Shown: positions 1-64,000 of the stretch, piece after piece
How the letters are laid out: the number at the start of each line of letters is the position of its first letter
How positions within the stretch are numbered: position 1 is the stretch's first letter
From: Rhizobium mesoamericanum STM3625
Lineage (GTDB): Bacteria > Pseudomonadota > Alphaproteobacteria > Rhizobiales > Rhizobiaceae
Direction of reading: 5' to 3'
Assembly: GCF_000312665.1 (NCBI RefSeq)
Contig: NZ_HF536773.1
Location: forward strand, 235,582-299,581
Length of the DNA stretch: 64,000 nucleotides
Made by a program: the position numbers and the translations under genes
The notes under the pieces: model-generated
Databases searched by the model: none
What the model was told of the DNA's origin: nothing
The model's input: the letters and a program-made list of their open reading frames with translations, nothing else

Positions 1-3000
1 ATTGTTCGAAGCCTGGTTGAATAATACATCGACCCAGTAGTTCTCGGCGTTGAAGGTGCTGCTCGGAAAGACGCTTGACGAATTGTAGGTGTAGACACCG
101 GCATTCGCGGGAGCCGTGAGGAATCCGTTTGTCACGGACGACGCGAAGTAGTTTCCCGTTGTCGTGTAGTGTCCGTAGTTTGTGTGATACGAGACCACAT
201 AGGTCGTACCGGCAGTGATCGCGACCGGGTTGGAAAAGCTCGCCGCCTGCCAACCCACATCTGACTCATTGGTGAAGGTGACTGTTGCCAGCCTGGTCCC
301 TGTGCTTGACCATAGCGATGCCGTATGTGGCCCGATGTTCAAGTCGCTCTTGTAGTAGCGCACGCCCGTAACCGTGCCTGCCACTGAGGACTGGAACTTC
401 ATCCCCACCTCGACGGCGTTGCCATCGGGATCTGGCACGATGGGCGGAACCGCCGAAGCGGGAAAGAAGTTGTTGCCGGTTACCGTCACGGTGCGGCCGG
501 CACCGGGGGTCTCCAGATTGAGGCTGTCGTCCACCGCCCGAGTCTTGATGGTGAAGGTGCCAGCTGTCGACGCGACCCAGCTGTAGGTCCAGGACTCGTC
601 TCCAACCGCACGGTGCCAGGTCGTGCCGCCATCCGTCGAGACCTCGACCGCGGCGATGACGCCGCCGACGTCAGAAGCGGTTCCGCTGATGGTGACGGCG
701 TTGCCGACCTTCAGGGCAGTCCCGTTATTCGGTCCGGTGATCAATGACACCGGTTTTGTCGTATCCGTCGACTGGGTTTCAGATACCAGGCCGGCCTCCA
801 ATGTGCCGGGCTGGATCCCCATGTCGGCCAAAAGGTTGACCATAGCCTGCTTGACGCGCGGGTCGACCGGGGTGGCCTCGAGATCATGGTTCTGATCGAG
901 CCCCCAGGCCCAGTAAACAGTGCCGGCGCCGAACACCAGGGCGCCGCTCGGAGCTCGATAAAGCGTCAGATTGTGCGTTGCGGTCGCCGTCCCGGTAACG
1001 GTGCCATAGTCCAGCAGATATTGGGTCACGGGTATGGTTGTCGATGACAGTTCGATCAGTCCGGCGGGACGAAAGCCATTGTCGGGTGATTGGTCCCATT
1101 CATATCCAAGGTAGTTCTGCTGGAGCGTGGCCGTCTGGCCCGGTTGCAGGTTAGCCACGCTGGTATCGCGCCAGAAGCGCAGATTGGCGTCGTCGTAAGG
1201 GATGGTGATCGCATCGCTTCGGTACGAGTCCACCTGGAACATGGTGCCACTCAGCGCATTCTCCGGCCGCCCTCCCCCAACCGCAGTTGGCGAGACAAAC
1301 CGTGGGTCCCGGTAGGTCCCAGTCCATTGGTTATTCGGATCGATGGGGCCCGCCCTGGTCTCCTTGTAGCACACCAGAGTGCGATAGGCTTGGGCGCCAG
1401 AACTGATGCTCGGAGCAAAGCGCGTCTCCCAGTAGACCTCGTTACCGCTCCAAAAGCAGAGGTTCACACCGGCATCCCGCGCTGCTTCGACGTTGGTGCG
1501 CTGTTGCCCCGACCAATACTCGTCGTGGCCGACACTCAGGAACATCTTGTGGTTCTGGATCAGGCTGCCGAGACGATCGGAGTCCATTCCGGCCATATAG
1601 GAAACGTCGTAGCCGTTCTTCTCCAGCCACTGGATGGCCGAAAACTCGACTCCGAAGATATAATCCTGCGGTCCTGCCGCCAGGCCGCCGCCTCTCGTGG
1701 TGATAGGGCGATTGTAGCTAACTGCGTATGCGCGCCCTGGAGAGGAGTCGCCTCCTGGCCCGTTGCCCTGGTACAGATTGGCTCCGCCCCAGGGGTTGTA
1801 GGCCTGCCAGGTTTCATCCGAAGTTTGGAAGAGGACGTCGCTGTGACTGCTGTCGTCACGCACGATGAACGGAATCTGGTTCTCGCCAAAAGTTCCGTCC
1901 TGGCGCACGAGCTTGGCGATGTAGATCCCCGAGGCTGCGTCGGCCGGAATTGCCCAGGACGCTGAAACAGCCCAGTTGCCGGCATCGACCAGACCGGTGG
2001 CATTGTCGCGCAACGCCGTGGGCTGGTTTTGGACGCCCGTATGCTGAATGGTGGCAACCTTGCGCGCTCCCATGCCGCCGTAATAGCCAAGCCTGTAGAT
2101 GTCGATGCGATAGTTGCTGGAGTTCGTATTGATTTTGAAACTGACGGTCTGGCCGCGATTGATGCTGATATCGGTGGCGAAGCCCTCGATATTCGAGCTG
2201 CCGGCGCCGGTAATGCCCCACTCACTTTGCGGATTGCCTTGTTTCTGGTTTTCAAGAATGATCGGATTGGTCACTGCCGCGGCCGCGGCAAGGGTTTGAG
2301 AGGTATTGAGGGTAGTAGCCGCCCCCATCACCGGGCCGGACATGGTGCTGACCGACGCCGTCATCGTGCCGCCACCGCCTCCACCGCTTCCAGGCAGCGG
2401 TTCTTTCCAAACTGTCAACGTGGCCGCGTCTTGCGCCGGCAACGGATCGTTGGTCGAGGGAGCAAAGATGCCGTGAGCGCTCGGGACAAAATCTGCTTGG
2501 ACGTTTAGCCTTGCACCCGGCAATTGACCGTCAGCCTCAATGACGCTGTTGGGGCTGGTATCGCGTGCGGCAACCGGCAGTAATCCCAGAGGCGCGGAAG
2601 ATCCCACATTGTCAGTGGTGGCCGAAGGAACTGCCGTCTTGATCACCGCGACTTTTGCTGTCTCTGGTTCAAAGACCCCTGCGGCCTTTCCTGCTTCCGG
2701 CGGCGTGGCGACATCCTTTTGCAAGGCAAACAGATCAAAGGGATGGCTGATGCTCCCGCCCGCAGACGTCAGCAGCGCGACCGCCCTGAATGAACTGGCG
2801 CTCTGCGCGCCGCGCGCCGCTGCAGTTGCGTCCGCCAGCGACAGCGACGCGTAATCGACATCGACCTGCCCGCAAGCAGGAGCGAACTTTGACTGTCCAA
2901 CGCTCGCTTGCGTGGCGCTACGCGATCTTGCCCTGACGTCAACGGCGAGCCACCTGGCAACCGACGTATCGGCGAAAATTGAACGGAGATTCCACCAGCG

Positions 3001-3015
3001 ATTATCACCACCCAT
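1..3015 (-). CDS. Large surface-type protein with dimethylformamidase-beta-like, Ig-like and DUF4082 domains (partial, 3' end outside window)
   Basis: At least 1005 codons are open from an ATG at 3015, preceded by an AAGGG Shine-Dalgarno seven bases upstream; the 3' end lies beyond position 1. No signal peptide is visible. Residues ~1-240 are Ala/Ser/Thr/Pro-rich with a short glycine run (near 2370). Residues ~255-730 resemble the N,N-dimethylformamidase beta-subunit-like domain, including a VGHDEYW motif near 1530 and FWSGNEVYWE near 1450. Residues ~745-840 look like a bacterial Ig-like fold, and from ~848 onward the chain matches DUF4082 (YVVSYHTNYGHY near 200). Such modular proteins in rhizobia are usually very long and are thought to be surface-exposed or exported without a Sec signal. 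The export route and substrate are not known from this sequence. Confidence 0.8.
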   Translation of the reverse strand, partial: MGGDNRWWNLRSIFADTSVARWLAVDVRARSRSATQASVGQSKFAPACGQVDVDYASLSLADATAAARGAQSASSFRAVALLTSAGGSISHPFDLFALQKDVATPPEAGKAAGVFEPETAKVAVIKTAVPSATTDNVGSSAPLGLLPVAARDTSPNSVIEADGQLPGARLNVQADFVPSAHGIFAPSTNDPLPAQDAATLTVWKEPLPGSGGGGGGTMTASVSTMSGPVMGAATTLNTSQTLAAAAAVTNPIILENQKQGNPQSEWGITGAGSSNIEGFATDISINRGQTVSFKINTNSSNYRIDIYRLGYYGGMGARKVATIQHTGVQNQPTALRDNATGLVDAGNWAVSASWAIPADAASGIYIAKLVRQDGTFGENQIPFIVRDDSSHSDVLFQTSDETWQAYNPWGGANLYQGNGPGGDSSPGRAYAVSYNRPITTRGGGLAAGPQDYIFGVEFSAIQWLEKNGYDVSYMAGMDSDRLGSLIQNHKMFLSVGHDEYWSGQQRTNVEAARDAGVNLCFWSGNEVYWETRFAPSISSGAQAYRTLVCYKETRAGPIDPNNQWTGTYRDPRFVSPTAVGGGRPENALSGTMFQVDSYRSDAITIPYDDANLRFWRDTSVANLQPGQTATLQQNYLGYEWDQSPDNGFRPAGLIELSSTTIPVTQYLLDYGTVTGTATATHNLTLYRAPSGALVFGAGTVYWAWGLDQNHDLEATPVDPRVKQAMVNLLADMGIQPGTLEAGLVSETQSTDTTKPVSLITGPNNGTALKVGNAVTISGTASDVGGVIAAVEVSTDGGTTWHRAVGDESWTYSWVASTAGTFTIKTRAVDDSLNLETPGAGRTVTVTGNNFFPASAVPPIVPDPDGNAVEVGMKFQSSVAGTVTGVRYYKSDLNIGPHTASLWSSTGTRLATVTFTNESDVGWQAASFSNPVAITAGTTYVVSYHTNYGHYTTTGNYFASSVTNGFLTAPANAGVYTYNSSSVFPSSTFNAENYWVDVLFNQASNN

Positions 3016-3491
3016 GAGATAACCCTTTTGCGAAACTGTTTGAAGCCGCGGAGCACAATGTCCAAACAAGATCACTCTTGGCTTGCGCACGTCCTACAAG
3101 GGAAGATTAACAGAAAATATAGTGAATATACCGTACCTACTTCGATCGACATAAAGCCAACATTTACCGTACTTAAGTGATACAGTTCATCCGTTGTACT
3201 TGAGGCAATCGGAAGAAATAGTCTTTTTAGAGAATATTTTTCGCTTCGCCAAAACAGTTGCGGGTATCGCCCAGCTGTCGAGAGAAGCAGAGAGTAAGGC
3301 ACCTCAGTGATATCATCCCAGAAAGCAGCGGCATTGCTCGGTCGAACGGCTTCGCTTCACGCCAGCCCTCACAGACAACGGGCGGTTTCGTATTGCTGGG
3401 TAGCGCGATGTCTTGCTGAGAAGTTTGCCCAATCGGCACGACATCAGCCTAAATCCGCCAGGAATTTCGACGTGCTTTTTGTCGGCTCCAT
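3016..3491. other. Intergenic region, AT-rich, upstream of the DUF4082 gene
   Basis: The stretch 3090-3300 is clearly more AT-rich than its surroundings and probably holds the promoter of the large minus-strand gene. Short open frames on both strands here have no recognisable protein features or ribosome binding sites. I see no RNA gene. Confidence 0.4.
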
Positions 3492-3776
3492 CTAATGGCT
3501 GATCCGAAATCCGGAGGGTGTCGTCTCATAAAAGGCCGGTTCCGTCTCGACAGCACTGACCGACGCGCCGGGTGGTCCTTTCCAGAATTCCTTCAGCATC
3601 GCCGAAACAGCACCCTGCGGGCCAACGATGAGAGCTCGCACGGAGCCATCGTCTTCATTGCGAACCCAACCCGCTAGTCCGAACTCCTCAGCCCTTGCCC
3701 GCGTCCAGACGCGAAAGCTGACGCCCTGAACCCGACCGGATATCCGCACCAGAACCGCCTTGGGATTCTCCTCCAC
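3492..3776 (-). CDS. acyP: Acylphosphatase
   Basis: 94 residues, the normal size for this family, which hydrolyses acyl phosphates such as 1,3-bisphosphoglycerate or carbamoyl phosphate in the cytoplasm. The signature GRVQGVSFR (residues 14-22) carries the phosphate-binding loop and catalytic Arg, and GWVRN (36-40) supplies the conserved Asn. The start is GTG at 3776, supported by a strong AAAGGAGG just upstream (3785-3792 region); a nearby ATG at 3778 is out of frame. It stands alone, transcribed towards the large DUF4082 gene, with no obvious operon partner. Confidence 0.92.
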   Translation of the reverse strand: MEENPKAVLVRISGRVQGVSFRVWTRARAEEFGLAGWVRNEDDGSVRALIVGPQGAVSAMLKEFWKGPPGASVSAVETEPAFYETTPSGFRISH

Positions 3777-3874
3777 ATTGGCCTCCTTTAGGCCTGCCTG
3801 TTAGCAAATCTGGCGCATCCGAACAGAATTCAAGCGTGGCCTGCGCCGTCGCACGTGGCCAACATTAAGGATGG

Positions 3875-3897
3875 ATCGAGATTGCGTAATTCTCGAT
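3875..3897. promoter_or_regulatory. Short inverted repeat upstream of small secreted protein gene
   Basis: Perfect 7-bp arms ATCGAGA and TCTCGAT are separated by nine bases, about 80 bases upstream of the next gene and 100 bases from acyP. It could be an operator in this divergent promoter region, but an isolated 7-bp repeat is weak evidence. Confidence 0.25.
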
Positions 3898-3978
3898 GCC
3901 GGGTAGAGCACGAAACGCTGGACTGAATCCAACGGTGCGCTACATTGATAAGTGCTTCAACTTGAAGGGATCTCGATC

Positions 3979-4275
3979 ATGCGCAGGCTTATCGCAGTGA
4001 CTTCAGTGCTCCTCCTTAGTTTCGTCGGTTCAGCCTTTGCGCAAGCTAGTATGGGCATGGACAGTAGTGGCCGCTTTGACGGCTCGCCGCCACTTGGCAC
4101 CGCGCCCGACAAGGAAGGAACCGGCGGCGGGGGATTCTCGATCCCTATCGACTTTGGTACCACCGCCAGCACGAACTCCCGCTCGATCCAATGGACGGGC
4201 TGCCCCGAGGACCAACGCGGACGAGCACGTGGCGGGTCGAATACACTGACCTATGAGGCATGCCGCAACCGCTGA
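3979..4275 (+). CDS. Small secreted hypothetical protein
   Basis: 98 residues beginning with a clear Sec signal peptide (MRRLIAVTSVLLLSFVGSAFA, cleavage probably after AFA or AQA). The mature part is Gly/Ser/Thr-rich, has two cysteines near the C-terminus (WTGC and EACRNR) that may form a disulfide in the periplasm, and no recognised domain. The ATG at 3979 is preferred over the in-frame ATG at 3952 because GAAGGGA lies eight bases upstream and because it puts the signal peptide at the N-terminus. Function unknown. Confidence 0.7.
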   Translation: MRRLIAVTSVLLLSFVGSAFAQASMGMDSSGRFDGSPPLGTAPDKEGTGGGGFSIPIDFGTTASTNSRSIQWTGCPEDQRGRARGGSNTLTYEACRNR

Positions 4276-4294
4276 GCAAGTCCCTGTGTGACGC

Positions 4295-4332
4295 GACCCC
4301 GCGGATCGAATTGGCGGTTCGCGGGATCCTTT
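4295..4332 (+). terminator. Probable rho-independent terminator
   Basis: Arms GACCCCGCG (4295-4303) and CGCGGGATC (4320-4328) pair with one mismatch and are followed by CTTT. It lies 20 bases after the stop codon of the small secreted protein gene. The loop is long (16 bases), so confidence is moderate. Confidence 0.4.
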
Positions 4333-4373
4333 CCGTGTGCTAGGAGAGGCGCGCAACACGAGGCACGACCGCC

Positions 4374-5045
4374 ATGCTCCCCTGGCTTCAACTGGATTCC
4401 GCCGTCATTCCTGGAGAGGACGGAACATTGCGTCTTAAACAGAGAGGCAATGAATTCTCGATCATGCTCGGCTCGAACGAGCTCATGAACAGCCGCCTCA
4501 GCGGCTCCGAGGAGGCACTCGCAACGCTTTCGCAAGAAAAAATCAAGGAGCGGACGCGCCCAGAAGTGCTGATCGGTGGTCTCGGCATGGGTTTCACACT
4601 TCGTGCTGCCCTGTCGGTTTTTCCAAGTGATGCTGCAATCATCGTTGCCGAACTGGTACCAGCCGTCGTGCAATGGGCACGAGGCCCTATGTCGGAGGTA
4701 TTTCAAGGCTGCCTCGACGATCCCCGCGTTGCCATCCATGAGGGCGACGTTGGCGAACTGGTAAGGCGAAGCAAGGCTCAGTTTGACGCGATCCTGCTTG
4801 ACGTGGACAACGGTCCCGACGGCCTCACGCGCCGCTCCAACGATCGGCTTTACGACTTTGCGGGCCTGCGCGCCGCCCGCGACGCCCTGCGACCCGGAGG
4901 CGTTCTCGCTGTCTGGTCGTCGGGACCGGACGCCGGCTTCACGCGGCGGCTTCGTGACTGCGGCTTTGCCACCGAGGCCGTCAATACGCGCGCCAATGGC
5001 AAGGGCGGCGGCGCTCGGCATGTCATCTGGCTTGCCGTCAAATAA
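4374..5045 (+). CDS. Spermidine-synthase-like (SpeE-fold) protein
   Basis: 223 residues with the Rossmann-type SAM/dcSAM-binding fold of the spermidine synthase superfamily: a glycine-rich GGLGMGF motif (residues ~68-74), VAELVPAVV (~91-99) for the adenosyl-binding acidic residue, and DAILLDVDNGPDGL (~138-151) as the motif following the active-site strand. It is shorter than bona fide SpeE (about 280-310 residues) and lacks the usual N-terminal beta-barrel, so it may be a methyltransferase-like relative rather than an aminopropyltransferase. Start ATG at 4374 has GAGG nine bases upstream. No operon partner is evident; it converges with the aldolase gene whose stop is at 5047. Confidence 0.75.
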   Translation: MLPWLQLDSAVIPGEDGTLRLKQRGNEFSIMLGSNELMNSRLSGSEEALATLSQEKIKERTRPEVLIGGLGMGFTLRAALSVFPSDAAIIVAELVPAVVQWARGPMSEVFQGCLDDPRVAIHEGDVGELVRRSKAQFDAILLDVDNGPDGLTRRSNDRLYDFAGLRAARDALRPGGVLAVWSSGPDAGFTRRLRDCGFATEAVNTRANGKGGGARHVIWLAVK

Positions 5046-5046
5046 A

Positions 5047-5841
5047 TCAGCTTGACTGAACTCGTCGTGCGGCCGCGATCGCACTGGCTGCACCCGAGCG
5101 CAGCTGCTGTGTGTCGGCCCCGGCGATGACGAAATCAAAACCCATTCTCAACAGTTGGCCGGCCCGCTCGCCATTGCTGCCGAAGACGCAGGCGAATTTG
5201 CCATGCGCCCGGCAACGGGCGATCAGATGCTTGAGAACACCGTCCACCTCCGCCGTATCAGGGGCGACCTTCGCTCCATCCGACAACGCGATCGACAAAT
5301 CGGATGGGCCGATAAAGATACCGTCAATGCCCTCAACCCGCATGATTTCATCTGCGGCATCAAGTGCTGCGCGCGTCTCGATCATGGCAATCGCGACGGT
5401 CTGCTCGTTCGCGCTCATGAGATACTCGTTTGCCGTCAGCCCCGTATGGTTCAAAGCCAGTGTCGGCCCCCAGCTACGCTCGCCAAGCGGTGGGTATTTC
5501 GTGGCCTTCGCGAGGGCCTCGGCGTCCGATGCCGAGTTGATCATCGGGGCAATGATGCCGGAAGCTCCCACATCAAGAAGGCGCGAGGCCGATGGGAAAT
5601 CGCCGACCGGAATTCGGGCGAGTACCGGCTTGCCGGCAAGTCGCCCCTGGCCAATGCCGACGGCAGCCGTCCCGATGTCCCAAACGCCATGCTGCATATC
5701 CAGCACGATGGCATCAAAGTCTTCTTGCGCCAGGTGATTGACGAACAGCGGATCGGGAATACCGATCCACGCGGATATCAATCCGCCCTCACCGCGCCTG
5801 ATCCGCGTTGCGAAGCCGTCGATCGCCGTTGCGCCGCTCAT
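5047..5841 (-). CDS. HpcH/HpaI family aldolase (2-oxo-3-deoxy acid / 4-hydroxy-2-oxoheptanedioate aldolase-like)
   Basis: 264 residues. The TIM-barrel class II pyruvate aldolase fold is recognised from VLDMQHG near the N-terminus (metal/base region), ARIPVGD, GIIAPMI, MIETRAAL (metal-binding Glu) and GIFIGPSDLS. Family members cleave 4-hydroxy-2-oxo acids to pyruvate plus an aldehyde with a divalent metal. The ATG at 5841 is chosen because AAAGGAG sits directly upstream; an upstream in-frame extension has no such signal. It is last in a three-gene minus-strand unit after the amidase and the TIM-barrel isomerase-like gene (19-base gap to the latter), suggesting a sugar-acid-like intermediate is cleaved here. 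Confidence 0.85.
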   Translation of the reverse strand: MSGATAIDGFATRIRRGEGGLISAWIGIPDPLFVNHLAQEDFDAIVLDMQHGVWDIGTAAVGIGQGRLAGKPVLARIPVGDFPSASRLLDVGASGIIAPMINSASDAEALAKATKYPPLGERSWGPTLALNHTGLTANEYLMSANEQTVAIAMIETRAALDAADEIMRVEGIDGIFIGPSDLSIALSDGAKVAPDTAEVDGVLKHLIARCRAHGKFACVFGSNGERAGQLLRMGFDFVIAGADTQQLRSGAASAIAAARRVQSS

Positions 5842-5860
5842 GCCATGCTCCTTTCGCGGC

Positions 5861-6724
5861 TCAGCCGACCGCGTGTTGCTCGTCCCGATAAAATTCCTCG
5901 ATGAATGTCTTTTCAAGCAGGATGCCGTCCCACTCGTCAGCAAAGAATGGTGAATCGTAAATCAACGTATACGGTCCGCCGTAACCTGCAGTCCGGCATG
6001 CTTCCAGGCATTTGCGATAATCCGCGACGTCGAGCCCCAATTCATCGAAATTGGCCTTGGCGTGGCAAAGTTCCGCTCGACGCATGATATCGCAAAGCCC
6101 TGCGTATTTTTCCGGCGCGGCCCAGTTGCCGAGATCGCCGTTCAGACCGACTTGGCCCTGCAGGGCATCAAGCAACCCGTTCGTCTCCTTCGGAGAGGCC
6201 AGAAGATCGAACCAGTTCTCGGTGACGATACGAACGCCGCTGTTGTTTGCCTGCTTGGCAAGCCAGCCGAGATGGCCCGCTGCCCGCTCAAGGTTTTCGC
6301 CTGTTGGCGCCTGCTTTCCAGCGATCACCCGCATGTTCTTGGCGCCAAGGGCTTGCGCAATCTCAATCCAGCCGGCGATCCAATGAATATCGCGCTGCGC
6401 GGTCTCCTGATGGCTTGGATCTCCGTCTTCGACGAGCAGCGTCTGAAGCAGGATACCTTCGCCCTCAAGCGCAGCGCGCATTTCCGCAAGATAGGAGGGT
6501 TCAAGGCTTGGCAGATGGAACGAGCATATCTCCAGTCGCCCAATGCCGCGAACGGCAAGTTGCCTGGGGATCTCGGTCAGCAAGGATTGTCCCGGCCCGT
6601 ACGGTTCCTTGCGCGCAATACTCTTTTTCGGATCGGGGCTGTAGGGATAGACCGGCCCTAGCAGCCGATGCAGCGACCATGTCGAAACTGCAAACCGTCC
6701 ATTCTGCAAATTGTCTTCAGTCAT
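5861..6724 (-). CDS. Sugar phosphate isomerase/epimerase-like TIM-barrel protein
   Basis: 287 residues with the AP-endonuclease-2/xylose-isomerase-like barrel architecture: RFAVSTWSLH at the N-terminus, RLEICSFHLP, a conserved VTENWFD strand, LNGDLGNW and a C-terminal CHAKANFDE motif with metal-ligand His/Asp/Glu. Such proteins are isomerases, epimerases or dehydratases of sugars and polyols. Start ATG at 6724 follows GGGAGGAG. Middle gene of the amidase-isomerase-aldolase unit, 30 bases after the amidase stop. The exact substrate cannot be read from the sequence. Confidence 0.78.
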   Translation of the reverse strand: MTEDNLQNGRFAVSTWSLHRLLGPVYPYSPDPKKSIARKEPYGPGQSLLTEIPRQLAVRGIGRLEICSFHLPSLEPSYLAEMRAALEGEGILLQTLLVEDGDPSHQETAQRDIHWIAGWIEIAQALGAKNMRVIAGKQAPTGENLERAAGHLGWLAKQANNSGVRIVTENWFDLLASPKETNGLLDALQGQVGLNGDLGNWAAPEKYAGLCDIMRRAELCHAKANFDELGLDVADYRKCLEACRTAGYGGPYTLIYDSPFFADEWDGILLEKTFIEEFYRDEQHAVG

Positions 6725-6754
6725 CTTCTCCTCCCGGGAGCAATGCCACCCGTC

Positions 6755-8119
6755 TCATTCTCCGCGGATAACCGCCTCCGCCGAAAGCGCTGCGCTAAGG
6801 AGCGCCTCATCGCGTTTGCGCATGGCAGAAAGCAGAAAGCCGACCGGCATGTCGGCATCCCCCGTCCCACAGGGGATCGATACGCCGCACCAATCGAGGA
6901 AATTGCCAAGCATCGTATTGCGCAGCGTCTTGCCGTTGGTTGCGAAAAACAGATCGTCGTTGGCTTCCAGTGGCGCGATTGGCGGGGCGACGTGGGCAAC
7001 GGTCGGGAAGGCAACGAAGCTGTCACCCACGAGACGCTCGACATCGGCTATCAACTTTTCGCGGGCATCGAGGATCGCAAGATAGTTAGACAACGATGTC
7101 TTTTCGCCAAGCTTGATGCGCATCACCACGCGGTGATCCATGTCGGCGGCCTGCGGTCCGGACAACCGTTCGCGGTGAAGCGCGAACGCTTCTGCGGTCA
7201 CCAAGGCACCATATGTTGCCATGAGCGCCAGAATTTCATCGAAGGCCGGGATCCTAAAGCGGCTGATCGATGCGCCCTCCGCCGCAAGCCAGTCGACCGC
7301 CGTCTCGAACGCTGCAACAACGCCGGCTTCAGCGCCATCGAGCACGACGTTGTCAGGGATCACGATATCGAGCCCCTTGAGCGGGCGGGCCACAATTGAG
7401 GGCACCGCGGCACCTCGCATTCCAGCATCGATCCAGACCGCATCCTGAACGGTCCTTGTGAGCGGACCGAGCGAATCCAGACTTTTTGCAAGCGGATAGA
7501 CACCCGTCATTGGGTAACGACCCCAGGTCGCCTTATATCCGACAATACCATTGAGGGCGGCAGGGATGCGAACAGAGCCTCCCGTATCCGTGCCCATCGC
7601 CACCGGTACGAGGCCAGCTGCCACCACAACGCCAGCGCCGGACGACGAACCGCCCGGAATGCGCGGAACATCGCTGCTGCGCGGATTGTGCGGCGTCCCG
7701 TAGTGCGGATTGATGCCAAGCCCCGAAAAAGCAAATTCGCTCATGTTGGTGCAGCCGATCGAGACCATGCCGGCCTGCTCCAGCGTTGCCACGACGGTCG
7801 CATCCGCCTGCGCAACGGGACCGCTTGCCAGTACGGTCGATCCGGCCGTCGTTGTCCGCCCCTTGATATCAAAAAGATCCTTCCAGGCGATTGGTATGCC
7901 ATCCAGCATGCCGCGCGAGCGGCCTTCCTTCATGCGCTTGGATGAGGCTTTTGCCTCTTCCGTCGCACGATCTTTCAGGATTGCCGTGAAAACCGATCGA
8001 TCCGCATAGGATTCGATGCCATCGATCACTGCTTCCGTCACCTCGATCGGGTCGACAGCTGCCGTTTGAATGAGACTGGAAAGCTGCGCGACTGACATTG
8101 CGCCAAATGATTTGCTCAT
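6755..8119 (-). CDS. Amidase (amidase signature family)
   Basis: 454 residues, typical for the amidase-signature family, which hydrolyses amides through a Ser-cisSer-Lys triad. The Lys is in IAWKDLFD, and the glycine/serine-rich core GGSSSGAGVVVAAGLVP plus GTDTGGSVRIPAA holds both serines. ATG at 8119 is preferred; the longer in-frame version adds 24 residues with no family resemblance, although the Shine-Dalgarno here is weak. It is the first gene of a minus-strand operon with an isomerase-like and an aldolase gene, so it probably releases ammonia from an amide that is then processed as a carbohydrate-like acid. No regulator gene is adjacent, but a palindromic operator lies 70 bases upstream. 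Confidence 0.9.
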   Translation of the reverse strand: MSKSFGAMSVAQLSSLIQTAAVDPIEVTEAVIDGIESYADRSVFTAILKDRATEEAKASSKRMKEGRSRGMLDGIPIAWKDLFDIKGRTTTAGSTVLASGPVAQADATVVATLEQAGMVSIGCTNMSEFAFSGLGINPHYGTPHNPRSSDVPRIPGGSSSGAGVVVAAGLVPVAMGTDTGGSVRIPAALNGIVGYKATWGRYPMTGVYPLAKSLDSLGPLTRTVQDAVWIDAGMRGAAVPSIVARPLKGLDIVIPDNVVLDGAEAGVVAAFETAVDWLAAEGASISRFRIPAFDEILALMATYGALVTAEAFALHRERLSGPQAADMDHRVVMRIKLGEKTSLSNYLAILDAREKLIADVERLVGDSFVAFPTVAHVAPPIAPLEANDDLFFATNGKTLRNTMLGNFLDWCGVSIPCGTGDADMPVGFLLSAMRKRDEALLSAALSAEAVIRGE

Positions 8120-8189
8120 GGGGTATCCACAGTCTGACTGACTTGCCGAACTAAGCCGAATTTGATCGGCGAGCCAAGCCCTTAAAGTC

Positions 8190-8213
8190 AAATCAAACCG
8201 ATTGGTTCGATTT
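8190..8213. promoter_or_regulatory. Palindromic operator upstream of amidase operon
   Basis: Arms AAATCAAACC (8190-8199) and GGTTCGATTT (8204-8213) are inverted repeats matching at 9 of 10 positions around a 4-base spacer. This 24-bp near-palindrome sits between the amidase start and the divergent small membrane protein gene, the expected place for a dimeric repressor or activator site (GntR or IclR type sites are of this size). The cognate regulator is not in the window neighbourhood. Confidence 0.5.
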
Positions 8214-8340
8214 TATGAACACTGCGTTTGTGTATTCGGTCTTCAATCGGAGGCGAAAAAAACACACATGGCTTTTGCCTGCTGCCCGGCGAGAGGACGA
8301 TCGCACGCCGGTGCATGCATCAGTGTAGGAGTTAACAAAA

Positions 8341-8649
8341 ATGACAAACGGCGAGAGTTGGAACACGGCGCGCAGCGACGTGGTGCACCGCCATGCAACG
8401 GATGACGAGTTGAACGGCATGGGCGAACGTGAATACGCCGAGCATGTAAATGCACACAAACCTTCCATATCAGAACGCTTCATCGTTCTTGCGGCCTTTG
8501 CGCTTCTGGGCGTCGCAGGGCTGACGGTTCATTATACGGCACCCATGGCGTCAAGCCTTGATACGGCTGCGGTGGGATCGATCTCAGAATCGTTACCCGC
8601 AGTCGATTATTGCCGTGAGCACAGCCCATATCCGGACAGAACCTGCTGA
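8341..8649 (+). CDS. Small membrane-anchored hypothetical protein
   Basis: 102 residues: a charged, hydrophilic N-terminal half (residues 1-45, cytoplasmic by the positive-inside rule is uncertain), one transmembrane segment (RFIVLAAFALLGVAGLTVHY, ~46-65), and a short exported tail ending with two cysteines (DYCREH and RTC) that could pair. AGGAG nine bases upstream of ATG supports the start. No family recognised. It is divergent from the amidase operon and precedes the hairpin that controls the DUF1810 gene. Confidence 0.65.
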   Translation: MTNGESWNTARSDVVHRHATDDELNGMGEREYAEHVNAHKPSISERFIVLAAFALLGVAGLTVHYTAPMASSLDTAAVGSISESLPAVDYCREHSPYPDRTC

Positions 8650-8662
8650 GGATCTGTCGCGC

Positions 8663-8728
8663 GTCGGGCATGGACAACCCTCCCCCGCGATATAGTTATG
8701 CGCAAGGGGAGGATTGTCGATGCCCGAT
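8663..8728 (+). promoter_or_regulatory. Long hairpin sequestering the ribosome binding site and start codon of the DUF1810 gene
   Basis: Left arm 8663-8685 and right arm 8706-8728 are 23-base inverted repeats; 20 Watson-Crick pairs plus one G-U pair form, with mismatches only at 8678/8713 and 8672/8719. The right arm contains the Shine-Dalgarno GGGGAGGA (8706-8713) and the ATG (8720-8722). The 20-base loop can add a further CGC/GCG stem. In an mRNA started upstream, both initiation signals would be paired, so this looks like a translational switch. The mirror arm also creates a ribosome binding site and start codon on the opposite strand. Confidence 0.55.
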
Positions 8729-9157
8729 GAGATCGACTACAATCTGGAGCGCTTCGTGGATGCGCAGAATGGCGCCTACGAGAAAGCGCTTTCGGAGTTA
8801 AGGGCCGGACACAAGCGATCCCACTGGATGTGGTTCATCTTTCCTCAGATGGCCGGCCTCGGCTCGTCGTACATGGCAGAGAAATACGCTCTTCGCTCAG
8901 CCGAGGAGGCCGCAGCCTATCTTGCAGACCCCGTTCTCGGCAGCAGGCTTTTGCGCTGTGTCGAGGCCGTCCTTTCGATCGAAGGCAAGTCCGCTCACGA
9001 CATCTTTGGATCTCCTGATGACCTCAAGCTGCGGTCGTCCATGACGCTCTTTGCGGCGATCAGCGACCACGGGTCGCCTTTTCATAAGGTGATTGACCGG
9101 CTCTATCTGGGAGAGTTCGACGATCGCACCATCCAGCTCCTCAACGCCACCAATTAG
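8720..9157 (+). CDS. DUF1810 domain-containing protein
   Basis: 145 residues covering the whole DUF1810 family (calpastatin-like in old annotations): YNLERFVDAQNGAYEKAL near the N-terminus, the hallmark SHWMWFIFPQMAGLG (~36-50), and YLADPVLGSRL (~68-78). Biochemical role is unknown. ATG at 8720 is chosen because the strong GGGGAGGA lies six bases upstream; the in-frame TTG at 8714 would touch the Shine-Dalgarno. Its start region is buried in a 23-bp hairpin. The 3' end overlaps a convergent small gene by 17 bases. Confidence 0.88.
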   Translation: MPDEIDYNLERFVDAQNGAYEKALSELRAGHKRSHWMWFIFPQMAGLGSSYMAEKYALRSAEEAAAYLADPVLGSRLLRCVEAVLSIEGKSAHDIFGSPDDLKLRSSMTLFAAISDHGSPFHKVIDRLYLGEFDDRTIQLLNATN

Positions 9158-9356
9158 CGCCGTTCGAGTGCTCAAGCGCTTCTATCTCGTTTGAGATCTC
9201 GTTGATCCGCTCTTTCCATTGGTGATCGGTGCCGTCGCCGATCTCTTCATCACCGAAGCAATCACGCGCCTCAGAGAGCGCGAGCTTGGCCTCGAGTTCG
9301 GCGCGTTTTCCATACAGACGATGAAGGTAACTGTGATCCATGCCCTTACGTCCCAT
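9141..9356 (-). CDS. Small coiled-coil hypothetical protein
   Basis: About 71 residues, almost entirely charged and predicted helical (KRAELEAKLALSEARD, WKERINEISNEIEALEH), ending NGANWWR. Two starts are possible, ATG at 9356 or ATG at 9341, neither with a strong Shine-Dalgarno. It follows the tetR gene on the same strand by 52 bases and overlaps the DUF1810 3' end. Unrecognised; the amino acid pattern is convincing for a real soluble helical protein but the length is short. Confidence 0.45.
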   Translation of the reverse strand: MGRKGMDHSYLHRLYGKRAELEAKLALSEARDCFGDEEIGDGTDHQWKERINEISNEIEALEHSNGANWWR

Positions 9357-9408
9357 ATCTTTTGAAACGAGAGTAGAGGCTATAGTTCCGGCCCAAGGGC
9401 GGATGCCA

Positions 9409-10032
9409 TCACGCAAACGCGGTGATGGCAGCGTTGCAAGCCTTGGAGAAATGATTGCAGCAAGTATCGTTGCCCATGGCCTGGCGCGTGACGCGAGCAC
9501 CCTCAAGAAGGAGCGTCAGAGTATCGGCCAAAAGCTTCGGTTCGCGCGCACCGGCTGCCAGACAGAGCGCTTCAAGCCTATCGCGCTGCTCTGCCTTGTG
9601 GCGTTCGATCACGCCATAGGCCGGATGCCCCTCACCTTTCAGTTCGATCGCTGCATTGGCGAGATCACAGCCGACGTGATCACCGCAAAGGCTCTGCGTT
9701 CGCGTTTCGACCCATGCCCTGAGTTGCCCCTTCGGATCGCGGGGATGGGCCGTCTCGAGATCGCGCCAGATCGCCTCGGCCTTTTCCGACGCACGGCGCA
9801 GCGTCTCGCAGACGAGCTCGTCCTTGGACCCGAAATGGCGATAGAGCGTCATCTTGTTGGTGAGCGCTGCATCTGCGATCGCATCAACGCCAATACCGCG
9901 GATGCCGTGTTCACGGAATAGCTCGGCGGCGGTCGAAACGATGCGCTCCCGTGGTGGGATTTTCTCGTCGGAATTTGCGGGAGACAGCAGGTTCAATGAT
10001 TCTGATTTTTTTGCGGACAAGGTCCTTGACAT
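9409..10032 (-). CDS. TetR/AcrR family transcriptional regulator
   Basis: 207 residues. The N-terminal helix-turn-helix is plain: RERIVSTAAELFREHGIRG followed by GVDAIADAALTNKMTLYRHFGSKDELV (residues ~28-75). The C-terminal half is the variable ligand/dimer domain and contains clustered cysteines (CGDHVGC, and NDTCCNH near the end) that could sense thiol-reactive compounds or metal. Family members are dimeric repressors that release DNA on ligand binding. The gene is divergent from a 69-residue protein gene; palindromes just upstream of its start probably mediate autoregulation and control of that gene. Confidence 0.9.
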   Translation of the reverse strand: MSRTLSAKKSESLNLLSPANSDEKIPPRERIVSTAAELFREHGIRGIGVDAIADAALTNKMTLYRHFGSKDELVCETLRRASEKAEAIWRDLETAHPRDPKGQLRAWVETRTQSLCGDHVGCDLANAAIELKGEGHPAYGVIERHKAEQRDRLEALCLAAGAREPKLLADTLTLLLEGARVTRQAMGNDTCCNHFSKACNAAITAFA

Positions 10033-10047
10033 CCATGTGACCGATCG

Positions 10048-10077
10048 GTAACAAATGCATTGTTACTTACCGGTAAC
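10048..10077. promoter_or_regulatory. Paired TetR-type operators
   Basis: Two adjacent palindromes lie 16 bases upstream of the tetR start. The first is GTAACAA-ATGCA-TTGTTAC (10048-10066) with perfect 7-bp arms. The second is the perfect 10-bp palindrome TTACCGGTAA (10067-10076). The shared GTTAC/GTAAC core suggests one regulator binding both, most simply the adjacent TetR protein. Confidence 0.6.
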
Positions 10078-10160
10078 ACCACTCTTTGCGGAAGTCAACG
10101 TGGTTGAATGATGCAGCCGGAGTGGAACACGGGCTACCGCCCACGAAAGGAGGCAAAACC

Positions 10161-10370
10161 ATGAGCAAGACCAGAGAAGACCTGACTATCACCGAAGCCC
10201 TTCGCGACCCCCTGATCGCCATGGTACTCCGCGCCGATGGCGTCAAACTTGACGATTTCAAGCGTCTCCTTGAGACGGCTGCCAAGAAGGGTGAACAGCG
10301 CGCCTCTCCGGTGGGCAAATTCATGAACATGATCTCCAGCAATCCGGCTGCCATGTGCAGCTATTGCTGA
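10161..10370 (+). CDS. Small hypothetical protein, probable TetR target
   Basis: 69 residues: MSKTREDL..., a helical KLDDFKRLLETAAKK segment, and a C-terminus ending CSYC. A strong AAAGGAGG ahead of ATG 10161 fixes the start, cutting off a 25-residue in-frame extension. No known domain; the terminal Cys-x2-Cys could bind metal or a thiol modification. It is divergent from tetR across the paired operators and followed by a terminator, so it appears to be a monocistronic TetR-controlled gene. Confidence 0.7.
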   Translation: MSKTREDLTITEALRDPLIAMVLRADGVKLDDFKRLLETAAKKGEQRASPVGKFMNMISSNPAAMCSYC

Positions 10371-10398
10371 AGCTTCGGGCTCTTCCCTGCCCCCGTGA

Positions 10399-10430
10399 GA
10401 GTCGTCGCTGTTCCAAGCGGCGGCTCTTTC
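10399..10430 (+). terminator. Rho-independent terminator
   Basis: Stem GAGTCGTCGCT (10399-10409) pairs with AGCGGCGGCTC (10416-10426) over 11 bp including two G-U pairs, with a 6-base loop and a following TTTC. It sits between the plus-strand small gene and the convergent sigma factor gene, and may serve both. Confidence 0.65.
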
Positions 10431-10443
10431 AGTTTGGACGACC

Positions 10444-11316
10444 TCAGAACAACTCGTATTTCAAGCTGCCGAGAAACTCAGCATCCGCCACGGCATCGAT
10501 CCCAGCGATCTTCTCTCCGTTAAAAGTCAGGAAGAGCACGACGCGCAGTTGTCCGTTCACGGCAACCACGAACCCGAACTTTCCGTCGATCACTGCTGGC
10601 TGCGCTGCCTGAGCCCGACCCTTGAACGTCTCTGCGACGGCATCTGCGCCGCGAAGCTCACGAACAGAAGGATTATACTGCATAGCCGCAGCGTCAGGCG
10701 TGAAGACCACCTGCGGATCGAGGATCGAAAGCAGTGCCTTTATGTCACCGAGGCGCGAAGCGGCAAGGAACGCGTTGATGACCTGCTTCTTGCGCGTGGC
10801 GTCCGCCTCTGGAACATCCGTCTTCCCCTGGACCCGACGGCGGGCGCGACTTGCGAGCTGGCGCGTTGCCGCCGATGAGCGGTGAATGATCGGCGCAATG
10901 TCGTCGAAGGGCAAATCGAACATATCGTGCAGCACGAATGCGATGCGTTCGGCAGGTGCCAATCTCTCGAGGATAACAAGCAGCGCCACGCCGACGGAGT
11001 CGGCAAAGGCAACTTGCCCCTCGGGATCGACCGTCCTGGACGCGTCGGCGATATGTTCGTGAATGGGCAAATCAAACGGCTCTTCCCGCCTCGTCTTTCT
11101 TGATCGCAGCATGTCCAGGCAGATGCGTGCCACAACGGTCGTTAACCAGCCGCCGATATTGTCGATCGTGCCGGCATCAGAGCGGCCAAGCCGCAGCCAG
11201 GCCTCCTGAACGGCATCGTCGGCTTCTGCGCGGGAGCCAAGCATCCGATAGGCGACGGCGCTGAGATGCTCCCTGTTCGCTTCGAATTCTCCCGCCAGCC
11301 AATTTTTCTCAATCAT
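10444..11316 (-). CDS. ECF sigma factor, ECF41/SigJ-like, with C-terminal SnoaL-like extension
   Basis: 290 residues. Region 2 is seen in YRMLGSRAEADDAVQEAWLRL and WLTTVVARICLDMLRSRKTR (~25-80); region 4 in LAPAERIAFVLHDMFDLPFDDIAPII (~115-150). The remaining ~110 residues form a SnoaL/NTF2-like domain (FLAASRLGDIKALLSILDPQVVF), the hallmark of ECF41 and related groups, which lack a classical anti-sigma and are tuned by this extension. The DGGGK- and NPDKL-type motifs usual in ECF41 extensions are not evident here. ATG 11316 is chosen because GGAGG lies nine bases upstream; an in-frame ATG at 11379 would read through a promoter. The AhpD-like gene is divergent, the usual ECF41 context. Confidence 0.85.
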   Translation of the reverse strand: MIEKNWLAGEFEANREHLSAVAYRMLGSRAEADDAVQEAWLRLGRSDAGTIDNIGGWLTTVVARICLDMLRSRKTRREEPFDLPIHEHIADASRTVDPEGQVAFADSVGVALLVILERLAPAERIAFVLHDMFDLPFDDIAPIIHRSSAATRQLASRARRRVQGKTDVPEADATRKKQVINAFLAASRLGDIKALLSILDPQVVFTPDAAAMQYNPSVRELRGADAVAETFKGRAQAAQPAVIDGKFGFVVAVNGQLRVVLFLTFNGEKIAGIDAVADAEFLGSLKYELF

Positions 11317-11343
11317 TGTCACATTCCTCCAGCCTGTTGCGTC
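11317..11343 (+). promoter_or_regulatory. ECF41-type promoter for the AhpD-like gene
   Basis: TGTCACA (11317-11323), exactly 16 bases, then CGTC (11340-11343) on the plus strand. This matches the promoter described for ECF41 sigma factors (TGTCACA-N16-CGTC) and points at the carboxymuconolactone-decarboxylase-like gene starting at 11423. The -35 element directly abuts the sigma factor start codon on the other strand and overlaps its ribosome binding region. Confidence 0.7.
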
Positions 11344-11422
11344 AACTCCATGACGAACGAAACTTGGCCGGTGTGACATGACACGGCCGCGGCGTCATTT
11401 CGACAACATATCAAGGAGACAC

Positions 11423-11884
11423 ATGATGCAAGCGAGAATGGGAAACCCAGCCGTCGTCATTCCAGAAGCGATGCAAGCGCTGCACGCCCTCGGCACATTG
11501 CCGACCAAGTCAGGCCTGTCGCCAATCCTCTTGGAACTCGTCAATTTGCGTGCCAGCCAGATCAATGGATGCAGCGTCTGCATCGACGGCCATCCGCGCA
11601 TTGCCAAGAAGGCAGGCGAGACGGACGAGCGCCTGTTTGCCGTCAGCGCCTGGCGCGACGCCCCGTATTTCACGCCGGCCGAACGCGCAGCCCTGGCGCT
11701 GACTGAGGCGGTGACCCGCCTCAGTGATCGCGCCGATCCGGTGCCCGACAACATCTGGGATGAAGCCACGCGGCATTTCGATGGCAAGAGCCTGGCAGCC
11801 CTCGTCATCGCCATCGCCAACATTAACGTCTGGAACCGCCTGAACATCGCCACCCGACAGATCGCCGGCGAATGGAAGCCCTAA
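11423..11884 (+). CDS. AhpD-like / carboxymuconolactone decarboxylase family protein
   Basis: 153 residues with the AhpD-type core: CSVCIDGH (residues ~51-58) contains the Cys-x2-Cys redox pair and proton-relay His of alkylhydroperoxidase-D-like proteins, and LVIAIANINVWNRLNIA is the conserved C-terminal helix. Family members reduce peroxides or act as small decarboxylases. AAGGAG precedes an ATG-ATG pair (11423/11426). An upstream in-frame start at 11378 would read through without a ribosome binding site. It has an ECF41-type promoter and is divergent from the sigma factor gene, a pairing typical of this sigma group, which suggests a role in oxidative stress. Confidence 0.9.
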   Translation: MMQARMGNPAVVIPEAMQALHALGTLPTKSGLSPILLELVNLRASQINGCSVCIDGHPRIAKKAGETDERLFAVSAWRDAPYFTPAERAALALTEAVTRLSDRADPVPDNIWDEATRHFDGKSLAALVIAIANINVWNRLNIATRQIAGEWKP

Positions 11885-11891
11885 AACGCAA

Positions 11892-11922
11892 TCGGGCGGC
11901 CGCCTTATCGATGGCCGCCCGA
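11892..11922. terminator. Hairpin between convergent genes
   Basis: A perfect 10-bp stem TCGGGCGGCC (11892-11901) / GGCCGCCCGA (11913-11922) with an 11-base loop lies between the AhpD-like gene and rhaI, which converge. The T-run is poor, but position and stem strength suggest it ends transcription from both sides. Confidence 0.55.
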
Positions 11923-11941
11923 CAATAAACTCTCGGGAGGA

Positions 11942-13234
11942 TCAGATGATGCCGCCACCGCCGGCAACCGAGGCCGGACGCTCGGCAGCGACCTTCCTGC
12001 GGTAGCCGCTCGCGCGGTAGGTTGCGACCGGATCGATCGCACCGCCGGCACGGCGGCGCGCTTCGGCGAGTATAGGCTCGACATCGGCGCGGTAAGCGCG
12101 CTTCAGCGTTTCGGTCGCCATCAGGGCGTCGTTGTCGTCCTGATAGGCAGCCAGCGCCTTGCGGTCGACGATGAGGGCTTGCGCAAAAGCGCGGCGGATT
12201 TCGTTGGCGCTATTGATCAGGCTTTCGATCGGGTCGGTCACGTTGTGCGACTGGTCGATCATGTGCGCCGGATTGAAATTGTTGACACCACGCTGCTCGG
12301 CATCGACCAGTTCGTTGAAGACGAGGAACAGGCGGTACGGTTCGATCGCACCGGCGTCGAGGTCGTCGTCGCCATACTTGGAGTCGTTGAAATGGAAGCC
12401 GCCGAGCTTGCCGAACTGGATCAGGCGGGCAACGATCATCTCGATGTTGGTGTTTGGCGCGTGATGGCCGAGGTCGACGAGGCATTGTGCCTTGGGGCCG
12501 AGCGTCTGGGCGATCAGGTAGTTGGTGCCCCAGTCCTGCACGACCGTCGAGTAGAAGGCCGGCTCGTACATCTTGTGCTCGGAAAACAGCTTCCAGTCGT
12601 CCGGCAGGGCCTTATAGATGTCGGCCATCGAAGCAAGATAGCGTTCAAAGGCCTTGGTGAAGTTGCTTTGGCCGGGAAAATTGGAGCCGTCCCCGATCCA
12701 GACGGTCAGCGCTTTGGAACCGATCGCCTTACCAATCTCGATGCATTCGAGATTGTGCTCGACGGCTTGCGCGCGCGTTGCGGCATCCGTGTGGCTGAGC
12801 GAACCGTACTTATAGGAATGCTTCTGGCCGGGGATGTCGGAGAAGGTGTTCGAATTCATCGCGTCGAAACCAAGGCCAAGCGCATCGCCCTTTGCCTTCA
12901 GTTCCTTGGCATCGGTCTTGTCCCACGGAATGTGGAGCGAGACACGAGGGGTCGCGCGCGTCAGCTCGTTGATGACGGAGCAATCGTCGAGCTTATCAAA
13001 GATGCCGCGAGGTTCACCAGTGCCGGGAAAGCGGGCAAAGCGTGTACCGCCTGTGCCTACGCCCCAGGAGGGAACAGCGACAAAGAACTCGGATACGCGG
13101 CGCGTGATATTTTCAATGTCGATGCCACGGCGCGAAAGATTGGCGCCAAGTGCTTCGTAATCGGATTTCAGCGCGGACACGCGCTTGTCGTTTTCCAGCG
13201 CAATCAGATCCTGCGCGATCTTGGACTCGGCCAT
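11942..13234 (-). CDS. rhaI: L-rhamnose isomerase (RhaI-type)
   Basis: 430 residues, matching the rhizobial/Pseudomonas-type L-rhamnose isomerase rather than E. coli RhaA. It converts L-rhamnose to L-rhamnulose in a metal-dependent TIM barrel; HIPWDKTD, LFSEHKMYEPAFYS, CLVDLGHHAPNTN and GGFHFNDSKYGDDDLD carry the conserved His/Glu/Asp metal and substrate ligands. ATG 13234 follows GGGAGGAAATC; an ATG six codons upstream is less well placed. It follows rhaD by 62 bases containing a hairpin, so the two form the rhaDI transcript divergent from rhaRSTPQUK. Confidence 0.95.
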   Translation of the reverse strand: MAESKIAQDLIALENDKRVSALKSDYEALGANLSRRGIDIENITRRVSEFFVAVPSWGVGTGGTRFARFPGTGEPRGIFDKLDDCSVINELTRATPRVSLHIPWDKTDAKELKAKGDALGLGFDAMNSNTFSDIPGQKHSYKYGSLSHTDAATRAQAVEHNLECIEIGKAIGSKALTVWIGDGSNFPGQSNFTKAFERYLASMADIYKALPDDWKLFSEHKMYEPAFYSTVVQDWGTNYLIAQTLGPKAQCLVDLGHHAPNTNIEMIVARLIQFGKLGGFHFNDSKYGDDDLDAGAIEPYRLFLVFNELVDAEQRGVNNFNPAHMIDQSHNVTDPIESLINSANEIRRAFAQALIVDRKALAAYQDDNDALMATETLKRAYRADVEPILAEARRRAGGAIDPVATYRASGYRRKVAAERPASVAGGGGII

Positions 13235-13262
13235 GATTTCCTCCCGAAACATCTGGATACGA

Positions 13263-13286
13263 AGCGGCGGGCTGAGCCCCGCCGCT
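13263..13286 (-). promoter_or_regulatory. Intercistronic hairpin between rhaD and rhaI
   Basis: AGCGGCGGG (13263-13271) and CCCGCCGCT (13278-13286) form a perfect 9-bp stem with a 6-base loop in the 62-base rhaD-rhaI gap. No T-run follows in the rhaDI direction, so it more likely protects the 3' end of the processed rhaD message or attenuates rhaI than ends transcription. Confidence 0.45.
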
Positions 13287-13296
13287 GCAGTTGGAC

Positions 13297-15393
13297 TTAG
13301 CGCGGGAAGCTCTGCGCGTTGCCGGCGTCGACGTTGATGATGTTGCCGGTCGACTTCGCGGAGAGATCGGACGCCAGGAAGTAAATTGCTTCAGCGATGT
13401 CCTCAGGGAAGACATTGAGTTTCAGCATGGAGCGCTTGCGGTAGTGCTCCTCGAGCTCGTCGATCTCGATCTTCGACGATGCTGCACGTTGTTCGCGCCA
13501 TTCGCCACTCCAGATTTTTGATCCGCGCAGGACCGCATCAGGATTGACGGTGTTGACGCGAATGCCTGCTTCTGCCCCCTCAAGCGCCAGGCAACGGGCA
13601 AGATGGATCTCGGCCGCCTTGGCCGTGCAATAGGCAGCAGCGTTCGGCGAGGATGCCAGACCGTTTTTGGAAGCAACGAATACCACGTTGCCGCCGAGAT
13701 TCTGCTTGCGGAAAAGACGGAAAGCTTCACGCGACACCAGGAAGTAGCCGGTCGCCAGGATGTCAATATTCTTGCTCCACATCGATAGCTCAGTGCTTTC
13801 GATCGGCGCAGACGAAGCGATACCAGCATTCGACACCAGAATGTCGACGCCGCCGAATTCGACGCAGGCTTCCGCGAAGGATGAGATCACCGCGTCTTCC
13901 TTGGTCACATCGAGTTCGACGCTGCGAACCGCATCTGCGCCGAACTGCTTGGCGAAATCGGCTTTTGTGCTGTCGAGTGCCTCCTGATCGATGTCAGCCA
14001 GAACCACGCAAGCACCCTCACCGATCAGGCGCGCAGCCGTTGCACGACCAATGCCGCCGGCCCCGCCAGTGACAAAGGCAACCTTTCCGGCAAGGCTCTT
14101 CGGCTTCGGCATGCGCTGGAGCTTGGCTTCTTCGAGAAGCCAATACTCGATGTCGAATGCTTCCTGCTCGGGCAGGCCCTGATACTCCGAAACGGTCGAA
14201 GCACCGCGCATGACGTTGATGGCGTTGACGTAGAACTCGCTGGCAATTCGGGCAGTCGCCTTATCACGGGCAAACGACAGCATGCCGACACCAGGAACGA
14301 GGAAGATCACCGGGTTCGCGTCGCGCATCGCGGGCGAATTGTCATGCTTGCAGTCGTTGTAGTAGCGCGCGTAGTCGGCGCGGTAGTCTTCAAGCGCGTG
14401 GTCAAGGCCGGCAACGATCCCATCCACGTCAGGCTTTGCCGGGTCTAAATTGACGATCAGCGGGCGGATCTTCGTGCGCAGGAAGTGATCCGGGCAGCTG
14501 GTTCCGAGCGCCCCGAGCGACTGCAGGTTCTTGGAGTTGACGAATTCAAGCACGGCGTCCTGATCGTCGAAGTGACCGAGCTTGCGCTCCGCCTTGCCAA
14601 TGCGGCCGCGGATTTCAGGCATCAGGCGGGCTGCAATGGCGCGACGCTGTTCAACCGGCAGGCTCTGGGTGGCAGCCCCCCCAAAAATCGTCTTGCCTTC
14701 GGTCTTTTCGGCAAACCAGACGATCGCCTTGTTGATGATCTCGAGCGTCAGCTCGTAACAGCCCTTTGCATCGTTTGCCCATGTGAACAGACCGTGGCTT
14801 TCGAGCACAACGCCCTTCGAGTTCGGGTTCGCCTTGACGAAGGATTCAAGGTCGAGGCCGAGCTGGAAGCCCGGACGACGCCACGGCAGCCAGCCGATCT
14901 CGTCGCCGAAGATCTCTTTCGTCAATTCCTTGGAGTTCTTGGAGGCTGCGATCGCGATGATTGCATCCGGATGCATGTGGTCGACATGAGTGAAGGGCAC
15001 GAAACCGTGCAGCGGCGTGTCAATCGAGGCAGCGCGGCTATTGAGGTTGTAGGTGCAATGCGGCAGGAAGCCGACCATGCGGTCTTCGTCCTCGATGCCC
15101 TTGTAGAGGCCCTTCAGCGATTCAAGCTTGTCCTGATAGAGGGTGGCGAAGCCATCGAGCTTGATGGTGCCGACGTCGCCGCCCGAACCCTTGACCCAGA
15201 GAACCTTGACCTTTCCGCCGGTCAACGGATCCGTTTCCATCACCTTGGCGGACGTATTTCCGCCACCGTAGTTGGTGATGCGCTTGTCGGCGCCGAGCAG
15301 GTTCGAGCGATATAGCAGCTTACCAGGCTCATCCAGACCTGCAGCGTATGAATCGTCCCAACGGTTATCAAGAAGCCGGACGGTTGCCGCCAT
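13297..15393 (-). CDS. rhaD: Bifunctional rhamnulose(-1-phosphate) aldolase / short-chain dehydrogenase
   Basis: 698 residues joining two enzymes. The N-terminal ~400 residues are a class II aldolase (HVDHMHPDAIIAI supplies zinc-binding histidines); the C-terminal ~270 are a short-chain dehydrogenase with TGGAGGIGRA for NAD binding and the catalytic YCTAKAA. The family cleaves rhamnulose-1-phosphate to dihydroxyacetone phosphate and L-lactaldehyde and oxidises or reduces the lactaldehyde. ATG 15393 follows GGGAGGATGAC. It is first in the rhaDI unit and divergent from rhaR across a shared operator region. This fusion is the standard form in rhizobia. Confidence 0.95.
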   Translation of the reverse strand: MAATVRLLDNRWDDSYAAGLDEPGKLLYRSNLLGADKRITNYGGGNTSAKVMETDPLTGGKVKVLWVKGSGGDVGTIKLDGFATLYQDKLESLKGLYKGIEDEDRMVGFLPHCTYNLNSRAASIDTPLHGFVPFTHVDHMHPDAIIAIAASKNSKELTKEIFGDEIGWLPWRRPGFQLGLDLESFVKANPNSKGVVLESHGLFTWANDAKGCYELTLEIINKAIVWFAEKTEGKTIFGGAATQSLPVEQRRAIAARLMPEIRGRIGKAERKLGHFDDQDAVLEFVNSKNLQSLGALGTSCPDHFLRTKIRPLIVNLDPAKPDVDGIVAGLDHALEDYRADYARYYNDCKHDNSPAMRDANPVIFLVPGVGMLSFARDKATARIASEFYVNAINVMRGASTVSEYQGLPEQEAFDIEYWLLEEAKLQRMPKPKSLAGKVAFVTGGAGGIGRATAARLIGEGACVVLADIDQEALDSTKADFAKQFGADAVRSVELDVTKEDAVISSFAEACVEFGGVDILVSNAGIASSAPIESTELSMWSKNIDILATGYFLVSREAFRLFRKQNLGGNVVFVASKNGLASSPNAAAYCTAKAAEIHLARCLALEGAEAGIRVNTVNPDAVLRGSKIWSGEWREQRAASSKIEIDELEEHYRKRSMLKLNVFPEDIAEAIYFLASDLSAKSTGNIINVDAGNAQSFPR

Positions 15394-15479
15394 GTCATCC
15401 TCCCATGTAAAATTTCTTGAAGGCGCGAATAACCTCAACGCTCCATTGCGGTGACGTATCGCTCATCAAAATAGACATT

Positions 15480-15550
15480 GTCAATCGAAAACGCTCAAAT
15501 TCGATTATGCTGCAGCGCAATATGAAGTTTTATGATCGTTTTTGATTGAC
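15480..15550. promoter_or_regulatory. Divergent rha promoter region with paired inverted 17-bp operators
   Basis: GTCAATCGAAAACGCTC (15480-15496) reappears inverted as GATCGTTTTTGATTGAC (15534-15550), matching at 15 of 17 positions. The two copies flank the middle of the rhaD-rhaR gap, 87 bases from rhaD and 41 from rhaR. This is the expected geometry for RhaR, a DeoR-type repressor, to bind both sites and silence both transcripts in the absence of rhamnose-derived inducer. Confidence 0.6.
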
Positions 15551-15591
15551 ACATTCTCACAACTGCGAAATAAGCAAGCTAGGAGGAACCC

Positions 15592-16401
15592 ATGCACGAA
15601 CGCGAACGCCATCGCATCATATTGAGCGCCGTTCAGGAAAAGTCGGTCGTCACGATTCAGGATATTTCTGAATTGACCGAGGCTTCCGAGGCGACGATCC
15701 GGCGTGACATCGCGGCACTTCACGTGCAGGGGAAGATCCGGCGCGTCCGCGGTGGCGCGGAGGCCGTGCACCCGCCACAGCTTGGCAGCCTCGCCGGACG
15801 CCCCTTCCGTGTTTCGGAATCGGTCAACATCGATAAAAAACGCTCAATCGCGCGGGCAGCCGTCGATCTCTGCGATCCGGGCGATGCCATCATCATCAAT
15901 GGCGGGACGACGACGTTCCAGATGGTGTACTTCATGGCCGCCCATCGCATGCAGGTGATGACCAACTCGTTTGCGATCGCCGAGCACCTGGTCAAGCATT
16001 CGAAGAACACGGTGACGGTACCTGGTGGTGTCATCTACCGTGAGCAGAGCCTCATCCTGTCGCCATTCGACAATGATGCGATCCGCAATTTCTACGCCCG
16101 CCGCTTCTTTATCGGTGCCCAGGGGATTGGTCCGCTAGGCGTCATGGAAGCGGACGCACAGATCATTCAGAGCGAGCAGAAGCTGATGCACCAGGCCGAC
16201 GAGCTCGTCGTGATGGTCGATTCCAGCAAGTTTCACCGCCGGTCGAGCCTCATTTTGTGTCCGCTCGACCGCGTTTCAACGATCATCACCGATGACGGTG
16301 TTCCCGAGGACGCTGTGCGGATGATCGAGGATGCGGGCGTCAAGCTGGTCATTGCGAGCGTGGCCTCGCAAGCGAAGGAGGATTCCTCGTCGGTCGCATG
16401 A
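15592..16401 (+). CDS. rhaR: DeoR-family regulator of rhamnose catabolism
   Basis: 269 residues. The DeoR helix-turn-helix occupies the N-terminus (RHRIILSAVQEKSVVTIQDIS then ASEATIRRDIAAL), followed by the phosphosugar-sensing DeoR C-terminal domain (INGGTTTFQM; FIGAQGIGPLGVMEAD; VDSSKFHRRS). Family members are usually repressors released by a phosphorylated sugar. AGGAGG precedes the ATG. First gene of rhaRSTPQUK and divergent from rhaDI, in the same order as in R. leguminosarum. Confidence 0.93.
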   Translation: MHERERHRIILSAVQEKSVVTIQDISELTEASEATIRRDIAALHVQGKIRRVRGGAEAVHPPQLGSLAGRPFRVSESVNIDKKRSIARAAVDLCDPGDAIIINGGTTTFQMVYFMAAHRMQVMTNSFAIAEHLVKHSKNTVTVPGGVIYREQSLILSPFDNDAIRNFYARRFFIGAQGIGPLGVMEADAQIIQSEQKLMHQADELVVMVDSSKFHRRSSLILCPLDRVSTIITDDGVPEDAVRMIEDAGVKLVIASVASQAKEDSSSVA

Positions 16402-16452
16402 GTGGCGCCGTCAGGATGTAGTCAAGTCTTATCAACGTGGGAGGATAAAAGT

Positions 16453-17448
16453 ATGAAATTCGCAAAGACACTGGCAGTGGGCGTCGCCTTTGCCGTCGCC
16501 TTGATGGCAGGCGCCGCAAGCGCCAAGGACGTCAAGATCGGTCTGGTCGTGAAATCTCTCGGCAACGGCTTCTTCGAAGCCGCCAACAAGGGCGCGCAGG
16601 AAGCGGCAAAGGAACTCGGCGGCGTAGAAGTGATCTATACTGGCCCGACCTCAACGACGGCGGAAGGCCAGATCGAAGTCATCAACTCGCTGATTGCCCA
16701 GGGCGTTGATGCGATCGCCATCTCTGCCAATGATCCCGACGCCGTGGTACCGGCCCTGAAGAAGGCCAAGCAGCGCGGCATCAAGGTGATCTCGTGGGAT
16801 TCCGGCGTCAACAAGGAAGGCCGCATCCTGCAGCTGAACCCTTCGTCCAACGAGCTGATCGGCAAGATGTGCCTGACGCTCGCCAAGGACCACCTCGAAG
16901 GGGGCAAAGGCGACTTCGCAATCCTGTCGGCCACGACCACCTCGACCAACCAGAACATCTGGATCGACCAGATGAAGAAGCAGCTCAAGGACTTCCCGGG
17001 CCTCAACCTCGTCACCACCGTTTACGGTGACGACCTCTCCGACAAGTCCTATCGTGAGGCCGAAGGTCTGCTGAAGTCGAACCCGAATGTCAAGGTCATC
17101 GTCGCTCCGACGACGGTCGGCGTCCTGGCCGCTTCCAAGGTCGTCGAAGACAAGGGCCTCATCGGCAAGGTCTACGTAACTGGCCTCGGCCTGCCGTCGG
17201 AAATGGCCGGCGCAATCAAATCGGGTGCGACGAAGGAGTTTGCCATCTGGAACCCGATCGACCTTGGCTATTCCGCAACGCAGATCGCCTATCACCTCGT
17301 CAAGGGTGACGCGACCGGCAAGCCGGGCAGTGAAATCGAAGCCGGCCGAATGGGCAAGATCAAGATCGGCGCAAACGGCGAAGCTGCCATGGCTGATCCC
17401 TTCGTCTATAATGCGTCGAACATCGACCAGTTCTCGAAAGTCTTCTGA
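16453..17448 (+). CDS. rhaS: Rhamnose ABC transporter periplasmic binding protein
   Basis: 331 residues, a periplasmic sugar-binding protein of the CUT2 (ribose/xylose) type. A Sec signal peptide spans residues 1-~23 ending AGAASA. The mature protein shows KIGLVVKSLGNGFFEAANKGA at the first domain and VIVAPTTVGVLAA later, as expected for a two-lobed sugar-binding fold. ATG 16453 is preceded by GGGAGG. It delivers L-rhamnose to RhaPQ. A hairpin in the gap after it probably protects this abundant message relative to rhaT. Confidence 0.93.
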   Translation: MKFAKTLAVGVAFAVALMAGAASAKDVKIGLVVKSLGNGFFEAANKGAQEAAKELGGVEVIYTGPTSTTAEGQIEVINSLIAQGVDAIAISANDPDAVVPALKKAKQRGIKVISWDSGVNKEGRILQLNPSSNELIGKMCLTLAKDHLEGGKGDFAILSATTTSTNQNIWIDQMKKQLKDFPGLNLVTTVYGDDLSDKSYREAEGLLKSNPNVKVIVAPTTVGVLAASKVVEDKGLIGKVYVTGLGLPSEMAGAIKSGATKEFAIWNPIDLGYSATQIAYHLVKGDATGKPGSEIEAGRMGKIKIGANGEAAMADPFVYNASNIDQFSKVF

Positions 17449-17474
17449 GCCTGAACTTCGCTCAAGAAAAAGAA

Positions 17475-17496
17475 CCCGGCGACGAGCCTCGCCGGG
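17475..17496 (+). promoter_or_regulatory. Hairpin after rhaS
   Basis: CCCGGCGA (17475-17482) and TCGCCGGG (17489-17496) make a perfect 8-bp stem with a 6-base loop, in the 77-base rhaS-rhaT gap. No T-run follows. Such hairpins after binding-protein genes commonly stabilise the upstream message and lower expression of the following transporter genes. Confidence 0.5.
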
Positions 17497-17525
17497 ACCT
17501 CCCCATTCGACACCGGTAGCTGCAG

Positions 17526-19061
17526 ATGAACACTGCCCTTCAACAATCCGTCGCAGGCTTAAAGACCGACGATGCGCCTGCCATTCTGGAAATGCGTGGC
17601 ATTTCGCAGATTTTCCCCGGGGTGAAGGCACTCGATAACGTCAGCATCGCGCTCTATCCCGGCAAAGTCACCGCGCTGATTGGCGAGAACGGTGCCGGCA
17701 AATCGACGCTTGTCAAGATTCTCACCGGTATCTACCGCCCTAATGAAGGCGAGATCATTGTCGACGGCAAGCCCACGACCTTCTCCAATGCGCAGGCCGC
17801 CATCGACGTCGGCGTGACCGCCATCCACCAGGAAACCGTCCTCTTCGACGAATTGACGGTTGCAGAAAACATTTTCCTCGGCCACGCGCCGCGAACGAAA
17901 TTCCGTACGATCGACTGGAAACTGATGAACAGTCGCTCGAAGGAACTCCTGCATTCCCTTGAAAGCAATATAGATCCGATGATCCGCCTCAAGGATCTCT
18001 CGATTGCTCAGCGCCATCTTGTCGCAATCGCTCGCGCACTATCCATCGAAGCGCGCATCGTCATTATGGACGAGCCGACCGCCGCGCTTTCGCGCAAGGA
18101 AATCGATGACCTCTTCCGTATTGTCGAAGGCCTGAAGGCACAGGGCAAAGCGATCCTCTTCATCAGCCACAAGTTCGACGAGCTCTACGAGATTGCCGAC
18201 AACTTCGTGGTCTTCCGCGACGGTCGCGCTGTTGGCCACGGCCAACTCAAAAAGACGCCACAAGACGATATCGTCCGGCTCATGGTCGGCCGCGATGTCG
18301 AAAATGCATTTCCGAAGATCGACGTAGCGATCGGCGGCCCGGTGCTTCAAGTCGAGAAATATTGTCACCAGACAGAGTTTCGCGACATCTCGTTCACGCT
18401 GCGCAAAGGTGAGATCCTTGGCGTCTACGGGCTGATCGGCGCCGGCCGCTCCGAGCTCTGCCAGTCCCTCTTCGGCATCACAAAACCGGCATCCGGGACG
18501 CTGAAGCTTGAAGGCCGGGAGCTTGCAATCCACTCGCCGCTCGATGCGATCCGGGCAGGCATTGTCTATGTGCCGGAGGAGCGTGGCCGTCACGGCCTGG
18601 CGCTTCCCATGCCGATCTACCAAAACATGACGCTACCGTCGCTCGGGCGTACGTCACGCAAAGGCTTCCTGAAGGCGGCCAACGAATTTGCGCTCGCCCG
18701 CAAATATGCCGAGCGCCTGGATCTGCGCGCGGCAGCACTTTCGGTTCCTGTCGGGACATTGTCGGGTGGTAACCAGCAGAAAGTCGTTATCGGCAAATGG
18801 CTGGCAACCATGCCAAAGGTGATTATCCTCGATGAACCGACCAAGGGCATCGACATCGGTTCGAAGGCGGCCGTGCATGGCTTTATCAGCGAGCTTGCCG
18901 CCGAGGGCCTGTCGATCATCATGATCTCGTCCGAGCTGCCGGAAATCATTGGAATGTCTGACCGGGCCCTCGTCATGAAGGAAGGTCTGATGGCTGGCCT
19001 CTTCGAACGCAAGGATCTGACGCCGGAAGCGCTGGTCCGCGCCGCAACCGGTAATGCTTGA
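17526..19061 (+). CDS. rhaT: Rhamnose ABC transporter ATPase (two nucleotide-binding domains)
   Basis: 511 residues with tandem ATP-binding domains as usual for CUT2 systems. Domain 1 has Walker A GENGAGKST (~residues 55-63), a degenerate signature (LSIAQRHLV) and Walker B IVIMDEPTAAL. Domain 2 lacks a classical Walker A lysine (GLIGAGRSEL), but has LSGGNQQK and VIILDEPTKGID. This asymmetric pattern is normal for sugar importers. Shine-Dalgarno is weak before ATG 17526. Couples ATP hydrolysis to transport with RhaP and RhaQ. The R. leguminosarum gene name rhaT denotes this ATPase, not the E. coli RhaT permease. Confidence 0.93.
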   Translation: MNTALQQSVAGLKTDDAPAILEMRGISQIFPGVKALDNVSIALYPGKVTALIGENGAGKSTLVKILTGIYRPNEGEIIVDGKPTTFSNAQAAIDVGVTAIHQETVLFDELTVAENIFLGHAPRTKFRTIDWKLMNSRSKELLHSLESNIDPMIRLKDLSIAQRHLVAIARALSIEARIVIMDEPTAALSRKEIDDLFRIVEGLKAQGKAILFISHKFDELYEIADNFVVFRDGRAVGHGQLKKTPQDDIVRLMVGRDVENAFPKIDVAIGGPVLQVEKYCHQTEFRDISFTLRKGEILGVYGLIGAGRSELCQSLFGITKPASGTLKLEGRELAIHSPLDAIRAGIVYVPEERGRHGLALPMPIYQNMTLPSLGRTSRKGFLKAANEFALARKYAERLDLRAAALSVPVGTLSGGNQQKVVIGKWLATMPKVIILDEPTKGIDIGSKAAVHGFISELAAEGLSIIMISSELPEIIGMSDRALVMKEGLMAGLFERKDLTPEALVRAATGNA

Positions 19062-19071
19062 GGTAATCGCA

Positions 19072-20073
19072 ATGTCCAGACTCCTGAAAAGGCGCGAAAC
19101 GCTGCTCTTCGTCATTATCACGGTCATGGTCGCGATCTTCTCGACGAGAGCCCAGGATTTCGCAACACCAGGCAACCTTGCTGCGATCTTCAACGACACG
19201 TCGATCCTGATCATCCTTGCGTTGGCGCAGATGACCGTCATTCTCACTAAGTCGATCGACTTGTCGGTAGCCGCAAATCTGGCCTTCACCGGCATGGCAA
19301 TTGCGATGATGAACGCTTCCTATCCCGACCTGCCGCTAATCGCGCTCATCCTTGCGGCGATCCTGATCGGCGCCTTTCTCGGTGCGATCAACGGCTTCCT
19401 CGTCTACGCGCTGGAAATCCCGCCGATTGTCGTCACCCTCGGTACGCTCACCATCTATCGCGGCATGGCCTTCGTTCTGTCGGGTGGCGAATGGGTCAAT
19501 GCGCATCAGATGACGCCGACGTTCCTCAACGTTCCGCGCACCATCGTCCTTGGGATGCCGGTTTTAAGTTGGGCTGCGATCGTCATTGTCGCTCTGATAT
19601 ACATGCTCTTGAGATACACGCAGTTTGGCCGTTCGACCTATGCGGCTGGCGGCAATCCGACGGCTGCAGTCTACGCCGGCATCGATGTCGGCTGGACGAA
19701 ATTCCTCGCCTTCGTTCTCTCAGGCGCGCTTGCAGGGCTTGCAAGTTATCTCTGGGTATCACGTTACGCGGTCGCCTATGTCGATATCGCCAACGGCTTC
19801 GAACTCGACAGCGTTGCGGCATGCGTCATTGGCGGCATCTCGATTGCCGGCGGCGTCGGCTCGGTCGTCGGCACCGTGCTTGGAGCCCTGTTCCTCGGCG
19901 TCATCAAGAACGCGCTCCCCGTCATCGGCATCTCGCCGTTCACGCAAATGGCAATCTCGGGCACGGTCATCATCCTCGCCGTCGTCTTTAACGCAAGGCG
20001 CGAACGCAATCGCGGCCGGATCATCCTGCGCGACAAGGCCGCAGCAGAGACCACAGCAGAGGTGGCAGCATGA
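19072..20073 (+). CDS. rhaP: Rhamnose ABC transporter permease
   Basis: 333 residues, highly hydrophobic, with about eight to ten transmembrane segments of the BPD_transp_2 (RbsC/AraH-like) fold; [18 protein letters not shown] and [14 protein letters not shown] are typical conserved loops. ATG 19072 is chosen because GAGG lies eight bases upstream; an alternative ATG at 19054 overlaps the rhaT stop. The 3' end overlaps rhaQ by ATGA, so the two permeases are translationally coupled and likely form a heterodimer channel. Confidence 0.92.
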
Positions 20074-21083
20074 GCACCGTCGTTTCCACCCCGAGCGAAA
20101 AACGCGTCATCCCCGATCGTCTTGGCACGCCCTTCAAACGCATCATGTCAAGCTGGGAGGTCCTGCTCTTTGGCGTTGCGGTGCTGATCTTTATCTTCAA
20201 CTCGCTGGCGTCCCCCTACTTCCTGGACGCCTGGAACCTTTCGGACGCGACATTCAACTTCACGGAAAAGGCGATGATCGCCTTTGCCATGGCACTGCTT
20301 GTCATTGCCGGCGAGATCGACCTATCGGTTGCCGCGATTATTGCACTCGCCTCGACAGCCATGGGAGCGGCAGCGCAAGTCGGCGTTGGAGCGCCGGGTT
20401 TGGTCCTCATCGGCACTGGTGTCGGCCTGCTGTGCGGCATGTTCAATGGCTTTCTCGTCTCGGCCATGAAGCTTCCGTCGATCGTCGTCACGATTGGCAC
20501 GATGAGCCTGTTCCGCGGTATTTCCTATATCGTCCTCGGCGACCAGGCCTATGGCGGTTATCCGGAGGATTTCGCCTTCTTCGGCCAAGGCTACGTCTTC
20601 TGGGTCTTTTCTTTCGAATTCGTGCTCTTCATTGTGCTCGCGATCGCCTTTGCGATCCTGCTGCATGCCACGAATTTCGGCCGTCAGGTCTACACGATCG
20701 GCAACAACGATTTCGCCGCCCGCTTCTCAGGGATCCCCGTCGAGCGCGTGAAATTCATTCTGTTCGTCTTAACCGGCGTCATGAGTGGTATCGCCTCAGT
20801 TTGCCTGACCTCGCGGCTTGGCTCAACCCGTCCCTCGATTGCCCAGGGCTGGGAACTCGAAGTCGTCACCATGGTCGTGCTTGGAGGTGTCTCGATCCTC
20901 GGCGGCTCTGGCAAGATCGGTGGCGTCGTCATCGCCGCCTTCGTCATGGGCCTTGTCACCTTCGGCCTCGGCCTCTTGAATGTTCCCGGCATCGTCATGT
21001 CGATCTTCATCGGCCTGCTTTTGATCATCACCATCGCGATCCCGATCGTCGCCCGCCGCATCAAAGCCATGAGTTCCAAATGA
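20070..21083 (+). CDS. rhaQ: Rhamnose ABC transporter permease
   Basis: 337 residues, second BPD_transp_2 permease with conserved [19 protein letters not shown] and [18 protein letters not shown] segments. Starts in an ATGA overlap with rhaP and ends in an ATGA overlap with rhaU, so it is tightly coupled in the operon. Partners with RhaP in the inner membrane and RhaT on the cytoplasmic face to import L-rhamnose. Confidence 0.92.
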
Positions 21084-21400
21084 CCCTGGAAAAGCACGCC
21101 TTTAAGATGACGCTCAATCCCGGCATGGAAGCCGAGTACAAGAAGCGCCATGACGAAATCTGGCCCGAACTCATCGACCTTTTGCACCAATCCGGCGCCA
21201 GCGACTACTCGATCCATCTCGACCGCGAAACGAACACCCTGTTTGGCGTTCTGACACGACGCTCCGATCACACGATGGCGGCCCTGCCCGAGCATCCTGT
21301 CATGAAGAAATGGTGGGCACACATGGCCGACATCATGGCAACAAACCCGGACAATTCTCCCGTCCAGAGCGACCTCGTCACCGTCTTCCATATGCCATGA
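21080..21400 (+). CDS. rhaU: L-rhamnose mutarotase
   Basis: 106 residues, the standard length. It interconverts alpha and beta anomers of L-rhamnose, speeding entry into catabolism. The family core is present: [20 protein letters not shown] (with the conserved His/Glu), [17 protein letters not shown], and [15 protein letters not shown], whose Trp pair and His shape the sugar site. ATGA overlaps join it to rhaQ upstream and rhaK downstream. Confidence 0.94.
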
Positions 21401-22773
21401 CGCCGAACTACAGACGCATTGCCGTTCTCGATATTGGCAAGACCAATGCCAAGGTGGTCGTGCTCGACAGCGCGACAGGCGCGGAGGTCGCAGCGGCAAG
21501 AACACCGAACACGGTCCTCAAGGACGGCCTCTATCCGCATTACGACACCGATAAGCTCTGGTCCTTCACGTTGGATTCCCTTCGCGCCTTTGCCAAGGAG
21601 CCTGGCTTCGACGCCATCTCGATCACCACCCACGGAGCCTCGGCAGCACTTCTCGACAAGGACGGCAATTTGGCGATGCCGGTGCTCGATTATGAGCACG
21701 AATATCCGGCCGCGTTCCGGGACGCCTATGCGCGGTCGCGCCCCCCCTTTGCGGAAACCTTTTCGCCACACCAGACCATGGGCCTGAATGTCGGCGCCCA
21801 GTTGCATTACCAGAAAACTGCCTTCCCCGATGACTTTGCGAAGGTCGCTACAATTGTTACCTACCCACAATACTGGACAGCTCGGCTGACCGGTGTCGTA
21901 TCGAACGAGGTCACCTCCCTCGGCTGCCACACGGACCTTTGGAATCCGCGTGACAGTCGCTATTCTTCGCTTGTCGACACACTTGGTATCCGCGATCTGA
22001 TGGCGCCGATCCGCTCCGCGTTCGATCCGCTCGGGTCGGTCTTGCCGGAGACTGCCGAAGCCATCGGCCTCACCCGCGAGATCCCCGTCTATTGCGGCAT
22101 TCACGATTCAAACGCGTCGCTCCTGCCGCATCTGGTCGGGCGAGCCGCACCATTCGCGGTTGTCTCAACGGGTACATGGGTAATCAATTTCGGCGTCGGC
22201 GGCGATCTCAATCATCTCGATCCCAAGCGTGACACACTGGCCAATGTCGATGCCTACGGCCGCGCGGTTCCATCTTCCCGTTTCATGGGGGGGCGAGAAT
22301 TTGAAACGATCTCGGGCGAGATCGGAGATGTCGACAAGGACGAAGTCGCATCAGCAATCAGGCAGGTTATCGCGAAGGGCATGATGCTGCTGCCGAATAT
22401 TGTGCCCGGCTCCGGCCCCTTCCCCGGCAAAACCGGCCGCTGGGTCAACGCAGAGCATGCTGCAGGGGCAGAGCGTTACGCTGCGCTCTGCCTATATCTC
22501 GCATTGATGAACCAGGCCTGCCTCGATCTGATCGGCGCGCGGGGCCCCGTGATTGTCGAAGGACCTTTTGCACTCAACGCGTCCTACCTGATGCTGCTTG
22601 CGGCGCTCACCAATCGCGAGGTCATCGCCATCCCGGGATCGACCGGCACAAGCCAGGGCGCAGCACTGCTGACCGGCATCAAGCCGGCTGCCTGTGGCGA
22701 GCGGCATATCGCGCCGAACACCGTTCCGGGCCTCGACACTTACCGCCAGACCTGGCATGCGTGGGTTGCATAG
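21397..22773 (+). CDS. rhaK: Rhamnulokinase-type FGGY carbohydrate kinase
   Basis: 458 residues, actin-like FGGY kinase: the N-terminal phosphate loop is [14 protein letters not shown], the catalytic-Asp region is CGIHDSNAS, and [13 protein letters not shown] and [14 protein letters not shown] bind the adenine and phosphate. It phosphorylates the sugar (rhamnose or rhamnulose) using ATP. ATG 21397 overlaps the rhaU stop by ATGA; an upstream in-frame GTG is discounted. In R. leguminosarum this kinase is known to be needed for rhamnose transport as well as phosphorylation, consistent with its place in the transporter operon. Confidence 0.92.
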
Positions 22774-22853
22774 CGATCTTTTCATCGGGCGCGCTCGCTC
22801 CATTTTAGGGTTAGCTGTAGGCTTGCGACTCGAACCAAAACGGAGGAGACCTC

Positions 22854-23621
22854 ATGGCAGTTTCAGCCGCCGCACCTTTTGATCCACGCGCACTTGCAGC
22901 AAAACTACACAGCCTGCATCGTGCACAAAACCAGGCGCCGACGGCGGAGTTTTCCCTGCCTGTTGATCTCCGGCATGCGATGGACGCGCAGAATTTTCTT
23001 GCCGCAGATGAGGCAATTGAAAGCAACGCCTGGAAGGTAACCGTCTCGCCCGATGGGCAGGCCGTAACTGCGCCGCTGCATCCTTATGTGCAGGCCGATT
23101 CTGGAGCCCGGATTCCTTGGCAGAGGGGCATTAGGCTCGAGGCGGAGATCGCCGTGCGCCTCGGCCGGGACCTCCCCTTTCGTCGAGAGGGCAATTATAG
23201 CCGCGCCGACATCGTCGATGCGGTCGACGCCGTTCATCTCGGCGCTGAACTTCTGGCGAGCGCAGTCGAGGAGAGTGGCAAGATCTCGTTCCTGCTGTTT
23301 CTGGCCGATCGTCTTGGAAACAGCGGGTACGTACTCGGTCCCCGCCTGGAAAAGCCTGTCATCGATACGGCAAGCGGTACGCCGCTCAAGGTCACGTTCA
23401 ACGGTCAGCAAATCTACGATGCACCCGCCCAGCATCCCAAGGGAGATGTGCTGACGTGGCTCCTGGACTATGCCAATGACGGAATGCGACCGAACACATC
23501 GCTCAAGGCTGGTGCCCTCATCACAACGGGCACGCTCTGCGGCGCGATCGAACTCATCACGCCTGGGGAAGTCGAAATTGTTTTCGGGGGATCCGCCTAT
23601 CTGCGTCTGGCCATTGTCTGA
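22854..23621 (+). CDS. 2-keto-4-pentenoate hydratase / fumarylacetoacetate-hydrolase family protein
   Basis: 255 residues. The C-terminal half has FAH-type features: RLEAEIAVRLGRDLP with metal-binding Glu residues, VHLGAELLASAVE, GNSGYVLGP and TTGTLCG. Family enzymes hydrate or hydrolyse 2-keto acids in the cytoplasm with Mg2+. GGAGGAG precedes the ATG. It follows rhaK by 80 bases on the same strand, so it could read through from the rha operon, but its own promoter in that gap is possible. The substrate is unknown; a link to rhamnose is inference. Confidence 0.8.
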   Translation: MAVSAAAPFDPRALAAKLHSLHRAQNQAPTAEFSLPVDLRHAMDAQNFLAADEAIESNAWKVTVSPDGQAVTAPLHPYVQADSGARIPWQRGIRLEAEIAVRLGRDLPFRREGNYSRADIVDAVDAVHLGAELLASAVEESGKISFLLFLADRLGNSGYVLGPRLEKPVIDTASGTPLKVTFNGQQIYDAPAQHPKGDVLTWLLDYANDGMRPNTSLKAGALITTGTLCGAIELITPGEVEIVFGGSAYLRLAIV

Positions 23622-24045
23622 CTTCTTGTGGTGGGAAGCCGAAATGCCCTAGGTCAAAAACTGACCAAAGTACAAAGTTAAGTGATATATCCTTGAGGCG
23701 GCGATCGTGTAAGCCAATTTCTAGCCGTGGTGGACTGCCTGCTCGACTGCAATGCGACGAGTTGGCGCGATGCGATGGCCCAACCTCCATAGCCGTCGCG
23801 CTCACTTGACCTATAGAGGCCTCCCACCGCACGGGAGCGATCCATTCCCCCCATTTTTTCCCAGAGTACCTCAGCCTCAAAATCGATCGGGTGACTGCTT
23901 GGTTACTTGACGCCTCCAATGTGACCCACAAGGCACACAGTATAATCTTCTACGTTGCAAAACACGCCAGAAGAAACGTCTCACGTTCCATTGTCTCCTC
24001 CTGATGATTATCCAACTAATGGGAGCAAATCAGTGGGGTTATTGA
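23622..24045. other. Intergenic region without recognisable genes
   Basis: This stretch is lower in GC than its surroundings and interrupted by stops in all frames with protein-like composition. A 124-residue minus-strand open frame crosses the FAH gene end, but lacks a ribosome binding site and any family resemblance. Possibly decayed accessory DNA. Confidence 0.35.
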
Positions 24046-24216
24046 ATGAGCGGCCTTTTGAATAGTGACTGCGCTCAAGGCGTAGCAGCTTTTTTCGTCG
24101 TTATCGTCTTAGCCTTTAGTGCTCTCTATTTTGGATATGGAGTTCACCGCGCGATTGACGGACCGGATGAACCATTTGGGTATGCACCCAAAAAAACTCC
24201 AGCCAAACATATTTGA
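24046..24216 (+). CDS. Tiny single-span membrane protein A
   Basis: 56 residues from ATG 24046 to TGA 24216. One transmembrane segment covers residues ~13-30 (VAAFFVVIVLAFSALYFGYG), followed by a short polar tail rich in Pro and Lys. A weak GTGGGG lies about nine bases upstream. Codon use is less GC-rich than the neighbours, so the reading may be recent or transferred. A second tiny membrane gene begins 9 bases after it, with a similar YxxGYG sequence at the membrane exit. No family recognised. Confidence 0.5.
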   Translation: MSGLLNSDCAQGVAAFFVVIVLAFSALYFGYGVHRAIDGPDEPFGYAPKKTPAKHI

Positions 24217-24225
24217 TAACGCAAG

Positions 24226-24405
24226 ATGAGCGAGAAAGCGAAAGATGCCAGCAGGTCAAAGCGCTGGAGCTGGCAGATCATGTTTCAAGGCGTCCACTGG
24301 CTTGACGTGCTATATCTCCTCACAACCGCCGTGGCATTGGCGGTCGCCTATTACCTTGGATACGGCGATACGGCAGTGAATAGCAGACAAGGCCTAGGAC
24401 CATAG
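24226..24405 (+). CDS. Tiny single-span membrane protein B
   Basis: 59 residues from ATG 24226 to TAG 24405. The N-terminal ~16 residues are basic and polar (MSEKAKDASRSKRWSW), then a transmembrane segment (LDVLYLLTTAVALAVAYYLGYG, ~26-47) and a short tail. It lies 9 bases after protein A and shares the aromatic-GYG pattern after its membrane helix, suggesting a pair. No strong Shine-Dalgarno; AACGCAAG precedes it, so translation may be coupled to protein A. Unrecognised. Confidence 0.5.
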   Translation: MSEKAKDASRSKRWSWQIMFQGVHWLDVLYLLTTAVALAVAYYLGYGDTAVNSRQGLGP

Positions 24406-24921
24406 AACGAAACAAAGAGACGGCTTTTTAACGACCCTTCTGCAACTCCATGCCGGGGTGATAATGGTGTCCCTATTCGAGACGAGTTTTCGACGGCCTT
24501 TCCACTGACGGCCATAGGAGCCGCGATGGCCGTGATAGTTTTGGTGGTGCCTGGAAGTCTAGTGGACGGCCATCCGTCGCATGTTCAGGTGTTCGTCCAG
24601 CCCAACTTGCGTCGTTAAACAAACAGCATTCAACGACAAGCTTAAGGCGCCCGGTTGACCCGAAGACAGCGCTTTGCGGGACGGCTGAAAGGCCGCCCAG
24701 AAAGTGACGTTCTGACGCCGCATCGACAAACCCGTTCGCTCGCTGGCGATCAGAACGGCGGGCAGTCCAATGGGAGAGACGCGCCGCCGCATTATGCCGC
24801 TTCTGACTGGATCAAAGCTCGCACCTCTGTTTCGTTCCTTCAGAGGGAGGTGATATTTGTGTAGCTTCTGTTGACACAAAGGTCTCCCGCTTGCTTGGTG
24901 TCGTTGATCGGTGACGACCAG
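24406..24921. other. Intergenic region without recognisable genes
   Basis: No convincing coding sequence, RNA gene or terminator was seen here. Open frames on the minus strand up to ~106 residues lack ribosome binding sites and family resemblance. Confidence 0.35.
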
Positions 24922-25617
24922 CTAAATTGCCTTGCCCACGAGAGAACCGATGAGCGCGGTCGAGGCCATGGCGACTGCACCCCAGAACACGACCCGGAGC
25001 GTTGGCTTAAACAGGTTCGCACCACCGGCGCGCGCGCCGACGGCGCCGAGGACCGCGAGCCCGATCAGGCACGCAACCGATACGCTCCAGACGACCATGC
25101 CCGCCGGCGAAAGCAGCGCAACGATCAAAGGCAGCGCAGCGCCGGACGAGAAGGTCGCCGCGGACGTAAGAGCCGCCTGAATCGGCCTCGCCATCACATG
25201 GCTCGCAAGCCCGAGCTCGTCACGCGCATGGGCTGCGAAAGCGTCCTTCGCCGTCATCTGCTCAGCGACCTGCCGCGCCAGATCAGGCTTGACGCCGCGC
25301 TGTTCATAGATTGCGGTAAGTTCCGCCAGTTCGGCGTCGGGTTGCGTGGCCAATTCACGGCGTTCGCGTGCTAAGTCGGCTTGTTCCGTGTCGGCCTGGG
25401 AACTCACCGATACATATTCGCCCGCCGCCATCGACATTGCACCGGCCACGAGCCCTGCGATGCCGGCAACGAGGATTTCATGTTGCGCCGTCGTCGCGGC
25501 GCCTACGCCCACGATCAGGCTGGATGTTGATATTAAGCCGTCATTGGCGCCAAGCACCGCAGCTCGAAGCCAACCGATGCGCTCAATCAGATGATTTTCA
25601 TTGTGGAGAGCTCGCAT
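24922..25617 (-). CDS. VIT family (VIT1/CCC1-like) metal transporter
   Basis: 231 residues, normal for the family. An N-terminal helix begins with LRAAVLGANDGLISTSSLIVGVG, the hallmark of VIT/CCC1 proteins, followed by GAMSMAAGEYVSVSSQADTE, a hydrophilic charged metal-binding middle (residues ~75-135) rich in Glu/Asp, and three C-terminal membrane helices. Members carry Fe2+ or Mn2+ across membranes, and bacterial versions likely export excess iron or manganese. ATG 25617 follows AGGGA eight bases upstream; a TTG directly before it is less likely. No iron box was recognised upstream. Confidence 0.9.
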   Translation of the reverse strand: MRALHNENHLIERIGWLRAAVLGANDGLISTSSLIVGVGAATTAQHEILVAGIAGLVAGAMSMAAGEYVSVSSQADTEQADLARERRELATQPDAELAELTAIYEQRGVKPDLARQVAEQMTAKDAFAAHARDELGLASHVMARPIQAALTSAATFSSGAALPLIVALLSPAGMVVWSVSVACLIGLAVLGAVGARAGGANLFKPTLRVVFWGAVAMASTALIGSLVGKAI

Positions 25618-26218
25618 CAAAATTGTCCCTGGCTCAAGTGTTTGTATTGCGAATTTTCAGATCAAATCAGTACTGACTTTTGCCAGCAGATTGATAGGCC
25701 GGTTCGTGGCGCTTCTTCGAGGCAGTTCCCAATCCCGCGTGAGCACTTCCTCATTCCACAATCCAGGCGGGGCACTTCTAAGCGAAAGGCCGAGTTAATT
25801 CCCCGTGCAAGCCGACGCCCATTTGTTCTTATGGCCAAAACTCTCTCGAAGCGGGAGCTTTTCAAGGCATCATCGAATTCTGCAACATCAACATACGCGA
25901 ACATCACTGATGGCGGTATAAGGTGAGAAACTCATTGATAATGATGAAGCGGGTCGCGACCGCCGGCTCCAGCTTCTGCTCATGGCGAACCGATCATCAT
26001 CATTACAGCAGACCTGGGTTATGACACGCCAAACGGACGATCACCATCGCGAGCCCTGAAGGCGATCAATCGGGCTCAGAGGAAGTCATTTGTCCTTCAC
26101 AAGCCAAGGTTAGACGCGTCGCCCACCATGACTTTTGGTGGACAGAACCGATGCCCATCGGCTGCTATGCATGGGTGATCGCCCCTGCACTAAAGAGCGT
26201 TGCGGAGGCGACAGCCGT
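25618..26218. other. Intergenic region without recognisable genes
   Basis: About 600 bases lie upstream of the VIT gene and downstream of the LysR gene. The first 70 bases upstream of the VIT gene are AT-rich and probably contain its promoter. I see no other feature. Confidence 0.35.
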
Positions 26219-27121
26219 CTAACCGTCTCTGGCCAGAAAATCGATGAGCGTCCGTGTCGCTGTCGAGAGACGGCGGTGTGGCGCGAAAATCAACGAGAAA
26301 GGCCGGGAACGGCCCCGTGCGAGCTCCAGTACATCGACAAGACGCCCCTGTTCGATACGGTCCCGCACGATGAAATCGTAGGTCTGGCAGATGCCCATAC
26401 CGTTTTCTGCCAGGGACACCACGCCCAGTACGTCGTCGAATACCCGGATGCGGCCGGGCGGCGTCCAGTCCACGTCGCGGCCTTCGACGTGAAACAGCCA
26501 TGGTGCGCAACGCCCTGTGCTCGGCATTACGAACGGCAGGCACTGATGTTTCGCCAGCTCTTCCACATGCCCCGGGATGCCAGCCCGTTCGAGATAATGG
26601 GGAGAAGCAACCAAACGCAAAGGCGCGTCCTCCAGCTTGCGCGCCACCAGCCCACTATCGGGCAAGGGACCGAGGCGGATTGCCAGATCGTAACCCTCCG
26701 CCACCAGATCGACATTGCGGTTGGTGATGCTCAATTCGATGTGGACTTCCGGGTAGTCATGCGTGAAGCGGTCCAGCATCGCGGGCAGCCGGTAATGACC
26801 GTAGGTCGTTGGCACGCTGATACGGACATGACCAGTCAGCGACGCGCCAGTCGACGCCTGAATCGCTCGTTCCGCATCGTCGATCATCGAAAATGCGGCA
26901 CGGGCCTGTTCGAGGTAAGCACGGCCTTCATCCGTCAGGCTTAAACGTCGGGTGGTCCGGCGCATTAGTTGCGCGCCAAGGCGGGTTTCAAGCCGCGTAA
27001 TCGCCCTGCTGAGAACCGAGGGCGTCGTAGAAAGCACAACCGCCCCTTCGGTCATCGAGCCTTTTTCAGCAACGGTGACAAATGCCTCCACGTCGCCCAA
27101 ATGATCAAACCGCCGCCCCAT
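26219..27121 (-). CDS. LysR-type transcriptional regulator
   Basis: 300 residues. The N-terminal helix-turn-helix is AFVTVAEKGSMTEGAVVLSTTPSVLSRAITRLETRLG (~residues 12-48), followed by a LysR substrate-binding domain (VRISVPTTYGHYRLPAMLDRF, SPHYLERAGIPG). It resembles the aldehyde/xenobiotic-type LysR subgroup that controls neighbouring oxidoreductases. It lies downstream of, and on the same strand as, the MoaF-like/AKR/LLM/MFS cluster (158-base gap), so it may be independent. A 22-base stretch of this gene recurs in a decayed copy at 32280-32301. Confidence 0.9.
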   Translation of the reverse strand: MGRRFDHLGDVEAFVTVAEKGSMTEGAVVLSTTPSVLSRAITRLETRLGAQLMRRTTRRLSLTDEGRAYLEQARAAFSMIDDAERAIQASTGASLTGHVRISVPTTYGHYRLPAMLDRFTHDYPEVHIELSITNRNVDLVAEGYDLAIRLGPLPDSGLVARKLEDAPLRLVASPHYLERAGIPGHVEELAKHQCLPFVMPSTGRCAPWLFHVEGRDVDWTPPGRIRVFDDVLGVVSLAENGMGICQTYDFIVRDRIEQGRLVDVLELARGRSRPFSLIFAPHRRLSTATRTLIDFLARDG

Positions 27122-27279
27122 TTTGGCCCCTTGCGAAATAAAGTGTTCTGGCCCTCGCTGTCCCGACGAGCGCTGTTATGAAGGCCCTCAAACAAAAGGC
27201 ATACCAAATGCTTGATGCGTGCAGTCTCGAGGAGGGTTCGCAAATCAGAAAATTTAGTGGGCCGATGACCGACTGGAAT

Positions 27280-27618
27280 TCACTTTAGGTCGGCAAATGC
27301 ACGCAACGTCCCGGAAAGCCGGTAGAAATCCGATTTCGGGGTCGTAAAGAAGCTTAGCGAAAAGCCCTTCTCGAAATTGTCGACATGAACGACGGTCGAG
27401 CCATCGGCCTCCTGCCAGGAGATAACGAAGTTGCCGCCATCGAGCTCCTTCCATTCGAAGGCGACTGTCGCGGTGGCGCCCTTGAGCGAACCGCCAGTGA
27501 TTTCGTAGATCAGACTGTTCTCGTCGGTGGAATAGGCGTTGGTTGCGACGAGATCTCCGTAATCGACCTCGAAGGTGCTTCCGGCGAAGGGGAAGCGAGT
27601 GGTTGTTTGTGTACTCAT
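27280..27618 (-). CDS. MoaF-related domain protein
   Basis: 112 residues with alternating beta strands and features of the small lipocalin-like MoaF domain: FEVDYGDLVATNAYS, LIYEITGGSLKGATATVAFEWKEL and NFVISWQEADGSTVVHVDNFEKG. These small barrels often sit beside AKR and LLM oxidoreductases in proteobacteria; their ligand is unknown. ATG 27618 is chosen over a start four codons earlier; the Shine-Dalgarno is weak. Last gene of the MFS-LLM-AKR-MoaF cluster, 86 bases after the AKR gene with a hairpin between. Confidence 0.65.
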   Translation of the reverse strand: MSTQTTTRFPFAGSTFEVDYGDLVATNAYSTDENSLIYEITGGSLKGATATVAFEWKELDGGNFVISWQEADGSTVVHVDNFEKGFSLSFFTTPKSDFYRLSGTLRAFADLK

Positions 27619-27669
27619 TGCGGAGTCCAATCTGCGAAGTACAAAGAGTGGGTCAGGGTGGAAATGAAC

Positions 27670-27692
27670 GGGAGGAGCACAACGCCCCTCCC
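27670..27692 (-). promoter_or_regulatory. Short hairpin between AKR and MoaF-like genes
   Basis: GGGAGG (27670-27675) and CCTCCC (27687-27692) form a 6-bp stem in the 86-base gap. It may stabilise the AKR message 3' end. Weak, as six base pairs can arise by chance. Confidence 0.25.
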
Positions 27693-27704
27693 CTTCTTCG
27701 TTTC

Positions 27705-28538
27705 TCAGGCAACCTTGTCCCAGGCGGGTGCGAGGCCGTCGGGGGAGACGATGCGACCATCGGCCTTTGCAAGGCCTTGGATTGCGCCCATTTCCTCGGC
27801 GGAAAGCGCGAAGTCGAAGATCGCGAAGTTCTCGGCGGCACGCGCCTCGCCAACCGTCTTCGACAGTGCGATAACGCCCTCCTGCTGAACCAGCCAGCGC
27901 AGAACGACTTGCGCCACCGACTTGCCATGGGTGGCGCCGATGTCCTTCAGGACGGGGTTGGTAAAGACCTTGCCGTCGGCCATGCCATAATAACCGGTGA
28001 CGGCCATGCCGGCCTTCTTGGCAGCCGCGATCACCACGTCCTGGTTCAGATAGGGGTGGTACTCGATCTGGTTGGTGACGAGCGGCGCCTTGGAGAGCTT
28101 GACCGACTCGACCATCAGCGCCGTGTTGAAGTTGGAAACGCCGATATTGCGAACCTTGCCGGCCTCTTTTACGGCGTTCAGGGCGCCGATCTGTTCGGGG
28201 AGCGACACTGCCTCGTTCGGCCAGTGCAGCAGAAGCAGGTCAACATAGTCAGTCTTCAGCTTCTTCAGGCTTTCGTCGACGGACGCGAGAAAGGCGTCGT
28301 GCCTGTAGTTCTCCACCCAGACCTTGGTGGTCAGGAAGATATCACTGCGCGCGACGCCCGAGCCTGCGATCGCTTGGCCGACCTCGGCCTCGTTGCCGTA
28401 GATCTGGGCGGTATCGACGTGGCGGAAGCCGACCTTCAGCGCATGCGGCAGAATCCTGAGCACGTCCGCGCCAGGCATGCGGAAGGTGCCGAACCCGAGG
28501 GCCGGAATGGTGGCTCCATTGGCGGTCACATTATGCAT
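27705..28538 (-). CDS. Aldo/keto reductase
   Basis: 277 residues, a standard AKR (beta/alpha)8 barrel using NADPH to reduce aldehydes and ketones. The catalytic tetrad is visible: Asp in FRHVDTAQIYGNE with the Tyr four residues later, Lys in LTTKVW, and His in LLLLHWPN. GKVRNIGVSNF and the C-terminal ALSKTVGEARAAEN bind the cofactor. Starts 15 bases after the LLM gene stop, so the two are coupled. The DkgA/2,5-diketogluconate-reductase subgroup is likely; the substrate cannot be fixed. Confidence 0.93.
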   Translation of the reverse strand: MHNVTANGATIPALGFGTFRMPGADVLRILPHALKVGFRHVDTAQIYGNEAEVGQAIAGSGVARSDIFLTTKVWVENYRHDAFLASVDESLKKLKTDYVDLLLLHWPNEAVSLPEQIGALNAVKEAGKVRNIGVSNFNTALMVESVKLSKAPLVTNQIEYHPYLNQDVVIAAAKKAGMAVTGYYGMADGKVFTNPVLKDIGATHGKSVAQVVLRWLVQQEGVIALSKTVGEARAAENFAIFDFALSAEEMGAIQGLAKADGRIVSPDGLAPAWDKVA

Positions 28539-28553
28539 AGTTCACTCCTTTGG

Positions 28554-29579
28554 TTATTCCGCAGCGCTCTTCGCCGGGGAGGATTGGGACTTGAGAGCAG
28601 GCAGGACGTCGCGCGCCAGTTCATCGATCACCTCGTTGAGGGGCCGTCGCGACGGCCGCAGAAGAAGCGCCAGATGATCAACGCCGGCGTCTTCTACAGC
28701 TTGCAGATGATCGATGAAGCCGTTGCGCCCGATGCGCGCGCCAAAGCGGCGCGCCGTCGCTGGTTCGGCTGGATCGTCGGCGAGATCGAGATGGAAAGCG
28801 CTTACGAATACACCGCGCGGCAGGCCGAGGAACTTGCAAGCAGAGTTCCAGTCGCTCGCCTGGGCGGCGAGCTGCTCCAGCCCGTTCGGATAAACGAACC
28901 GGCCCTGCATGTTCGCCGTGATCCAGTCCGCAGACTGGCGGCCCTGCCCGGCGATGATCATCGGGATGTGGGTTTGCCGGGGTTTGGGCAGCAGATCGAG
29001 GCTCGGTTCGATCCGGCCGTCGCCGATCGGAAGGCCGCCGGTCTTCCAGGCATCGCGCAGATAGGAGACAGCGCGACGGAAGGCTTCGCCGCGGTTCTCG
29101 AAATTAAGGCCGAGCAGCGGATATTCCACGGGCCGGTCGCCGGAAGCGACGCCGAGGATCAGGCGCCCCCCGGAAAGCTGATCGACGGAGGCGGCCGCCT
29201 TGGCGACCATCATCGGGTGACGCAGCGGCAGGACGATCGCCGCCGTGCCCAAGGCGACGTTTTCGGTGATGCCTGCGAGGAAGCCGAGATTGACGAAGGG
29301 GTCGTAGACGGACCCGGCGTCGCCGAAATTCTTGGGATCGAATACCGGCACGTCGCGCATCCAGACGGCGGCGAAACCCGAACGATCGACCTGGCGAACG
29401 AGATCGGGATAACGCGCGAGATCGGGAACGCCGAAGGGGCGTTTCTCCCTGACGCGCTGTTCTTCCCGTCCAGGCGACCAGTCGTTGTCGAGGGGAAGCT
29501 CGATGCCAAGCGTCAGGCCGCCTTCCGGTTTGCGGATGCGGTCGAGTGCACAGAACTGGCCGGCTTTGAACGTAGACAT
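28554..29579 (-). CDS. LLM-class flavin-dependent oxidoreductase (luciferase-like)
   Basis: 341 residues, TIM-barrel luciferase-like monooxygenase or dehydrogenase using FMN or F420; in rhizobia FMN is usual. Conserved parts include TLGIELPLDNDW, FAAVWMRDVPVFDP, GTAAIVLPLRHPMMVAKAAASVDQLSGGRLILGVASGD, and the C-terminal helix. ATG 29579 has CGGAG eight bases upstream; a much longer upstream frame is arginine-rich and spurious. It follows the MFS gene by 65 bases containing a strong hairpin. Confidence 0.9.
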   Translation of the reverse strand: MSTFKAGQFCALDRIRKPEGGLTLGIELPLDNDWSPGREEQRVREKRPFGVPDLARYPDLVRQVDRSGFAAVWMRDVPVFDPKNFGDAGSVYDPFVNLGFLAGITENVALGTAAIVLPLRHPMMVAKAAASVDQLSGGRLILGVASGDRPVEYPLLGLNFENRGEAFRRAVSYLRDAWKTGGLPIGDGRIEPSLDLLPKPRQTHIPMIIAGQGRQSADWITANMQGRFVYPNGLEQLAAQASDWNSACKFLGLPRGVFVSAFHLDLADDPAEPATARRFGARIGRNGFIDHLQAVEDAGVDHLALLLRPSRRPLNEVIDELARDVLPALKSQSSPAKSAAE

Positions 29580-29610
29580 GAGAATTCTCCGAGGTGAGGA
29601 TCGAAAGCTG

Positions 29611-29633
29611 GCCCGGCGCGGTTCGCGCCGGGC
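29611..29633 (-). promoter_or_regulatory. Strong intercistronic hairpin between MFS and LLM genes
   Basis: GCCCGGCGCG (29611-29620) and CGCGCCGGGC (29624-29633) give a perfect 10-bp GC-rich stem with a 3-base loop. No T-run follows on the minus strand. Probably an mRNA-processing or attenuating element that separates MFS from LLM-AKR expression. Confidence 0.5.
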
Positions 29634-29644
29634 AACCGGAAGGC

Positions 29645-30829
29645 TCAAGCCGCCTTCAGGACCGGGGCCGCCGTGCGGCGGTCGAGAGCGCCGCTCCAAA
29701 TGGTCAGAAGCAGGGCGACGACGACGAGGATCGCACCGACCCAGGGGGTCGCGCCGAGACCGAGCGGGGATTCGACCACAAGGCCGCCGAGCCATGCGCC
29801 GATGGCAATGCCGAGATTGAAGGCGGCGATGTTGAGCGCCGAGGCGACATCGACGGCGCCGGGACGGTGTTCCTTGGCCAGCTTCACGACATAGAGCTGC
29901 AGGCCGGGCACATTGCCGAACTGGAGGAAGCCGAGCGCCGCAAGGGTGACGATGGCCAGGACCGGGGAAACCGCGGTGAAGGTAAGCATAACGAGCACGA
30001 TGGCTTGCAGGATGAACAGGCCAATCAGCGCCTTGACCGGGTTGTGGTTGGCGATCTTTCCCCCGGCAATGTTGCCGATCGCAATGGCTATACCATAGAG
30101 CACGAGGATCAGGCTGACGCTCTGTTCGGAGAAGCCGGTGATTTCCTGCAGGATCGGCGCCAGGAACGTGAAGGTGACGAAGGTGCCGCCGTAGCCGAGC
30201 GCAGTCATGCCAAAGACGATCAGCAAGCGGCCGGAACCGAGCACCCGCACCTGGTCGAGAAGACTTGCCGGCGGCGCTTTCTTTATATTGTGCGGCAAGA
30301 GGGCTGCAATCGCGACGAAGGCGATGACGCCAAGCGCGGCAACGGCCCAGAAAGTCGCACGCCAGCCGAGGATCTGGCCAATATAAGTGCCGAGCGGTAC
30401 GCCGGTAACGATGGCAACCGTCAGGCCCATGAACATCATGGCAATCGCCGAAGCGCGGCGATTTTCAGGCACGAGATCGGCGGCGATGGTCGAGCCGACG
30501 GAGAAGAAGACGCCATGGGCGAAGGCGGCCAGCACGCGGGCGACGAGCAGCAGCTCATAGCTCGGCGACAACGCGGCAACTGTGTTGCCGACGATGAACA
30601 GTGCCATCAGGCCGAGGAGCAGCGGCTTGCGCTCGATCCTGCTGGTCAAGGCGGTGAGGATCGGCGCGCCGAAGGTGACGCCAAGCGCATAGACGCTGAC
30701 GATCAGCCCAGCAAGCGGCAGGCTGATATGGAGATTGTTTGCGACGGTCGGCAAGAGCCCGACAATCACGAATTCCGTGGTCCCGATCGCGTAGGCCGCG
30801 ATCGTCAATGCAAAAATGGCTATGGGCAT
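29645..30829 (-). CDS. MFS transporter (DHA1 family efflux type)
   Basis: 394 residues with about 12 transmembrane segments. The GTTEFVIVGLLPTVANNLHIS N-terminus and the loop LTSRIERKPLLLG are typical of AraJ/YdhP-like drug or arabinose efflux members of DHA1. ATG 30829 is chosen because AGAGGA lies eight bases upstream; a 38-residue upstream extension is hydrophobic but has no ribosome binding site. First gene of the minus-strand cluster and divergent from a LysR gene that probably controls it. Confidence 0.9.
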   Translation of the reverse strand: MPIAIFALTIAAYAIGTTEFVIVGLLPTVANNLHISLPLAGLIVSVYALGVTFGAPILTALTSRIERKPLLLGLMALFIVGNTVAALSPSYELLLVARVLAAFAHGVFFSVGSTIAADLVPENRRASAIAMMFMGLTVAIVTGVPLGTYIGQILGWRATFWAVAALGVIAFVAIAALLPHNIKKAPPASLLDQVRVLGSGRLLIVFGMTALGYGGTFVTFTFLAPILQEITGFSEQSVSLILVLYGIAIAIGNIAGGKIANHNPVKALIGLFILQAIVLVMLTFTAVSPVLAIVTLAALGFLQFGNVPGLQLYVVKLAKEHRPGAVDVASALNIAAFNLGIAIGAWLGGLVVESPLGLGATPWVGAILVVVALLLTIWSGALDRRTAAPVLKAA

Positions 30830-30953
30830 AACAAGGTCCTCTCCCCTCCCTGTCCAGGCAAGGGTTGCTGAGACAGCGGCGCTGTCGGTTGAAGGATTGG
30901 GGGCAATATGAGCGGAGAGGGCTTGAATGATAATCGAGAGCATTGGATAAATA

Positions 30954-30974
30954 CCTGTGAATTTGTTTCATAGG
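30954..30974. promoter_or_regulatory. LysR-type palindrome between MFS and lysR
   Basis: CCTGTGAA (30954-30961), 5 bases, then TTCATAGG (30967-30974) form an inverted repeat matching 7 of 8. It sits 9 bases upstream of the lysR start at 30983 and about 125 bases from the MFS start, the normal location of a LysR recognition site that serves autoregulation and divergent activation. Confidence 0.45.
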
Positions 30975-30982
30975 CAGACACA

Positions 30983-31906
30983 ATGGACAATCGTGCAGGC
31001 GAGATGGAAGTCTTTGTAACGGCAGCAGAATTGCAGAGCTTTTCTGCCGCCGGGCGGCGTCTGAAGATGTCGCCGTCGGCTGTCAGCAAGCTCGTGACGC
31101 GCATCGAGGATCGGCTCGGCACCCGCCTGCTGGTCCGTTCGACCCGGATGATGACGCTGACGCCGGAAGGCGAAGTCTACCTCGCCAGGGCACGGCGCAT
31201 TCTGGCGGAGATTGCTGAAACCGAGCAGATCGTCGCCGGCGGCGGCAGGATGGTTCCGCGCGGGCTGCTGCGCGTCAACGCCTCGGTTGGCTTCGGAGAA
31301 CGATACCTTGTTCCACTGATCCCAAATTTTCTGGCGCTCTATCCGGAAGTGCAGCTCGACGTCTCGCTGACGGACGGCATCATCGGCCTGATCGAGGAGC
31401 GTACCGATATCGCCATCCGGTCGGGGGCCATGGACGACTCGTCTCTAAAGGCTCGCAAGCTTCTCGAAAGCCGGCGGGTCATCGTTGCGGCGCCGGCGTA
31501 TCTTGCGACGAAAGGCATCCCGACGAGTCCGCAGGATCTCGCCCACCACAATTGCCTCAGCTTCAACTTCCGCCGCGCCCTGAACGAATGGCCATTCCGG
31601 AACCCCGGCTCGCCGGATGTCTACCGCCTGCCTGTCGCGGGCGATACAAGCGTCAACAGCGGCATGATCATGCGCCGGCTCTGCCTTGCCGGCAGCGGCC
31701 TAGGCAGGGTGGGTCAATTCCACGTGCAGCCCGACATCGACGCTGGAAGGCTGATACCAGTGCTGGAAGAATACAACCCTGAGGACATAGAGCAGATTCA
31801 TGCTGTTTTCGCTGGACATGAACATCTTGCAGCTCGCATCCGCGCGTTCATGGACTTCCTGAAAGAGCATCTCGCAGATGAAGGGAAGTCGGCGCCCATT
31901 CTGTAG
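30983..31906 (+). CDS. LysR-type transcriptional regulator
   Basis: 307 residues. N-terminal helix-turn-helix: FVTAAELQSFSAAGRRLKMSPSAVSKLVTRIEDRLG (~residues 10-46); then LysR substrate-binding domain (LRVNASVGFGERYLVPLIPNF). The subgroup is the aldehyde/drug-efflux type often found beside MFS and AKR genes. Divergent from the MFS-LLM-AKR-MoaF cluster with a palindrome in between, so that cluster is its likely target. Confidence 0.92.
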   Translation: MDNRAGEMEVFVTAAELQSFSAAGRRLKMSPSAVSKLVTRIEDRLGTRLLVRSTRMMTLTPEGEVYLARARRILAEIAETEQIVAGGGRMVPRGLLRVNASVGFGERYLVPLIPNFLALYPEVQLDVSLTDGIIGLIEERTDIAIRSGAMDDSSLKARKLLESRRVIVAAPAYLATKGIPTSPQDLAHHNCLSFNFRRALNEWPFRNPGSPDVYRLPVAGDTSVNSGMIMRRLCLAGSGLGRVGQFHVQPDIDAGRLIPVLEEYNPEDIEQIHAVFAGHEHLAARIRAFMDFLKEHLADEGKSAPIL

Positions 31907-31920
31907 AGCCGCTTCCAAAG

Positions 31921-31991
31921 GGCAGGTTTTTGGATTAGCGTCACGCTTTCGATGACCGATTTTAGACGGAATACCCCAAAAACTATCTGCC
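31921..31991. repeat. Imperfect inverted repeat, about 71 bp
   Basis: GGCAGGTTTTTGG (31921-31933) is mirrored by CCAAAAAC-TAT-CTGCC (31976-31991), identical apart from a 3-base bulge. An inner GTCA/TGAC pair adds to the stem. It could be a lysR transcript terminator, a small RNA hairpin or a miniature inverted-repeat element. No target duplication was identified. Confidence 0.35.
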
Positions 31992-32245
31992 AAGCGCATG
32001 GCGCATAGCTGGGTCAAGAATTTTTGCCTATGATAATTATATGGCTTTCCGACCGAAGTGGGCAGCCATCGGCCGGGCTTCGAATGCGATCGCCCATGCT
32101 CTCTTCCCCAAGCGCGCCTGCGGGAATTGCTCCATTCCTTTCTTGTCTCTTGGATTTTTTGGGAATGTGCCCGCCTGCGCCCGGCGCGTTGTACCTAACG
32201 CCGTTAGCCTACGATCTTGAACTGCTGTCATAGGGGGCAAAGGAC

Positions 32246-32301
32246 TGTCAGCGGCGGTCCGGTCGGACCCTGACTCGCCCGTTCCGCATCGTCGATCATC
32301 G
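32246..32301 (-). pseudogene. Scrap of a LysR-type regulator gene
   Basis: The minus strand reads MIDDAERASQGPTGPPLT, which aligns with MIDDAERAIQASTGASLT in the LysR protein encoded at 26219-27121. At DNA level 32280-32301 is identical for 22 bases to 26868-26889. Nothing else of the gene is recognisable around it, so it looks like the rest of a deleted or rearranged regulator that once stood divergent from the DJ-1 gene. Confidence 0.5.
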
Positions 32302-32382
32302 GGCGAGCGGGACAGGAGGGCTGTCCGTTGTGGGCGCGGCGGCGTGCTGTCCGTCGCCATTCTGTCCTTTTGCGAACAAATG

Positions 32383-32401
32383 AATTGTCCAGCGGCCAAT
32401 T
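32383..32401. promoter_or_regulatory. Small palindrome upstream of DJ-1/PfpI gene
   Basis: AATTGTCC, 3 bases, GGCCAATT are inverted repeats matching 7 of 8, about 80 bases before the DJ-1 gene start. A plausible operator, perhaps for the regulator whose scrap lies next to it. Confidence 0.3.
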
Positions 32402-32481
32402 TATCCGCCTTTTCGGCTTTAATATATTCACGTCATTGAATGCGATCGATCCACCGTCATCCCGGATTTCAGGAGCAAATC

Positions 32482-33174
32482 ATGACAAGCGCACCGCAGC
32501 CCATCAAACCGGTTCTCTTCGTCCTGACCAGCCATGGCTTCAAAGGCGAAACGGGCGAACCCACCGGCTTCTACCTCGGCGAAGTCACCCATCCGCTCGC
32601 CATGCTCGATGAAGCTGGCATCCCCGTTGAGTTCGCCTCGATCGACGGCGGCGAGCCGCCCGTGGACGGTCTCGACCTCAACGATGCGATCAACACACGC
32701 TACTGGAACAGCGAAGGCTTTCGGCACGCGATCCGGACAACTCAGCGCCTCGCCGACGTGAAACCGGGAGATTACTCCGCCATCTTCTTCGCCGGTGGCC
32801 ACGGCGCGATGTGGGACTTCCCGACAAGCCCGGCCGTAAACAGCGTCGCTGGCGATATCTACGAGGCGGGCGGTGTCGTCGCTGCCGTCTGTCACGGCCC
32901 CGCCGCACTGGTCAACATCACGCTCAGCAACGGAGCACATCTTGTCGCCGGCAAGAATGTCGCCGCCTTCACCGATGACGAGGAGCGCGCCGTCAAGCTC
33001 GACAAGGTCGTGCCCTTCCTGCTCGCAAGCACACTTGCCGCCCGCGGCGCACATCATCATCCGGCCGCCGACTGGACAGCCAAGGTCGTCGTCGACGGAA
33101 GGCTCGTCACCGGCCAGAACCCGCAATCGGCGACCGGCGTCGGCGAGGCGCTCCGCGACCTGCTGACCGCGTAA
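32482..33174 (+). CDS. DJ-1/PfpI family protein (class I glutamine-amidotransferase-like)
   Basis: 230 residues. The nucleophile elbow is AAVCHGPAALV (Cys around residue 136), with FFAGGHGAMWDFP before it and DDEERAVKLDKVVPFLL as the cap. Family members are chaperones, glyoxalases (glyoxalase III) or deglycases in the cytoplasm. AGGAGC precedes the ATG at 32482. Immediately downstream lies a second, frameshifted family member with a signal peptide. Confidence 0.9.
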   Translation: MTSAPQPIKPVLFVLTSHGFKGETGEPTGFYLGEVTHPLAMLDEAGIPVEFASIDGGEPPVDGLDLNDAINTRYWNSEGFRHAIRTTQRLADVKPGDYSAIFFAGGHGAMWDFPTSPAVNSVAGDIYEAGGVVAAVCHGPAALVNITLSNGAHLVAGKNVAAFTDDEERAVKLDKVVPFLLASTLAARGAHHHPAADWTAKVVVDGRLVTGQNPQSATGVGEALRDLLTA

Positions 33175-33258
33175 CCGGCATCAACCCGCATCACCAACCA
33201 CACGTCATGGACCTTCCCTGCCATGCTGGCAGAGAATGGCTTTCGCATGGAGAAAAAC

Positions 33259-34099
33259 ATGAAACCCATTCGCACTCTCGCTCTCGCGCTGGCTCTTGGA
33301 ACGAGCGCCTTCAACGCACAGGCCGCCAATGTTCTGGTCGTCCTTTCCGATTCCGACCGTCTCGATCTGAAGGACGGCAAGGTTTTCGAGACCGGCTTCT
33401 ACCTCAACGAGTTGATGCAGCCGGTAAAGGCGCTCACCGAGGCCGGCCACCTCGTCACCTTCGCAACCCCGAAGGGTACGGCGCCGACGCTGGACAAATC
33501 CTCCGTGGGCAAGATGTATTTCGGCGGCGACGAGGCTGCGGCGCAGGAAAGCATCGCTATGCTGGATAAGCTCAAACTGACCTCCGACAGCGCCTCGCCG
33601 GTCGTCAGCCTCGCCCGCATCGAGCAGATCGGCTACGACCATTTCGACGCGGTCTATGTGCCGGGGCGGTCATGCCCCGATGCAGGATCTTCTCGTCAGC
33701 CCAGAACTGGGCAGACTGCTCGCCAACTTCCATGTGAAGGGCAAGATCACGGCCCTTGCCTGCCATGGCCCGATCGCGCTCCTCTCGACCTTACCCGATG
33801 CGGCGGCCTTCACCACGAAGCTGGAGTCAAGCGGTTCGGCTAAGGCCGAGGCCTGGATCTATGCGGGCTACAAGATGACCGTCATCAGCAATCAGGAAGA
33901 AGAAATCGCCAAGGGTCTGTTGAACGGGGGCGAGATGAAGTTCTATCCGCAGACTGCATTGCAGGCGGCAGGAGGCAATTTCGTCAGCAATGACGCGCCG
34001 TGGTCATCCAACGTGGTGACTGACCGTGAACTGATCACCGGCCAGAATCCTGGCTCCGCCGCGGCCGTCGCCGCGGAGCTGCTCAAGCGCCTGAAATAA
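33259..34099 (+). pseudogene. DJ-1/PfpI family gene with signal peptide, broken by a +1 frameshift
   Basis: Reading starts at ATG 33259 (GGAG upstream) with a clear Sec signal peptide (MKPIRTLALALALGTSAFNAQA) and DJ-1-like sequence (LVVLSDSDRLDLKDGKVFETG, GYDHFDAVYVPG). After about 33665 the frame must shift: the continuation GGHAPMQDLLVSPELG, ALACHGPIALLST and LITGQNPGSAAAVA lies in another frame ending at 34099. One extra base, probably the C at 33667, explains it. Restored, the product is about 280 residues. A real inactivating mutation or a sequencing error are both possible. Confidence 0.85.
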
Positions 34100-34227
34100 A
34101 CCGGCCCAACGATTGGCAAGCGCCGCCCCCGGATCGGGAACGGCGCCTCACCCTTCATTACCCAGTATCTGGCAGCTTGGGCGTTGCTTCCTATCCCAAA
34201 CCGAGGCCAGCCTGACAGGACAGACAA

Positions 34228-34524
34228 ATGACCACCAGCATCAAAGTCGTGGCACGCGTCATGATCACATCCGGCAGGGAGGATGCCTTCGAGAAACACG
34301 CGGCGGAACTGTCCGTCGCGACACGCGCCGAAGGAGGATGCCTTTCCTATCACCTCCATCGCAACCTCGACCAGAAGGGCATCCACGTCTTTGTCGAGGA
34401 ATGGGCCTCTCGCCGGATCTGGGAACGGCACATGGCCGGCGAAGCCATCCGCGTCTTCAACGCGCAGCTGTCGCCGGCAACCATAGCCCACATCGAAATC
34501 CATCCCCTCGAACAGATCGCCTGA
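34228..34524 (+). CDS. Antibiotic biosynthesis monooxygenase (ABM) family protein
   Basis: 98 residues, the usual length of a dimeric ferredoxin-like ABM/YgiN protein. It starts SIKVVARVMITSGREDAFEKHAAEL and has the conserved EGGCLSYHLHRNLDQKGIHVFVEEWAS. Members oxidise quinols or act as cofactor-free monooxygenases. AGGACA precedes the ATG. It follows the DJ-1 genes by 128 bases on the same strand and could be part of the same stress response. Confidence 0.88.
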   Translation: MTTSIKVVARVMITSGREDAFEKHAAELSVATRAEGGCLSYHLHRNLDQKGIHVFVEEWASRRIWERHMAGEAIRVFNAQLSPATIAHIEIHPLEQIA

Positions 34525-34671
34525 GACGGCGGCACGGGTTTCATCGAGAAGATCCTCGCCCCCGGAAATCCAGGCATCGAGCCAGCCAGGCTTGCCGCCT
34601 TTCGAGCTGGACACTTATGAGGGCGCCGTCGCCATCGAGGGCGCGGAACGGCTGATCGCCATAAAAAGAAA

Positions 34672-34703
34672 GCCTGCCGCGCGAGGAGATGCGGCAGGCG
34701 TTT
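34672..34703 (+). terminator. Rho-independent terminator-like hairpin
   Basis: GCCTGCCGC (34672-34680) and GCGGCAGGC (34691-34699) make a perfect 9-bp stem with a 10-base loop, followed by GTTTC. It lies 148 bases after the ABM gene stop and is the first strong hairpin in that direction. Confidence 0.5.
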
Positions 34704-34942
34704 CAACAGAACCGAACAGCGACTGGAGGAGGAGCATCGCCGTATCCGCACGCGCCCCCGGGAGGGCCGCCTGCATCACGAAGCCATGCGGGAGGATGTG
34801 CATTGCTTCGACACCTGGATGATACACCAATCCCCAGCAGTTCCCATGCTGCACGCCGCACTGCACCTTCCCGGTCCCGGCGTCATTCGATAATTGGAAA
34901 TTACAGTTTTCAATCGTTTTAAAAAAGTGACAATTGCTCATC

Positions 34943-34969
34943 GCACCCATGCGTGAGACGCATGGGTGC
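34943..34969. terminator. Perfect hairpin between convergent transcripts
   Basis: GCACCCATGCG (34943-34953) and CGCATGGGTGC (34959-34969) form a perfect 11-bp stem with a 5-base loop. No T-run on either side. It probably ends or protects transcripts coming from either direction. Confidence 0.4.
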
Positions 34970-34985
34970 TAGTGACGCTGACGCA

Positions 34986-35009
34986 GCAATAGGCAAAGTG
35001 ACCTATTGC
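34986..35009 (-). terminator. Hairpin just after class II aldolase gene
   Basis: GCAATAGG (34986-34993) and CCTATTGC (35002-35009) form a perfect 8-bp stem with an 8-base loop, beginning 7 bases after the aldolase stop codon at 35016. Likely 3'-end structure of the HAD-aldolase transcript. Confidence 0.4.
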
Positions 35010-35015
35010 CACATT

Positions 35016-35807
35016 TCACGATCTGTAATCGGGCGACTTCACGTCGAGCCGGCGCTTGACGCTTTCCAGATGTAACCGTGCACTTTCCGGATCACCCGCA
35101 CGCATCTGTTTCGCAGTCGCTTCCGCGATGTCGGGGTCGACCGGCAGAAGCGGCCTGCCCGTGCTCATCGCCTTCAATTGCACCTCCGCTGCCCGTTCCA
35201 GATAATAAAGATCGTCCCAGGCTTCGGCGATATTCGGTGCGCAGACCATGACGCCATGGTTTCTCATGAAGAGAATATCCTTGCCGCCCAGGACACTCGC
35301 CAGACGATCCCCTTCTCCCTCATCCAGGGCCAGGCCGTTATAGTCCACATCAACCGCGGTGCGACCGTAAAACTTAAGCGCGGTCTGCCCGGCCCACACC
35401 AACGGTTCAGCCTCGATCATGCACAGCGCAGTCGCATTCGGCATATGAGTATGGAACGCCGCACCGATACGCGGCGCCATCTTGTGCAGACGTGCATGAA
35501 TAAAAAAGGCTGTTGCCTCGGGCTCACCATCGCCGGACAGCACGTTACCGCCGAAATCGCAGATCAGAAGGCTTGAGGCCGTGGCCTCCTCGAAGGCCCA
35601 GCCGAGTCGATTGACCAGGAAAAGATCGTCATGTCCTGGCACGAGTGCCGAAAAATGATTGCAGATCCCCTCCTCAAGGCCATATCGCGCCGCGGCCCGC
35701 AAACAGGCAGCCAGATCCACACGCGCCTGCCAGATCTCTTCCCTTTCGAGATCGACGTTTCGCAGGATCGTCGGTGCGACCAGTTCACGTTTAAGTTCAT
35801 GCGCCAT
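35016..35807 (-). CDS. Class II aldolase/adducin family protein
   Basis: 263 residues. The zinc-dependent class II aldolase fold is shown by GICNHFSALVPG near the N-terminus, AAFHTHMPNATALCMI (zinc His pair) and FMRNHGVMVCAPN (third His). Such enzymes cleave fuculose- or ribulose-type phosphates, or act as decarboxylases. ATG 35807 has GGAG nine bases upstream. It follows a HAD-family gene by 26 bases. The combination could process a phosphorylated 2-keto sugar, but the substrate is not known. Confidence 0.88.
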   Translation of the reverse strand: MAHELKRELVAPTILRNVDLEREEIWQARVDLAACLRAAARYGLEEGICNHFSALVPGHDDLFLVNRLGWAFEEATASSLLICDFGGNVLSGDGEPEATAFFIHARLHKMAPRIGAAFHTHMPNATALCMIEAEPLVWAGQTALKFYGRTAVDVDYNGLALDEGEGDRLASVLGGKDILFMRNHGVMVCAPNIAEAWDDLYYLERAAEVQLKAMSTGRPLLPVDPDIAEATAKQMRAGDPESARLHLESVKRRLDVKSPDYRS

Positions 35808-35833
35808 GAATATATCTCCGTCAGAATGATCGC

Positions 35834-36538
35834 CTATTCCATCCAGCCGGCAGCGGAAAGCAAGCCGCAAACCTCGTCAAGACGGTTGACCGATTCATTC
35901 GGCATATAATCGGCAAGCGGCTTCCGGCCGGTTCCTCGGTCGACCCAGATCGTTCTGAAGCCAAGCTCGCGTGCTGCGGCAAGATCAAGATGCGGACTGG
36001 CGCAGATGTGGACCAGTTGATCCTTTTTGATACCCAACTCCTTCCAGGCGTGCTGAAATATCTGCCTTGTCGGCTTGTAAGCACCGGCCTGCTCCGCCGT
36101 GATTACCCGATCGACCGAGCCATCGAGCTGGGCGACGTTTCCGGCGATGATCGCATCGTCGGTGTTGGAGATAATGGCGAGCTTGAATCCGGCCGCTTTC
36201 AGCCTCGCCAGGGTGGCGGCCACCTCCGGAAAGGGCGGCATGCGGCTGATGGACGATGTCAGAATATCTGCGTCGCCGGCCGATATGTCGAGGGAGAATT
36301 CGCTCATCGCCGATGCGAGGGCTGTGGCACTCACATCCTTGAACGACCGGTGGGGACGCTCTTCTTCCAAGCGATGTTCGTACCGGTCATATACGGAAAT
36401 AAAGGCGTCGCGGTCGATAGAACGCCCCTTTCCGGCAAGGATCTTGTCCATCGCCGCCAGCAGCCCTTCATCCCACTGGATGAGGGTGCCATAGCAATCG
36501 AAGGTCAGCCATTCGGGCCGGGGTCCTGAAAGTGTCAT
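35834..36538 (-). CDS. Haloacid dehalogenase type II-like hydrolase
   Basis: 234 residues of the HAD superfamily. Motif I FDCYGTLIQWD (Asp nucleophile at ~residue 14), motif II in IISNTDD, the Lys in AGAYKPTRQIF, and motif IV near DLAAARELGFRTIWVDRG. The L-2-haloacid dehalogenase group includes many hydrolases of unknown substrate. ATG 36538 follows GGAG; a 62-residue upstream extension has no signal. One of three HAD type II paralogues in the window (see 48124 and 51577), each in a different operon. Confidence 0.87.
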   Translation of the reverse strand: MTLSGPRPEWLTFDCYGTLIQWDEGLLAAMDKILAGKGRSIDRDAFISVYDRYEHRLEEERPHRSFKDVSATALASAMSEFSLDISAGDADILTSSISRMPPFPEVAATLARLKAAGFKLAIISNTDDAIIAGNVAQLDGSVDRVITAEQAGAYKPTRQIFQHAWKELGIKKDQLVHICASPHLDLAAARELGFRTIWVDRGTGRKPLADYMPNESVNRLDEVCGLLSAAGWME

Positions 36539-36801
36539 GTTCAAACTCCAATGAAAGAACTCAAGGGGCAAAACACCTCCATTTGGCGGCTTTCCTTGGG
36601 TTCGGTTATGTTTTGACCGACATTTGCGCCGATCGGCTAAATCTCTTCCGCCCGCAGGACCGAGTTGTCCTTCGGTTCGTGAACCAATCTCCAATTCGTG
36701 ACCTGATGCGTTGGCTTCGGTCACAGAGTGACGTTCGGCTCCCGGTTTCCCATTCTCCTGTAAGAGCGCAGCCCAGTCCTGCCGGGCAGGCTAGACGAAC
36801 A

Positions 36802-37556
36802 TCAGGACAACCGGGATAGCGCCGACGCGCCTTCCAGTGGGCTTTCGCCGCGCGGCTCGTAAGCGCGCTGGTCACGCAGGATCTGGAAGGCGATCGTCAA
36901 AAGCTTGCGCGCAATCGCCACGCGCGCCTTGTTGGTACCTCTGATTTTCAGGTGTTCGTATTGGGCGCGAAGCTGTGCATCGCTGGTGATGGCAGGTGTC
37001 ACCGCCTCGACAAAGGCCCAGCGCAGCCACTTGTTGCCTTGCCGGATGATCTTGCCGTGGAAGGTCTTGCCGCCGCTCGAATAGGTCGAGGGGACCAGCC
37101 CGGCATAGGCGCCTAGCTTCTTCAGGTTGCGGAAGCGGCTGATGTCGTCGATCTCCGCATCGATCAGCCTTGCAAAGAACTCGCCGATGCCGGGGATCGT
37201 CTTCAACAGCTTGACGTTGGCATTGGCCTTGGTCATCGCCCGGATCGTTTTCTCCGACTGCTTGATGCGCCCATTGATGTCGGTGATGAAGTCGAGGCCG
37301 CGATCGATCTGTATGCGGTCAATCTCCGAGACGTTGACCTGCGTCAGCTGGATGCGGCCGGCCTTGCCAAACAGGTCGCCGAGTTTCTTCAGCTGTGCCG
37401 TCTGCTCCGGATAGCGATCAAACACGGTGACGATGCGGTTCTTCACCATCGTGCGCAGCCGCACGCTGGGTGCCCAGGCCTCTGGGACGAGGTCGGCTCG
37501 CAGCAGATGCGCCAGTACCGTCGCCTCGATCTTGTCGGTCTTGATCTTGGCGAGAT
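36802..37556 (-). pseudogene. IS110-family transposase, N-terminally truncated
   Basis: The minus-strand frame reads KIKTDKIEATVLAHLLRADLVPEAW (near 37550-37480) and continues through RTMVKNRIVTVFDRYPEQ, TIPGIGEFFARLIDAEI, YAGLVPSTYSSGGKTFHGKI and KWLRWAFVEAV to a stop at 36802. This is the C-terminal two-thirds of an IS110-type (DEDD/Transposase_20) enzyme. The N-terminal DEDD half and an intact start are missing: homology breaks at about 37556, and the sequence beyond is unrelated. IS110 elements have no terminal inverted repeats, so the ends cannot be set precisely. A fossil insertion. Confidence 0.85.
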
Positions 37557-37689
37557 CTGTGAAACCCCAATAAGGTAAGCCGGAAGGCTGGAAGTGTGAC
37601 TGCCCTCCATCATCACCTGCATCTCAGCGATCCGTTCTCTCCAGAGGGCGCGGCCTTTTTCATGCCACCTCCTGTTACCTCGCGACAGG

Positions 37690-37737
37690 ATTGACATACC
37701 CCGGCGTTATTTGGAAATTAGATGTCGGTATGTTGAT
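37690..37737. promoter_or_regulatory. Inverted repeat ahead of lysR (37752)
   Basis: ATTGACATACC (37690-37700) and GGTATGTTGAT (37727-37737) match inverted at 9 of 11 positions with a 26-base spacer, ending 14 bases upstream of the lysR start. It could be a paired LysR half-site, or a trace of the IS110 insertion. Confidence 0.3.
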
Positions 37738-37751
37738 CATTGGAAAATCGA

Positions 37752-38645
37752 ATGACCTTTGGCTTTGATCTTGATCTTCTGAGAACCTTCGCCGCTGTCG
37801 TCGAAACGGGCGGATTTACACGAGCGGCGGATCGAGTAAATCTCACCCAGTCAACCGTCAGCCAGCAGATCAAAAAGCTCGAGACCAACCTCGGCCACGC
37901 ACTGCTCATTCGCGACCGCCCAACTGGGAGCATTCGGACCACCGAGGAGGGCGAAGTTCTAATGAGCTATGCCCGGCGGATATTGACGGTTTCAGCAGAA
38001 GCAAGCCAAGCACTCGGCCGATCCGGGCCCTTACCGAAGACCGTTCGACTTGGCGTTCCCGAGGATTTCGCCGGTCAGCGCATGATCGATCTGCTCTCCG
38101 GCTTTTCTCGGACGTCTCCGGGCGCGAGGCTCGATACAGTCAGCGGGTGGAGCTTCGAGTTACGCCGGCTTCTTCACGCCGGAGAAATCGACCTCGCCCT
38201 CGTCAAACGTGAGCCGGGGGATGGCGCCTGCATCGCCAAGTGGGAAGAACGACTGGTTTGGGTCGGCGACCCGGTGCTCGCTACGGGCAGCGATCCGGTT
38301 CCGCTTGCGGTTTTCCCCGCAGGCTGCATCTATCGCGAGAGGGTTATTCGGGCGGTCGAACGAAGCGGAAGAACGTGGCGTATCGCCTTTTCCAGTCAAG
38401 GTCTGATGGGCGTTCAAGCTGCTGTCGCATCCGGCCTCGGCCTCAGCTTGCTCCCAATCGATGCAGTGCTGCCCGAACACCACGTATTGGGCAGCTCGGA
38501 TGGCTTTCCGCCGGAATCCTCTTCGGAACTCGCGCTCATCGCAATGACAAAAAAGCTAGAACCAACCGTCCGAGAGCTCGCGGATTTTTTAGAGGCTAAC
38601 CTGACATTGTTGCACCTAAGCGGGCGTTCACATGAAATCGGCTAG
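37752..38645 (+). CDS. LysR-type transcriptional regulator
   Basis: 297 residues. The helix-turn-helix is LLRTFAAVVETGGFTRAADRVNLTQSTVSQQIKKLETNLG (~residues 8-47), then the LysR ligand-binding fold (VRLGVPEDFAGQRMIDLLSGF, QAAVASGLGLSLLP). ATG 37752 is preferred over TTG 37740. Its neighbours are the IS110 remnant and, 350 bases on, a convergent GNAT gene, so its target is not obvious; the GNAT/ArgE divergon and the HAD-aldolase operon are the nearest candidates. Confidence 0.92.
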   Translation: MTFGFDLDLLRTFAAVVETGGFTRAADRVNLTQSTVSQQIKKLETNLGHALLIRDRPTGSIRTTEEGEVLMSYARRILTVSAEASQALGRSGPLPKTVRLGVPEDFAGQRMIDLLSGFSRTSPGARLDTVSGWSFELRRLLHAGEIDLALVKREPGDGACIAKWEERLVWVGDPVLATGSDPVPLAVFPAGCIYRERVIRAVERSGRTWRIAFSSQGLMGVQAAVASGLGLSLLPIDAVLPEHHVLGSSDGFPPESSSELALIAMTKKLEPTVRELADFLEANLTLLHLSGRSHEIG

Positions 38646-38996
38646 CAATCGCATGGTCAAAATAAGCTTGAAGAATGGTGGGGATAGCCAAATCAATTGT
38701 TTCACTTGCCACGCTCCGACTGACGCTGAACTGTTGTTTGCTGAGCGCTCTCGGCAAAGCATGCAGCTTCTCTCGGTCGCTTCGCTTAAGCCAACGGTCT
38801 CATAAATTCGCAGGCATTGCTTGCGCCGTCGGGGTGCGACAGCCTGGCGGCGTTACCGATCCGAGCGCCATCCCATGCGCTCCCATTTCGACTTCGGCTA
38901 GCTCGCCGAGTGCTACCCCACCCTGATCAAGGAATTCTTGTCACGGCTTTAGCCGCCAGCGGCAAGGCTATTTATAAAATGGGGAGTGCTTTGGAA
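38646..38996. other. Intergenic region without recognisable genes
   Basis: Lies between lysR and the convergent GNAT gene. No convincing open frame, terminator or RNA gene was seen. Confidence 0.35.
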
Positions 38997-39914
38997 TTAT
39001 CCGAAAGACTGCGAAGCAAGTGCAAATACGATCGGAGAACCTGCGTTCAAGCCTCCATATGAGGCAGTCTTAGAAGAAACCATGGTTGTCACGGTGTCAA
39101 AGACTGACATTCCGCTTTGCTGGATAAAACTGGCGAACCGGCCGGCATCAAAATGGGTGTCGAGGCGCAAAAAACTGCCGACATGCGCGACGACATGCGG
39201 ATGAACGACAGAAACCGCGTCTTCTTCGCAATAAGCGACAACAGGACCGACGACGTGACCGCGGCCAAACCGGCGCCGCATGGAATAGGCCATCAGATTG
39301 CTGCCATCGTAAAGACCGTAGCAGATGGAGCTTTCAAACAATCGCACGAGATGTTGGTAGCGCAGCGTACCGAAAGCCGGTTCATCCAGGGCCACAACGA
39401 CATCCAGATCACTGCGTTCGAGCCGTCTCAGCTCAAGCCCTGACCTGATATCGCCCGCCTGAGGCACACACAGAATTTCCCCCTGACACTGAAAGACCGT
39501 CTGTTGCGGCAAAAATCCAAGTGTCGCGCACATCCGGCGCGCCGCTCTCGTCGCATTCAACCTTAATCGTTCTTGGTGGCATTCCTCCAGCATTCGCTTG
39601 ACGAGCCACTCGGCCGTACCGTTCGTCTGCAGGCGCGGCGCAGTGATCAGCATGCCGAATGTGGCGAAATTCTCCCCGTGCGGAAACCACATGGTCGAGC
39701 CAGAAACCCTACCAATTTCGTCAACCGCCACAAAGCCATGCCCCACATCTAATAAATGCTGCCAATCCTGCGATCGATGCGGCCACCCGACAGACATCGA
39801 GAGAGCCTGAAGCTGTGATAGAGCGACGTCTGCAATGTCGGCCAAACGCAGTTCAAATGCGTCGACATTCAGTCTGTCGGGTACCTTTGTATCCATTCGT
39901 GATCCAGCCGCCAT
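38997..39914 (-). CDS. Double-domain GNAT family N-acetyltransferase (paralogue 1)
   Basis: 305 residues with two acetyltransferase-like halves. The first half holds the GNAT core (SVGWPHRSQDWQHLLDVGHGFVAVD, then QTNGTA as the acetyl-CoA loop, LGFLPQQTVFQCQG). The second half (RRRFGRGHVVGPVVAYCEED, VAHVGSFLRLDT) matches the C-terminal half of the protein at 49118. ATG 39914 follows GGGAGG. Divergent from the ArgE-like operon, so it may acetylate a substrate that the operon later deacetylates; that is an inference. Confidence 0.85.
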   Translation of the reverse strand: MAAGSRMDTKVPDRLNVDAFELRLADIADVALSQLQALSMSVGWPHRSQDWQHLLDVGHGFVAVDEIGRVSGSTMWFPHGENFATFGMLITAPRLQTNGTAEWLVKRMLEECHQERLRLNATRAARRMCATLGFLPQQTVFQCQGEILCVPQAGDIRSGLELRRLERSDLDVVVALDEPAFGTLRYQHLVRLFESSICYGLYDGSNLMAYSMRRRFGRGHVVGPVVAYCEEDAVSVVHPHVVAHVGSFLRLDTHFDAGRFASFIQQSGMSVFDTVTTMVSSKTASYGGLNAGSPIVFALASQSFG

Positions 39915-40135
39915 CCCATCCTCCCGGCTGCATATTCGCGTAGACCGGCATCATGCTTTTGGCGAGCTTAGCCGAGACTTTGCGAAACATTTCACTGCGT
40001 ATGCAAATGACGGCGCAAGAATTCACCGTTTGATCCGTACTTTCGGCAGGTATTCCTCTGATGGCGGCTTAACCTTCCCTTGATCAAAACGTCGCTTGCA
40101 CAGACGAGGATCGCAATCGGAGATTGGCAACACCA

Positions 40136-41260
40136 ATGCAGGCATCGGACATTCTGGCAAAACTGGTTGGCTTCGATTCCGTCGTCGGGACCCCGAACGC
40201 TGAAATCGTGGAGTGGATCGGCGCCTATCTGAAGTCCTTCGGCGCTACGATTGATATCCTTGTCGGCCCCGAGGGTGACCGCTCGAACCTTTTTGCGACG
40301 ATCGGTCCCCGCGAAAAGCCGGGCTATGTCCTCTCCGGTCACATGGATGTCGTGCCGGCCAACGAGGCGGGATGGGCGAGCAATCCGTTTGTACTGCGGG
40401 TGGATGGCGGCAGGCTGTATGGCCGTGGCACCAGCGATATGAAAGGTTTTCTAGCCGCATCTCTGGCGGCCGTACCGGTGCTCGCGGCAAGCCCTCTCAT
40501 GCGGCCAATACATCTGGCCTTTTCCTATGACGAGGAAGCGGGCTGCCGCGGCGTGCCACATCTCATTGGGCGCCTGCTCGAGCTTTGCCAAACGCCGCTC
40601 GGCGTTATCGTCGGAGAGCCCAGCAATATGCGCGCCATCCTCGCACATAAGGGGAAATCCGCCGCTCGCGTCATCCTGAAGGGACGCTCCGGTCATTCAT
40701 CGCGGCCCGACCTCGGCCTCAATGCAATCCATGCCGCCGCCGATGTTTTGCAGGCAGCGATTTCGACCGCGCATTCTCTTGCACAGGGACCATTCGAAGC
40801 AGAGTTCGAACCTCCTTATTCATCGGTCTCGGTCGGCACCATTCACGGCGGACAGGCCGTCAATATCACTCCGGACTTCTGTAAGCTCGAGGTCGAAGCA
40901 CGGGCAATTTCCAGCGCAGACCCGGCAGCCCTGCTCACTCCGGTGTACGAGGCCGCTGCGGCGCTCGAGCGCCTTGGATTCCAGGTCCAGTGGGAGGAGC
41001 TAAGTTCGTACCCCGCCCTCTCCCTGGAGCGGGCAGCACCTCTTGCCGATCTGCTGACGGAACTGACTGGTATCGAGCCGCTGGCAGCGGTCAGCTATGG
41101 CACCGAAGCCGGGCTCTATCAGCGCGCCGGCCTTGAAGCGATCATTTGTGGCCCGGGCGATATCGGGCGTGCGCACAAGCCGAACGAATTCATCCTCACG
41201 GACGAACTCGCCGCCTGCCAGGCCATGATCGAGGCTCTCGGCCGTCGTTGCCTGGCATGA
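40136..41260 (+). CDS. Acetylornithine deacetylase-like (ArgE/M20 family) hydrolase
   Basis: 374 residues of the dizinc M20 family. GHMDVVPANEAG supplies the first metal His and Asp, YGRGTSDMKGF the bridging Asp, DEEAGCRG the catalytic Glu, GRSGHSSRPDLGLNAI the dimerisation lid, and GTEAGLYQRAG the C-terminal region. It removes an acetyl or acyl group from an amino acid or related amine. ATG 40136 is chosen; TTG 40124 lies too close to GGAG. Heads a six-gene catabolic operon to 46758. An arginine-pathway role is less likely in this context, so the symbol argE is not assigned. Confidence 0.88.
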   Translation: MQASDILAKLVGFDSVVGTPNAEIVEWIGAYLKSFGATIDILVGPEGDRSNLFATIGPREKPGYVLSGHMDVVPANEAGWASNPFVLRVDGGRLYGRGTSDMKGFLAASLAAVPVLAASPLMRPIHLAFSYDEEAGCRGVPHLIGRLLELCQTPLGVIVGEPSNMRAILAHKGKSAARVILKGRSGHSSRPDLGLNAIHAAADVLQAAISTAHSLAQGPFEAEFEPPYSSVSVGTIHGGQAVNITPDFCKLEVEARAISSADPAALLTPVYEAAAALERLGFQVQWEELSSYPALSLERAAPLADLLTELTGIEPLAAVSYGTEAGLYQRAGLEAIICGPGDIGRAHKPNEFILTDELAACQAMIEALGRRCLA

Positions 41261-41288
41261 TGCCGCAAGACCGAAGGATAGATAGCTC

Positions 41289-42212
41289 ATGACCTTTCTT
41301 TTCAACTCGGATGCCCGGCGCGGCCATATCTTCCAGCAAGCCATTGCCCATGAGCTGCCGGATCTCTCCTTTTGCATGGATCCGGCCTCCGTCGATCCTG
41401 ATACCGTGCGCTATCTATTAACCTGGACCGTTCCGGACGACTTGCCGCGCTATCGCAATCTCGAAGTTCTGTTTTCGATTGGCGCCGGCATCGACCAGTT
41501 CGAACCAGCTCGTGTCCCCGATCGCGTAAAAATCGTCCGGATGGTCGAAGACGGCATCACCCGCATGATGCAGGAATATGTGACGCTTGGCGTCCTCGCA
41601 CTCCACCGCAATCTTCCGGCCTATCTCAGCCAACAGCGCTGTCAGGTCTGGAATGCCTTGCCACAGGTTCAGGCCGCCGAACGCCGCATTGGTGTGCTGG
41701 GGCTTGGGAACCTTGGCCAGGCCGTGCTCGAAAGACTGAAGCCGTTCGGCTTTGTGCTTTCCGGCTGGAGCCGCAATCAACGCGAACTGGAAGGCGTTGC
41801 CTGTTTTGCCGGCCAAGCAGGACTCCATGCCATACTTTCCACGACCGATATCCTGATCTGTCTCCTGCCGCTCACCGACGAGACCCGTGGTCTTCTCAAT
41901 GCCGATCTGTTCAAGAAACTGCCGCAGGGTGCGGCTCTCGTACATGTCGGCCGCGGACCACAGCTCGTTTCGGAAGATCTCCTGGCCGCGCTCGACGGCG
42001 GTCGGCTTGCCGGCGCGGTGATCGATGTTACCGATCCCGAACCGCTGCCGGCCAGACATCCGTTCTGGAACCACGAACGCATCCTGCTGACGCCGCATAT
42101 TGCAAGCGTCACTCAGCCCCATAGCGCCGCGCGCTCCGTCATCGACAACATCAAGCGGATCCGGGCGGGCTTAGACCCGCTCGGCCTCGTCGACCGTCGC
42201 CGCGGCTACTGA
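41289..42212 (+). CDS. Glyoxylate/hydroxypyruvate reductase A-like 2-hydroxyacid dehydrogenase
   Basis: 307 residues. D-isomer 2-hydroxyacid dehydrogenase fold: [16 protein letters not shown] binds NAD(P), [21 protein letters not shown] and [15 protein letters not shown] follow in the usual order with the catalytic Arg and His. Length and pattern fit the GhrA group acting on glyoxylate, hydroxypyruvate or related 2-keto acids. Located 28 bases after the deacetylase gene and 22 before the cupin gene. Confidence 0.9.
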
Positions 42213-42234
42213 TCTCAAGCCCGAAAGGAATCCG

Positions 42235-42591
42235 ATGTCACTCCTCAAGACGATTGATCCCAACCCGTCCTTTGCGCCGCGTGAAAACGTTGTCGCTGCC
42301 GATCGGCTGATCGCGGGAGATCCGAAGCTCAAGACCTGGGCACAGGACGTTGCCCGCAACGAGACGGTGCACACAGGCGTATGGGAGGCCACACCCGGGG
42401 TCAGCCGTTCGATCAAGGGCGAAACCTTCGAATTTTGCCATATTCTCTCCGGCGTCGTCGAATTGACGCCAGAAGGCGGCGAGCCCGTCGTCTATAGAGC
42501 CGGCGAGAGTTTCGTCATGAAGCCGGGCTTCGTCGGAATATGGAAGACGATCGAAACGGTCCGCAAGATCTACGTGACGGTCACCCCTTAA
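42235..42591 (+). CDS. Cupin-domain protein
   Basis: 118 residues, a single-domain cupin: TGVWEATPGVSRSIKGETFEFCHILSGVVELTPEGGE (cupin motif 1 with a His/Glu pattern) and YRAGESFVMKPGFVGIWKTIE (motif 2). Resembles the EutQ-like/DUF861 cupin group. Metal binding is possible but motif 1 is not canonical. Third gene of the operon. The following 172-base gap before the aldehyde dehydrogenase may hold an internal promoter. Confidence 0.85.
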   Translation: MSLLKTIDPNPSFAPRENVVAADRLIAGDPKLKTWAQDVARNETVHTGVWEATPGVSRSIKGETFEFCHILSGVVELTPEGGEPVVYRAGESFVMKPGFVGIWKTIETVRKIYVTVTP

Positions 42592-42763
42592 GCTTTACTG
42601 CCGCGGCACGGCTTCCGAGCCCCGCGCCGACATCTGGCCTGACCAAAGAATACGCTGCCGGACCGCCTCAAAACGTGTTTTTCGGCCGCGCCAGCCGACG
42701 CGATCGGATCAAGCTGCTTTTCCGATCCTGTAGCATCTCGGTAAATTGACCGGAGGTATCATT

Positions 42764-44227
42764 ATGGACCTGAGCTTCGATCCAGACAGTCTTTCGCTTC
42801 CCGTCGGACATTTCATCGGCGGGCATTTCGGGGCTGCGAACGGTGTCATTCCCATGCACCGTCCCTCCGATGGCAAGGCCTATGCCGAATGCCCGATCGC
42901 GGACGCCTCCGTTGTCGACCAGGCTGTTCAGGCGGCCAAGGCGGCATTAAAGGAAAGCAATTGGGGCGGCGTCCGCCCGCGCGAGCGCCTGAACGTGCTG
43001 CACCGCTGGGCCGACCTCATCGAAAAGGAAGTAGAAACACTGGCCCAATTGGAGGCTGTCGCTTCGACCCGACCCGTAGGCCAGCTGGTCGATGGCGATA
43101 TCGCGATTTCGGCAGAGCAGATCCGCTTCTTTGCCGAATTCGCAGACAAGGAGGGCAGCGACCTTGTGCCGACCGACGACGCCAATATCGGCATGGTCAT
43201 GACGGAGCCCTATGGGGTGGTCGGCGCCATCACGCCCTGGAATTTTCCGATCAACATGGCCGCCTGGAAGCTGGGCCCGGCGCTGGCTGCCGGAAACGCC
43301 GTCGTCCTGAAACCGTCCGAAATGACGCCGTTTTCATCCATCTATCTGGCTCAGCTTGCCGTGCGTGCCGGCCTTCCCGCCGGCCTGATCAACGTGGTGC
43401 TGGGTGACGGCGCGACAACCGGCCAGGCGATCACCGGCCATCCCGAAATCGCCAAGATCAGCTTTACCGGGTCGACCCGGGCCGGATCGGCGATCATGGA
43501 GAACATCGCCCGCACGGGCATAAAGCCGATGACGCTGGAGCTCGGCGGCAAGAGCCCCCAGATCGTCTTTGCCGATGCGGACCTCGATAAGGCCGCCGCG
43601 GCCGTTACGGCCAGTATCGTCGGCAACGCCGGCCAGGCCTGCGTCGCCGGATCGCGGCTCATCGTGGAGAGAAAGATCGCGGCCGAACTGATCGATGCCA
43701 TCCGGAACCAGATGAAGGGCGTTACTCCCGCTCCTACCTGGGATGCGGCGAGCCGCTACTCCCCCATCATCTCGGAGAAGCAGAGACAGCGTATCGATGC
43801 GATCGTCTCCGCCACTATCGAAGCCGGCGGAGAATGCCTTGCCGGCGGCACACGCATGGAGGCACCAGGCTATTTCTACGCCCCGACATTGATGGCCGGA
43901 GTCGACCAGAATTCCCCCGCCATCATCGAGGAGATCTTCGGTCCTGTGCTGACGCTCCAGACATTCGAGGACGAGGAGGAAGCCCTGCAGCTTGCCGACC
44001 ATCCGAGCTACGGGCTCGCCGCAGGCCTCTTTACCCGCGACCTATCGCGCGCCATCCGACTGACCCGCCGTCTGCAAGCCGGCACTGTCTGGGTCAATCG
44101 CTATAGCCGCTCACGTGACCACATCCTGCCGACCGGCGGCTACAAGCAGTCCGGTATCGGCAAGGATCTCGGCCGCGAGGCATTCCAGGCCAATCGCAAG
44201 AGCAAGAGCGTTTTGATCAGTCTTTGA
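42764..44227 (+). CDS. Aldehyde dehydrogenase family protein
   Basis: 487 residues, full ALDH length. NAD-binding and active-site elements: ITPWNFPINMAAWKLGPALAAGN, FTGSTRAGSAI, general-base Glu in LELGGKSPQ, and catalytic Cys in GNAGQACVAGSR. Oxidises an aldehyde to the acid with NAD(P)+. GGAGG precedes ATG 42764. Followed after 11 bases by the tartrate-type dehydrogenase. In this setting it may oxidise the aldehyde produced by the DAO oxidase at 46835. Confidence 0.92.
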   Translation: MDLSFDPDSLSLPVGHFIGGHFGAANGVIPMHRPSDGKAYAECPIADASVVDQAVQAAKAALKESNWGGVRPRERLNVLHRWADLIEKEVETLAQLEAVASTRPVGQLVDGDIAISAEQIRFFAEFADKEGSDLVPTDDANIGMVMTEPYGVVGAITPWNFPINMAAWKLGPALAAGNAVVLKPSEMTPFSSIYLAQLAVRAGLPAGLINVVLGDGATTGQAITGHPEIAKISFTGSTRAGSAIMENIARTGIKPMTLELGGKSPQIVFADADLDKAAAAVTASIVGNAGQACVAGSRLIVERKIAAELIDAIRNQMKGVTPAPTWDAASRYSPIISEKQRQRIDAIVSATIEAGGECLAGGTRMEAPGYFYAPTLMAGVDQNSPAIIEEIFGPVLTLQTFEDEEEALQLADHPSYGLAAGLFTRDLSRAIRLTRRLQAGTVWVNRYSRSRDHILPTGGYKQSGIGKDLGREAFQANRKSKSVLISL

Positions 44228-44238
44228 GGACAGGGAAC

Positions 44239-45279
44239 ATGAAAACCTACAAGATCGCATTGATCCCGGGTGACGGCATCGGTCGCGACATGATCGCCGC
44301 CGCCTGGTCCGTTCTCCAAAAGGCAGCCGACAAGCGCGGATTTAGGCTCGATGGTACCGAATTTCCTTGGTCCTGCGCCTTCTACAAGGAAACCGGCGCC
44401 ATGATGCCCGCCGATGGCATCGCAACGCTGCGCGGTTTCGATGCCATATTGCTCGGAGCCGTGGGCTGGCCGGCCGAAGTGCCGGATGCCGTATCTCTGC
44501 ACGGGCTGCTGCTGCCGATCCGCAAAGACTTCGTGCAATATGCCAATATTCGCCCGCACCGGCTGCTTCCGGGTGTTCAGGGACCGCTCAGGGCCGCAGC
44601 CTTCGACATTCTCTGCATCCGCGAAAACACCGAGGGCGAATATTCCGGCGCCGGCGGCCGCATCCATCAGGGCACATCCGACGAAGTTGCGGTCGAGACG
44701 TCGATCTTCACCCGCAAAGGCGTCGAACGCATTTTGCGTTTCGCCTTCGAGCAGGCAAGAGCCCGGCGCGGCAAGCTCGCCTCGGTCACGAAATCCAACG
44801 CCCAGAAGTATTCCATGGTCTTCTGGGACGAAATCACCCGGCAGCTTGCCCAGGACTATCCGGATGTCGAGGTCACGAGCTACCACATCGATGCCATGGC
44901 AGCCCGCATGGTAATGGCCCCGGAAACCCTCGACGTTGTCGTCGCATCCAACCTCTTCGGCGACATCCTCACGGATCTCGGCGCAGCAATCCAGGGCGGC
45001 CTCGGTTTCGCGGCGTCAGCCAACATCAACCCTGAGCGGAGCGCTCCGTCGATGTTCGAACCTGTGCACGGGTCTGCGCCCGATATTGCCCATCTCGGCA
45101 TTGCCAATCCAATCGCAACGGTATGGTCCGGTGCCATGATGCTCGAACATCTGGGCGAGCAGGCCGCGGCAAATGCCGTCATGGCGGCGATCGAAGCAAC
45201 AACCGCAAGCGGCATCGGCACGCTTCCGGGCAAGGACCGGACCGACGCGATCACCGCAGCACTGCTCGCCGCGATTTGA
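44239..45279 (+). CDS. Tartrate dehydrogenase/D-malate dehydrogenase-type beta-decarboxylating enzyme
   Basis: 346 residues of the isocitrate/isopropylmalate dehydrogenase family. IALIPGDGIGRDMI is the N-terminal signature, FDILCIRENTEGEYSGAGG binds substrate, and SNLFGDILTDLGAAIQGGLGFAASANINPE is the NAD/metal region. The HRLLP-type substrate loop and REN sequence fit the tartrate/D-malate (TtuC, DmlA) group rather than LeuB. ATG 44239 follows AGGACAGGG. Fifth gene of the operon. Confidence 0.85.
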   Translation: MKTYKIALIPGDGIGRDMIAAAWSVLQKAADKRGFRLDGTEFPWSCAFYKETGAMMPADGIATLRGFDAILLGAVGWPAEVPDAVSLHGLLLPIRKDFVQYANIRPHRLLPGVQGPLRAAAFDILCIRENTEGEYSGAGGRIHQGTSDEVAVETSIFTRKGVERILRFAFEQARARRGKLASVTKSNAQKYSMVFWDEITRQLAQDYPDVEVTSYHIDAMAARMVMAPETLDVVVASNLFGDILTDLGAAIQGGLGFAASANINPERSAPSMFEPVHGSAPDIAHLGIANPIATVWSGAMMLEHLGEQAAANAVMAAIEATTASGIGTLPGKDRTDAITAALLAAI

Positions 45280-45300
45280 AGTGTTATCGAGGATCTGAAC

Positions 45301-46758
45301 ATGCAAAATTTGAAAGTGCCATCCCTATTCCGTGAGCAGGCGCTGATCGGTGGCAACTGGCTTTGCGCCCGCTCGGGCAAGACCGTTGCCGTCGTCGATC
45401 CGGCAACTCAGGCCGTCATCGGAACGGTGCCGGATATCGGCGGTGATGAAACCCGGTCAGCAATCGAGGCCGCCGATGCGGCTTATGTTTCGTGGAAGAA
45501 GCGCACGCATGCCGAGCGCGCAGCGATGCTGGAAGCCTGGCATGATCTGATCCTCGAGCATATCGATGACCTTGCGCTTATTCTGACGATCGAACAGGGC
45601 AAGCCGCTTGACGAGGCGCGTGGTGAAATCCGCTACGGCGCGTCCTTCGTCAAATGGTTCGCCGAAGAAGCACGTCGCATCGGCGGCCAGACCATCCCCT
45701 CGCCGACCCCTGACCGCCGCATCCTCGTTCTGAAGGAGCCGGTCGGCGTTTGCGGCATTATCACACCCTGGAACTTCCCGAATGCGATGATCACGCGTAA
45801 GCTCGCCCCGGCTCTCGCTGCCGGCTGTACTGTCGTGGTAAAACCTTCCGAATTCACCCCCTACTCGGCTCTGGCGCTCGGCGTGCTTGCAGAAATGGCT
45901 GGTATCCCGGCCGGCGTCATCAACATCGTCACCGGCATGCCCTCCGAGATCGGCGCCGAAATCCTTGCCAACGCGACCGTGCGCAAGATTTCATTCACCG
46001 GCTCCACCCCTGTCGGCTCGCTGCTGATGCGCGGCGCCGCGACCAGCATCAAACGGCTTTCGCTCGAGCTCGGCGGCAACGCTCCCTTCATCGTCTTCGA
46101 CGACGCCGATCTTGACCTTGCCGTGGAGGGAGCGATCGTCTCCAAGTTCCGTAACGGCGGCCAGACCTGCGTCTGCGCCAACCGCATCCTGGTCCAGGCC
46201 GGTGTCTACGATGCTTTCGCCGAGAAGCTCGCCGCCCGCGTCGATGCCATGAAGGTCGGTCCAGGCACGGAGGCCGGCGTCACGATCGGTCCAATGATCA
46301 ATGAAGCGGCCATCGCCAAGATCAACCGCCATGTCGAAGACGCGCTTTCCAAGGGCGCAATGATCGTGACAGCCAAGCGAGGCCTGCCGGCCGGCCCGCA
46401 ATATACCGCGCCGATCGTCCTGACCGGGGCCACCATCACCATGCAGCTCGCCGCCGAGGAGACGTTCGGGCCGGTCGCACCGCTCTTCCGCTTCGAAACG
46501 GAAGAAGAGGCGATCACCATTGCCAATGGCACGCCCTACGGGCTTGCGGCCTACTTCTATACCGAGAGCCTGAAGCGCGCCTGGCGGGTGGGCGAGGCTC
46601 TCGAATTTGGCATGGTCGGCCTCAATACCGGCTTGATCTCCACGGAGGTCGCACCGTTTGGTGGCGTCAAGCAATCAGGCCTCGGGCGCGAAGGCTCGCA
46701 GCTCGGAATCGAAGAGTATCTGGAAACAAAGGCCTTCCATATCGGTGGCCTTAACTGA
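45301..46758 (+). CDS. gabD: NAD(P)-dependent succinate-semialdehyde dehydrogenase
   Basis: 485 residues, close to E. coli GabD (482). IITPWNFPNAMITRKLAPALAAGC, FTGSTPVGSLL, ELGGNAPFIVFDDADLD (Glu) and RNGGQTCVCANR (catalytic Cys) are all in place, and the second Cys two residues on is typical for GabD. It oxidises succinate semialdehyde to succinate, feeding the TCA cycle. Last gene of the operon, 21 bases after the previous one; a bidirectional terminator follows. Confidence 0.9.
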   Translation: MQNLKVPSLFREQALIGGNWLCARSGKTVAVVDPATQAVIGTVPDIGGDETRSAIEAADAAYVSWKKRTHAERAAMLEAWHDLILEHIDDLALILTIEQGKPLDEARGEIRYGASFVKWFAEEARRIGGQTIPSPTPDRRILVLKEPVGVCGIITPWNFPNAMITRKLAPALAAGCTVVVKPSEFTPYSALALGVLAEMAGIPAGVINIVTGMPSEIGAEILANATVRKISFTGSTPVGSLLMRGAATSIKRLSLELGGNAPFIVFDDADLDLAVEGAIVSKFRNGGQTCVCANRILVQAGVYDAFAEKLAARVDAMKVGPGTEAGVTIGPMINEAAIAKINRHVEDALSKGAMIVTAKRGLPAGPQYTAPIVLTGATITMQLAAEETFGPVAPLFRFETEEEAITIANGTPYGLAAYFYTESLKRAWRVGEALEFGMVGLNTGLISTEVAPFGGVKQSGLGREGSQLGIEEYLETKAFHIGGLN

Positions 46759-46778
46759 GTTGTCGTGTCTCAGACTGG

Positions 46779-46810
46779 AAAAGGGGTCGCAAGCGCGGCC
46801 CCTCTTCTTA
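46779..46810. terminator. Bidirectional terminator between convergent operons
   Basis: GGGGTCGC (46783-46790) pairs with GCGGCCCC (46795-46802), one G-U pair and a 4-base loop. It is flanked by AAAA on the left and a TCTTCTT tract on the right, so it can act on both the gabD operon and the minus-strand DAO operon. Confidence 0.65.
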
Positions 46811-46834
46811 TGCTGCTGATTTCGTTGAGGCGCG

Positions 46835-48109
46835 TCACTGAAATCTGTCGAGCGTTTTGTAGTACAAGCCTACCAAGGGCAGGAACCATGGCTTGCCGAA
46901 ATGGCCGGGAACGGCAGGCCAATCGAGCCCCTTGAGCGGGTTGCGGTCAGGCCTTCCCAGGATAGCATCCGCAATGGTCATACCGAGATGGGTGGAAAGC
47001 TGTGCGCCATGACCCGAATAGCCCATCGCGTACCAGATGCCGTCATGATAGCCGGCGCGTGGATAGCGGTCCTTGGTGATATCGACGAGACCGCCCCAGC
47101 AATAGTCGATCTTGACCCCGGCGAGTTGGGGAAATATCCGGGCGAGGCTTTCGCGAAGTATCGCGCCGCTCCTGGCGTCAGAGCGCTGGTCCGACGTCGC
47201 GGAGAACCGGGCGCGCCCGCCGAAGATCAGCCGGTTATCCGGTGACAGGCGCCAATAGTTGCCGATGTTCATCGTGTTCACGCAGGTGCGATTGCCGGGC
47301 ATTGCCGCGGCAACCTCCACATCCGTCAAGGGCCGTGTCGCTACGATGAAACTCCCGACCGCCATGATGCGACGGCGGAAGTAACCGAAATTGGCTGTCG
47401 TATAGGCGCCGGTCGCGATCATGACCTGGTCTGCCGTCACGGTGCCTTTACTGGTCTTCAAGACGTGCCTGCCGCCGGACTGGCTCCGTTCCGTTACGGC
47501 AGCGCCTTCCACGATGACCGCCCCGCGCCGCTTGGCCGCCTCGGCCAATCCCGCGACATAGCGTCCCATATGCATCATGGCACTCTTCTTGGACAGCATC
47601 GCGCCATGGAACGGCGAACCGATCTCGTCCTTGAGATCGGTGGCGGAAAGCAGCGCGGTATCGGGATCGACCTCGACATGTACCGCTTCGAAGTTCTTTG
47701 CCAGGCCTTCGAAATGCTGCGGCTTGGAGGCGAGCTTCAGCTTGCCTGCGCGGCGGAAATTGCAGTCGATCTCTTCGTCCGCGATAATGTCTTCGAGCGT
47801 GTCGATCGAAGCGTCCAGTGCGCGATAAAGCGCGATCGCCCGCTCCTTGCCCAATTCCGCTTTTGCCCCGATGTAGCTATGCGCCAGACCGTTGTTCAGA
47901 TGGCCTCCATTGCGCCCGGACGCGCCGAAGCCTACGGTCTCGGCCTCCAGAACCAGGACCTTCGCCCCCGCCATGGCGAGCTGCCGGGCAGCCCCAAGCC
48001 CGGTGAAGCCGCCACCCACGACGGCGACGTCATAGTGCCCCTCGACCGGGCCAGCGGCCGCACCCACAAAGCGGGGCGCCGTATCGTGCCAATAAGAGGA
48101 ATATTTCAT
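46835..48109 (-). CDS. FAD-dependent amine/amino-acid oxidase (DAO family, PuuB-like)
   Basis: 424 residues. DVAVVGGGFTGLGAARQLAMAGAKVLVLEAE binds FAD, GFGASGRNGGHLNNG is typical of gamma-glutamylputrescine-oxidase-like proteins, and the C-terminal YAMGYSGHGAQLSTHLGMTIADAILG closes the FAD fold. Members oxidise a primary or N-substituted amine to an aldehyde, or an amino acid to a keto acid, with O2. It starts 14 bases after a HAD gene on the minus strand, converging with the ALDH/SSADH operon. The PuuB resemblance, next to ALDH and SSADH genes, hints at diamine or aminoacid breakdown. Confidence 0.88.
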   Translation of the reverse strand: MKYSSYWHDTAPRFVGAAAGPVEGHYDVAVVGGGFTGLGAARQLAMAGAKVLVLEAETVGFGASGRNGGHLNNGLAHSYIGAKAELGKERAIALYRALDASIDTLEDIIADEEIDCNFRRAGKLKLASKPQHFEGLAKNFEAVHVEVDPDTALLSATDLKDEIGSPFHGAMLSKKSAMMHMGRYVAGLAEAAKRRGAVIVEGAAVTERSQSGGRHVLKTSKGTVTADQVMIATGAYTTANFGYFRRRIMAVGSFIVATRPLTDVEVAAAMPGNRTCVNTMNIGNYWRLSPDNRLIFGGRARFSATSDQRSDARSGAILRESLARIFPQLAGVKIDYCWGGLVDITKDRYPRAGYHDGIWYAMGYSGHGAQLSTHLGMTIADAILGRPDRNPLKGLDWPAVPGHFGKPWFLPLVGLYYKTLDRFQ

Positions 48110-48123
48110 CTGGCTGCCCTTTC

Positions 48124-48792
48124 TCAGAGCCCCACGACGCCGGGCAGACCGGAAATGTCGGCGATTTCGACATAGCCATAATAGGGATTGGCCGGCTCGT
48201 GACCACGGTTGACCCAGACCTTATTCTTGATGCCGAGATCATGAGCCGACATGAGGTCGTAGCGGAAGGAAGACGAGCAATGCAGAATGTCTTCCGGGCC
48301 GCAGCCCAGCATATCGAACATGTATTCGAAGGCCTGGAAGCGCGGCTTATAGGCATTGGCCTGCTCTGCCGTATAAACGGCATGGAAAGGTGCGCCGAGC
48401 TTTGCGACATTTGACATGATCTGGCTGTTCATCGCGTTCGACAGGATGACGAGCGGAATTTCCTTCGCGACCTTGGCAAGACCCGCCGGAACGTCGGCGT
48501 GCGGCCCCCAGGTGGGTACGCGCTCATAAACCATCTTGGCGTCTTCCTCTTTGAAGGCAACGCCGTTGCGCTTGCAGGTCCGCTCGAGCGAATTGTGCAC
48601 CACCTCAGCATAAGGCTTCCAGTCACCCATGATCTCGTCGAGCCGATAAGCAGCGAAATTCCTGATGAACTGCAACATGGCCATTTCATCGAGACGATCG
48701 CCATAAAGGTCACGGGCAGCTTCCGCCATCTGGAAATTGATCAGCGTGCCGTGGCAATCGAAGGTGATGTATTTCGGGCGGAAGGTGGTCAT
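48124..48792 (-). CDS. Haloacid dehalogenase type II-like hydrolase
   Basis: 222 residues. ITFDCHGTLINFQ (motif I Asp at ~residue 11), VILSNAMNS (motif II), AEQANAYKPRFQAFEYM with the Lys, and SAHDLGIKNKVWVNRGHE mark the type II HAD fold. ATG 48792 has AAGGA eight bases upstream; the longer upstream frame is not supported. Transcribed with the DAO oxidase (14-base gap). Substrate not known; classic haloacid dehalogenation is not implied. Confidence 0.87.
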   Translation of the reverse strand: MTTFRPKYITFDCHGTLINFQMAEAARDLYGDRLDEMAMLQFIRNFAAYRLDEIMGDWKPYAEVVHNSLERTCKRNGVAFKEEDAKMVYERVPTWGPHADVPAGLAKVAKEIPLVILSNAMNSQIMSNVAKLGAPFHAVYTAEQANAYKPRFQAFEYMFDMLGCGPEDILHCSSSFRYDLMSAHDLGIKNKVWVNRGHEPANPYYGYVEIADISGLPGVVGL

Positions 48793-49117
48793 GCGCTTCG
48801 TCCTTACGTGCTGCCCCTCGAGGCGATTGGTGGAGAACACGATAATAGGATTGCTTTCGGCACTGGAGCCCACTGATTTTGCGAGGTTCGGAGCAGAAAG
48901 TATCGTATAGCGGCGTTCGTTTGGCATTTGCTTGCACGGACCGACCGACAAGGTCGTCCTTCGTCTCCACTTTCGAGACAGTTGTCAGCAGGGCTACGGC
49001 ATAACATGCGGCAAGAAGGAGCAGCTACGGCGAAAGATACCGTCAAGGACGTCGCCTTCAGATAATCTTCCGGCCCCGACGCTCCGACACTTGGACGAAA
49101 GAAATTCGAGGAGCGTC
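48793..49117. other. Divergent promoter region between HAD and GNAT genes
   Basis: About 325 bases with no coding potential recognised. Must carry the promoters of the minus-strand HAD-DAO operon and the plus-strand GNAT-aminotransferase operon. No clear inverted repeat was found. Confidence 0.4.
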
Positions 49118-49957
49118 ATGCCGGAGCAACGGATAGAAATCAGGCCTTTCGGTCCGCAACATTTGGATGCCGCGGTCTGCTTGTCGCGTGAGGCCGGCTG
49201 GCCTCATCGTCTGGAGGACTGGAACGTCGCCCTTGATCTCAGCGAAGGTGTCGTTGCGATCGCCGCCGATGATGAAGTCGTCGGCACCACGCTCCTGACA
49301 CCTTATGAAACCGACTGCGCTACGATCAACATGGTGATCGTAGCTGAACGCATGCGGGGACGCGGACTGGGACGCCGTCTCATGGAGGCTGCCTTCGCGC
49401 TTGCGCAGAACCGCCCCTTGCGCCTCATCGCAACTGCCGATGGTCTACCTCTCTATGAAAGACTGGGGTTTCGCCAGATCGGCACCATCGTTCAACACCA
49501 GGGGCACGTCACAGCGACCCAGAAACCGGAAAACACCGAGGCAGCAACCAAAGCCGATATCCCGGCCATTGCAGCCCTCGACCGAGAGGCTTTCGGCGCC
49601 GACCGCTCCACTCTCATTACACGTTTTGCGGATCTTGGTGAATTCGCTGTCATCCGCCGCAGCGGTAACGTCGTCGCCTTCGCCTGCCTTCGCAGCTTTG
49701 GCCGAGGCGAGGTCGTGGGGCCCGTCGTGGCGCCAGATATCGAGGATGCGAAATCGCTCCTCTCCCACTTCATGTGTCGCAAAGCAGGCGCCTTCCTGCG
49801 GATCGACACCAGCACGGAAACCGGTCTTGGGCCGTGGCTCGCCAGCCATTCGCTCCCCCATGTCAGTGGCGGCATCGCCATGGCGAACCCCATCATCAGA
49901 CATACTAATTCGAAGACCGTCACCACTTTCGCCCTTGCCAATCAGGCGCTCGGCTGA
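49118..49957 (+). CDS. Double-domain GNAT family N-acetyltransferase (paralogue 2)
   Basis: 279 residues. The first half is a GNAT domain (REAGWPHRLEDWNVALDLSEG, then MVIVAERMRGRGLGRRLMEAA with the acetyl-CoA loop RGRGLG, LPLYERLGFRQIGTI); the second half resembles a second GNAT-like fold (RSFGRGEVVGPVVAPDIEDAKSL, AFLRIDT). It is paralogous to the protein at 38997. GAGGAGC precedes ATG 49118. It is followed 13 bases later by a class III aminotransferase gene, an arrangement consistent with acetylation of an amine substrate. Confidence 0.88.
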   Translation: MPEQRIEIRPFGPQHLDAAVCLSREAGWPHRLEDWNVALDLSEGVVAIAADDEVVGTTLLTPYETDCATINMVIVAERMRGRGLGRRLMEAAFALAQNRPLRLIATADGLPLYERLGFRQIGTIVQHQGHVTATQKPENTEAATKADIPAIAALDREAFGADRSTLITRFADLGEFAVIRRSGNVVAFACLRSFGRGEVVGPVVAPDIEDAKSLLSHFMCRKAGAFLRIDTSTETGLGPWLASHSLPHVSGGIAMANPIIRHTNSKTVTTFALANQALG

Positions 49958-49970
49958 TCCGGAGAAGAAC

Positions 49971-51347
49971 ATGTACAGCAATTCCCTCATCGAGCTCGAT
50001 CGCGCCCATCTGGTGCATCCGGTAGCCTCTTATCGCGGCCATGAGCAGCAAGGCGTACGGGTGCTTTCATCGGCCAAGGGAGCGACGATCATCGATGGCC
50101 ACGGCCGCCAGCTGGTAGATGGTTTCGCGGGTCTTTGGTGTGTCAACGCCGGCTACGGTCACGAAACGATTGTAGAGGCTGCGGCTCGCCAAATGCGTGA
50201 GCTTCCCTACGCGACGGCCTATTTCGGTCTTGGTTGCGAATCAGCCATCCGTCTTGCCGCCGAGCTCGCCGAGCGAGCTCCCGGCGACCTCAAGCACATT
50301 TATTTTACACTAGGTGGCTCGGATGCCATCGACAGTACCGTCCGCTTCATCCGCTATTATTGGTTTGCGCGCGGAGAACCGCAACGCGATCAGTTCATCT
50401 CGATCGAGCAGGGTTATCATGGCTCTTCGACGGTCGGCGCGGGACTGACCGCCTTGCCCAATTTCCATACAGGCTTTGGCGTTCCGCTCGACTGGCAGCA
50501 CAAGATTCCGTCGCCCTATCCTTATCGCAACCCCGTCGGACAGGATGCGAACACGATCATCCAAGCTTCGCTCGCCGCACTCAGGTCGAAGGTCGAAGCG
50601 ATTGGAGCAAGCCGGGTCGCCGCTTTCTATGCAGAGCCAATTCAGGGCTCCGGCGGGGTGATCGTCCCGCCGAACGGATGGATGAAGGCTATGCGGGACC
50701 TCTGCAAAGAGCTCGACATCCTCTTCGTCGCCGACGAAGTGATCACCGGTTTCGGCCGAACGGGCCCTCTCTTTGCCTGTTCCGAAGAGGACATCGTTCC
50801 CGATTTCATGACGACGGCGAAGGGGCTCACCTCTGGCTACGTTCCGATGGGTGCAGTCTTCATGGCGGATCACGTCTATCAGGTCATTGCCGATCGAGCG
50901 GGAACTTCTGCCGTGGGTCATGGCTACACCTATTCCGCCCATCCAGTCAGCGCAGCGGTCGGCTTGGAAGTATTGAAACTCTACGAAGGCGGGCTGCTCG
51001 AAAACGGCATAAAGGCTGGTGCGATGTTGATGGCCGGCCTTGAAAGCCTGCGAGATCATCCCCTGGTGGGCGACGTCCGCGGTCGCGGCATGCTGGCTGC
51101 GATCGAATTGGTCGTCGACAAGGCTGCAAAAACGCCGCTGCCAGCGGAAGCCCAGCCTTCGCGCCGGATTTTCGATCGGGCTTGGGAAAACGGCCTGGTC
51201 CTCCGCGCCTTCGCCAATGGCGTGCTGGGTTACGCCCCGCCGCTTTGCTGCACCGACGCTGACATCGAAGCAATCATCAAACGAACGGAAAGGACGCTTG
51301 ATCAGACGCTCGAAGATCCCGACGTCCGCCGGGCGCTCAAGGGATGA
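49971..51347 (+). CDS. Class III (omega-amino-acid type) PLP-dependent aminotransferase
   Basis: 458 residues. Class III fold shown by IIDGHGRQLVDGFAGLWCVNAGYGH, FTLGGSDAIDSTVRFIRYYW, AEPIQGSGGVIVPPNGW, the PLP-phosphate Asp in LFVADEVITGFGRTG, and the Schiff-base Lys in TTAKGLTSGYVPMGAV. Family members move the terminal amino group of omega-amino acids or diamines to pyruvate or 2-oxoglutarate. GGAGAAG precedes the ATG. Coupled to the GNAT gene; together with the nearby SSADH it could turn a 4-aminobutyrate-type compound into succinate. Confidence 0.93.
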   Translation: MYSNSLIELDRAHLVHPVASYRGHEQQGVRVLSSAKGATIIDGHGRQLVDGFAGLWCVNAGYGHETIVEAAARQMRELPYATAYFGLGCESAIRLAAELAERAPGDLKHIYFTLGGSDAIDSTVRFIRYYWFARGEPQRDQFISIEQGYHGSSTVGAGLTALPNFHTGFGVPLDWQHKIPSPYPYRNPVGQDANTIIQASLAALRSKVEAIGASRVAAFYAEPIQGSGGVIVPPNGWMKAMRDLCKELDILFVADEVITGFGRTGPLFACSEEDIVPDFMTTAKGLTSGYVPMGAVFMADHVYQVIADRAGTSAVGHGYTYSAHPVSAAVGLEVLKLYEGGLLENGIKAGAMLMAGLESLRDHPLVGDVRGRGMLAAIELVVDKAAKTPLPAEAQPSRRIFDRAWENGLVLRAFANGVLGYAPPLCCTDADIEAIIKRTERTLDQTLEDPDVRRALKG

Positions 51348-51517
51348 ACCCGTCAAGGCCCGGGACCGATATACCGCGCGCAGGCGTTTTTCGGAATTTT
51401 GTGCCGCACCACTGGTCCGATTCGGCGCAAACGGTGCGATCGAAATGCCAAACTTGCCTGAAGGAATGGCCTAGCCCCGGCAATTCGGGAGCATCAGAAA
51501 ACGAGTAGGCCTCGGAA

Positions 51518-51525
51518 CAGCATAA
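51518..51525 (-). promoter_or_regulatory. TTATGCTG motif upstream of the HAD-ABC transporter operon
   Basis: The complement reads TTATGCTG, the same 8-mer found three times between the lrp gene and the DAO gene at 58 kb. It lies 51 bases upstream of the first gene of the ABC transporter operon. A single copy is compatible with chance. Confidence 0.3.
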
Positions 51526-51576
51526 TCTTTCGCAAAGCGGCCGCTGCCGCCGCCAGCAAGCAGACTGGGGTACGAA

Positions 51577-52299
51577 ATGACCAAGCCATTGGCAGAATTC
51601 AAATATATGAGCTTTGACGTCGTCGGGACGCTCATCGATTTCGAAGGTGGCCTGAAAACCTGCCTCAGCGAAATTGCAGCTGAGGCGAAGGTGATGATCG
51701 ATGGCGAGGAAGCTCTCTCGCTCTATCGAGCCGCGCGCTACGCTGACGATGCGGATCTGTTTCCCGATGATCTTGTGCGCGTCTATCTCGCCATCGCACC
51801 AAAACTCGGTTTGCCGGTCGACGAGAGCTACGGTCAGCGCCTGCGCGATTCCGCCAGGCGATGGAAAGCCTTTCCCGACAGTGCCGCAGCCCTGGCGCAG
51901 CTCGCCCGCAAATATCGGCTTATCGCCATGACGAACGCCCGCCGCTGGGCTTTCGAACATTTCTCGGCGGAACTTGGACATCCCTTCCATGCTGCCTTCA
52001 CCGCCGACGACACCGGCACGGAAAAGCCGGATCCAGCCTTCTTTCACCAGGTCTTCGACTTCGTATCCGGCGAAAACGCCGGCAAGGACGATATTCTCCA
52101 CGTGGCGCAGAGCCAGTACCACGATATCGGCGTGTCCCACCAGTTGGGGATGACAAACTGCTGGATCCAGCGCCGTCACGCGCAGGACGGCTACGGCGGC
52201 ACGATAGAGCCTAAGAGCTTCACGCAACCCGACTACCATTTCACGTCGATGGCGGCCTTCGCCTCGGCGGTGAAAGAGAGGCTGACCGAAAGACAATGA
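51577..52299 (+). CDS. Haloacid dehalogenase-like hydrolase
   Basis: 240 residues. MSFDVVGTLIDFEGG (motif I Asp at ~residue 14; VVGTL replaces the usual CYGTL), LIAMTNARR (motif II), DDTGTEKPDPAFFHQVFD with Lys, and HDIGVSHQLGMTNCWIQRRH. It is the third type II HAD protein in the window and the most divergent. Heads the ABC transporter operon (65 bases before the binding-protein gene), so it likely acts on the imported compound. Confidence 0.83.
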   Translation: MTKPLAEFKYMSFDVVGTLIDFEGGLKTCLSEIAAEAKVMIDGEEALSLYRAARYADDADLFPDDLVRVYLAIAPKLGLPVDESYGQRLRDSARRWKAFPDSAAALAQLARKYRLIAMTNARRWAFEHFSAELGHPFHAAFTADDTGTEKPDPAFFHQVFDFVSGENAGKDDILHVAQSQYHDIGVSHQLGMTNCWIQRRHAQDGYGGTIEPKSFTQPDYHFTSMAAFASAVKERLTERQ

Positions 52300-52364
52300 T
52301 CCAACCCGGGAAAGCTCGCAGCCAAGACGGGTATCCCATCAACCAACAGAAAAAGGGGAATGAA

Positions 52365-53975
52365 ATGACTGACAGAATTACAAACTGGACCGCCACCGAC
52401 GACGCATTGGTCGAGAATGCCATTCGCCGAGGTGCCACTCGCCGCGAACTACTCACCATGCTTCTGGCAGGCGGTGTCGCAATGTCGGCGGGCGGCCTGG
52501 TGCTCGGCCGGGCATCGAATGCCGTCGCGGCCACGCCCAAATCCGGCGGCAATCTGAAAGCAGCCGGTTGGTCGTCCTCGACTGCCGATACGCTGGATCC
52601 TGCCAAGGCATCGCTGTCGACGGACTATGTGCGCTGTTGCTCGCTCTACAATCGTCTGTCCTTCATCGATAAAGCCGGCGTGACGCAGATGGAACTCGCC
52701 GAGAGCATCGAAAGCAAGGACGCCAAGACCTGGACAATCAAGCTGCGCAAGGGCGTGACATTCCATGACGGCAAGGAGCTGACGGCCGACGATGTCATCT
52801 TCTCGCTCAAACGCCATCTCGATCCCGGCGTCGGCTCGAAAGTCGCCAAGATTGCCGCGCAGATGACCAGCTTCAAGGCAGTCGACAAGTCGACGGTCGA
52901 AATTACCCTGGCCGATCCGAATGCCGACCTGCCAACCATTCTCGCCTTGCACCACTTCATGATCGTCGCCAACGGCACGACCGATTTCTCGAAGGGCAAT
53001 GGCACCGGCGCTTTCGTTCTCGAAACCTTCGACCCGGGCAATCGCTCGGTCGTAGTGAAGAACAAGAACTACTGGAAATCCGGCCAGCCCTATCTCGACT
53101 CGTTCGAATTCTTTGCGATCAGTGATGACAATGCCCGCGTCAATGCGCTGCTTTCGGGGGACATTCACTACGCCGCTTCGATCAATCCGCGCGCCATGAA
53201 GCTGATTGACGGGCAGCAGGGCTTTACGCTTTCGAAAACGACCAGCGGCAACTATACCAATCTCAACATGCGCCTCGACATGACGCCCGGCAACAAGAAG
53301 GACTTCGTCGATGGCATGAAATGCCTGGTCAATCGCGAGCAGATCGTCAAGTCAGCCCTGCGCGGCCTCGGCGAAGTTGCCAATGATCAGCCCGTCTCCC
53401 CCGCCAGTATCTACCACAACAACGATCTGAAGCCTAAGGCCTTCGATCCCGACAAGGCGAAGTTCCATTTTCAAAAGGCGGGCGTGCTTGGACAATCCAT
53501 TCCGGTGATAGCCTCGGACGCTGCAACCTCGTCGATCGACATGGCGATGATCATCCAGGCGGCCGGCGCCGACATCGGCATGAAACTCGACGTCCAGCGC
53601 GTTCCCTCCGATGGCTATTGGGATAACTATTGGCTGAAAGCGCCCATCCATTTCGGCAATATCAATCCGCGCCCGACGCCGGACATCCTGTTTTCGCTTC
53701 TTTATGCTTCGAATGCACCGTGGAACGAAAGCCAGTACAAGTCGGAAAAATTCGACAAGATGCTTGTCGAAGCACGCGGCTTGCTGGATCAGGCCAAGCG
53801 CAAGCAGATCTACGCCGAAATGCAGGTGATGATTGCTGAAGAAGCAGGTACCATCATCCCGGCCTATATCTCGAATGTGGATGCACTTTCGAGCAAGGTG
53901 CACGGATTGGAAGCCAACCCGCTCGGTGGCATGATGGGCTATGCAATGGCGGAGTATTTGTGGCTCGACGCCTAG
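52365..53975 (+). CDS. ABC transporter periplasmic binding protein, peptide/opine family (SBP_bac_5)
   Basis: 536 residues, a large family 5 extracytoplasmic binding protein. A Tat-type signal is visible (GATRRELLTMLLAGGVAMSAGG with the twin Arg), with cleavage probably after SNAVAA. KSGGNLKAAGWSSSTADTLDPAKAS and RKGVTFHDGKELTADDVIFSLKR are the classic family segments. Family members bind peptides, opines, or nickel-like complexes; the partners here are two permeases and a fused ATPase. AAGGGG precedes ATG 52365. Confidence 0.92.
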   Translation: MTDRITNWTATDDALVENAIRRGATRRELLTMLLAGGVAMSAGGLVLGRASNAVAATPKSGGNLKAAGWSSSTADTLDPAKASLSTDYVRCCSLYNRLSFIDKAGVTQMELAESIESKDAKTWTIKLRKGVTFHDGKELTADDVIFSLKRHLDPGVGSKVAKIAAQMTSFKAVDKSTVEITLADPNADLPTILALHHFMIVANGTTDFSKGNGTGAFVLETFDPGNRSVVVKNKNYWKSGQPYLDSFEFFAISDDNARVNALLSGDIHYAASINPRAMKLIDGQQGFTLSKTTSGNYTNLNMRLDMTPGNKKDFVDGMKCLVNREQIVKSALRGLGEVANDQPVSPASIYHNNDLKPKAFDPDKAKFHFQKAGVLGQSIPVIASDAATSSIDMAMIIQAAGADIGMKLDVQRVPSDGYWDNYWLKAPIHFGNINPRPTPDILFSLLYASNAPWNESQYKSEKFDKMLVEARGLLDQAKRKQIYAEMQVMIAEEAGTIIPAYISNVDALSSKVHGLEANPLGGMMGYAMAEYLWLDA

Positions 53976-54067
53976 CGGCCATTGAACCTCCCCGGGCGGC
54001 GCAAAGTCCGGGGATCTCCGTCTTGCGAACGCCGTTCGTTTCACAGATCACCGCAGGAGCACTGTCT

Positions 54068-55018
54068 TTGAGATACGAGGTCTCCGTTCTTGTCCTAAAC
54101 CGGCTTTTCATTGCGATCATCTCCTTGCTGATCGTATCTTTCGCCGTCTTTTTCGCGACCAGCATGCTGCCGGGAGATACTGCCTCCATCCTGCTCGGCC
54201 AGGCGGCCACGCCGGAAGCAGTTGCAGGTCTGCGCAGGGCGATGCATCTCGACGAGCCCGCGATCCTGCGGTTCCTGGAATGGCTTTTTGGCCTGATGAA
54301 GGGTGACCTTGGCACCTCCTATGCCAACAACATGCCGGTTGCGGAGCTGATTGGCCGCCGCCTGCTGGCAACGCTGGAACTGGCCGCCATCACAACGCTC
54401 GTTTCGGTCCCGCTTGCACTCCTGCTTGGCATTACCTCGGCCATGCTTCGCGGCTCCTATTATGATCGGCTCGTAACCGTCATCTCGATCGGCGTCATAT
54501 CGGTGCCCGAATTCATGGTCGCGACGCTCGCCGTTCTACTATTTGCAGTCTATCTGCGCTGGCTGCCGGCATTGTCTTCGACGAGCGAGGCCCATACGCT
54601 CTTCGACCTGCTGAAAATCTATGCCATGCCGGTCATTACGCTCACCTTCGTCATTTCGGCGCAAATGATCCGCATGACCCGGGCAGCGCTCATCGAAACG
54701 CTGAAGACCCCTTACGTCGAAATGGCCCTCCTCAAGGGCGCCTCGCGCGGTCGCATGGTGTTCAGACATGCATTGCCCAATGCACTGGGGCCCATCGTCA
54801 ATGCGATCGCGCTTTCGCTCTCCTATCTCGTCGGCGGCGTGATCATCGTCGAGACTATCTTCAACTATCCAGGAATCGCCAAGCTGATGGTGGATGCAGT
54901 CGCGACCCGTGATCTCCCACTCATCCAAAGCTGCGCAATGATCTTCTGTCTTGGTTATCTCCTGTTGATCACCGCCGCCGACATCATCGCAATCCTGTCA
55001 AATCCGAGGCTGCGATGA
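54068..55018 (+). CDS. ABC transporter permease (DppB type)
   Basis: 316 residues, the normal length, with about six membrane helices and the EAA loop EMALLKGASRGRMVFRHALPNALGPI near the C-terminus. The start is set at TTG 54068: AGGAG (54055-54059) lies eight bases upstream, and the usual N-terminus (LVLNRLFIAIISLLIVSFAVFFATSMLPGD) begins right after. A longer in-frame start at GTG 53960 overlaps the previous gene and adds 36 unlikely residues. Overlaps the second permease gene by ATGA. Confidence 0.88.
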   Translation: MRYEVSVLVLNRLFIAIISLLIVSFAVFFATSMLPGDTASILLGQAATPEAVAGLRRAMHLDEPAILRFLEWLFGLMKGDLGTSYANNMPVAELIGRRLLATLELAAITTLVSVPLALLLGITSAMLRGSYYDRLVTVISIGVISVPEFMVATLAVLLFAVYLRWLPALSSTSEAHTLFDLLKIYAMPVITLTFVISAQMIRMTRAALIETLKTPYVEMALLKGASRGRMVFRHALPNALGPIVNAIALSLSYLVGGVIIVETIFNYPGIAKLMVDAVATRDLPLIQSCAMIFCLGYLLLITAADIIAILSNPRLR

Positions 55019-55866
55019 CGACGAAAAGCTTGGCTCCCCGCACTCCATCCATGTTTGGTTACAACGTTAGCCTCGTTGGCGTCGTCGCCTTCGCCGTCAT
55101 TCTCGGCTGGACGATCGTCGCCCTCTTTGCGCCCTATATCATCCCCTACTCCGTCGGCGACATCGTCGATACGGATTATTTTGGCCCGATCAGCCGGCAA
55201 CTATGGCTGGGCTCGGACTATCTCGGCCGTGATATGCTCTCGCGCGTCTTGATGGGCGCACGCTATACGGTTGGCATCTCGCTGGCCGCGGTCGCGCTAT
55301 GCTGCCTTTGTGGTGTGACGCTTGGCATGATCGCGGCTGTTATGGGTGGATGGTTCGACACGATCCTGAGCCGTTTTCTCGATGCTCTGAACTCCATTCC
55401 AAGCAAGCTTTTCGGCTTGGTCGTCGTTGCCGCCGTCGGCTCGTCCATTCCGGTGCTGATCATCACACTCGCCGTCATTTATACGCCCGGTGCCTATCGC
55501 TTCGCCCGCGCGCTCGCGGTCAACATCAACTCAATGGATTTCATCACCGTTGCGCGCACTCGTGGTGAGCGGGTCGGCTACATCATCGGGTCGGAAATTT
55601 TGCCGAACATTATTCGCCCCGTTCTGGCGGATTTCGGCCTACGCTTCGTCTTTGTCGTTCTCCTCTTGTCAGGCCTTTCCTTTCTCGGCCTCGGACTGCA
55701 GCCGCCCTATGCCGACTGGGGAGCGCTAGTGCGCGAAAATATCGGCGGTCTGCCCTTCGCTGCACCGGCCGTGATCGTGCCTTCCTTTGCCATTGCCAGT
55801 CTCACCATCAGCGTCAACCTGCTGATCGACAACTTGCCGCGCCGGATCAGGGACAGGAGTGCATGA
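55015..55866 (+). CDS. ABC transporter permease (DppC type)
   Basis: 283 residues with an N-terminal helix followed by the periplasmic WLGSDYLGRDMLSRVLMGARYT segment typical of DppC-type permeases, and the EAA loop region DFITVARTRGERVGYIIGSEILPNIIRP. Pairs with the DppB-type protein to form the pore in the inner membrane. ATGA overlaps join it to both neighbouring genes, so all three are translationally coupled. Confidence 0.92.
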   Translation: MTTKSLAPRTPSMFGYNVSLVGVVAFAVILGWTIVALFAPYIIPYSVGDIVDTDYFGPISRQLWLGSDYLGRDMLSRVLMGARYTVGISLAAVALCCLCGVTLGMIAAVMGGWFDTILSRFLDALNSIPSKLFGLVVVAAVGSSIPVLIITLAVIYTPGAYRFARALAVNINSMDFITVARTRGERVGYIIGSEILPNIIRPVLADFGLRFVFVVLLLSGLSFLGLGLQPPYADWGALVRENIGGLPFAAPAVIVPSFAIASLTISVNLLIDNLPRRIRDRSA

Positions 55867-57524
55867 CGTTGGCCAACCTCGTTGAAATCAAGAATCTGAA
55901 GGTTGAGGCGACGACCGACTCCGGGCGTATCGTCGAGATCATCAAGGGCGTCAGTTTCAATATCGCCAAGGGCGAGATTGTCGCACTCATCGGCGAAAGC
56001 GGCTCTGGCAAGACAACGATCGCGCTGACGCTCATGGGGCATGCGCGGGAGGGCTGCCGCATCTCCGGGGGCACCGTCCAAGTCGATGGGCAGGATATGG
56101 CTGCCCTTTCCGAGAGTAAACGTTCGAAGGTCCGTGGCACCACGGTCGCCTATATTCCGCAAAGCGCGGCGGCCGCTTTCAACCCAGCAACAAAGATCAT
56201 GGAGCAGGTGATCGAGGTCACCCGTATTCACCGGTTGATGTCACCCGAACGGGCTCGCAAGCGCGCGATCGAGCTCTTCCGGGCGCTGTCGCTGCCAAAT
56301 CCGGAGACGATTGGCGAACGATACCCGCATCAGGTCTCGGGAGGTCAGTTGCAGCGGCTTGCGGCGGCCATGGCCCTGATCGGCGAGCCGAAGCTGATCA
56401 TATTCGATGAACCGACCACTGCACTCGACGTGACGACGCAAATCGACGTGCTGAAAGCGTTCAAGTCCGTCATCCGTGCCGGCGACATTGCCGGCGTCTA
56501 CGTTTCGCATGATCTGGCGGTCGTCGCACAGATCGCCGATCGGATTGCCGTGCTTAAGGGCGGCGAAATCCAGGAAATGGCGGAGACGGAAACGATCCTG
56601 AGACGGCCGAGCCATCCCTATACGCGCGAGCTGCTGGCCGCGGTCGAGCCGAAACAGGCCTTCCGCAGCAGCGGCCCGGATCGCTCGATCGCGCCGGTGC
56701 TGAGCATCGATGGTCTGATAGCGGGCTATGGCGATATCCAGGCCAACGGTCTGCCGGCTGTGTGCGCGGTTCAATCCGTGAGCCTTGCGGTGGCGAAGGG
56801 CAGAAATCTCGGCATTATCGGCGAATCCGGATGTGGAAAATCCACACTGGCGCGGGCAATCGCCGGCATACTGCCTGCAGTGTCAGGCACCATCGGCTTC
56901 AACGGGAACGAGATGAACTGCGCCGCGAAATTGCGCACGCGCGATCAATTGCGCGAGATGCAGATCGTCTTTCAATATGCCGACACCGCGCTCAATCCGG
57001 CAAAATCGATCGCTGATATTCTCGAGCGGCCTCTGACTTTTTATCATGGGATGGACCGCAAGGCTCGAGCGGCCAGGGTCAACGAGTTGCTTGACATGGT
57101 GCAATTGCCCCGCGCGCTTCGCTATCGCTATCCGTCGGAATTGTCAGGCGGGCAGAAGCAGCGCGTGAATTTCGCTCGCGCGCTTGCTGCAGAGCCGCGC
57201 CTGATCATCTGCGATGAAATTACCTCTGCGCTCGACACTGTCGTTGCCGCGGCGATCATCGACCTGCTCAAGGACCTGCAGCGTGAACTGCATTTGTCCT
57301 ACATCTTCATCAGCCACGATCTATCGGTCGTCGAGGCGATCTGCGACGAGATCGTCGTGATGTATGGGGGCAGAAAAGTCGAACAGATCACACGCGAAGC
57401 CGCAAATGCGCCCCGCCACCCCTATTCCCAGCTGCTGTTCGGATCCGTTCCGAAGCTTGATCCGACTTGGCTCGACAATCTCATCCAGGACCCGGAACTC
57501 AAGCGTGAGTATGGCCATGGCTAG
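55863..57524 (+). CDS. ABC transporter ATPase, two fused domains (DppD-DppF type)
   Basis: 553 residues: two complete ATPase domains. Domain 1: Walker A GESGSGKTT (~residues 42-50), signature VSGGQLQR, Walker B LIIFDEP. Domain 2: Walker A GESGCGKST (~322-330), signature LSGGQKQR, Walker B LIICDEI. The linker has the oligopeptide-type HPYTRELLAAVEP sequence. It fuses the two subunits that are separate in the Dpp system. Last gene of the transport operon; the lrp gene converges 29 bases away. Confidence 0.92.
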   Translation: MTLANLVEIKNLKVEATTDSGRIVEIIKGVSFNIAKGEIVALIGESGSGKTTIALTLMGHAREGCRISGGTVQVDGQDMAALSESKRSKVRGTTVAYIPQSAAAAFNPATKIMEQVIEVTRIHRLMSPERARKRAIELFRALSLPNPETIGERYPHQVSGGQLQRLAAAMALIGEPKLIIFDEPTTALDVTTQIDVLKAFKSVIRAGDIAGVYVSHDLAVVAQIADRIAVLKGGEIQEMAETETILRRPSHPYTRELLAAVEPKQAFRSSGPDRSIAPVLSIDGLIAGYGDIQANGLPAVCAVQSVSLAVAKGRNLGIIGESGCGKSTLARAIAGILPAVSGTIGFNGNEMNCAAKLRTRDQLREMQIVFQYADTALNPAKSIADILERPLTFYHGMDRKARAARVNELLDMVQLPRALRYRYPSELSGGQKQRVNFARALAAEPRLIICDEITSALDTVVAAAIIDLLKDLQRELHLSYIFISHDLSVVEAICDEIVVMYGGRKVEQITREAANAPRHPYSQLLFGSVPKLDPTWLDNLIQDPELKREYGHG

Positions 57525-57553
57525 CCAGATACCGCCCATACCGTTGGCGGCTG

Positions 57554-58030
57554 CTACATGGGAAACAGGCTCGTCAAGGGCATGTGCGCCTTGACGATCG
57601 GCGACTTGAGCACCACGAAGCTGAAATACTTGTCAATGCCGATATCCATGTCGGTGAGGCGCTCCATGATCGTCTGATATTCTCCGATACCGGCCGTCAC
57701 AAACTTCAGCATGTAATCATAGCCACCTGAGACGAGATGGCATTCGACGACCTGATCGACCTTCTCCACTGCCGAGAGAAAACGTGCGAAGTCAATCTGT
57801 CGGTGGTTCTTGAGCGTGACTTCCGTAAACACGGTCAGCGTCTGGCCGAGTTTCCCGATATTGATCTGGGCCGAATATCCCTCGATATAGCCTTCCTGCT
57901 GCAATTTCTTGACCCGCATCAGACAGGGGCTCGGCGACAGGTTGACCAGTTCCGCCAATTCGACATTGGTGATACGGCCGTTCTTCTGAAGTTCGTACAG
58001 AATCTTGATGTCGATACGGTCGAGCTTCAT
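57554..58030 (-). CDS. Lrp/AsnC family transcriptional regulator
   Basis: 158 residues, normal length. The N-terminal helix-turn-helix is LDRIDIKILYELQKNGRITNVELAELVNLSPSPCLMRVKKLQQEGYI (~residues 3-49), followed by the RAM ligand-binding/octamer domain (VVECHLVSGGYDYMLKFVT). Members respond to amino acids and often activate the divergent catabolic gene. It is divergent from the DAO oxidase gene at 58255, across clustered TTATGCTG motifs, and converges with the ABC transporter operon. Confidence 0.93.
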   Translation of the reverse strand: MKLDRIDIKILYELQKNGRITNVELAELVNLSPSPCLMRVKKLQQEGYIEGYSAQINIGKLGQTLTVFTEVTLKNHRQIDFARFLSAVEKVDQVVECHLVSGGYDYMLKFVTAGIGEYQTIMERLTDMDIGIDKYFSFVVLKSPIVKAHMPLTSLFPM

Positions 58031-58059
58031 GGCAGATCTTTCCCATATAAGGCGGCATT

Positions 58060-58229
58060 TTATGCTGCGAAATTTCCCGGATCGAGCATAACACCATGCT
58101 TCGTCTTTGCTATTTCATTCTGCACGAATTGGTCCAGCACATTAGGCCGCTTGGCTCACCACGGGCAGAATCTTATGCTGCATGACCCTGTTGTGCGGCA
58201 GCTTCATGTCCGATCATTTCGTTATGCTG
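58060..58229. promoter_or_regulatory. Clustered TTATGCTG motifs in lrp-DAO divergent promoter region
   Basis: TTATGCTG occurs at 58060-58067, 58173-58180 and 58222-58229, and its 7-base inverse AGCATAA at 58085-58091, all within the 224-base gap between lrp and the DAO gene. The inverted pair 58060/58085 forms a TTATGCT...AGCATAA repeat. Several similar sites around a promoter are what Lrp-type octamers bind. The last copy is 25 bases from the DAO start. Confidence 0.55.
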
Positions 58230-58254
58230 TCGGCTCGAAAGGAGACACGCATCC

Positions 58255-59580
58255 ATGCCCGCACCGCTTACCCTTGTCGAAAACTCTCCGGAATTTCCGG
58301 CCTCTGCCGACGTCGTCGTCATCGGTGCCGGTATTGTCGGCGTTTTTGCAGCCTATTATCTGGCGAAGCGGGGACTCAAAGTCGTTCTCCTCGAAAAAGG
58401 TCGCGTCGGTGCCGAACAATCCAGCCGCAACTGGGGCTGGTGCCGGCAGCAGAACCGTGACGCCCGGGAATTGCCGATGGCGACGAAGAGCCTCGACCTC
58501 TGGGACCAGTTCGCCGCGGAAACCGGGGAAAATACCGGCTTTCGCCGCTGCGGCCTCTTTTACCTGAGCAACAATGAGGAAGAGTTAGCCGGGTGGGCAC
58601 GCTGGCGCGACTTTGCGCGCGATGTCGGTGTGACGACGCATATGCTTGATTCAGGTCAAGCCAGCGAGCGCGGCAAGGCGACCGGTCGCATCTGGAAGGG
58701 CGGCGTCTTTTCACCGACAGATGGCATTGCCGATCCGGCCAACGCCGCCCCTGCGGTCGCTCGCGCCCTGATAAAACTGGGGGGCTGCCTGCGCCAGAAT
58801 TGCGCGGCTCGCGGCATAGAAACCGAAGGCGGAAAACTTTCCGCCGTCGTGACCGAGGAAGGCACGATCAGAACAAGAACTGCCATCCTGTCAGGAGGCG
58901 CCTGGGCTTCGTCCTTCTGCCGCCAGCTCGGTATCCGCTTCCCGCAGGCGTCGATCCGCTCGTCGATCCTTTCGGTCAGCGCTGGCGACGGCGAACTTCC
59001 GGATGCTCTCCATACCGCCCATGTTTCGGTGACGCGCAGGGGCGACGGTGGCCATACGCTCGCCATCAGCGGACGTGGCCGCGTCGATCCCACGCCCCAG
59101 AACATGCGGTTCGCAGCACAGTTTCTGCCGATGTTCATTCGTCGCTGGCGCTCCCTTTCCGTCGGGGGTTTCGAGGGCTTTCGCAGCGGCCATGAAAACC
59201 TCTCGCGCTGGCGCCTGGATCGGCCGACGCCAATGGAGCGGATGCGCATCCTCGATCCGGCTGCCGACAAGGCCACGATCAGCATTACCTATGACCGCGC
59301 GGTCGAATTGCTGCCGGCGATCAAAAACCGCCGCATCACCGCCAGTTGGGCCGGCTATATCGATTCGACGCCGGACGGCGTGCCGGGCATTGGCGAGATC
59401 GCACGCATACCAGGCTTGGTGCTGGCGGCCGGTTTCAGCGGTCACGGTTTCGGGATCGGACCGGGAGCCGGCCATCTGATTGCTGATATCGTCACCGGAG
59501 CCGCTCCGATTGTTGACGCAAAGCCCTATCACCCCGACCGTTTCTCGCAATCCGCGTGGGGTAAGGTGGCGGACTTCTGA
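58255..59580 (+). CDS. FAD-dependent oxidoreductase (DAO family; opine/D-hydroxyproline-oxidase-like)
   Basis: 441 residues. FAD site DVVVIGAGIVGVFAAYYLAKRG, LLEKGRVGAEQSSRNWGWCRQQNRD and C-terminal PGLVLAAGFSGHGFGIGPGAGHLIADIVTG. The SRNWGW(C)RQQ and closing motifs resemble the beta subunits of opine oxidases (OoxB, NoxB) and D-hydroxyproline dehydrogenases. AAAGGAG precedes the ATG. It is divergent from lrp, and the other subunits expected for such an enzyme (an FAD/2Fe-2S protein and a small ferredoxin-like one) lie at 60580-62270 on the other strand. Confidence 0.87.
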   Translation: MPAPLTLVENSPEFPASADVVVIGAGIVGVFAAYYLAKRGLKVVLLEKGRVGAEQSSRNWGWCRQQNRDARELPMATKSLDLWDQFAAETGENTGFRRCGLFYLSNNEEELAGWARWRDFARDVGVTTHMLDSGQASERGKATGRIWKGGVFSPTDGIADPANAAPAVARALIKLGGCLRQNCAARGIETEGGKLSAVVTEEGTIRTRTAILSGGAWASSFCRQLGIRFPQASIRSSILSVSAGDGELPDALHTAHVSVTRRGDGGHTLAISGRGRVDPTPQNMRFAAQFLPMFIRRWRSLSVGGFEGFRSGHENLSRWRLDRPTPMERMRILDPAADKATISITYDRAVELLPAIKNRRITASWAGYIDSTPDGVPGIGEIARIPGLVLAAGFSGHGFGIGPGAGHLIADIVTGAAPIVDAKPYHPDRFSQSAWGKVADF

Positions 59581-59638
59581 AACGGCTCGTCAATCCTAGA
59601 CTCCTCCGGCAACCGAACCAAGGACGCGGAAATTCCAG

Positions 59639-60547
59639 ATGCAAGCCCGTCAGCTCGAAGTCTTTTGCATGCTCATGCGATGTGGGACGGTGACCGGCGC
59701 TGCCGCCATGCTCAACATCACGCAGCCGGCACTCAGCCAGATCTTGCTGCATGCGGAAGACCAGCTGGGGTTCAAGCTCTTCAATCGCGTGCGAGGCAAG
59801 CTGGTTCCCACCCGGGAGGCCGAAGAACTTTATCCGGAAGCCTGGCGCATCTTTTCCGAGCTCGGAGCGCTTAGACGCCGAACGACCGACATGCGCTTCG
59901 GGCGGACTGGACTGATCAGGATCGCAGCCACGACGCCACCTGCCATGTCGATCGTACCGAAGGCGCTTCTCGCCTTCAGGACGACCTACCCGGATATCGT
60001 CGTCCGCTCTCTGATCGCTCCGCTGATTAACGTCGTGGATATGATCCGCAATGGCGACGCCCCGCTCGGCATCGTCATGAACAATATAGCGCGGCCTGGT
60101 ATTGATGTCGAAACCCTCGGATATGCTGAACTTGTTTGTATCGTGCCGGAGGGGCACCATCTTGCCGCGCGCGACAGCATTACATTTGCCAATCTTCAGA
60201 ACGAGACGCTGATTTCCTACCGCGCCGATACCCTCCCCGGTCAGCTCCTTGCCAATGCCGCAGCTTCGGAAAATCAGTCGTTCAATCCCGCGATCGAAAT
60301 CGATATCTCCATTACCGCCTTGCCGTTTGTCCGTAACGGCTTTGGCGTCGCGATCGTGGATGGCCTCCTGCCGTGGGAACAGTTTCCCGGCCTCCTGCGT
60401 CGGCCGCTTCTGCCACGAAAGACGGTTCCAATCGCGCTGCTGACCAGCCGGGACCGTCCTTTGACTGGCAGTCACCTTGCCATACGCGACTATCTGCGCG
60501 AGGCCTGTGCCGTCGTGTTGAAGGATGGCGAAGCGCAATGGGGATAA
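59639..60547 (+). CDS. LysR-type transcriptional regulator
   Basis: 302 residues. Helix-turn-helix FCMLMRCGTVTGAAAMLNITQPALSQILLHAEDQLG (~residues 9-45), followed by a LysR ligand-binding domain (IRIAATTPPAMSIVPKALLAF, FVRNGFGVAIVDGLLP). The motifs resemble the opine/nopaline-type regulators (NocR, OccR group) found beside opine oxidase genes. Located 58 bases after the DAO gene on the same strand, and converges with the FAD/2Fe-2S gene at 60580; either set may be its target. Confidence 0.92.
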   Translation: MQARQLEVFCMLMRCGTVTGAAAMLNITQPALSQILLHAEDQLGFKLFNRVRGKLVPTREAEELYPEAWRIFSELGALRRRTTDMRFGRTGLIRIAATTPPAMSIVPKALLAFRTTYPDIVVRSLIAPLINVVDMIRNGDAPLGIVMNNIARPGIDVETLGYAELVCIVPEGHHLAARDSITFANLQNETLISYRADTLPGQLLANAAASENQSFNPAIEIDISITALPFVRNGFGVAIVDGLLPWEQFPGLLRRPLLPRKTVPIALLTSRDRPLTGSHLAIRDYLREACAVVLKDGEAQWG

Positions 60548-60579
60548 AAATCGTCCCCATTGGGTCAAAGCGAACCTGA

Positions 60580-61950
60580 TTATGCCTCGCTTATCCAGGA
60601 TCCGACGGGCAGCGGACGAGCCGGCGCCTGCTCGCGCAGTCGACCGACGTCGCAAACAGGGATTCCCACATGCGCCGAAATCAGTTCCGCGCCGGCCAGC
60701 TGACAAAACCGCCCCTGACAACGTCCCATACCCACCCGCACCATTGACTTTACCCGGTTTGCTTCACCTCCGGCATAGTCAACACTCCGGCGAAGATCGC
60801 CTGCGCTGATACCTTCGCAGCGGCAGACCATCGTTTCATCAGGTGTGGATCGGATCATGTCCACAGGCCAGGGAAAGGCGCTGGCGACGGCGCGAGCAAA
60901 GCGCTCGTAGCGGGCCATCAGGCGGAGATCCCGTGCCGGATCCGGAAAAGGCAGCCCGATATCGGCAAGGCAGGCACTCGCGGCAAGCCGTCCGGCAACT
61001 TCGGCGCCATCCGCCCCAAGGATCCGCAAGCTGTCACCGGCAAGATAGACACCCTCCATACAGCGGCCCATTCGATCGGCCCGCGGCAACCATTGAGCCC
61101 AGCCCGGACCATAATCGAAACTGCATTGGGCCAGGCCGGCAAGTTGTGTCTCGGCCCTTAAGTGCCAGCCAATGCCGACCGCATCGCATTCGGTATGATG
61201 GTCGCACCCGCCGGCATCCCGCCAACGAACGGCCCCCGGGCCGCTTTCGTCGCTGACGATATCCGTCAGCGTCACGCCTGCGCGATATAGGCGGCCGAGT
61301 TTCAGTCGCATCGCCAGGCCCCGCAGGACCAGAGCCGGCCTTGCCATCATGCCCGGTAGGGCAAGGATCTGATTTCGAAGTGAGGCGGTATCGAGAATGG
61401 CCACGACATTTGCCCCTGCCTTCAAAAGCTGGGCCGCAACGAGGGTCAGCAGTGGTCCGGAGCCCGCCAAGACGATCCTTCGCCCCAAGGCGACGCCTTG
61501 TGCCTTCAGCGCGATTTGCATGGCTCCGAGACTGTAGACCCCCGGAGCTTGCCAGCCAGGTAGCGGCACCAGCCGGTCGGTCGCGCCGGTCGCGAGAATT
61601 AGCCGGTCATAGGCGAATTCCCGGCGACCGGCGGGCGTGAGCACCTGCAGCACATTGTCCGCTAGCGCCATCGCTGAACTTTGAGGATAGTATTCGACCT
61701 CCCCGCGAGCCACCAGACGATCGAAGAGAGCATGAAGGGCAAGCGCTTTGCCCGCCTCCGACCCATAAAGCTGCTCGGCCGGGCGCCCAAAGCCCTGCGG
61801 CGGACGACGATATACCTGGCCGCCCGCCTTCAATCCCTCATCGATGACGACGGGGCGGATACCGGCGGCTGCAAGAAGCTCGGCTGCGCGTATGCCCGCC
61901 GGACCAGCGCCGACAATCACAGTTGCCTTCCGCTCAGCCGCCATCGTCAT
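60580..61950 (-). CDS. FAD/NAD(P)-binding oxidoreductase with C-terminal BFD-like 2Fe-2S domain (HcnB/OoxA-like)
   Basis: 456 residues. N-terminal FAD site TVIVGAGPAGIRAAELLAAAG and second dinucleotide fold (RLILATGATDRLVP, IVLAGSGPLLTLVAAQLL). C-terminal cysteine cluster MVCRCEGIS and GMGRCQGRFC (four Cys) forms the bacterioferritin-associated-ferredoxin-like 2Fe-2S site. This layout matches alpha subunits of opine oxidases, HcnB and D-hydroxyproline dehydrogenase. ATG 61950 follows GGGAG. It overlaps the 2Fe-2S gene by ATGA, so the two are coupled. Confidence 0.9.
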   Translation of the reverse strand: MTMAAERKATVIVGAGPAGIRAAELLAAAGIRPVVIDEGLKAGGQVYRRPPQGFGRPAEQLYGSEAGKALALHALFDRLVARGEVEYYPQSSAMALADNVLQVLTPAGRREFAYDRLILATGATDRLVPLPGWQAPGVYSLGAMQIALKAQGVALGRRIVLAGSGPLLTLVAAQLLKAGANVVAILDTASLRNQILALPGMMARPALVLRGLAMRLKLGRLYRAGVTLTDIVSDESGPGAVRWRDAGGCDHHTECDAVGIGWHLRAETQLAGLAQCSFDYGPGWAQWLPRADRMGRCMEGVYLAGDSLRILGADGAEVAGRLAASACLADIGLPFPDPARDLRLMARYERFARAVASAFPWPVDMIRSTPDETMVCRCEGISAGDLRRSVDYAGGEANRVKSMVRVGMGRCQGRFCQLAGAELISAHVGIPVCDVGRLREQAPARPLPVGSWISEA

Positions 61951-62270
61951 GGCCAATCTCCCGGCGCCTGGGTCATTAAGGACATGCCGTTTTCGACGAG
62001 GGTCGAACAGGCACGCAGGCGGGTCCCATCCTGGTGCCAGACCCAGCAGTCCTGACAGGCGCCCATCAGGCAGAAACCAGCTCGCCCCTCCGGCCCAAAC
62101 TCGGATTGCCGAAGAATGCGAGAAAATGTCAGCATGGCGGTCAGTACCGTGTCGCCGGCCAACACTTGGCGTTCAATGCCGTCGAGCAGGAAGCGGACGG
62201 GTTGGCGGTCCTGCTCGGCGAGGCGCACGATACGCCCCACTTCTCCAGTTAGACCCAGGTCCTGGCTCAT
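61947..62270 (-). CDS. Small 2Fe-2S ferredoxin-like subunit (HcnA/OoxC-like)
   Basis: 107 residues. The cysteine pattern GFCLMGACQDC followed by RACS (C-x4-C-x2-C ... C) matches the small 2Fe-2S subunits of opine oxidases, HcnA and the gamma subunit of D-hydroxyproline dehydrogenase. VRFLLDGIERQVLAGDTVLTAML is the beta-grasp N-terminal part. ATGA overlaps join it to the hydantoinase B gene upstream and the FAD subunit gene downstream, so the three are co-translated. Confidence 0.9.
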   Translation of the reverse strand: MSQDLGLTGEVGRIVRLAEQDRQPVRFLLDGIERQVLAGDTVLTAMLTFSRILRQSEFGPEGRAGFCLMGACQDCWVWHQDGTRLRACSTLVENGMSLMTQAPGDWP

Positions 62271-64000
62271 TCAGCCGCCTCTTTGATCGGAATGCGAGGC
62301 TCGGGCATCTCCGGGTAACGTGCGCAAACATCGCCAAGCGCTGCCGCGACGCCCTCATGTCCGGCACGTCCCGCCATTCGGCGGAAAATCTCCGTCTTGG
62401 TGAAGAACCGCCAGTGGATGGGAAGGCCGGCAAGAATATCCGTGAGCAGGTCGTAAGCGGCGGATGTCCACTGCGCCTCGTAGCTTTCGCGCTCGCTGCC
62501 ATAGTGGAAGTGGGCAGAGGGAGCCGCACGCGATGCCCTGAGACTGGACGTTTCGGCTTCGTCGACCTTGCCAGCCCGGATGACCACTCCGTAGTCGCGC
62601 TCGGCAGCTTCAAGGGAAACGTAGCCGCGCTCCACATCCTGCAGCACGCGCCAGGCCTCACGCTCGAGCGGATTTCCGCGACCGCCGCCCCCGGCCGAGC
62701 GGATCTCAAGCACATCGCCCGGCTGCAGGACTGCAGTATCGATGTTGCCGAGCCGGCGATAGTCCTCGCGCCCGGGATTGAGCACCATGTTGGAGAGCCC
62801 TGCTGCCTTGCCGCCGAGCAATCCCCAGGGACGGAAGAAACTGCGGTCGCGGTTGCGGGCCGTGATACGGCTGCCGGGCGTGAACACGCGGAACGCCATT
62901 TCGGTCGCCAGACCGCCGCGCCAGCGGCCGGCACCGCCGCTATCCCTGGCAAGCCCGTATTTGACGAACTCGATCGGCACTTCGGTTTCCGTGATTTCGA
63001 TCGGCGTGTTCTTCAGATAGGCAGCATCGGCACCGGAACCATTGGTCCCGTCGCGATGTGGCATCCCACCGCCGCCGCCAACCACCGGATTGACGGCGGC
63101 AATCACGCTGCGGCCGGTCCGTTCGTCAGTGGTCATGACGTTGACGATGCAATTGTTGCCGGCCGGTGCAGCAGGCAACAGATCGGGAATAGCCTGGCTG
63201 AAGGCGCCGAAGATCACGGACCGGAGGCGCGCACAGGTAAGCGAACGCATGCCGACAGCCGCCGGCGACACCGGATTGAGCACGCTCCCCTGCGGGGCAA
63301 CGCAGGTGAAAGGGCGCGTCAAGCCGGTGTTAAGCAGGATCTTGGGATTTAGCGTGTAGAGAATGTAATAGACGCCGACCAGCAGCATGGTGTGGCGCGG
63401 ATCGCCGCCCGACGGAACATTGAGCGACGAGCCGAGCTGCGGATCGGATCCGGTAAAATCGAGTATCGCCTCGTCACCCTTGATCGTCAGCGTCAGCTTC
63501 AGGCGGCATGGATTGGCTTCTATGGAATCCTCGTCGGCATAATCGACAAATTCCCAAATGCCGTCCGGCATCGCCCGCAGGAGATCGCGAGCCTGTGCTT
63601 CCGCGTGATCCAGAAGGACTTCGGCGCCTTCGAGAAATGCCTGCTTGCCGAATTTCTCTACCATTGCCAGGATCTTCCGTTCACCGGTGTTCAGCGCACC
63701 GACCAGCGCCTTGATGTCGCCGATATTAAGGTCTGGTTTGCGGACATTCGTGGTCATGATTTTGAGGATGTCTTCATCGAAGACACCTTCGTTGACCAGC
63801 TTCATCGGCGGAAAGCGAATGCCTTCCTGGTGGATCTCTGTCAGCGCACGCGACAGGGAAGCAGGCACGGCACCACCCATGTCGGTGTTGTGGATATGCC
63901 CGCCGGTCCAGGCGATGATTTCACCATCATAGAAAACCGGCTTCCAAAGGTGTGTGTCCGGCGCGTGAGTGGCCACGAAGCAGGAATAGGGATCGTTGGT
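62267..64000 (-). CDS. hyuB: Hydantoinase B/oxoprolinase family protein (partial, 5' end outside window)
   Basis: 577 residues are visible; the open frame continues past position 64000. Recognisable pieces include NDPYSCFVATHAPD (63970-64000 region), HIHNTDMGGAVP, FDFTGSDPQLGSSLNVPSG in the middle and GRGNPLEREAWRVLQDVERGYVSLEAAERDYGVVI near the C-terminus, the standard order for the beta subunit of ATP-dependent N-methylhydantoinase, 5-oxoprolinase and acetone-carboxylase relatives. Its partner HyuA is probably upstream, outside the window. Overlaps the ferredoxin-like gene by ATGA. Suggests hydrolysis of a cyclic amide before the oxidase acts. Confidence 0.9.
   Translation of the reverse strand, partial: TNDPYSCFVATHAPDTHLWKPVFYDGEIIAWTGGHIHNTDMGGAVPASLSRALTEIHQEGIRFPPMKLVNEGVFDEDILKIMTTNVRKPDLNIGDIKALVGALNTGERKILAMVEKFGKQAFLEGAEVLLDHAEAQARDLLRAMPDGIWEFVDYADEDSIEANPCRLKLTLTIKGDEAILDFTGSDPQLGSSLNVPSGGDPRHTMLLVGVYYILYTLNPKILLNTGLTRPFTCVAPQGSVLNPVSPAAVGMRSLTCARLRSVIFGAFSQAIPDLLPAAPAGNNCIVNVMTTDERTGRSVIAAVNPVVGGGGGMPHRDGTNGSGADAAYLKNTPIEITETEVPIEFVKYGLARDSGGAGRWRGGLATEMAFRVFTPGSRITARNRDRSFFRPWGLLGGKAAGLSNMVLNPGREDYRRLGNIDTAVLQPGDVLEIRSAGGGGRGNPLEREAWRVLQDVERGYVSLEAAERDYGVVIRAGKVDEAETSSLRASRAAPSAHFHYGSERESYEAQWTSAAYDLLTDILAGLPIHWRFFTKTEIFRRMAGRAGHEGVAAALGDVCARYPEMPEPRIPIKEAAE

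Follow-up and report, generated by a model that had tools for sequence, protein, structure and literature searches.

Intercistronic hairpins that mask a ribosome binding site (RBS) and act through translational coupling are a known kind of control. ROSE-like RNA thermometers, known from Rhizobium species, mask the Shine–Dalgarno (SD) sequence in cis, and passages of PMC3669281 give U(U/C)GCU as the motif opposite it. In phage T4, the genes e, soc, 49, and I-TevI hold the SD and/or the AUG in a helix on long transcripts. According to passages of PMC3014915, lysozyme synthesis from the long transcripts of gene e is cut 100-fold, and transcripts from late promoters, which lack the 5′ arm, are well translated; the same passages document this nested-promoter layout for gene e and describe it for I-TevI.

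Here, we describe a hairpin at the start of a DUF1810 gene in the window, by which we mean the whole 64-kb stretch of Rhizobium mesoamericanum STM3625 DNA that was analyzed. Like the T4 elements, it is predicted to place the SD and the AUG in a helix on long transcripts, and, as in gene e, promoter-like sequence lies in its 5′ arm and loop region, here in the window's branch of the genus only. Unlike the T4 elements, it belongs to a bacterial two-gene cassette, known here from sequence, and the motif is missing in the larger branch. As in coupled intercistronic hairpins, the start of the second gene would be locked within one apparent operon, but the upstream gene, ORF1, stops before the stem. 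Cis masking of the SD is shared with ROSE-like thermometers, from which the element differs in being a single hairpin in which the AUG is also paired, with no predicted melting at 42 °C; the arm opposite GGGGAGGA is CCCTCCCC rather than U(U/C)GCU, and DUF1810 does not belong to the small heat-shock genes. Hairpins that mask an RBS are well known in themselves, and it is the twist that is possibly new in bacteria. We put the probability that this hairpin is a selected cis-acting translational lock on the ORF1–DUF1810 message at roughly 0.65.

The fold and its position over the SD and ATG come directly from computation. As claimed in the initial annotation, the arms at 8663–8685 and 8706–8728 form 20 Watson–Crick pairs and one G–U pair, with two mismatches over the 23 positions, around a 20-nt apical region (8686–8705) that contains GATATAGTT (8689–8697) and is characterized below by its ATAGTT counts in each branch. 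An extra C–G pair (8662/8729) closes the hairpin, giving a total span of 8662–8729 on the plus strand. The left, anti-RBS arm (8662–8685), delimited by fold and shuffle evidence, includes a TGGA box (8671–8674) suggestive of a −35-like element. The right arm (8706–8729) carries both the SD sequence GGGGAGGA (8706–8713) and the ATG (8720–8722) within the stem, again as claimed.

Folding the surrounding transcript, a check that the initial annotation had proposed, gave −81.5 kcal/mol for 161 nt (8640–8800), versus −53.8 (sd 4.2) for shuffled sequences (z = −6.6; 0/200 shuffles equally low). At −47.7, the hairpin is the most stable of 31,966 70-nt segments taken from both strands of the 64 kb in steps of 4 (mean −20.0, sd 5.3). 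Predicted pairing probabilities at the window locus are 0.996 for the ATG and 0.86 for the SD block. Start pairing is a less singular measure, as 5 of 47 gene starts in the window, which may include the DUF1810 start itself, combine an ATG value of at least 0.9 with an SD value of at least 0.6. A repeat search of the window with a 9-base seed did not list the arms, whose longest exact run is 8. Searching 8100–9400 against Rfam 15 gave no family at the gathering score; the only matches up to E = 1 were two microRNA models on the minus strand (21.1 versus 70 and 17.2 versus 117 bits).

The left arm had also been said to carry the same signals facing the other way. These mirrored signals are present, but they follow from the pairing itself, since a CAT opposite an ATG reads ATG on the other strand. 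They carry no separate message, because the antisense frame ranges from 4 to 187 codons over the 71 loci having that ATG, and we rejected an antisense gene starting in the left arm. The left-arm ATG was likewise rejected as a true start or upstream open reading frame, its frames being scattered among the 94 loci defined below: it is open in-frame through to DUF1810 in 18 of the 94 and absent from 22.

The DUF1810 gene (8720–9157, plus strand) encodes 145 amino acids from the ATG at 8720 and matches PF08837 with an E value of 1.5e-57 and 193.7 bits, against a Pfam gathering score of 25. Its frame was listed from a TTG at 8714, but the conserved start is the ATG at 8720, where 91/94 loci have an ATG. 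An AlphaFold2 model of the protein is all-helical (pLDDT 95), and its sole PDB match at E up to 0.001 is 2JEK, Rv1873, a conserved hypothetical protein that gives no clue to function. Directly upstream on the same strand, ORF1 (8341–8649) encodes 102 amino acids with one hydrophobic segment by eye, apparently a single membrane segment, and a C-terminal CREHSPYPDRTC tail. ORF1 has no match in Pfam, NCBIfam, PADLOC, or PHROGs, and a search of both proteins for defence and phage families returned none up to E = 1. ORF1 appears to represent a small Rhizobium protein family without a name, with a conserved Cys-containing, CREHSPYPxRxC-like C-terminal tail.

The initial annotation had recognized the masking, a claim that stands, but had missed the two-gene cassette around the hairpin. 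ORF1 lies directly before DUF1810 on the same strand in 94 of 110 loci (L001–L110). A locus was counted among these 94 cassette loci, the window locus (L001) included, if its fetched flank contained an ORF1 match; the 16 loci without ORF1 were set aside, two of them (L027 and L028) being pieces of a single gene. Relatives of ORF1 are commoner than the cassette, with matches at E up to 1e-3, many of them weak, in 142 of the 148 genomes of the genus. Named carriers of the cassette include R. ruizarguesonis, R. leguminosarum, R. laguerreae, R. bangladeshense, and R. sophoriradicis, as well as R. aethiopicum and R. mongolense, whose matching loci (L021, L096) fall short of 0.9 in start pairing. 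Among named records, the closest are plasmids of Rhizobium sp. T1473, T1470, and T136, with about 82% identity over 96% of 8200–9200.

In most relatives that carry the cassette, the RBS and start codon are still predicted to be masked. The DUF1810 start is predicted to be paired at 0.9 or above in 70/94 cassette loci (median 0.999), compared with 7/87 ORF1 starts from the same loci (median 0.47; 7 rows lacked an ATG or flank) and with 9/100 DUF1810 starts outside the cassette, these being assigned to the closest in-frame ATG, which may not always be the true start. Both an ATG value of at least 0.9 and an SD-block value of at least 0.5 were found in 62/94 cassette loci, and the predictions leave between a third and a half of the SD block open in several clades. 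The plus-strand RNA is more stable than its complement at 78/94 cassette DUF1810 starts versus 48/106 non-cassette starts, and also at 69/94 ORF1 starts. When the left arm was shuffled with the right arm fixed, none of 300 shuffles was as stable as the window locus; at most 10 of 300 were as stable in 15 of 29 loci, and the other 14 did not pass.

Conservation with compensatory change was likewise found by computation. The initial annotation had pointed to relatives as the place to look for covariation, and there the pairing is mostly kept with compensatory change, although it falls below 0.9 at the start codon in 24/94 cassette loci. In an alignment of 28 loci (A1), 84.4% of cells are standard pairs, versus about 30–50% (maximum 49.7%) in slid registers. 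The covariation score is 0.171, versus 0.124 (sd 0.009) in shuffles, of which 0/500 reach 0.171, and 0.095–0.145 in slid registers, none of which reach it. Two measures are weak: pairs with two-sided change number 10 versus 7.2, a value reached by 29/500 shuffles, and the further pair types are reached by 116/500. In addition, the register slid by −2 has 36 cells with two-sided change, more than the 23 of the true register. A1 retains 28 of 42 dereplicated loci; the 14 that were dropped (L013, L015, L019, L020, L056, L070, L072, L074, L075, L085, L092, L094, L096, and L098) differ in register or have lost the hairpin, so the covariation scores, and the covariance model built from A1, lean towards the hairpin.

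Because related sequences can exceed shuffles without structure, we also re-dealt the arms among loci. In 28 unselected sequence clusters, re-dealing worsened the pairing, with 12 of 20,000 permutations as good as the original arms, and among 11 loci chosen as hairpin-bearing, at least three of which (L012, L018, L041) belong to one clade, own arms beat swaps in 53/55 pairs. RNAalifold found no structure (0.0) in a 92-row alignment, comprising 92 of the 94 cassette loci (two identical), and no more than 8 pairs, their covariation term being −0.08, in the 28-row alignment. One reason is that registers slip between clades: a G–G mismatch lies just after the ATG in a large clade and just before it in the window's clade. 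The core CAT:ATG pairs hardly vary and therefore say little about covariation, whereas the middle and apical stems change in sequence yet stay paired.

The hairpin is restricted to the ORF1–DUF1810 cassette. A covariance model from A1 matched at E < 1e-6 in 73 of 148 genus genomes, in all 73 at the DUF1810 start, and three more on-locus matches had E values of 0.004–0.006; the model misses some hairpin-bearing genomes of other register, for example those carrying L019, L056, and L020, where the start codon is paired nonetheless. Outside the cassette, in 57 DUF1810 loci that have no ORF1 and 20 ORF1 loci lying apart from DUF1810, nothing fell below E = 0.27, and the best three non-cassette matches (E = 0.27–0.92) look unrelated. 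An order-level search of 199 genomes with stricter filters gave clear matches in three members of the genus and E values of 0.003–0.08 in seven others. Apart from the DUF1810 site itself, the window's genome (stricter filters, 31 candidates scored) gave one match up to E = 1, and that is the opposite strand of this site. With this single site, we rejected a dispersed palindromic repeat of the REP or RIME kind. Other copies of the element were also rejected: four weaker off-locus matches that were inspected, from other genomes, each overlap an open frame of at least 100 codons.

On a tree of the DUF1810 coding region minus its start (94 rows, quick method, midpoint root, 35 of 91 inner branches open), the hairpin state, set at a start pairing of 0.9, needs 12 changes. 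The midpoint root has hairpin-bearing rows on either side, and the hairpin is missing from several lineages; the simplest reading is an old element with several losses. The element is a structured RNA with covariation support, strong in the 73 genomes named above among those searched and matched by no Rfam family at threshold.

We propose that on a message running from ORF1 into DUF1810, the 5′ arm (8662–8685) would fold onto the DUF1810 RBS and ATG once transcribed. Ribosomes would then be blocked at the DUF1810 start while the upstream ORF1 would remain translatable, and since ribosomes cannot start on the locked hairpin, DUF1810 would be off or very low on the shared message. DUF1810 would be made only when the hairpin is bypassed, by a 5′ end inside it, or actively opened. 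We infer that the two genes are co-transcribed, that DUF1810 is repressed, and that there is some bypass or opener. The ORF1 stop ends at 8649 and the stem starts at 8662, 13 nt on. The upstream stop is thus neither inside nor beyond the masking stem, for which reason a ribosome terminating on ORF1 should not unfold the hairpin, and we rejected translational coupling to ORF1. An intrinsic terminator was rejected as well: two terminator-like sites were found in 8150–9400 (8511–8526 and 9063–9077), none at the hairpin and none between ORF1 and DUF1810. Without coupling, a terminator between the genes, or melting, DUF1810 would thus be silenced on the ORF1 message. A point against a lock is that, at about −46 kcal/mol and without any known means of opening, the hairpin would just shut the gene off.

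The translational lock also has a more specific form, in which the left arm and loop would double as a promoter of the T4 gene e type, made up of the TGGA box and the GATATAGTT loop. Read-through RNA from ORF1 would be locked, and RNA begun in the loop just before GGGGAGGA would be free and well translated. In the window's branch, TGGA is present in 20/20 loci and ATAGTT in 14/20, hairpin-less loci included, with a spacing of 17–18 nt, mostly 17, between TGGA and the ATAGTT-form motif in the 16 loci having both; the motif also occurs in most of the L013-type lineage, which lacks the pairing. A lock near −46 kcal/mol would also be easier to bypass than to open. In the other branch, however, TGGA is found in the region in 62/74 loci and ATAGTT in 0/74. 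A sigma-70 scan of 8150–9400 gave one site (8714–8743), about as many as in shuffles, and none with a −10 element in the loop. For the EcfG1 motif GGAAC-N16-CGTT, reported for R. etli in passages of PMC3892343, a scan with a spacer of 16 or 17 and at most two mismatches found 10/94 loci versus 299/1,880 shuffles, which is not above chance; with no enrichment over shuffles, an EcfG (general stress) promoter inside the hairpin was rejected. For these reasons, the absence of ATAGTT from the other branch, the lack of EcfG1 enrichment, and the lack of a −10 element in the loop, we regard the nested promoter as tentative.

The initial annotation had suggested that translation might depend on temperature, a small RNA, a protein, or the position of the transcription start, and among these controls the start position is the most attractive option. 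The same stretch could then serve as lock in the RNA and as key in the DNA, the left arm and loop promoting the only translatable DUF1810 message, a combined proposal that we consider rather doubtful. Under it, some of the genus would have lost or replaced the promoter while retaining the RNA lock, and DUF1810 output would reflect the internal promoter alone, free of read-through leakage, as for T4 lysozyme. If the nested promoter is real, a bacterial operon would be using what is otherwise a phage trick. A mapped transcript start at this position may already exist, as 5′-end maps appear to have been published for agrobacteria and Bradyrhizobium.

A trans-acting factor, whether a small RNA, an RNA-binding protein, or DUF1810 itself, could instead open or hold the hairpin and make it a conditional switch. 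A strong SD together with strong masking is a usual mark of switches, and both are found here; some clades, moreover, have a weaker, interrupted fold (about −30 kcal/mol in L005) that would be within reach of such a factor. Inspection of the alignment by eye, however, gave no single-stranded sequence common to all clades, and the DUF1810 model resembles only Rv1873 and therefore offers no hint of RNA binding. We consider this switch doubtful.

Intercistronic hairpins that stabilize an upstream message are known, and the short distance from the ORF1 stop to the stem, 13 nt in the window, would suit a processing or stabilizing hairpin at the 3′ end of the ORF1 mRNA, with masking of DUF1810 incidental. 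Across cassette loci, anything from 74 to 191 nt separates the ORF1 stop from codon 8 of DUF1810, but the hairpin stays with the DUF1810 start, and the 20 ORF1 loci away from DUF1810 are without a model match up to E = 1. A 3′-end function is accordingly unlikely.

Persistence of the TGGA box in 9 of 12 listed hairpin-poor loci would fit a left-arm promoter or operator conserved at the DNA level alone, the pairing being a by-product or chance. The variable middle and apical stems that nevertheless keep their pairing, the better pairing of own over swapped arms, and the strand asymmetry in favor of the plus-strand RNA all speak against this explanation, which we judge quite unlikely. An RNA thermometer that melts on warming is very improbable, and temperature control as raised by the initial annotation finds no support, for although SD masking is the thermometer principle and ROSE elements are known in Rhizobium species (passages of PMC3669281), the start codon is predicted to be open at 42 °C in at most 3% of molecules in 10 of 11 loci and in 10% in L003, SD-block opening is predicted to change little from 20 to 42 °C, the window helix keeps its full predicted fold to 70 °C, and neither a U(U/C)GCU opposite the SD nor an Rfam thermometer match was found.

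A translational lock would offer a starting point for understanding DUF1810, a family that is widespread yet has no assigned function: in Rhizobium, DUF1810 appears to be kept off on the operon message, with ORF1 as its partner. The claim that DUF1810 proteins have no known regulator fits the literature mentioning DUF1810 at the level of titles and listings, where entries on "calpastatin" and "Rv1873" likewise give nothing on regulation. None of the titles and abstracts surveyed dealt with this hairpin element.

A conserved block 5′ of ORF1 (8200–8248, plus strand), GATTGGTTCGATTTTATGAACACTGCGTTTG...CTTCAA (also given as TTGGTTCGATTTTATGAACACTGCGTTTG...CTTCAA), is largely kept by eye in 24 cassette loci and several ORF1-only loci. 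It is probably the promoter or operator of the ORF1–DUF1810 message. The block core TGAACACTGNGTTTG has one exact match in the genome, at 8216 of the window, and 14 further matches with one or two mismatches, no more than a reversed control.

Three genomes (G079, G118, and G151; loci L101, L106, and L099) have ORF1 and DUF1810 about 13–14 kb apart on one contig, and there the covariance model finds no hairpin at DUF1810. In six other loci (L006, which is R. ruizarguesonis by its coordinates, L052, L053, L063, L065, and L088), a palindrome ending in GACGCGCGGCGCTGTAG lies between the ORF1 stop and the hairpin, immediately 5′ of the left arm, and all six keep the hairpin region. On the 3′ side of DUF1810, a small convergent open reading frame (9141–9340 of the window, minus strand) is apparently kept in this position, as judged by eye, in some relatives.
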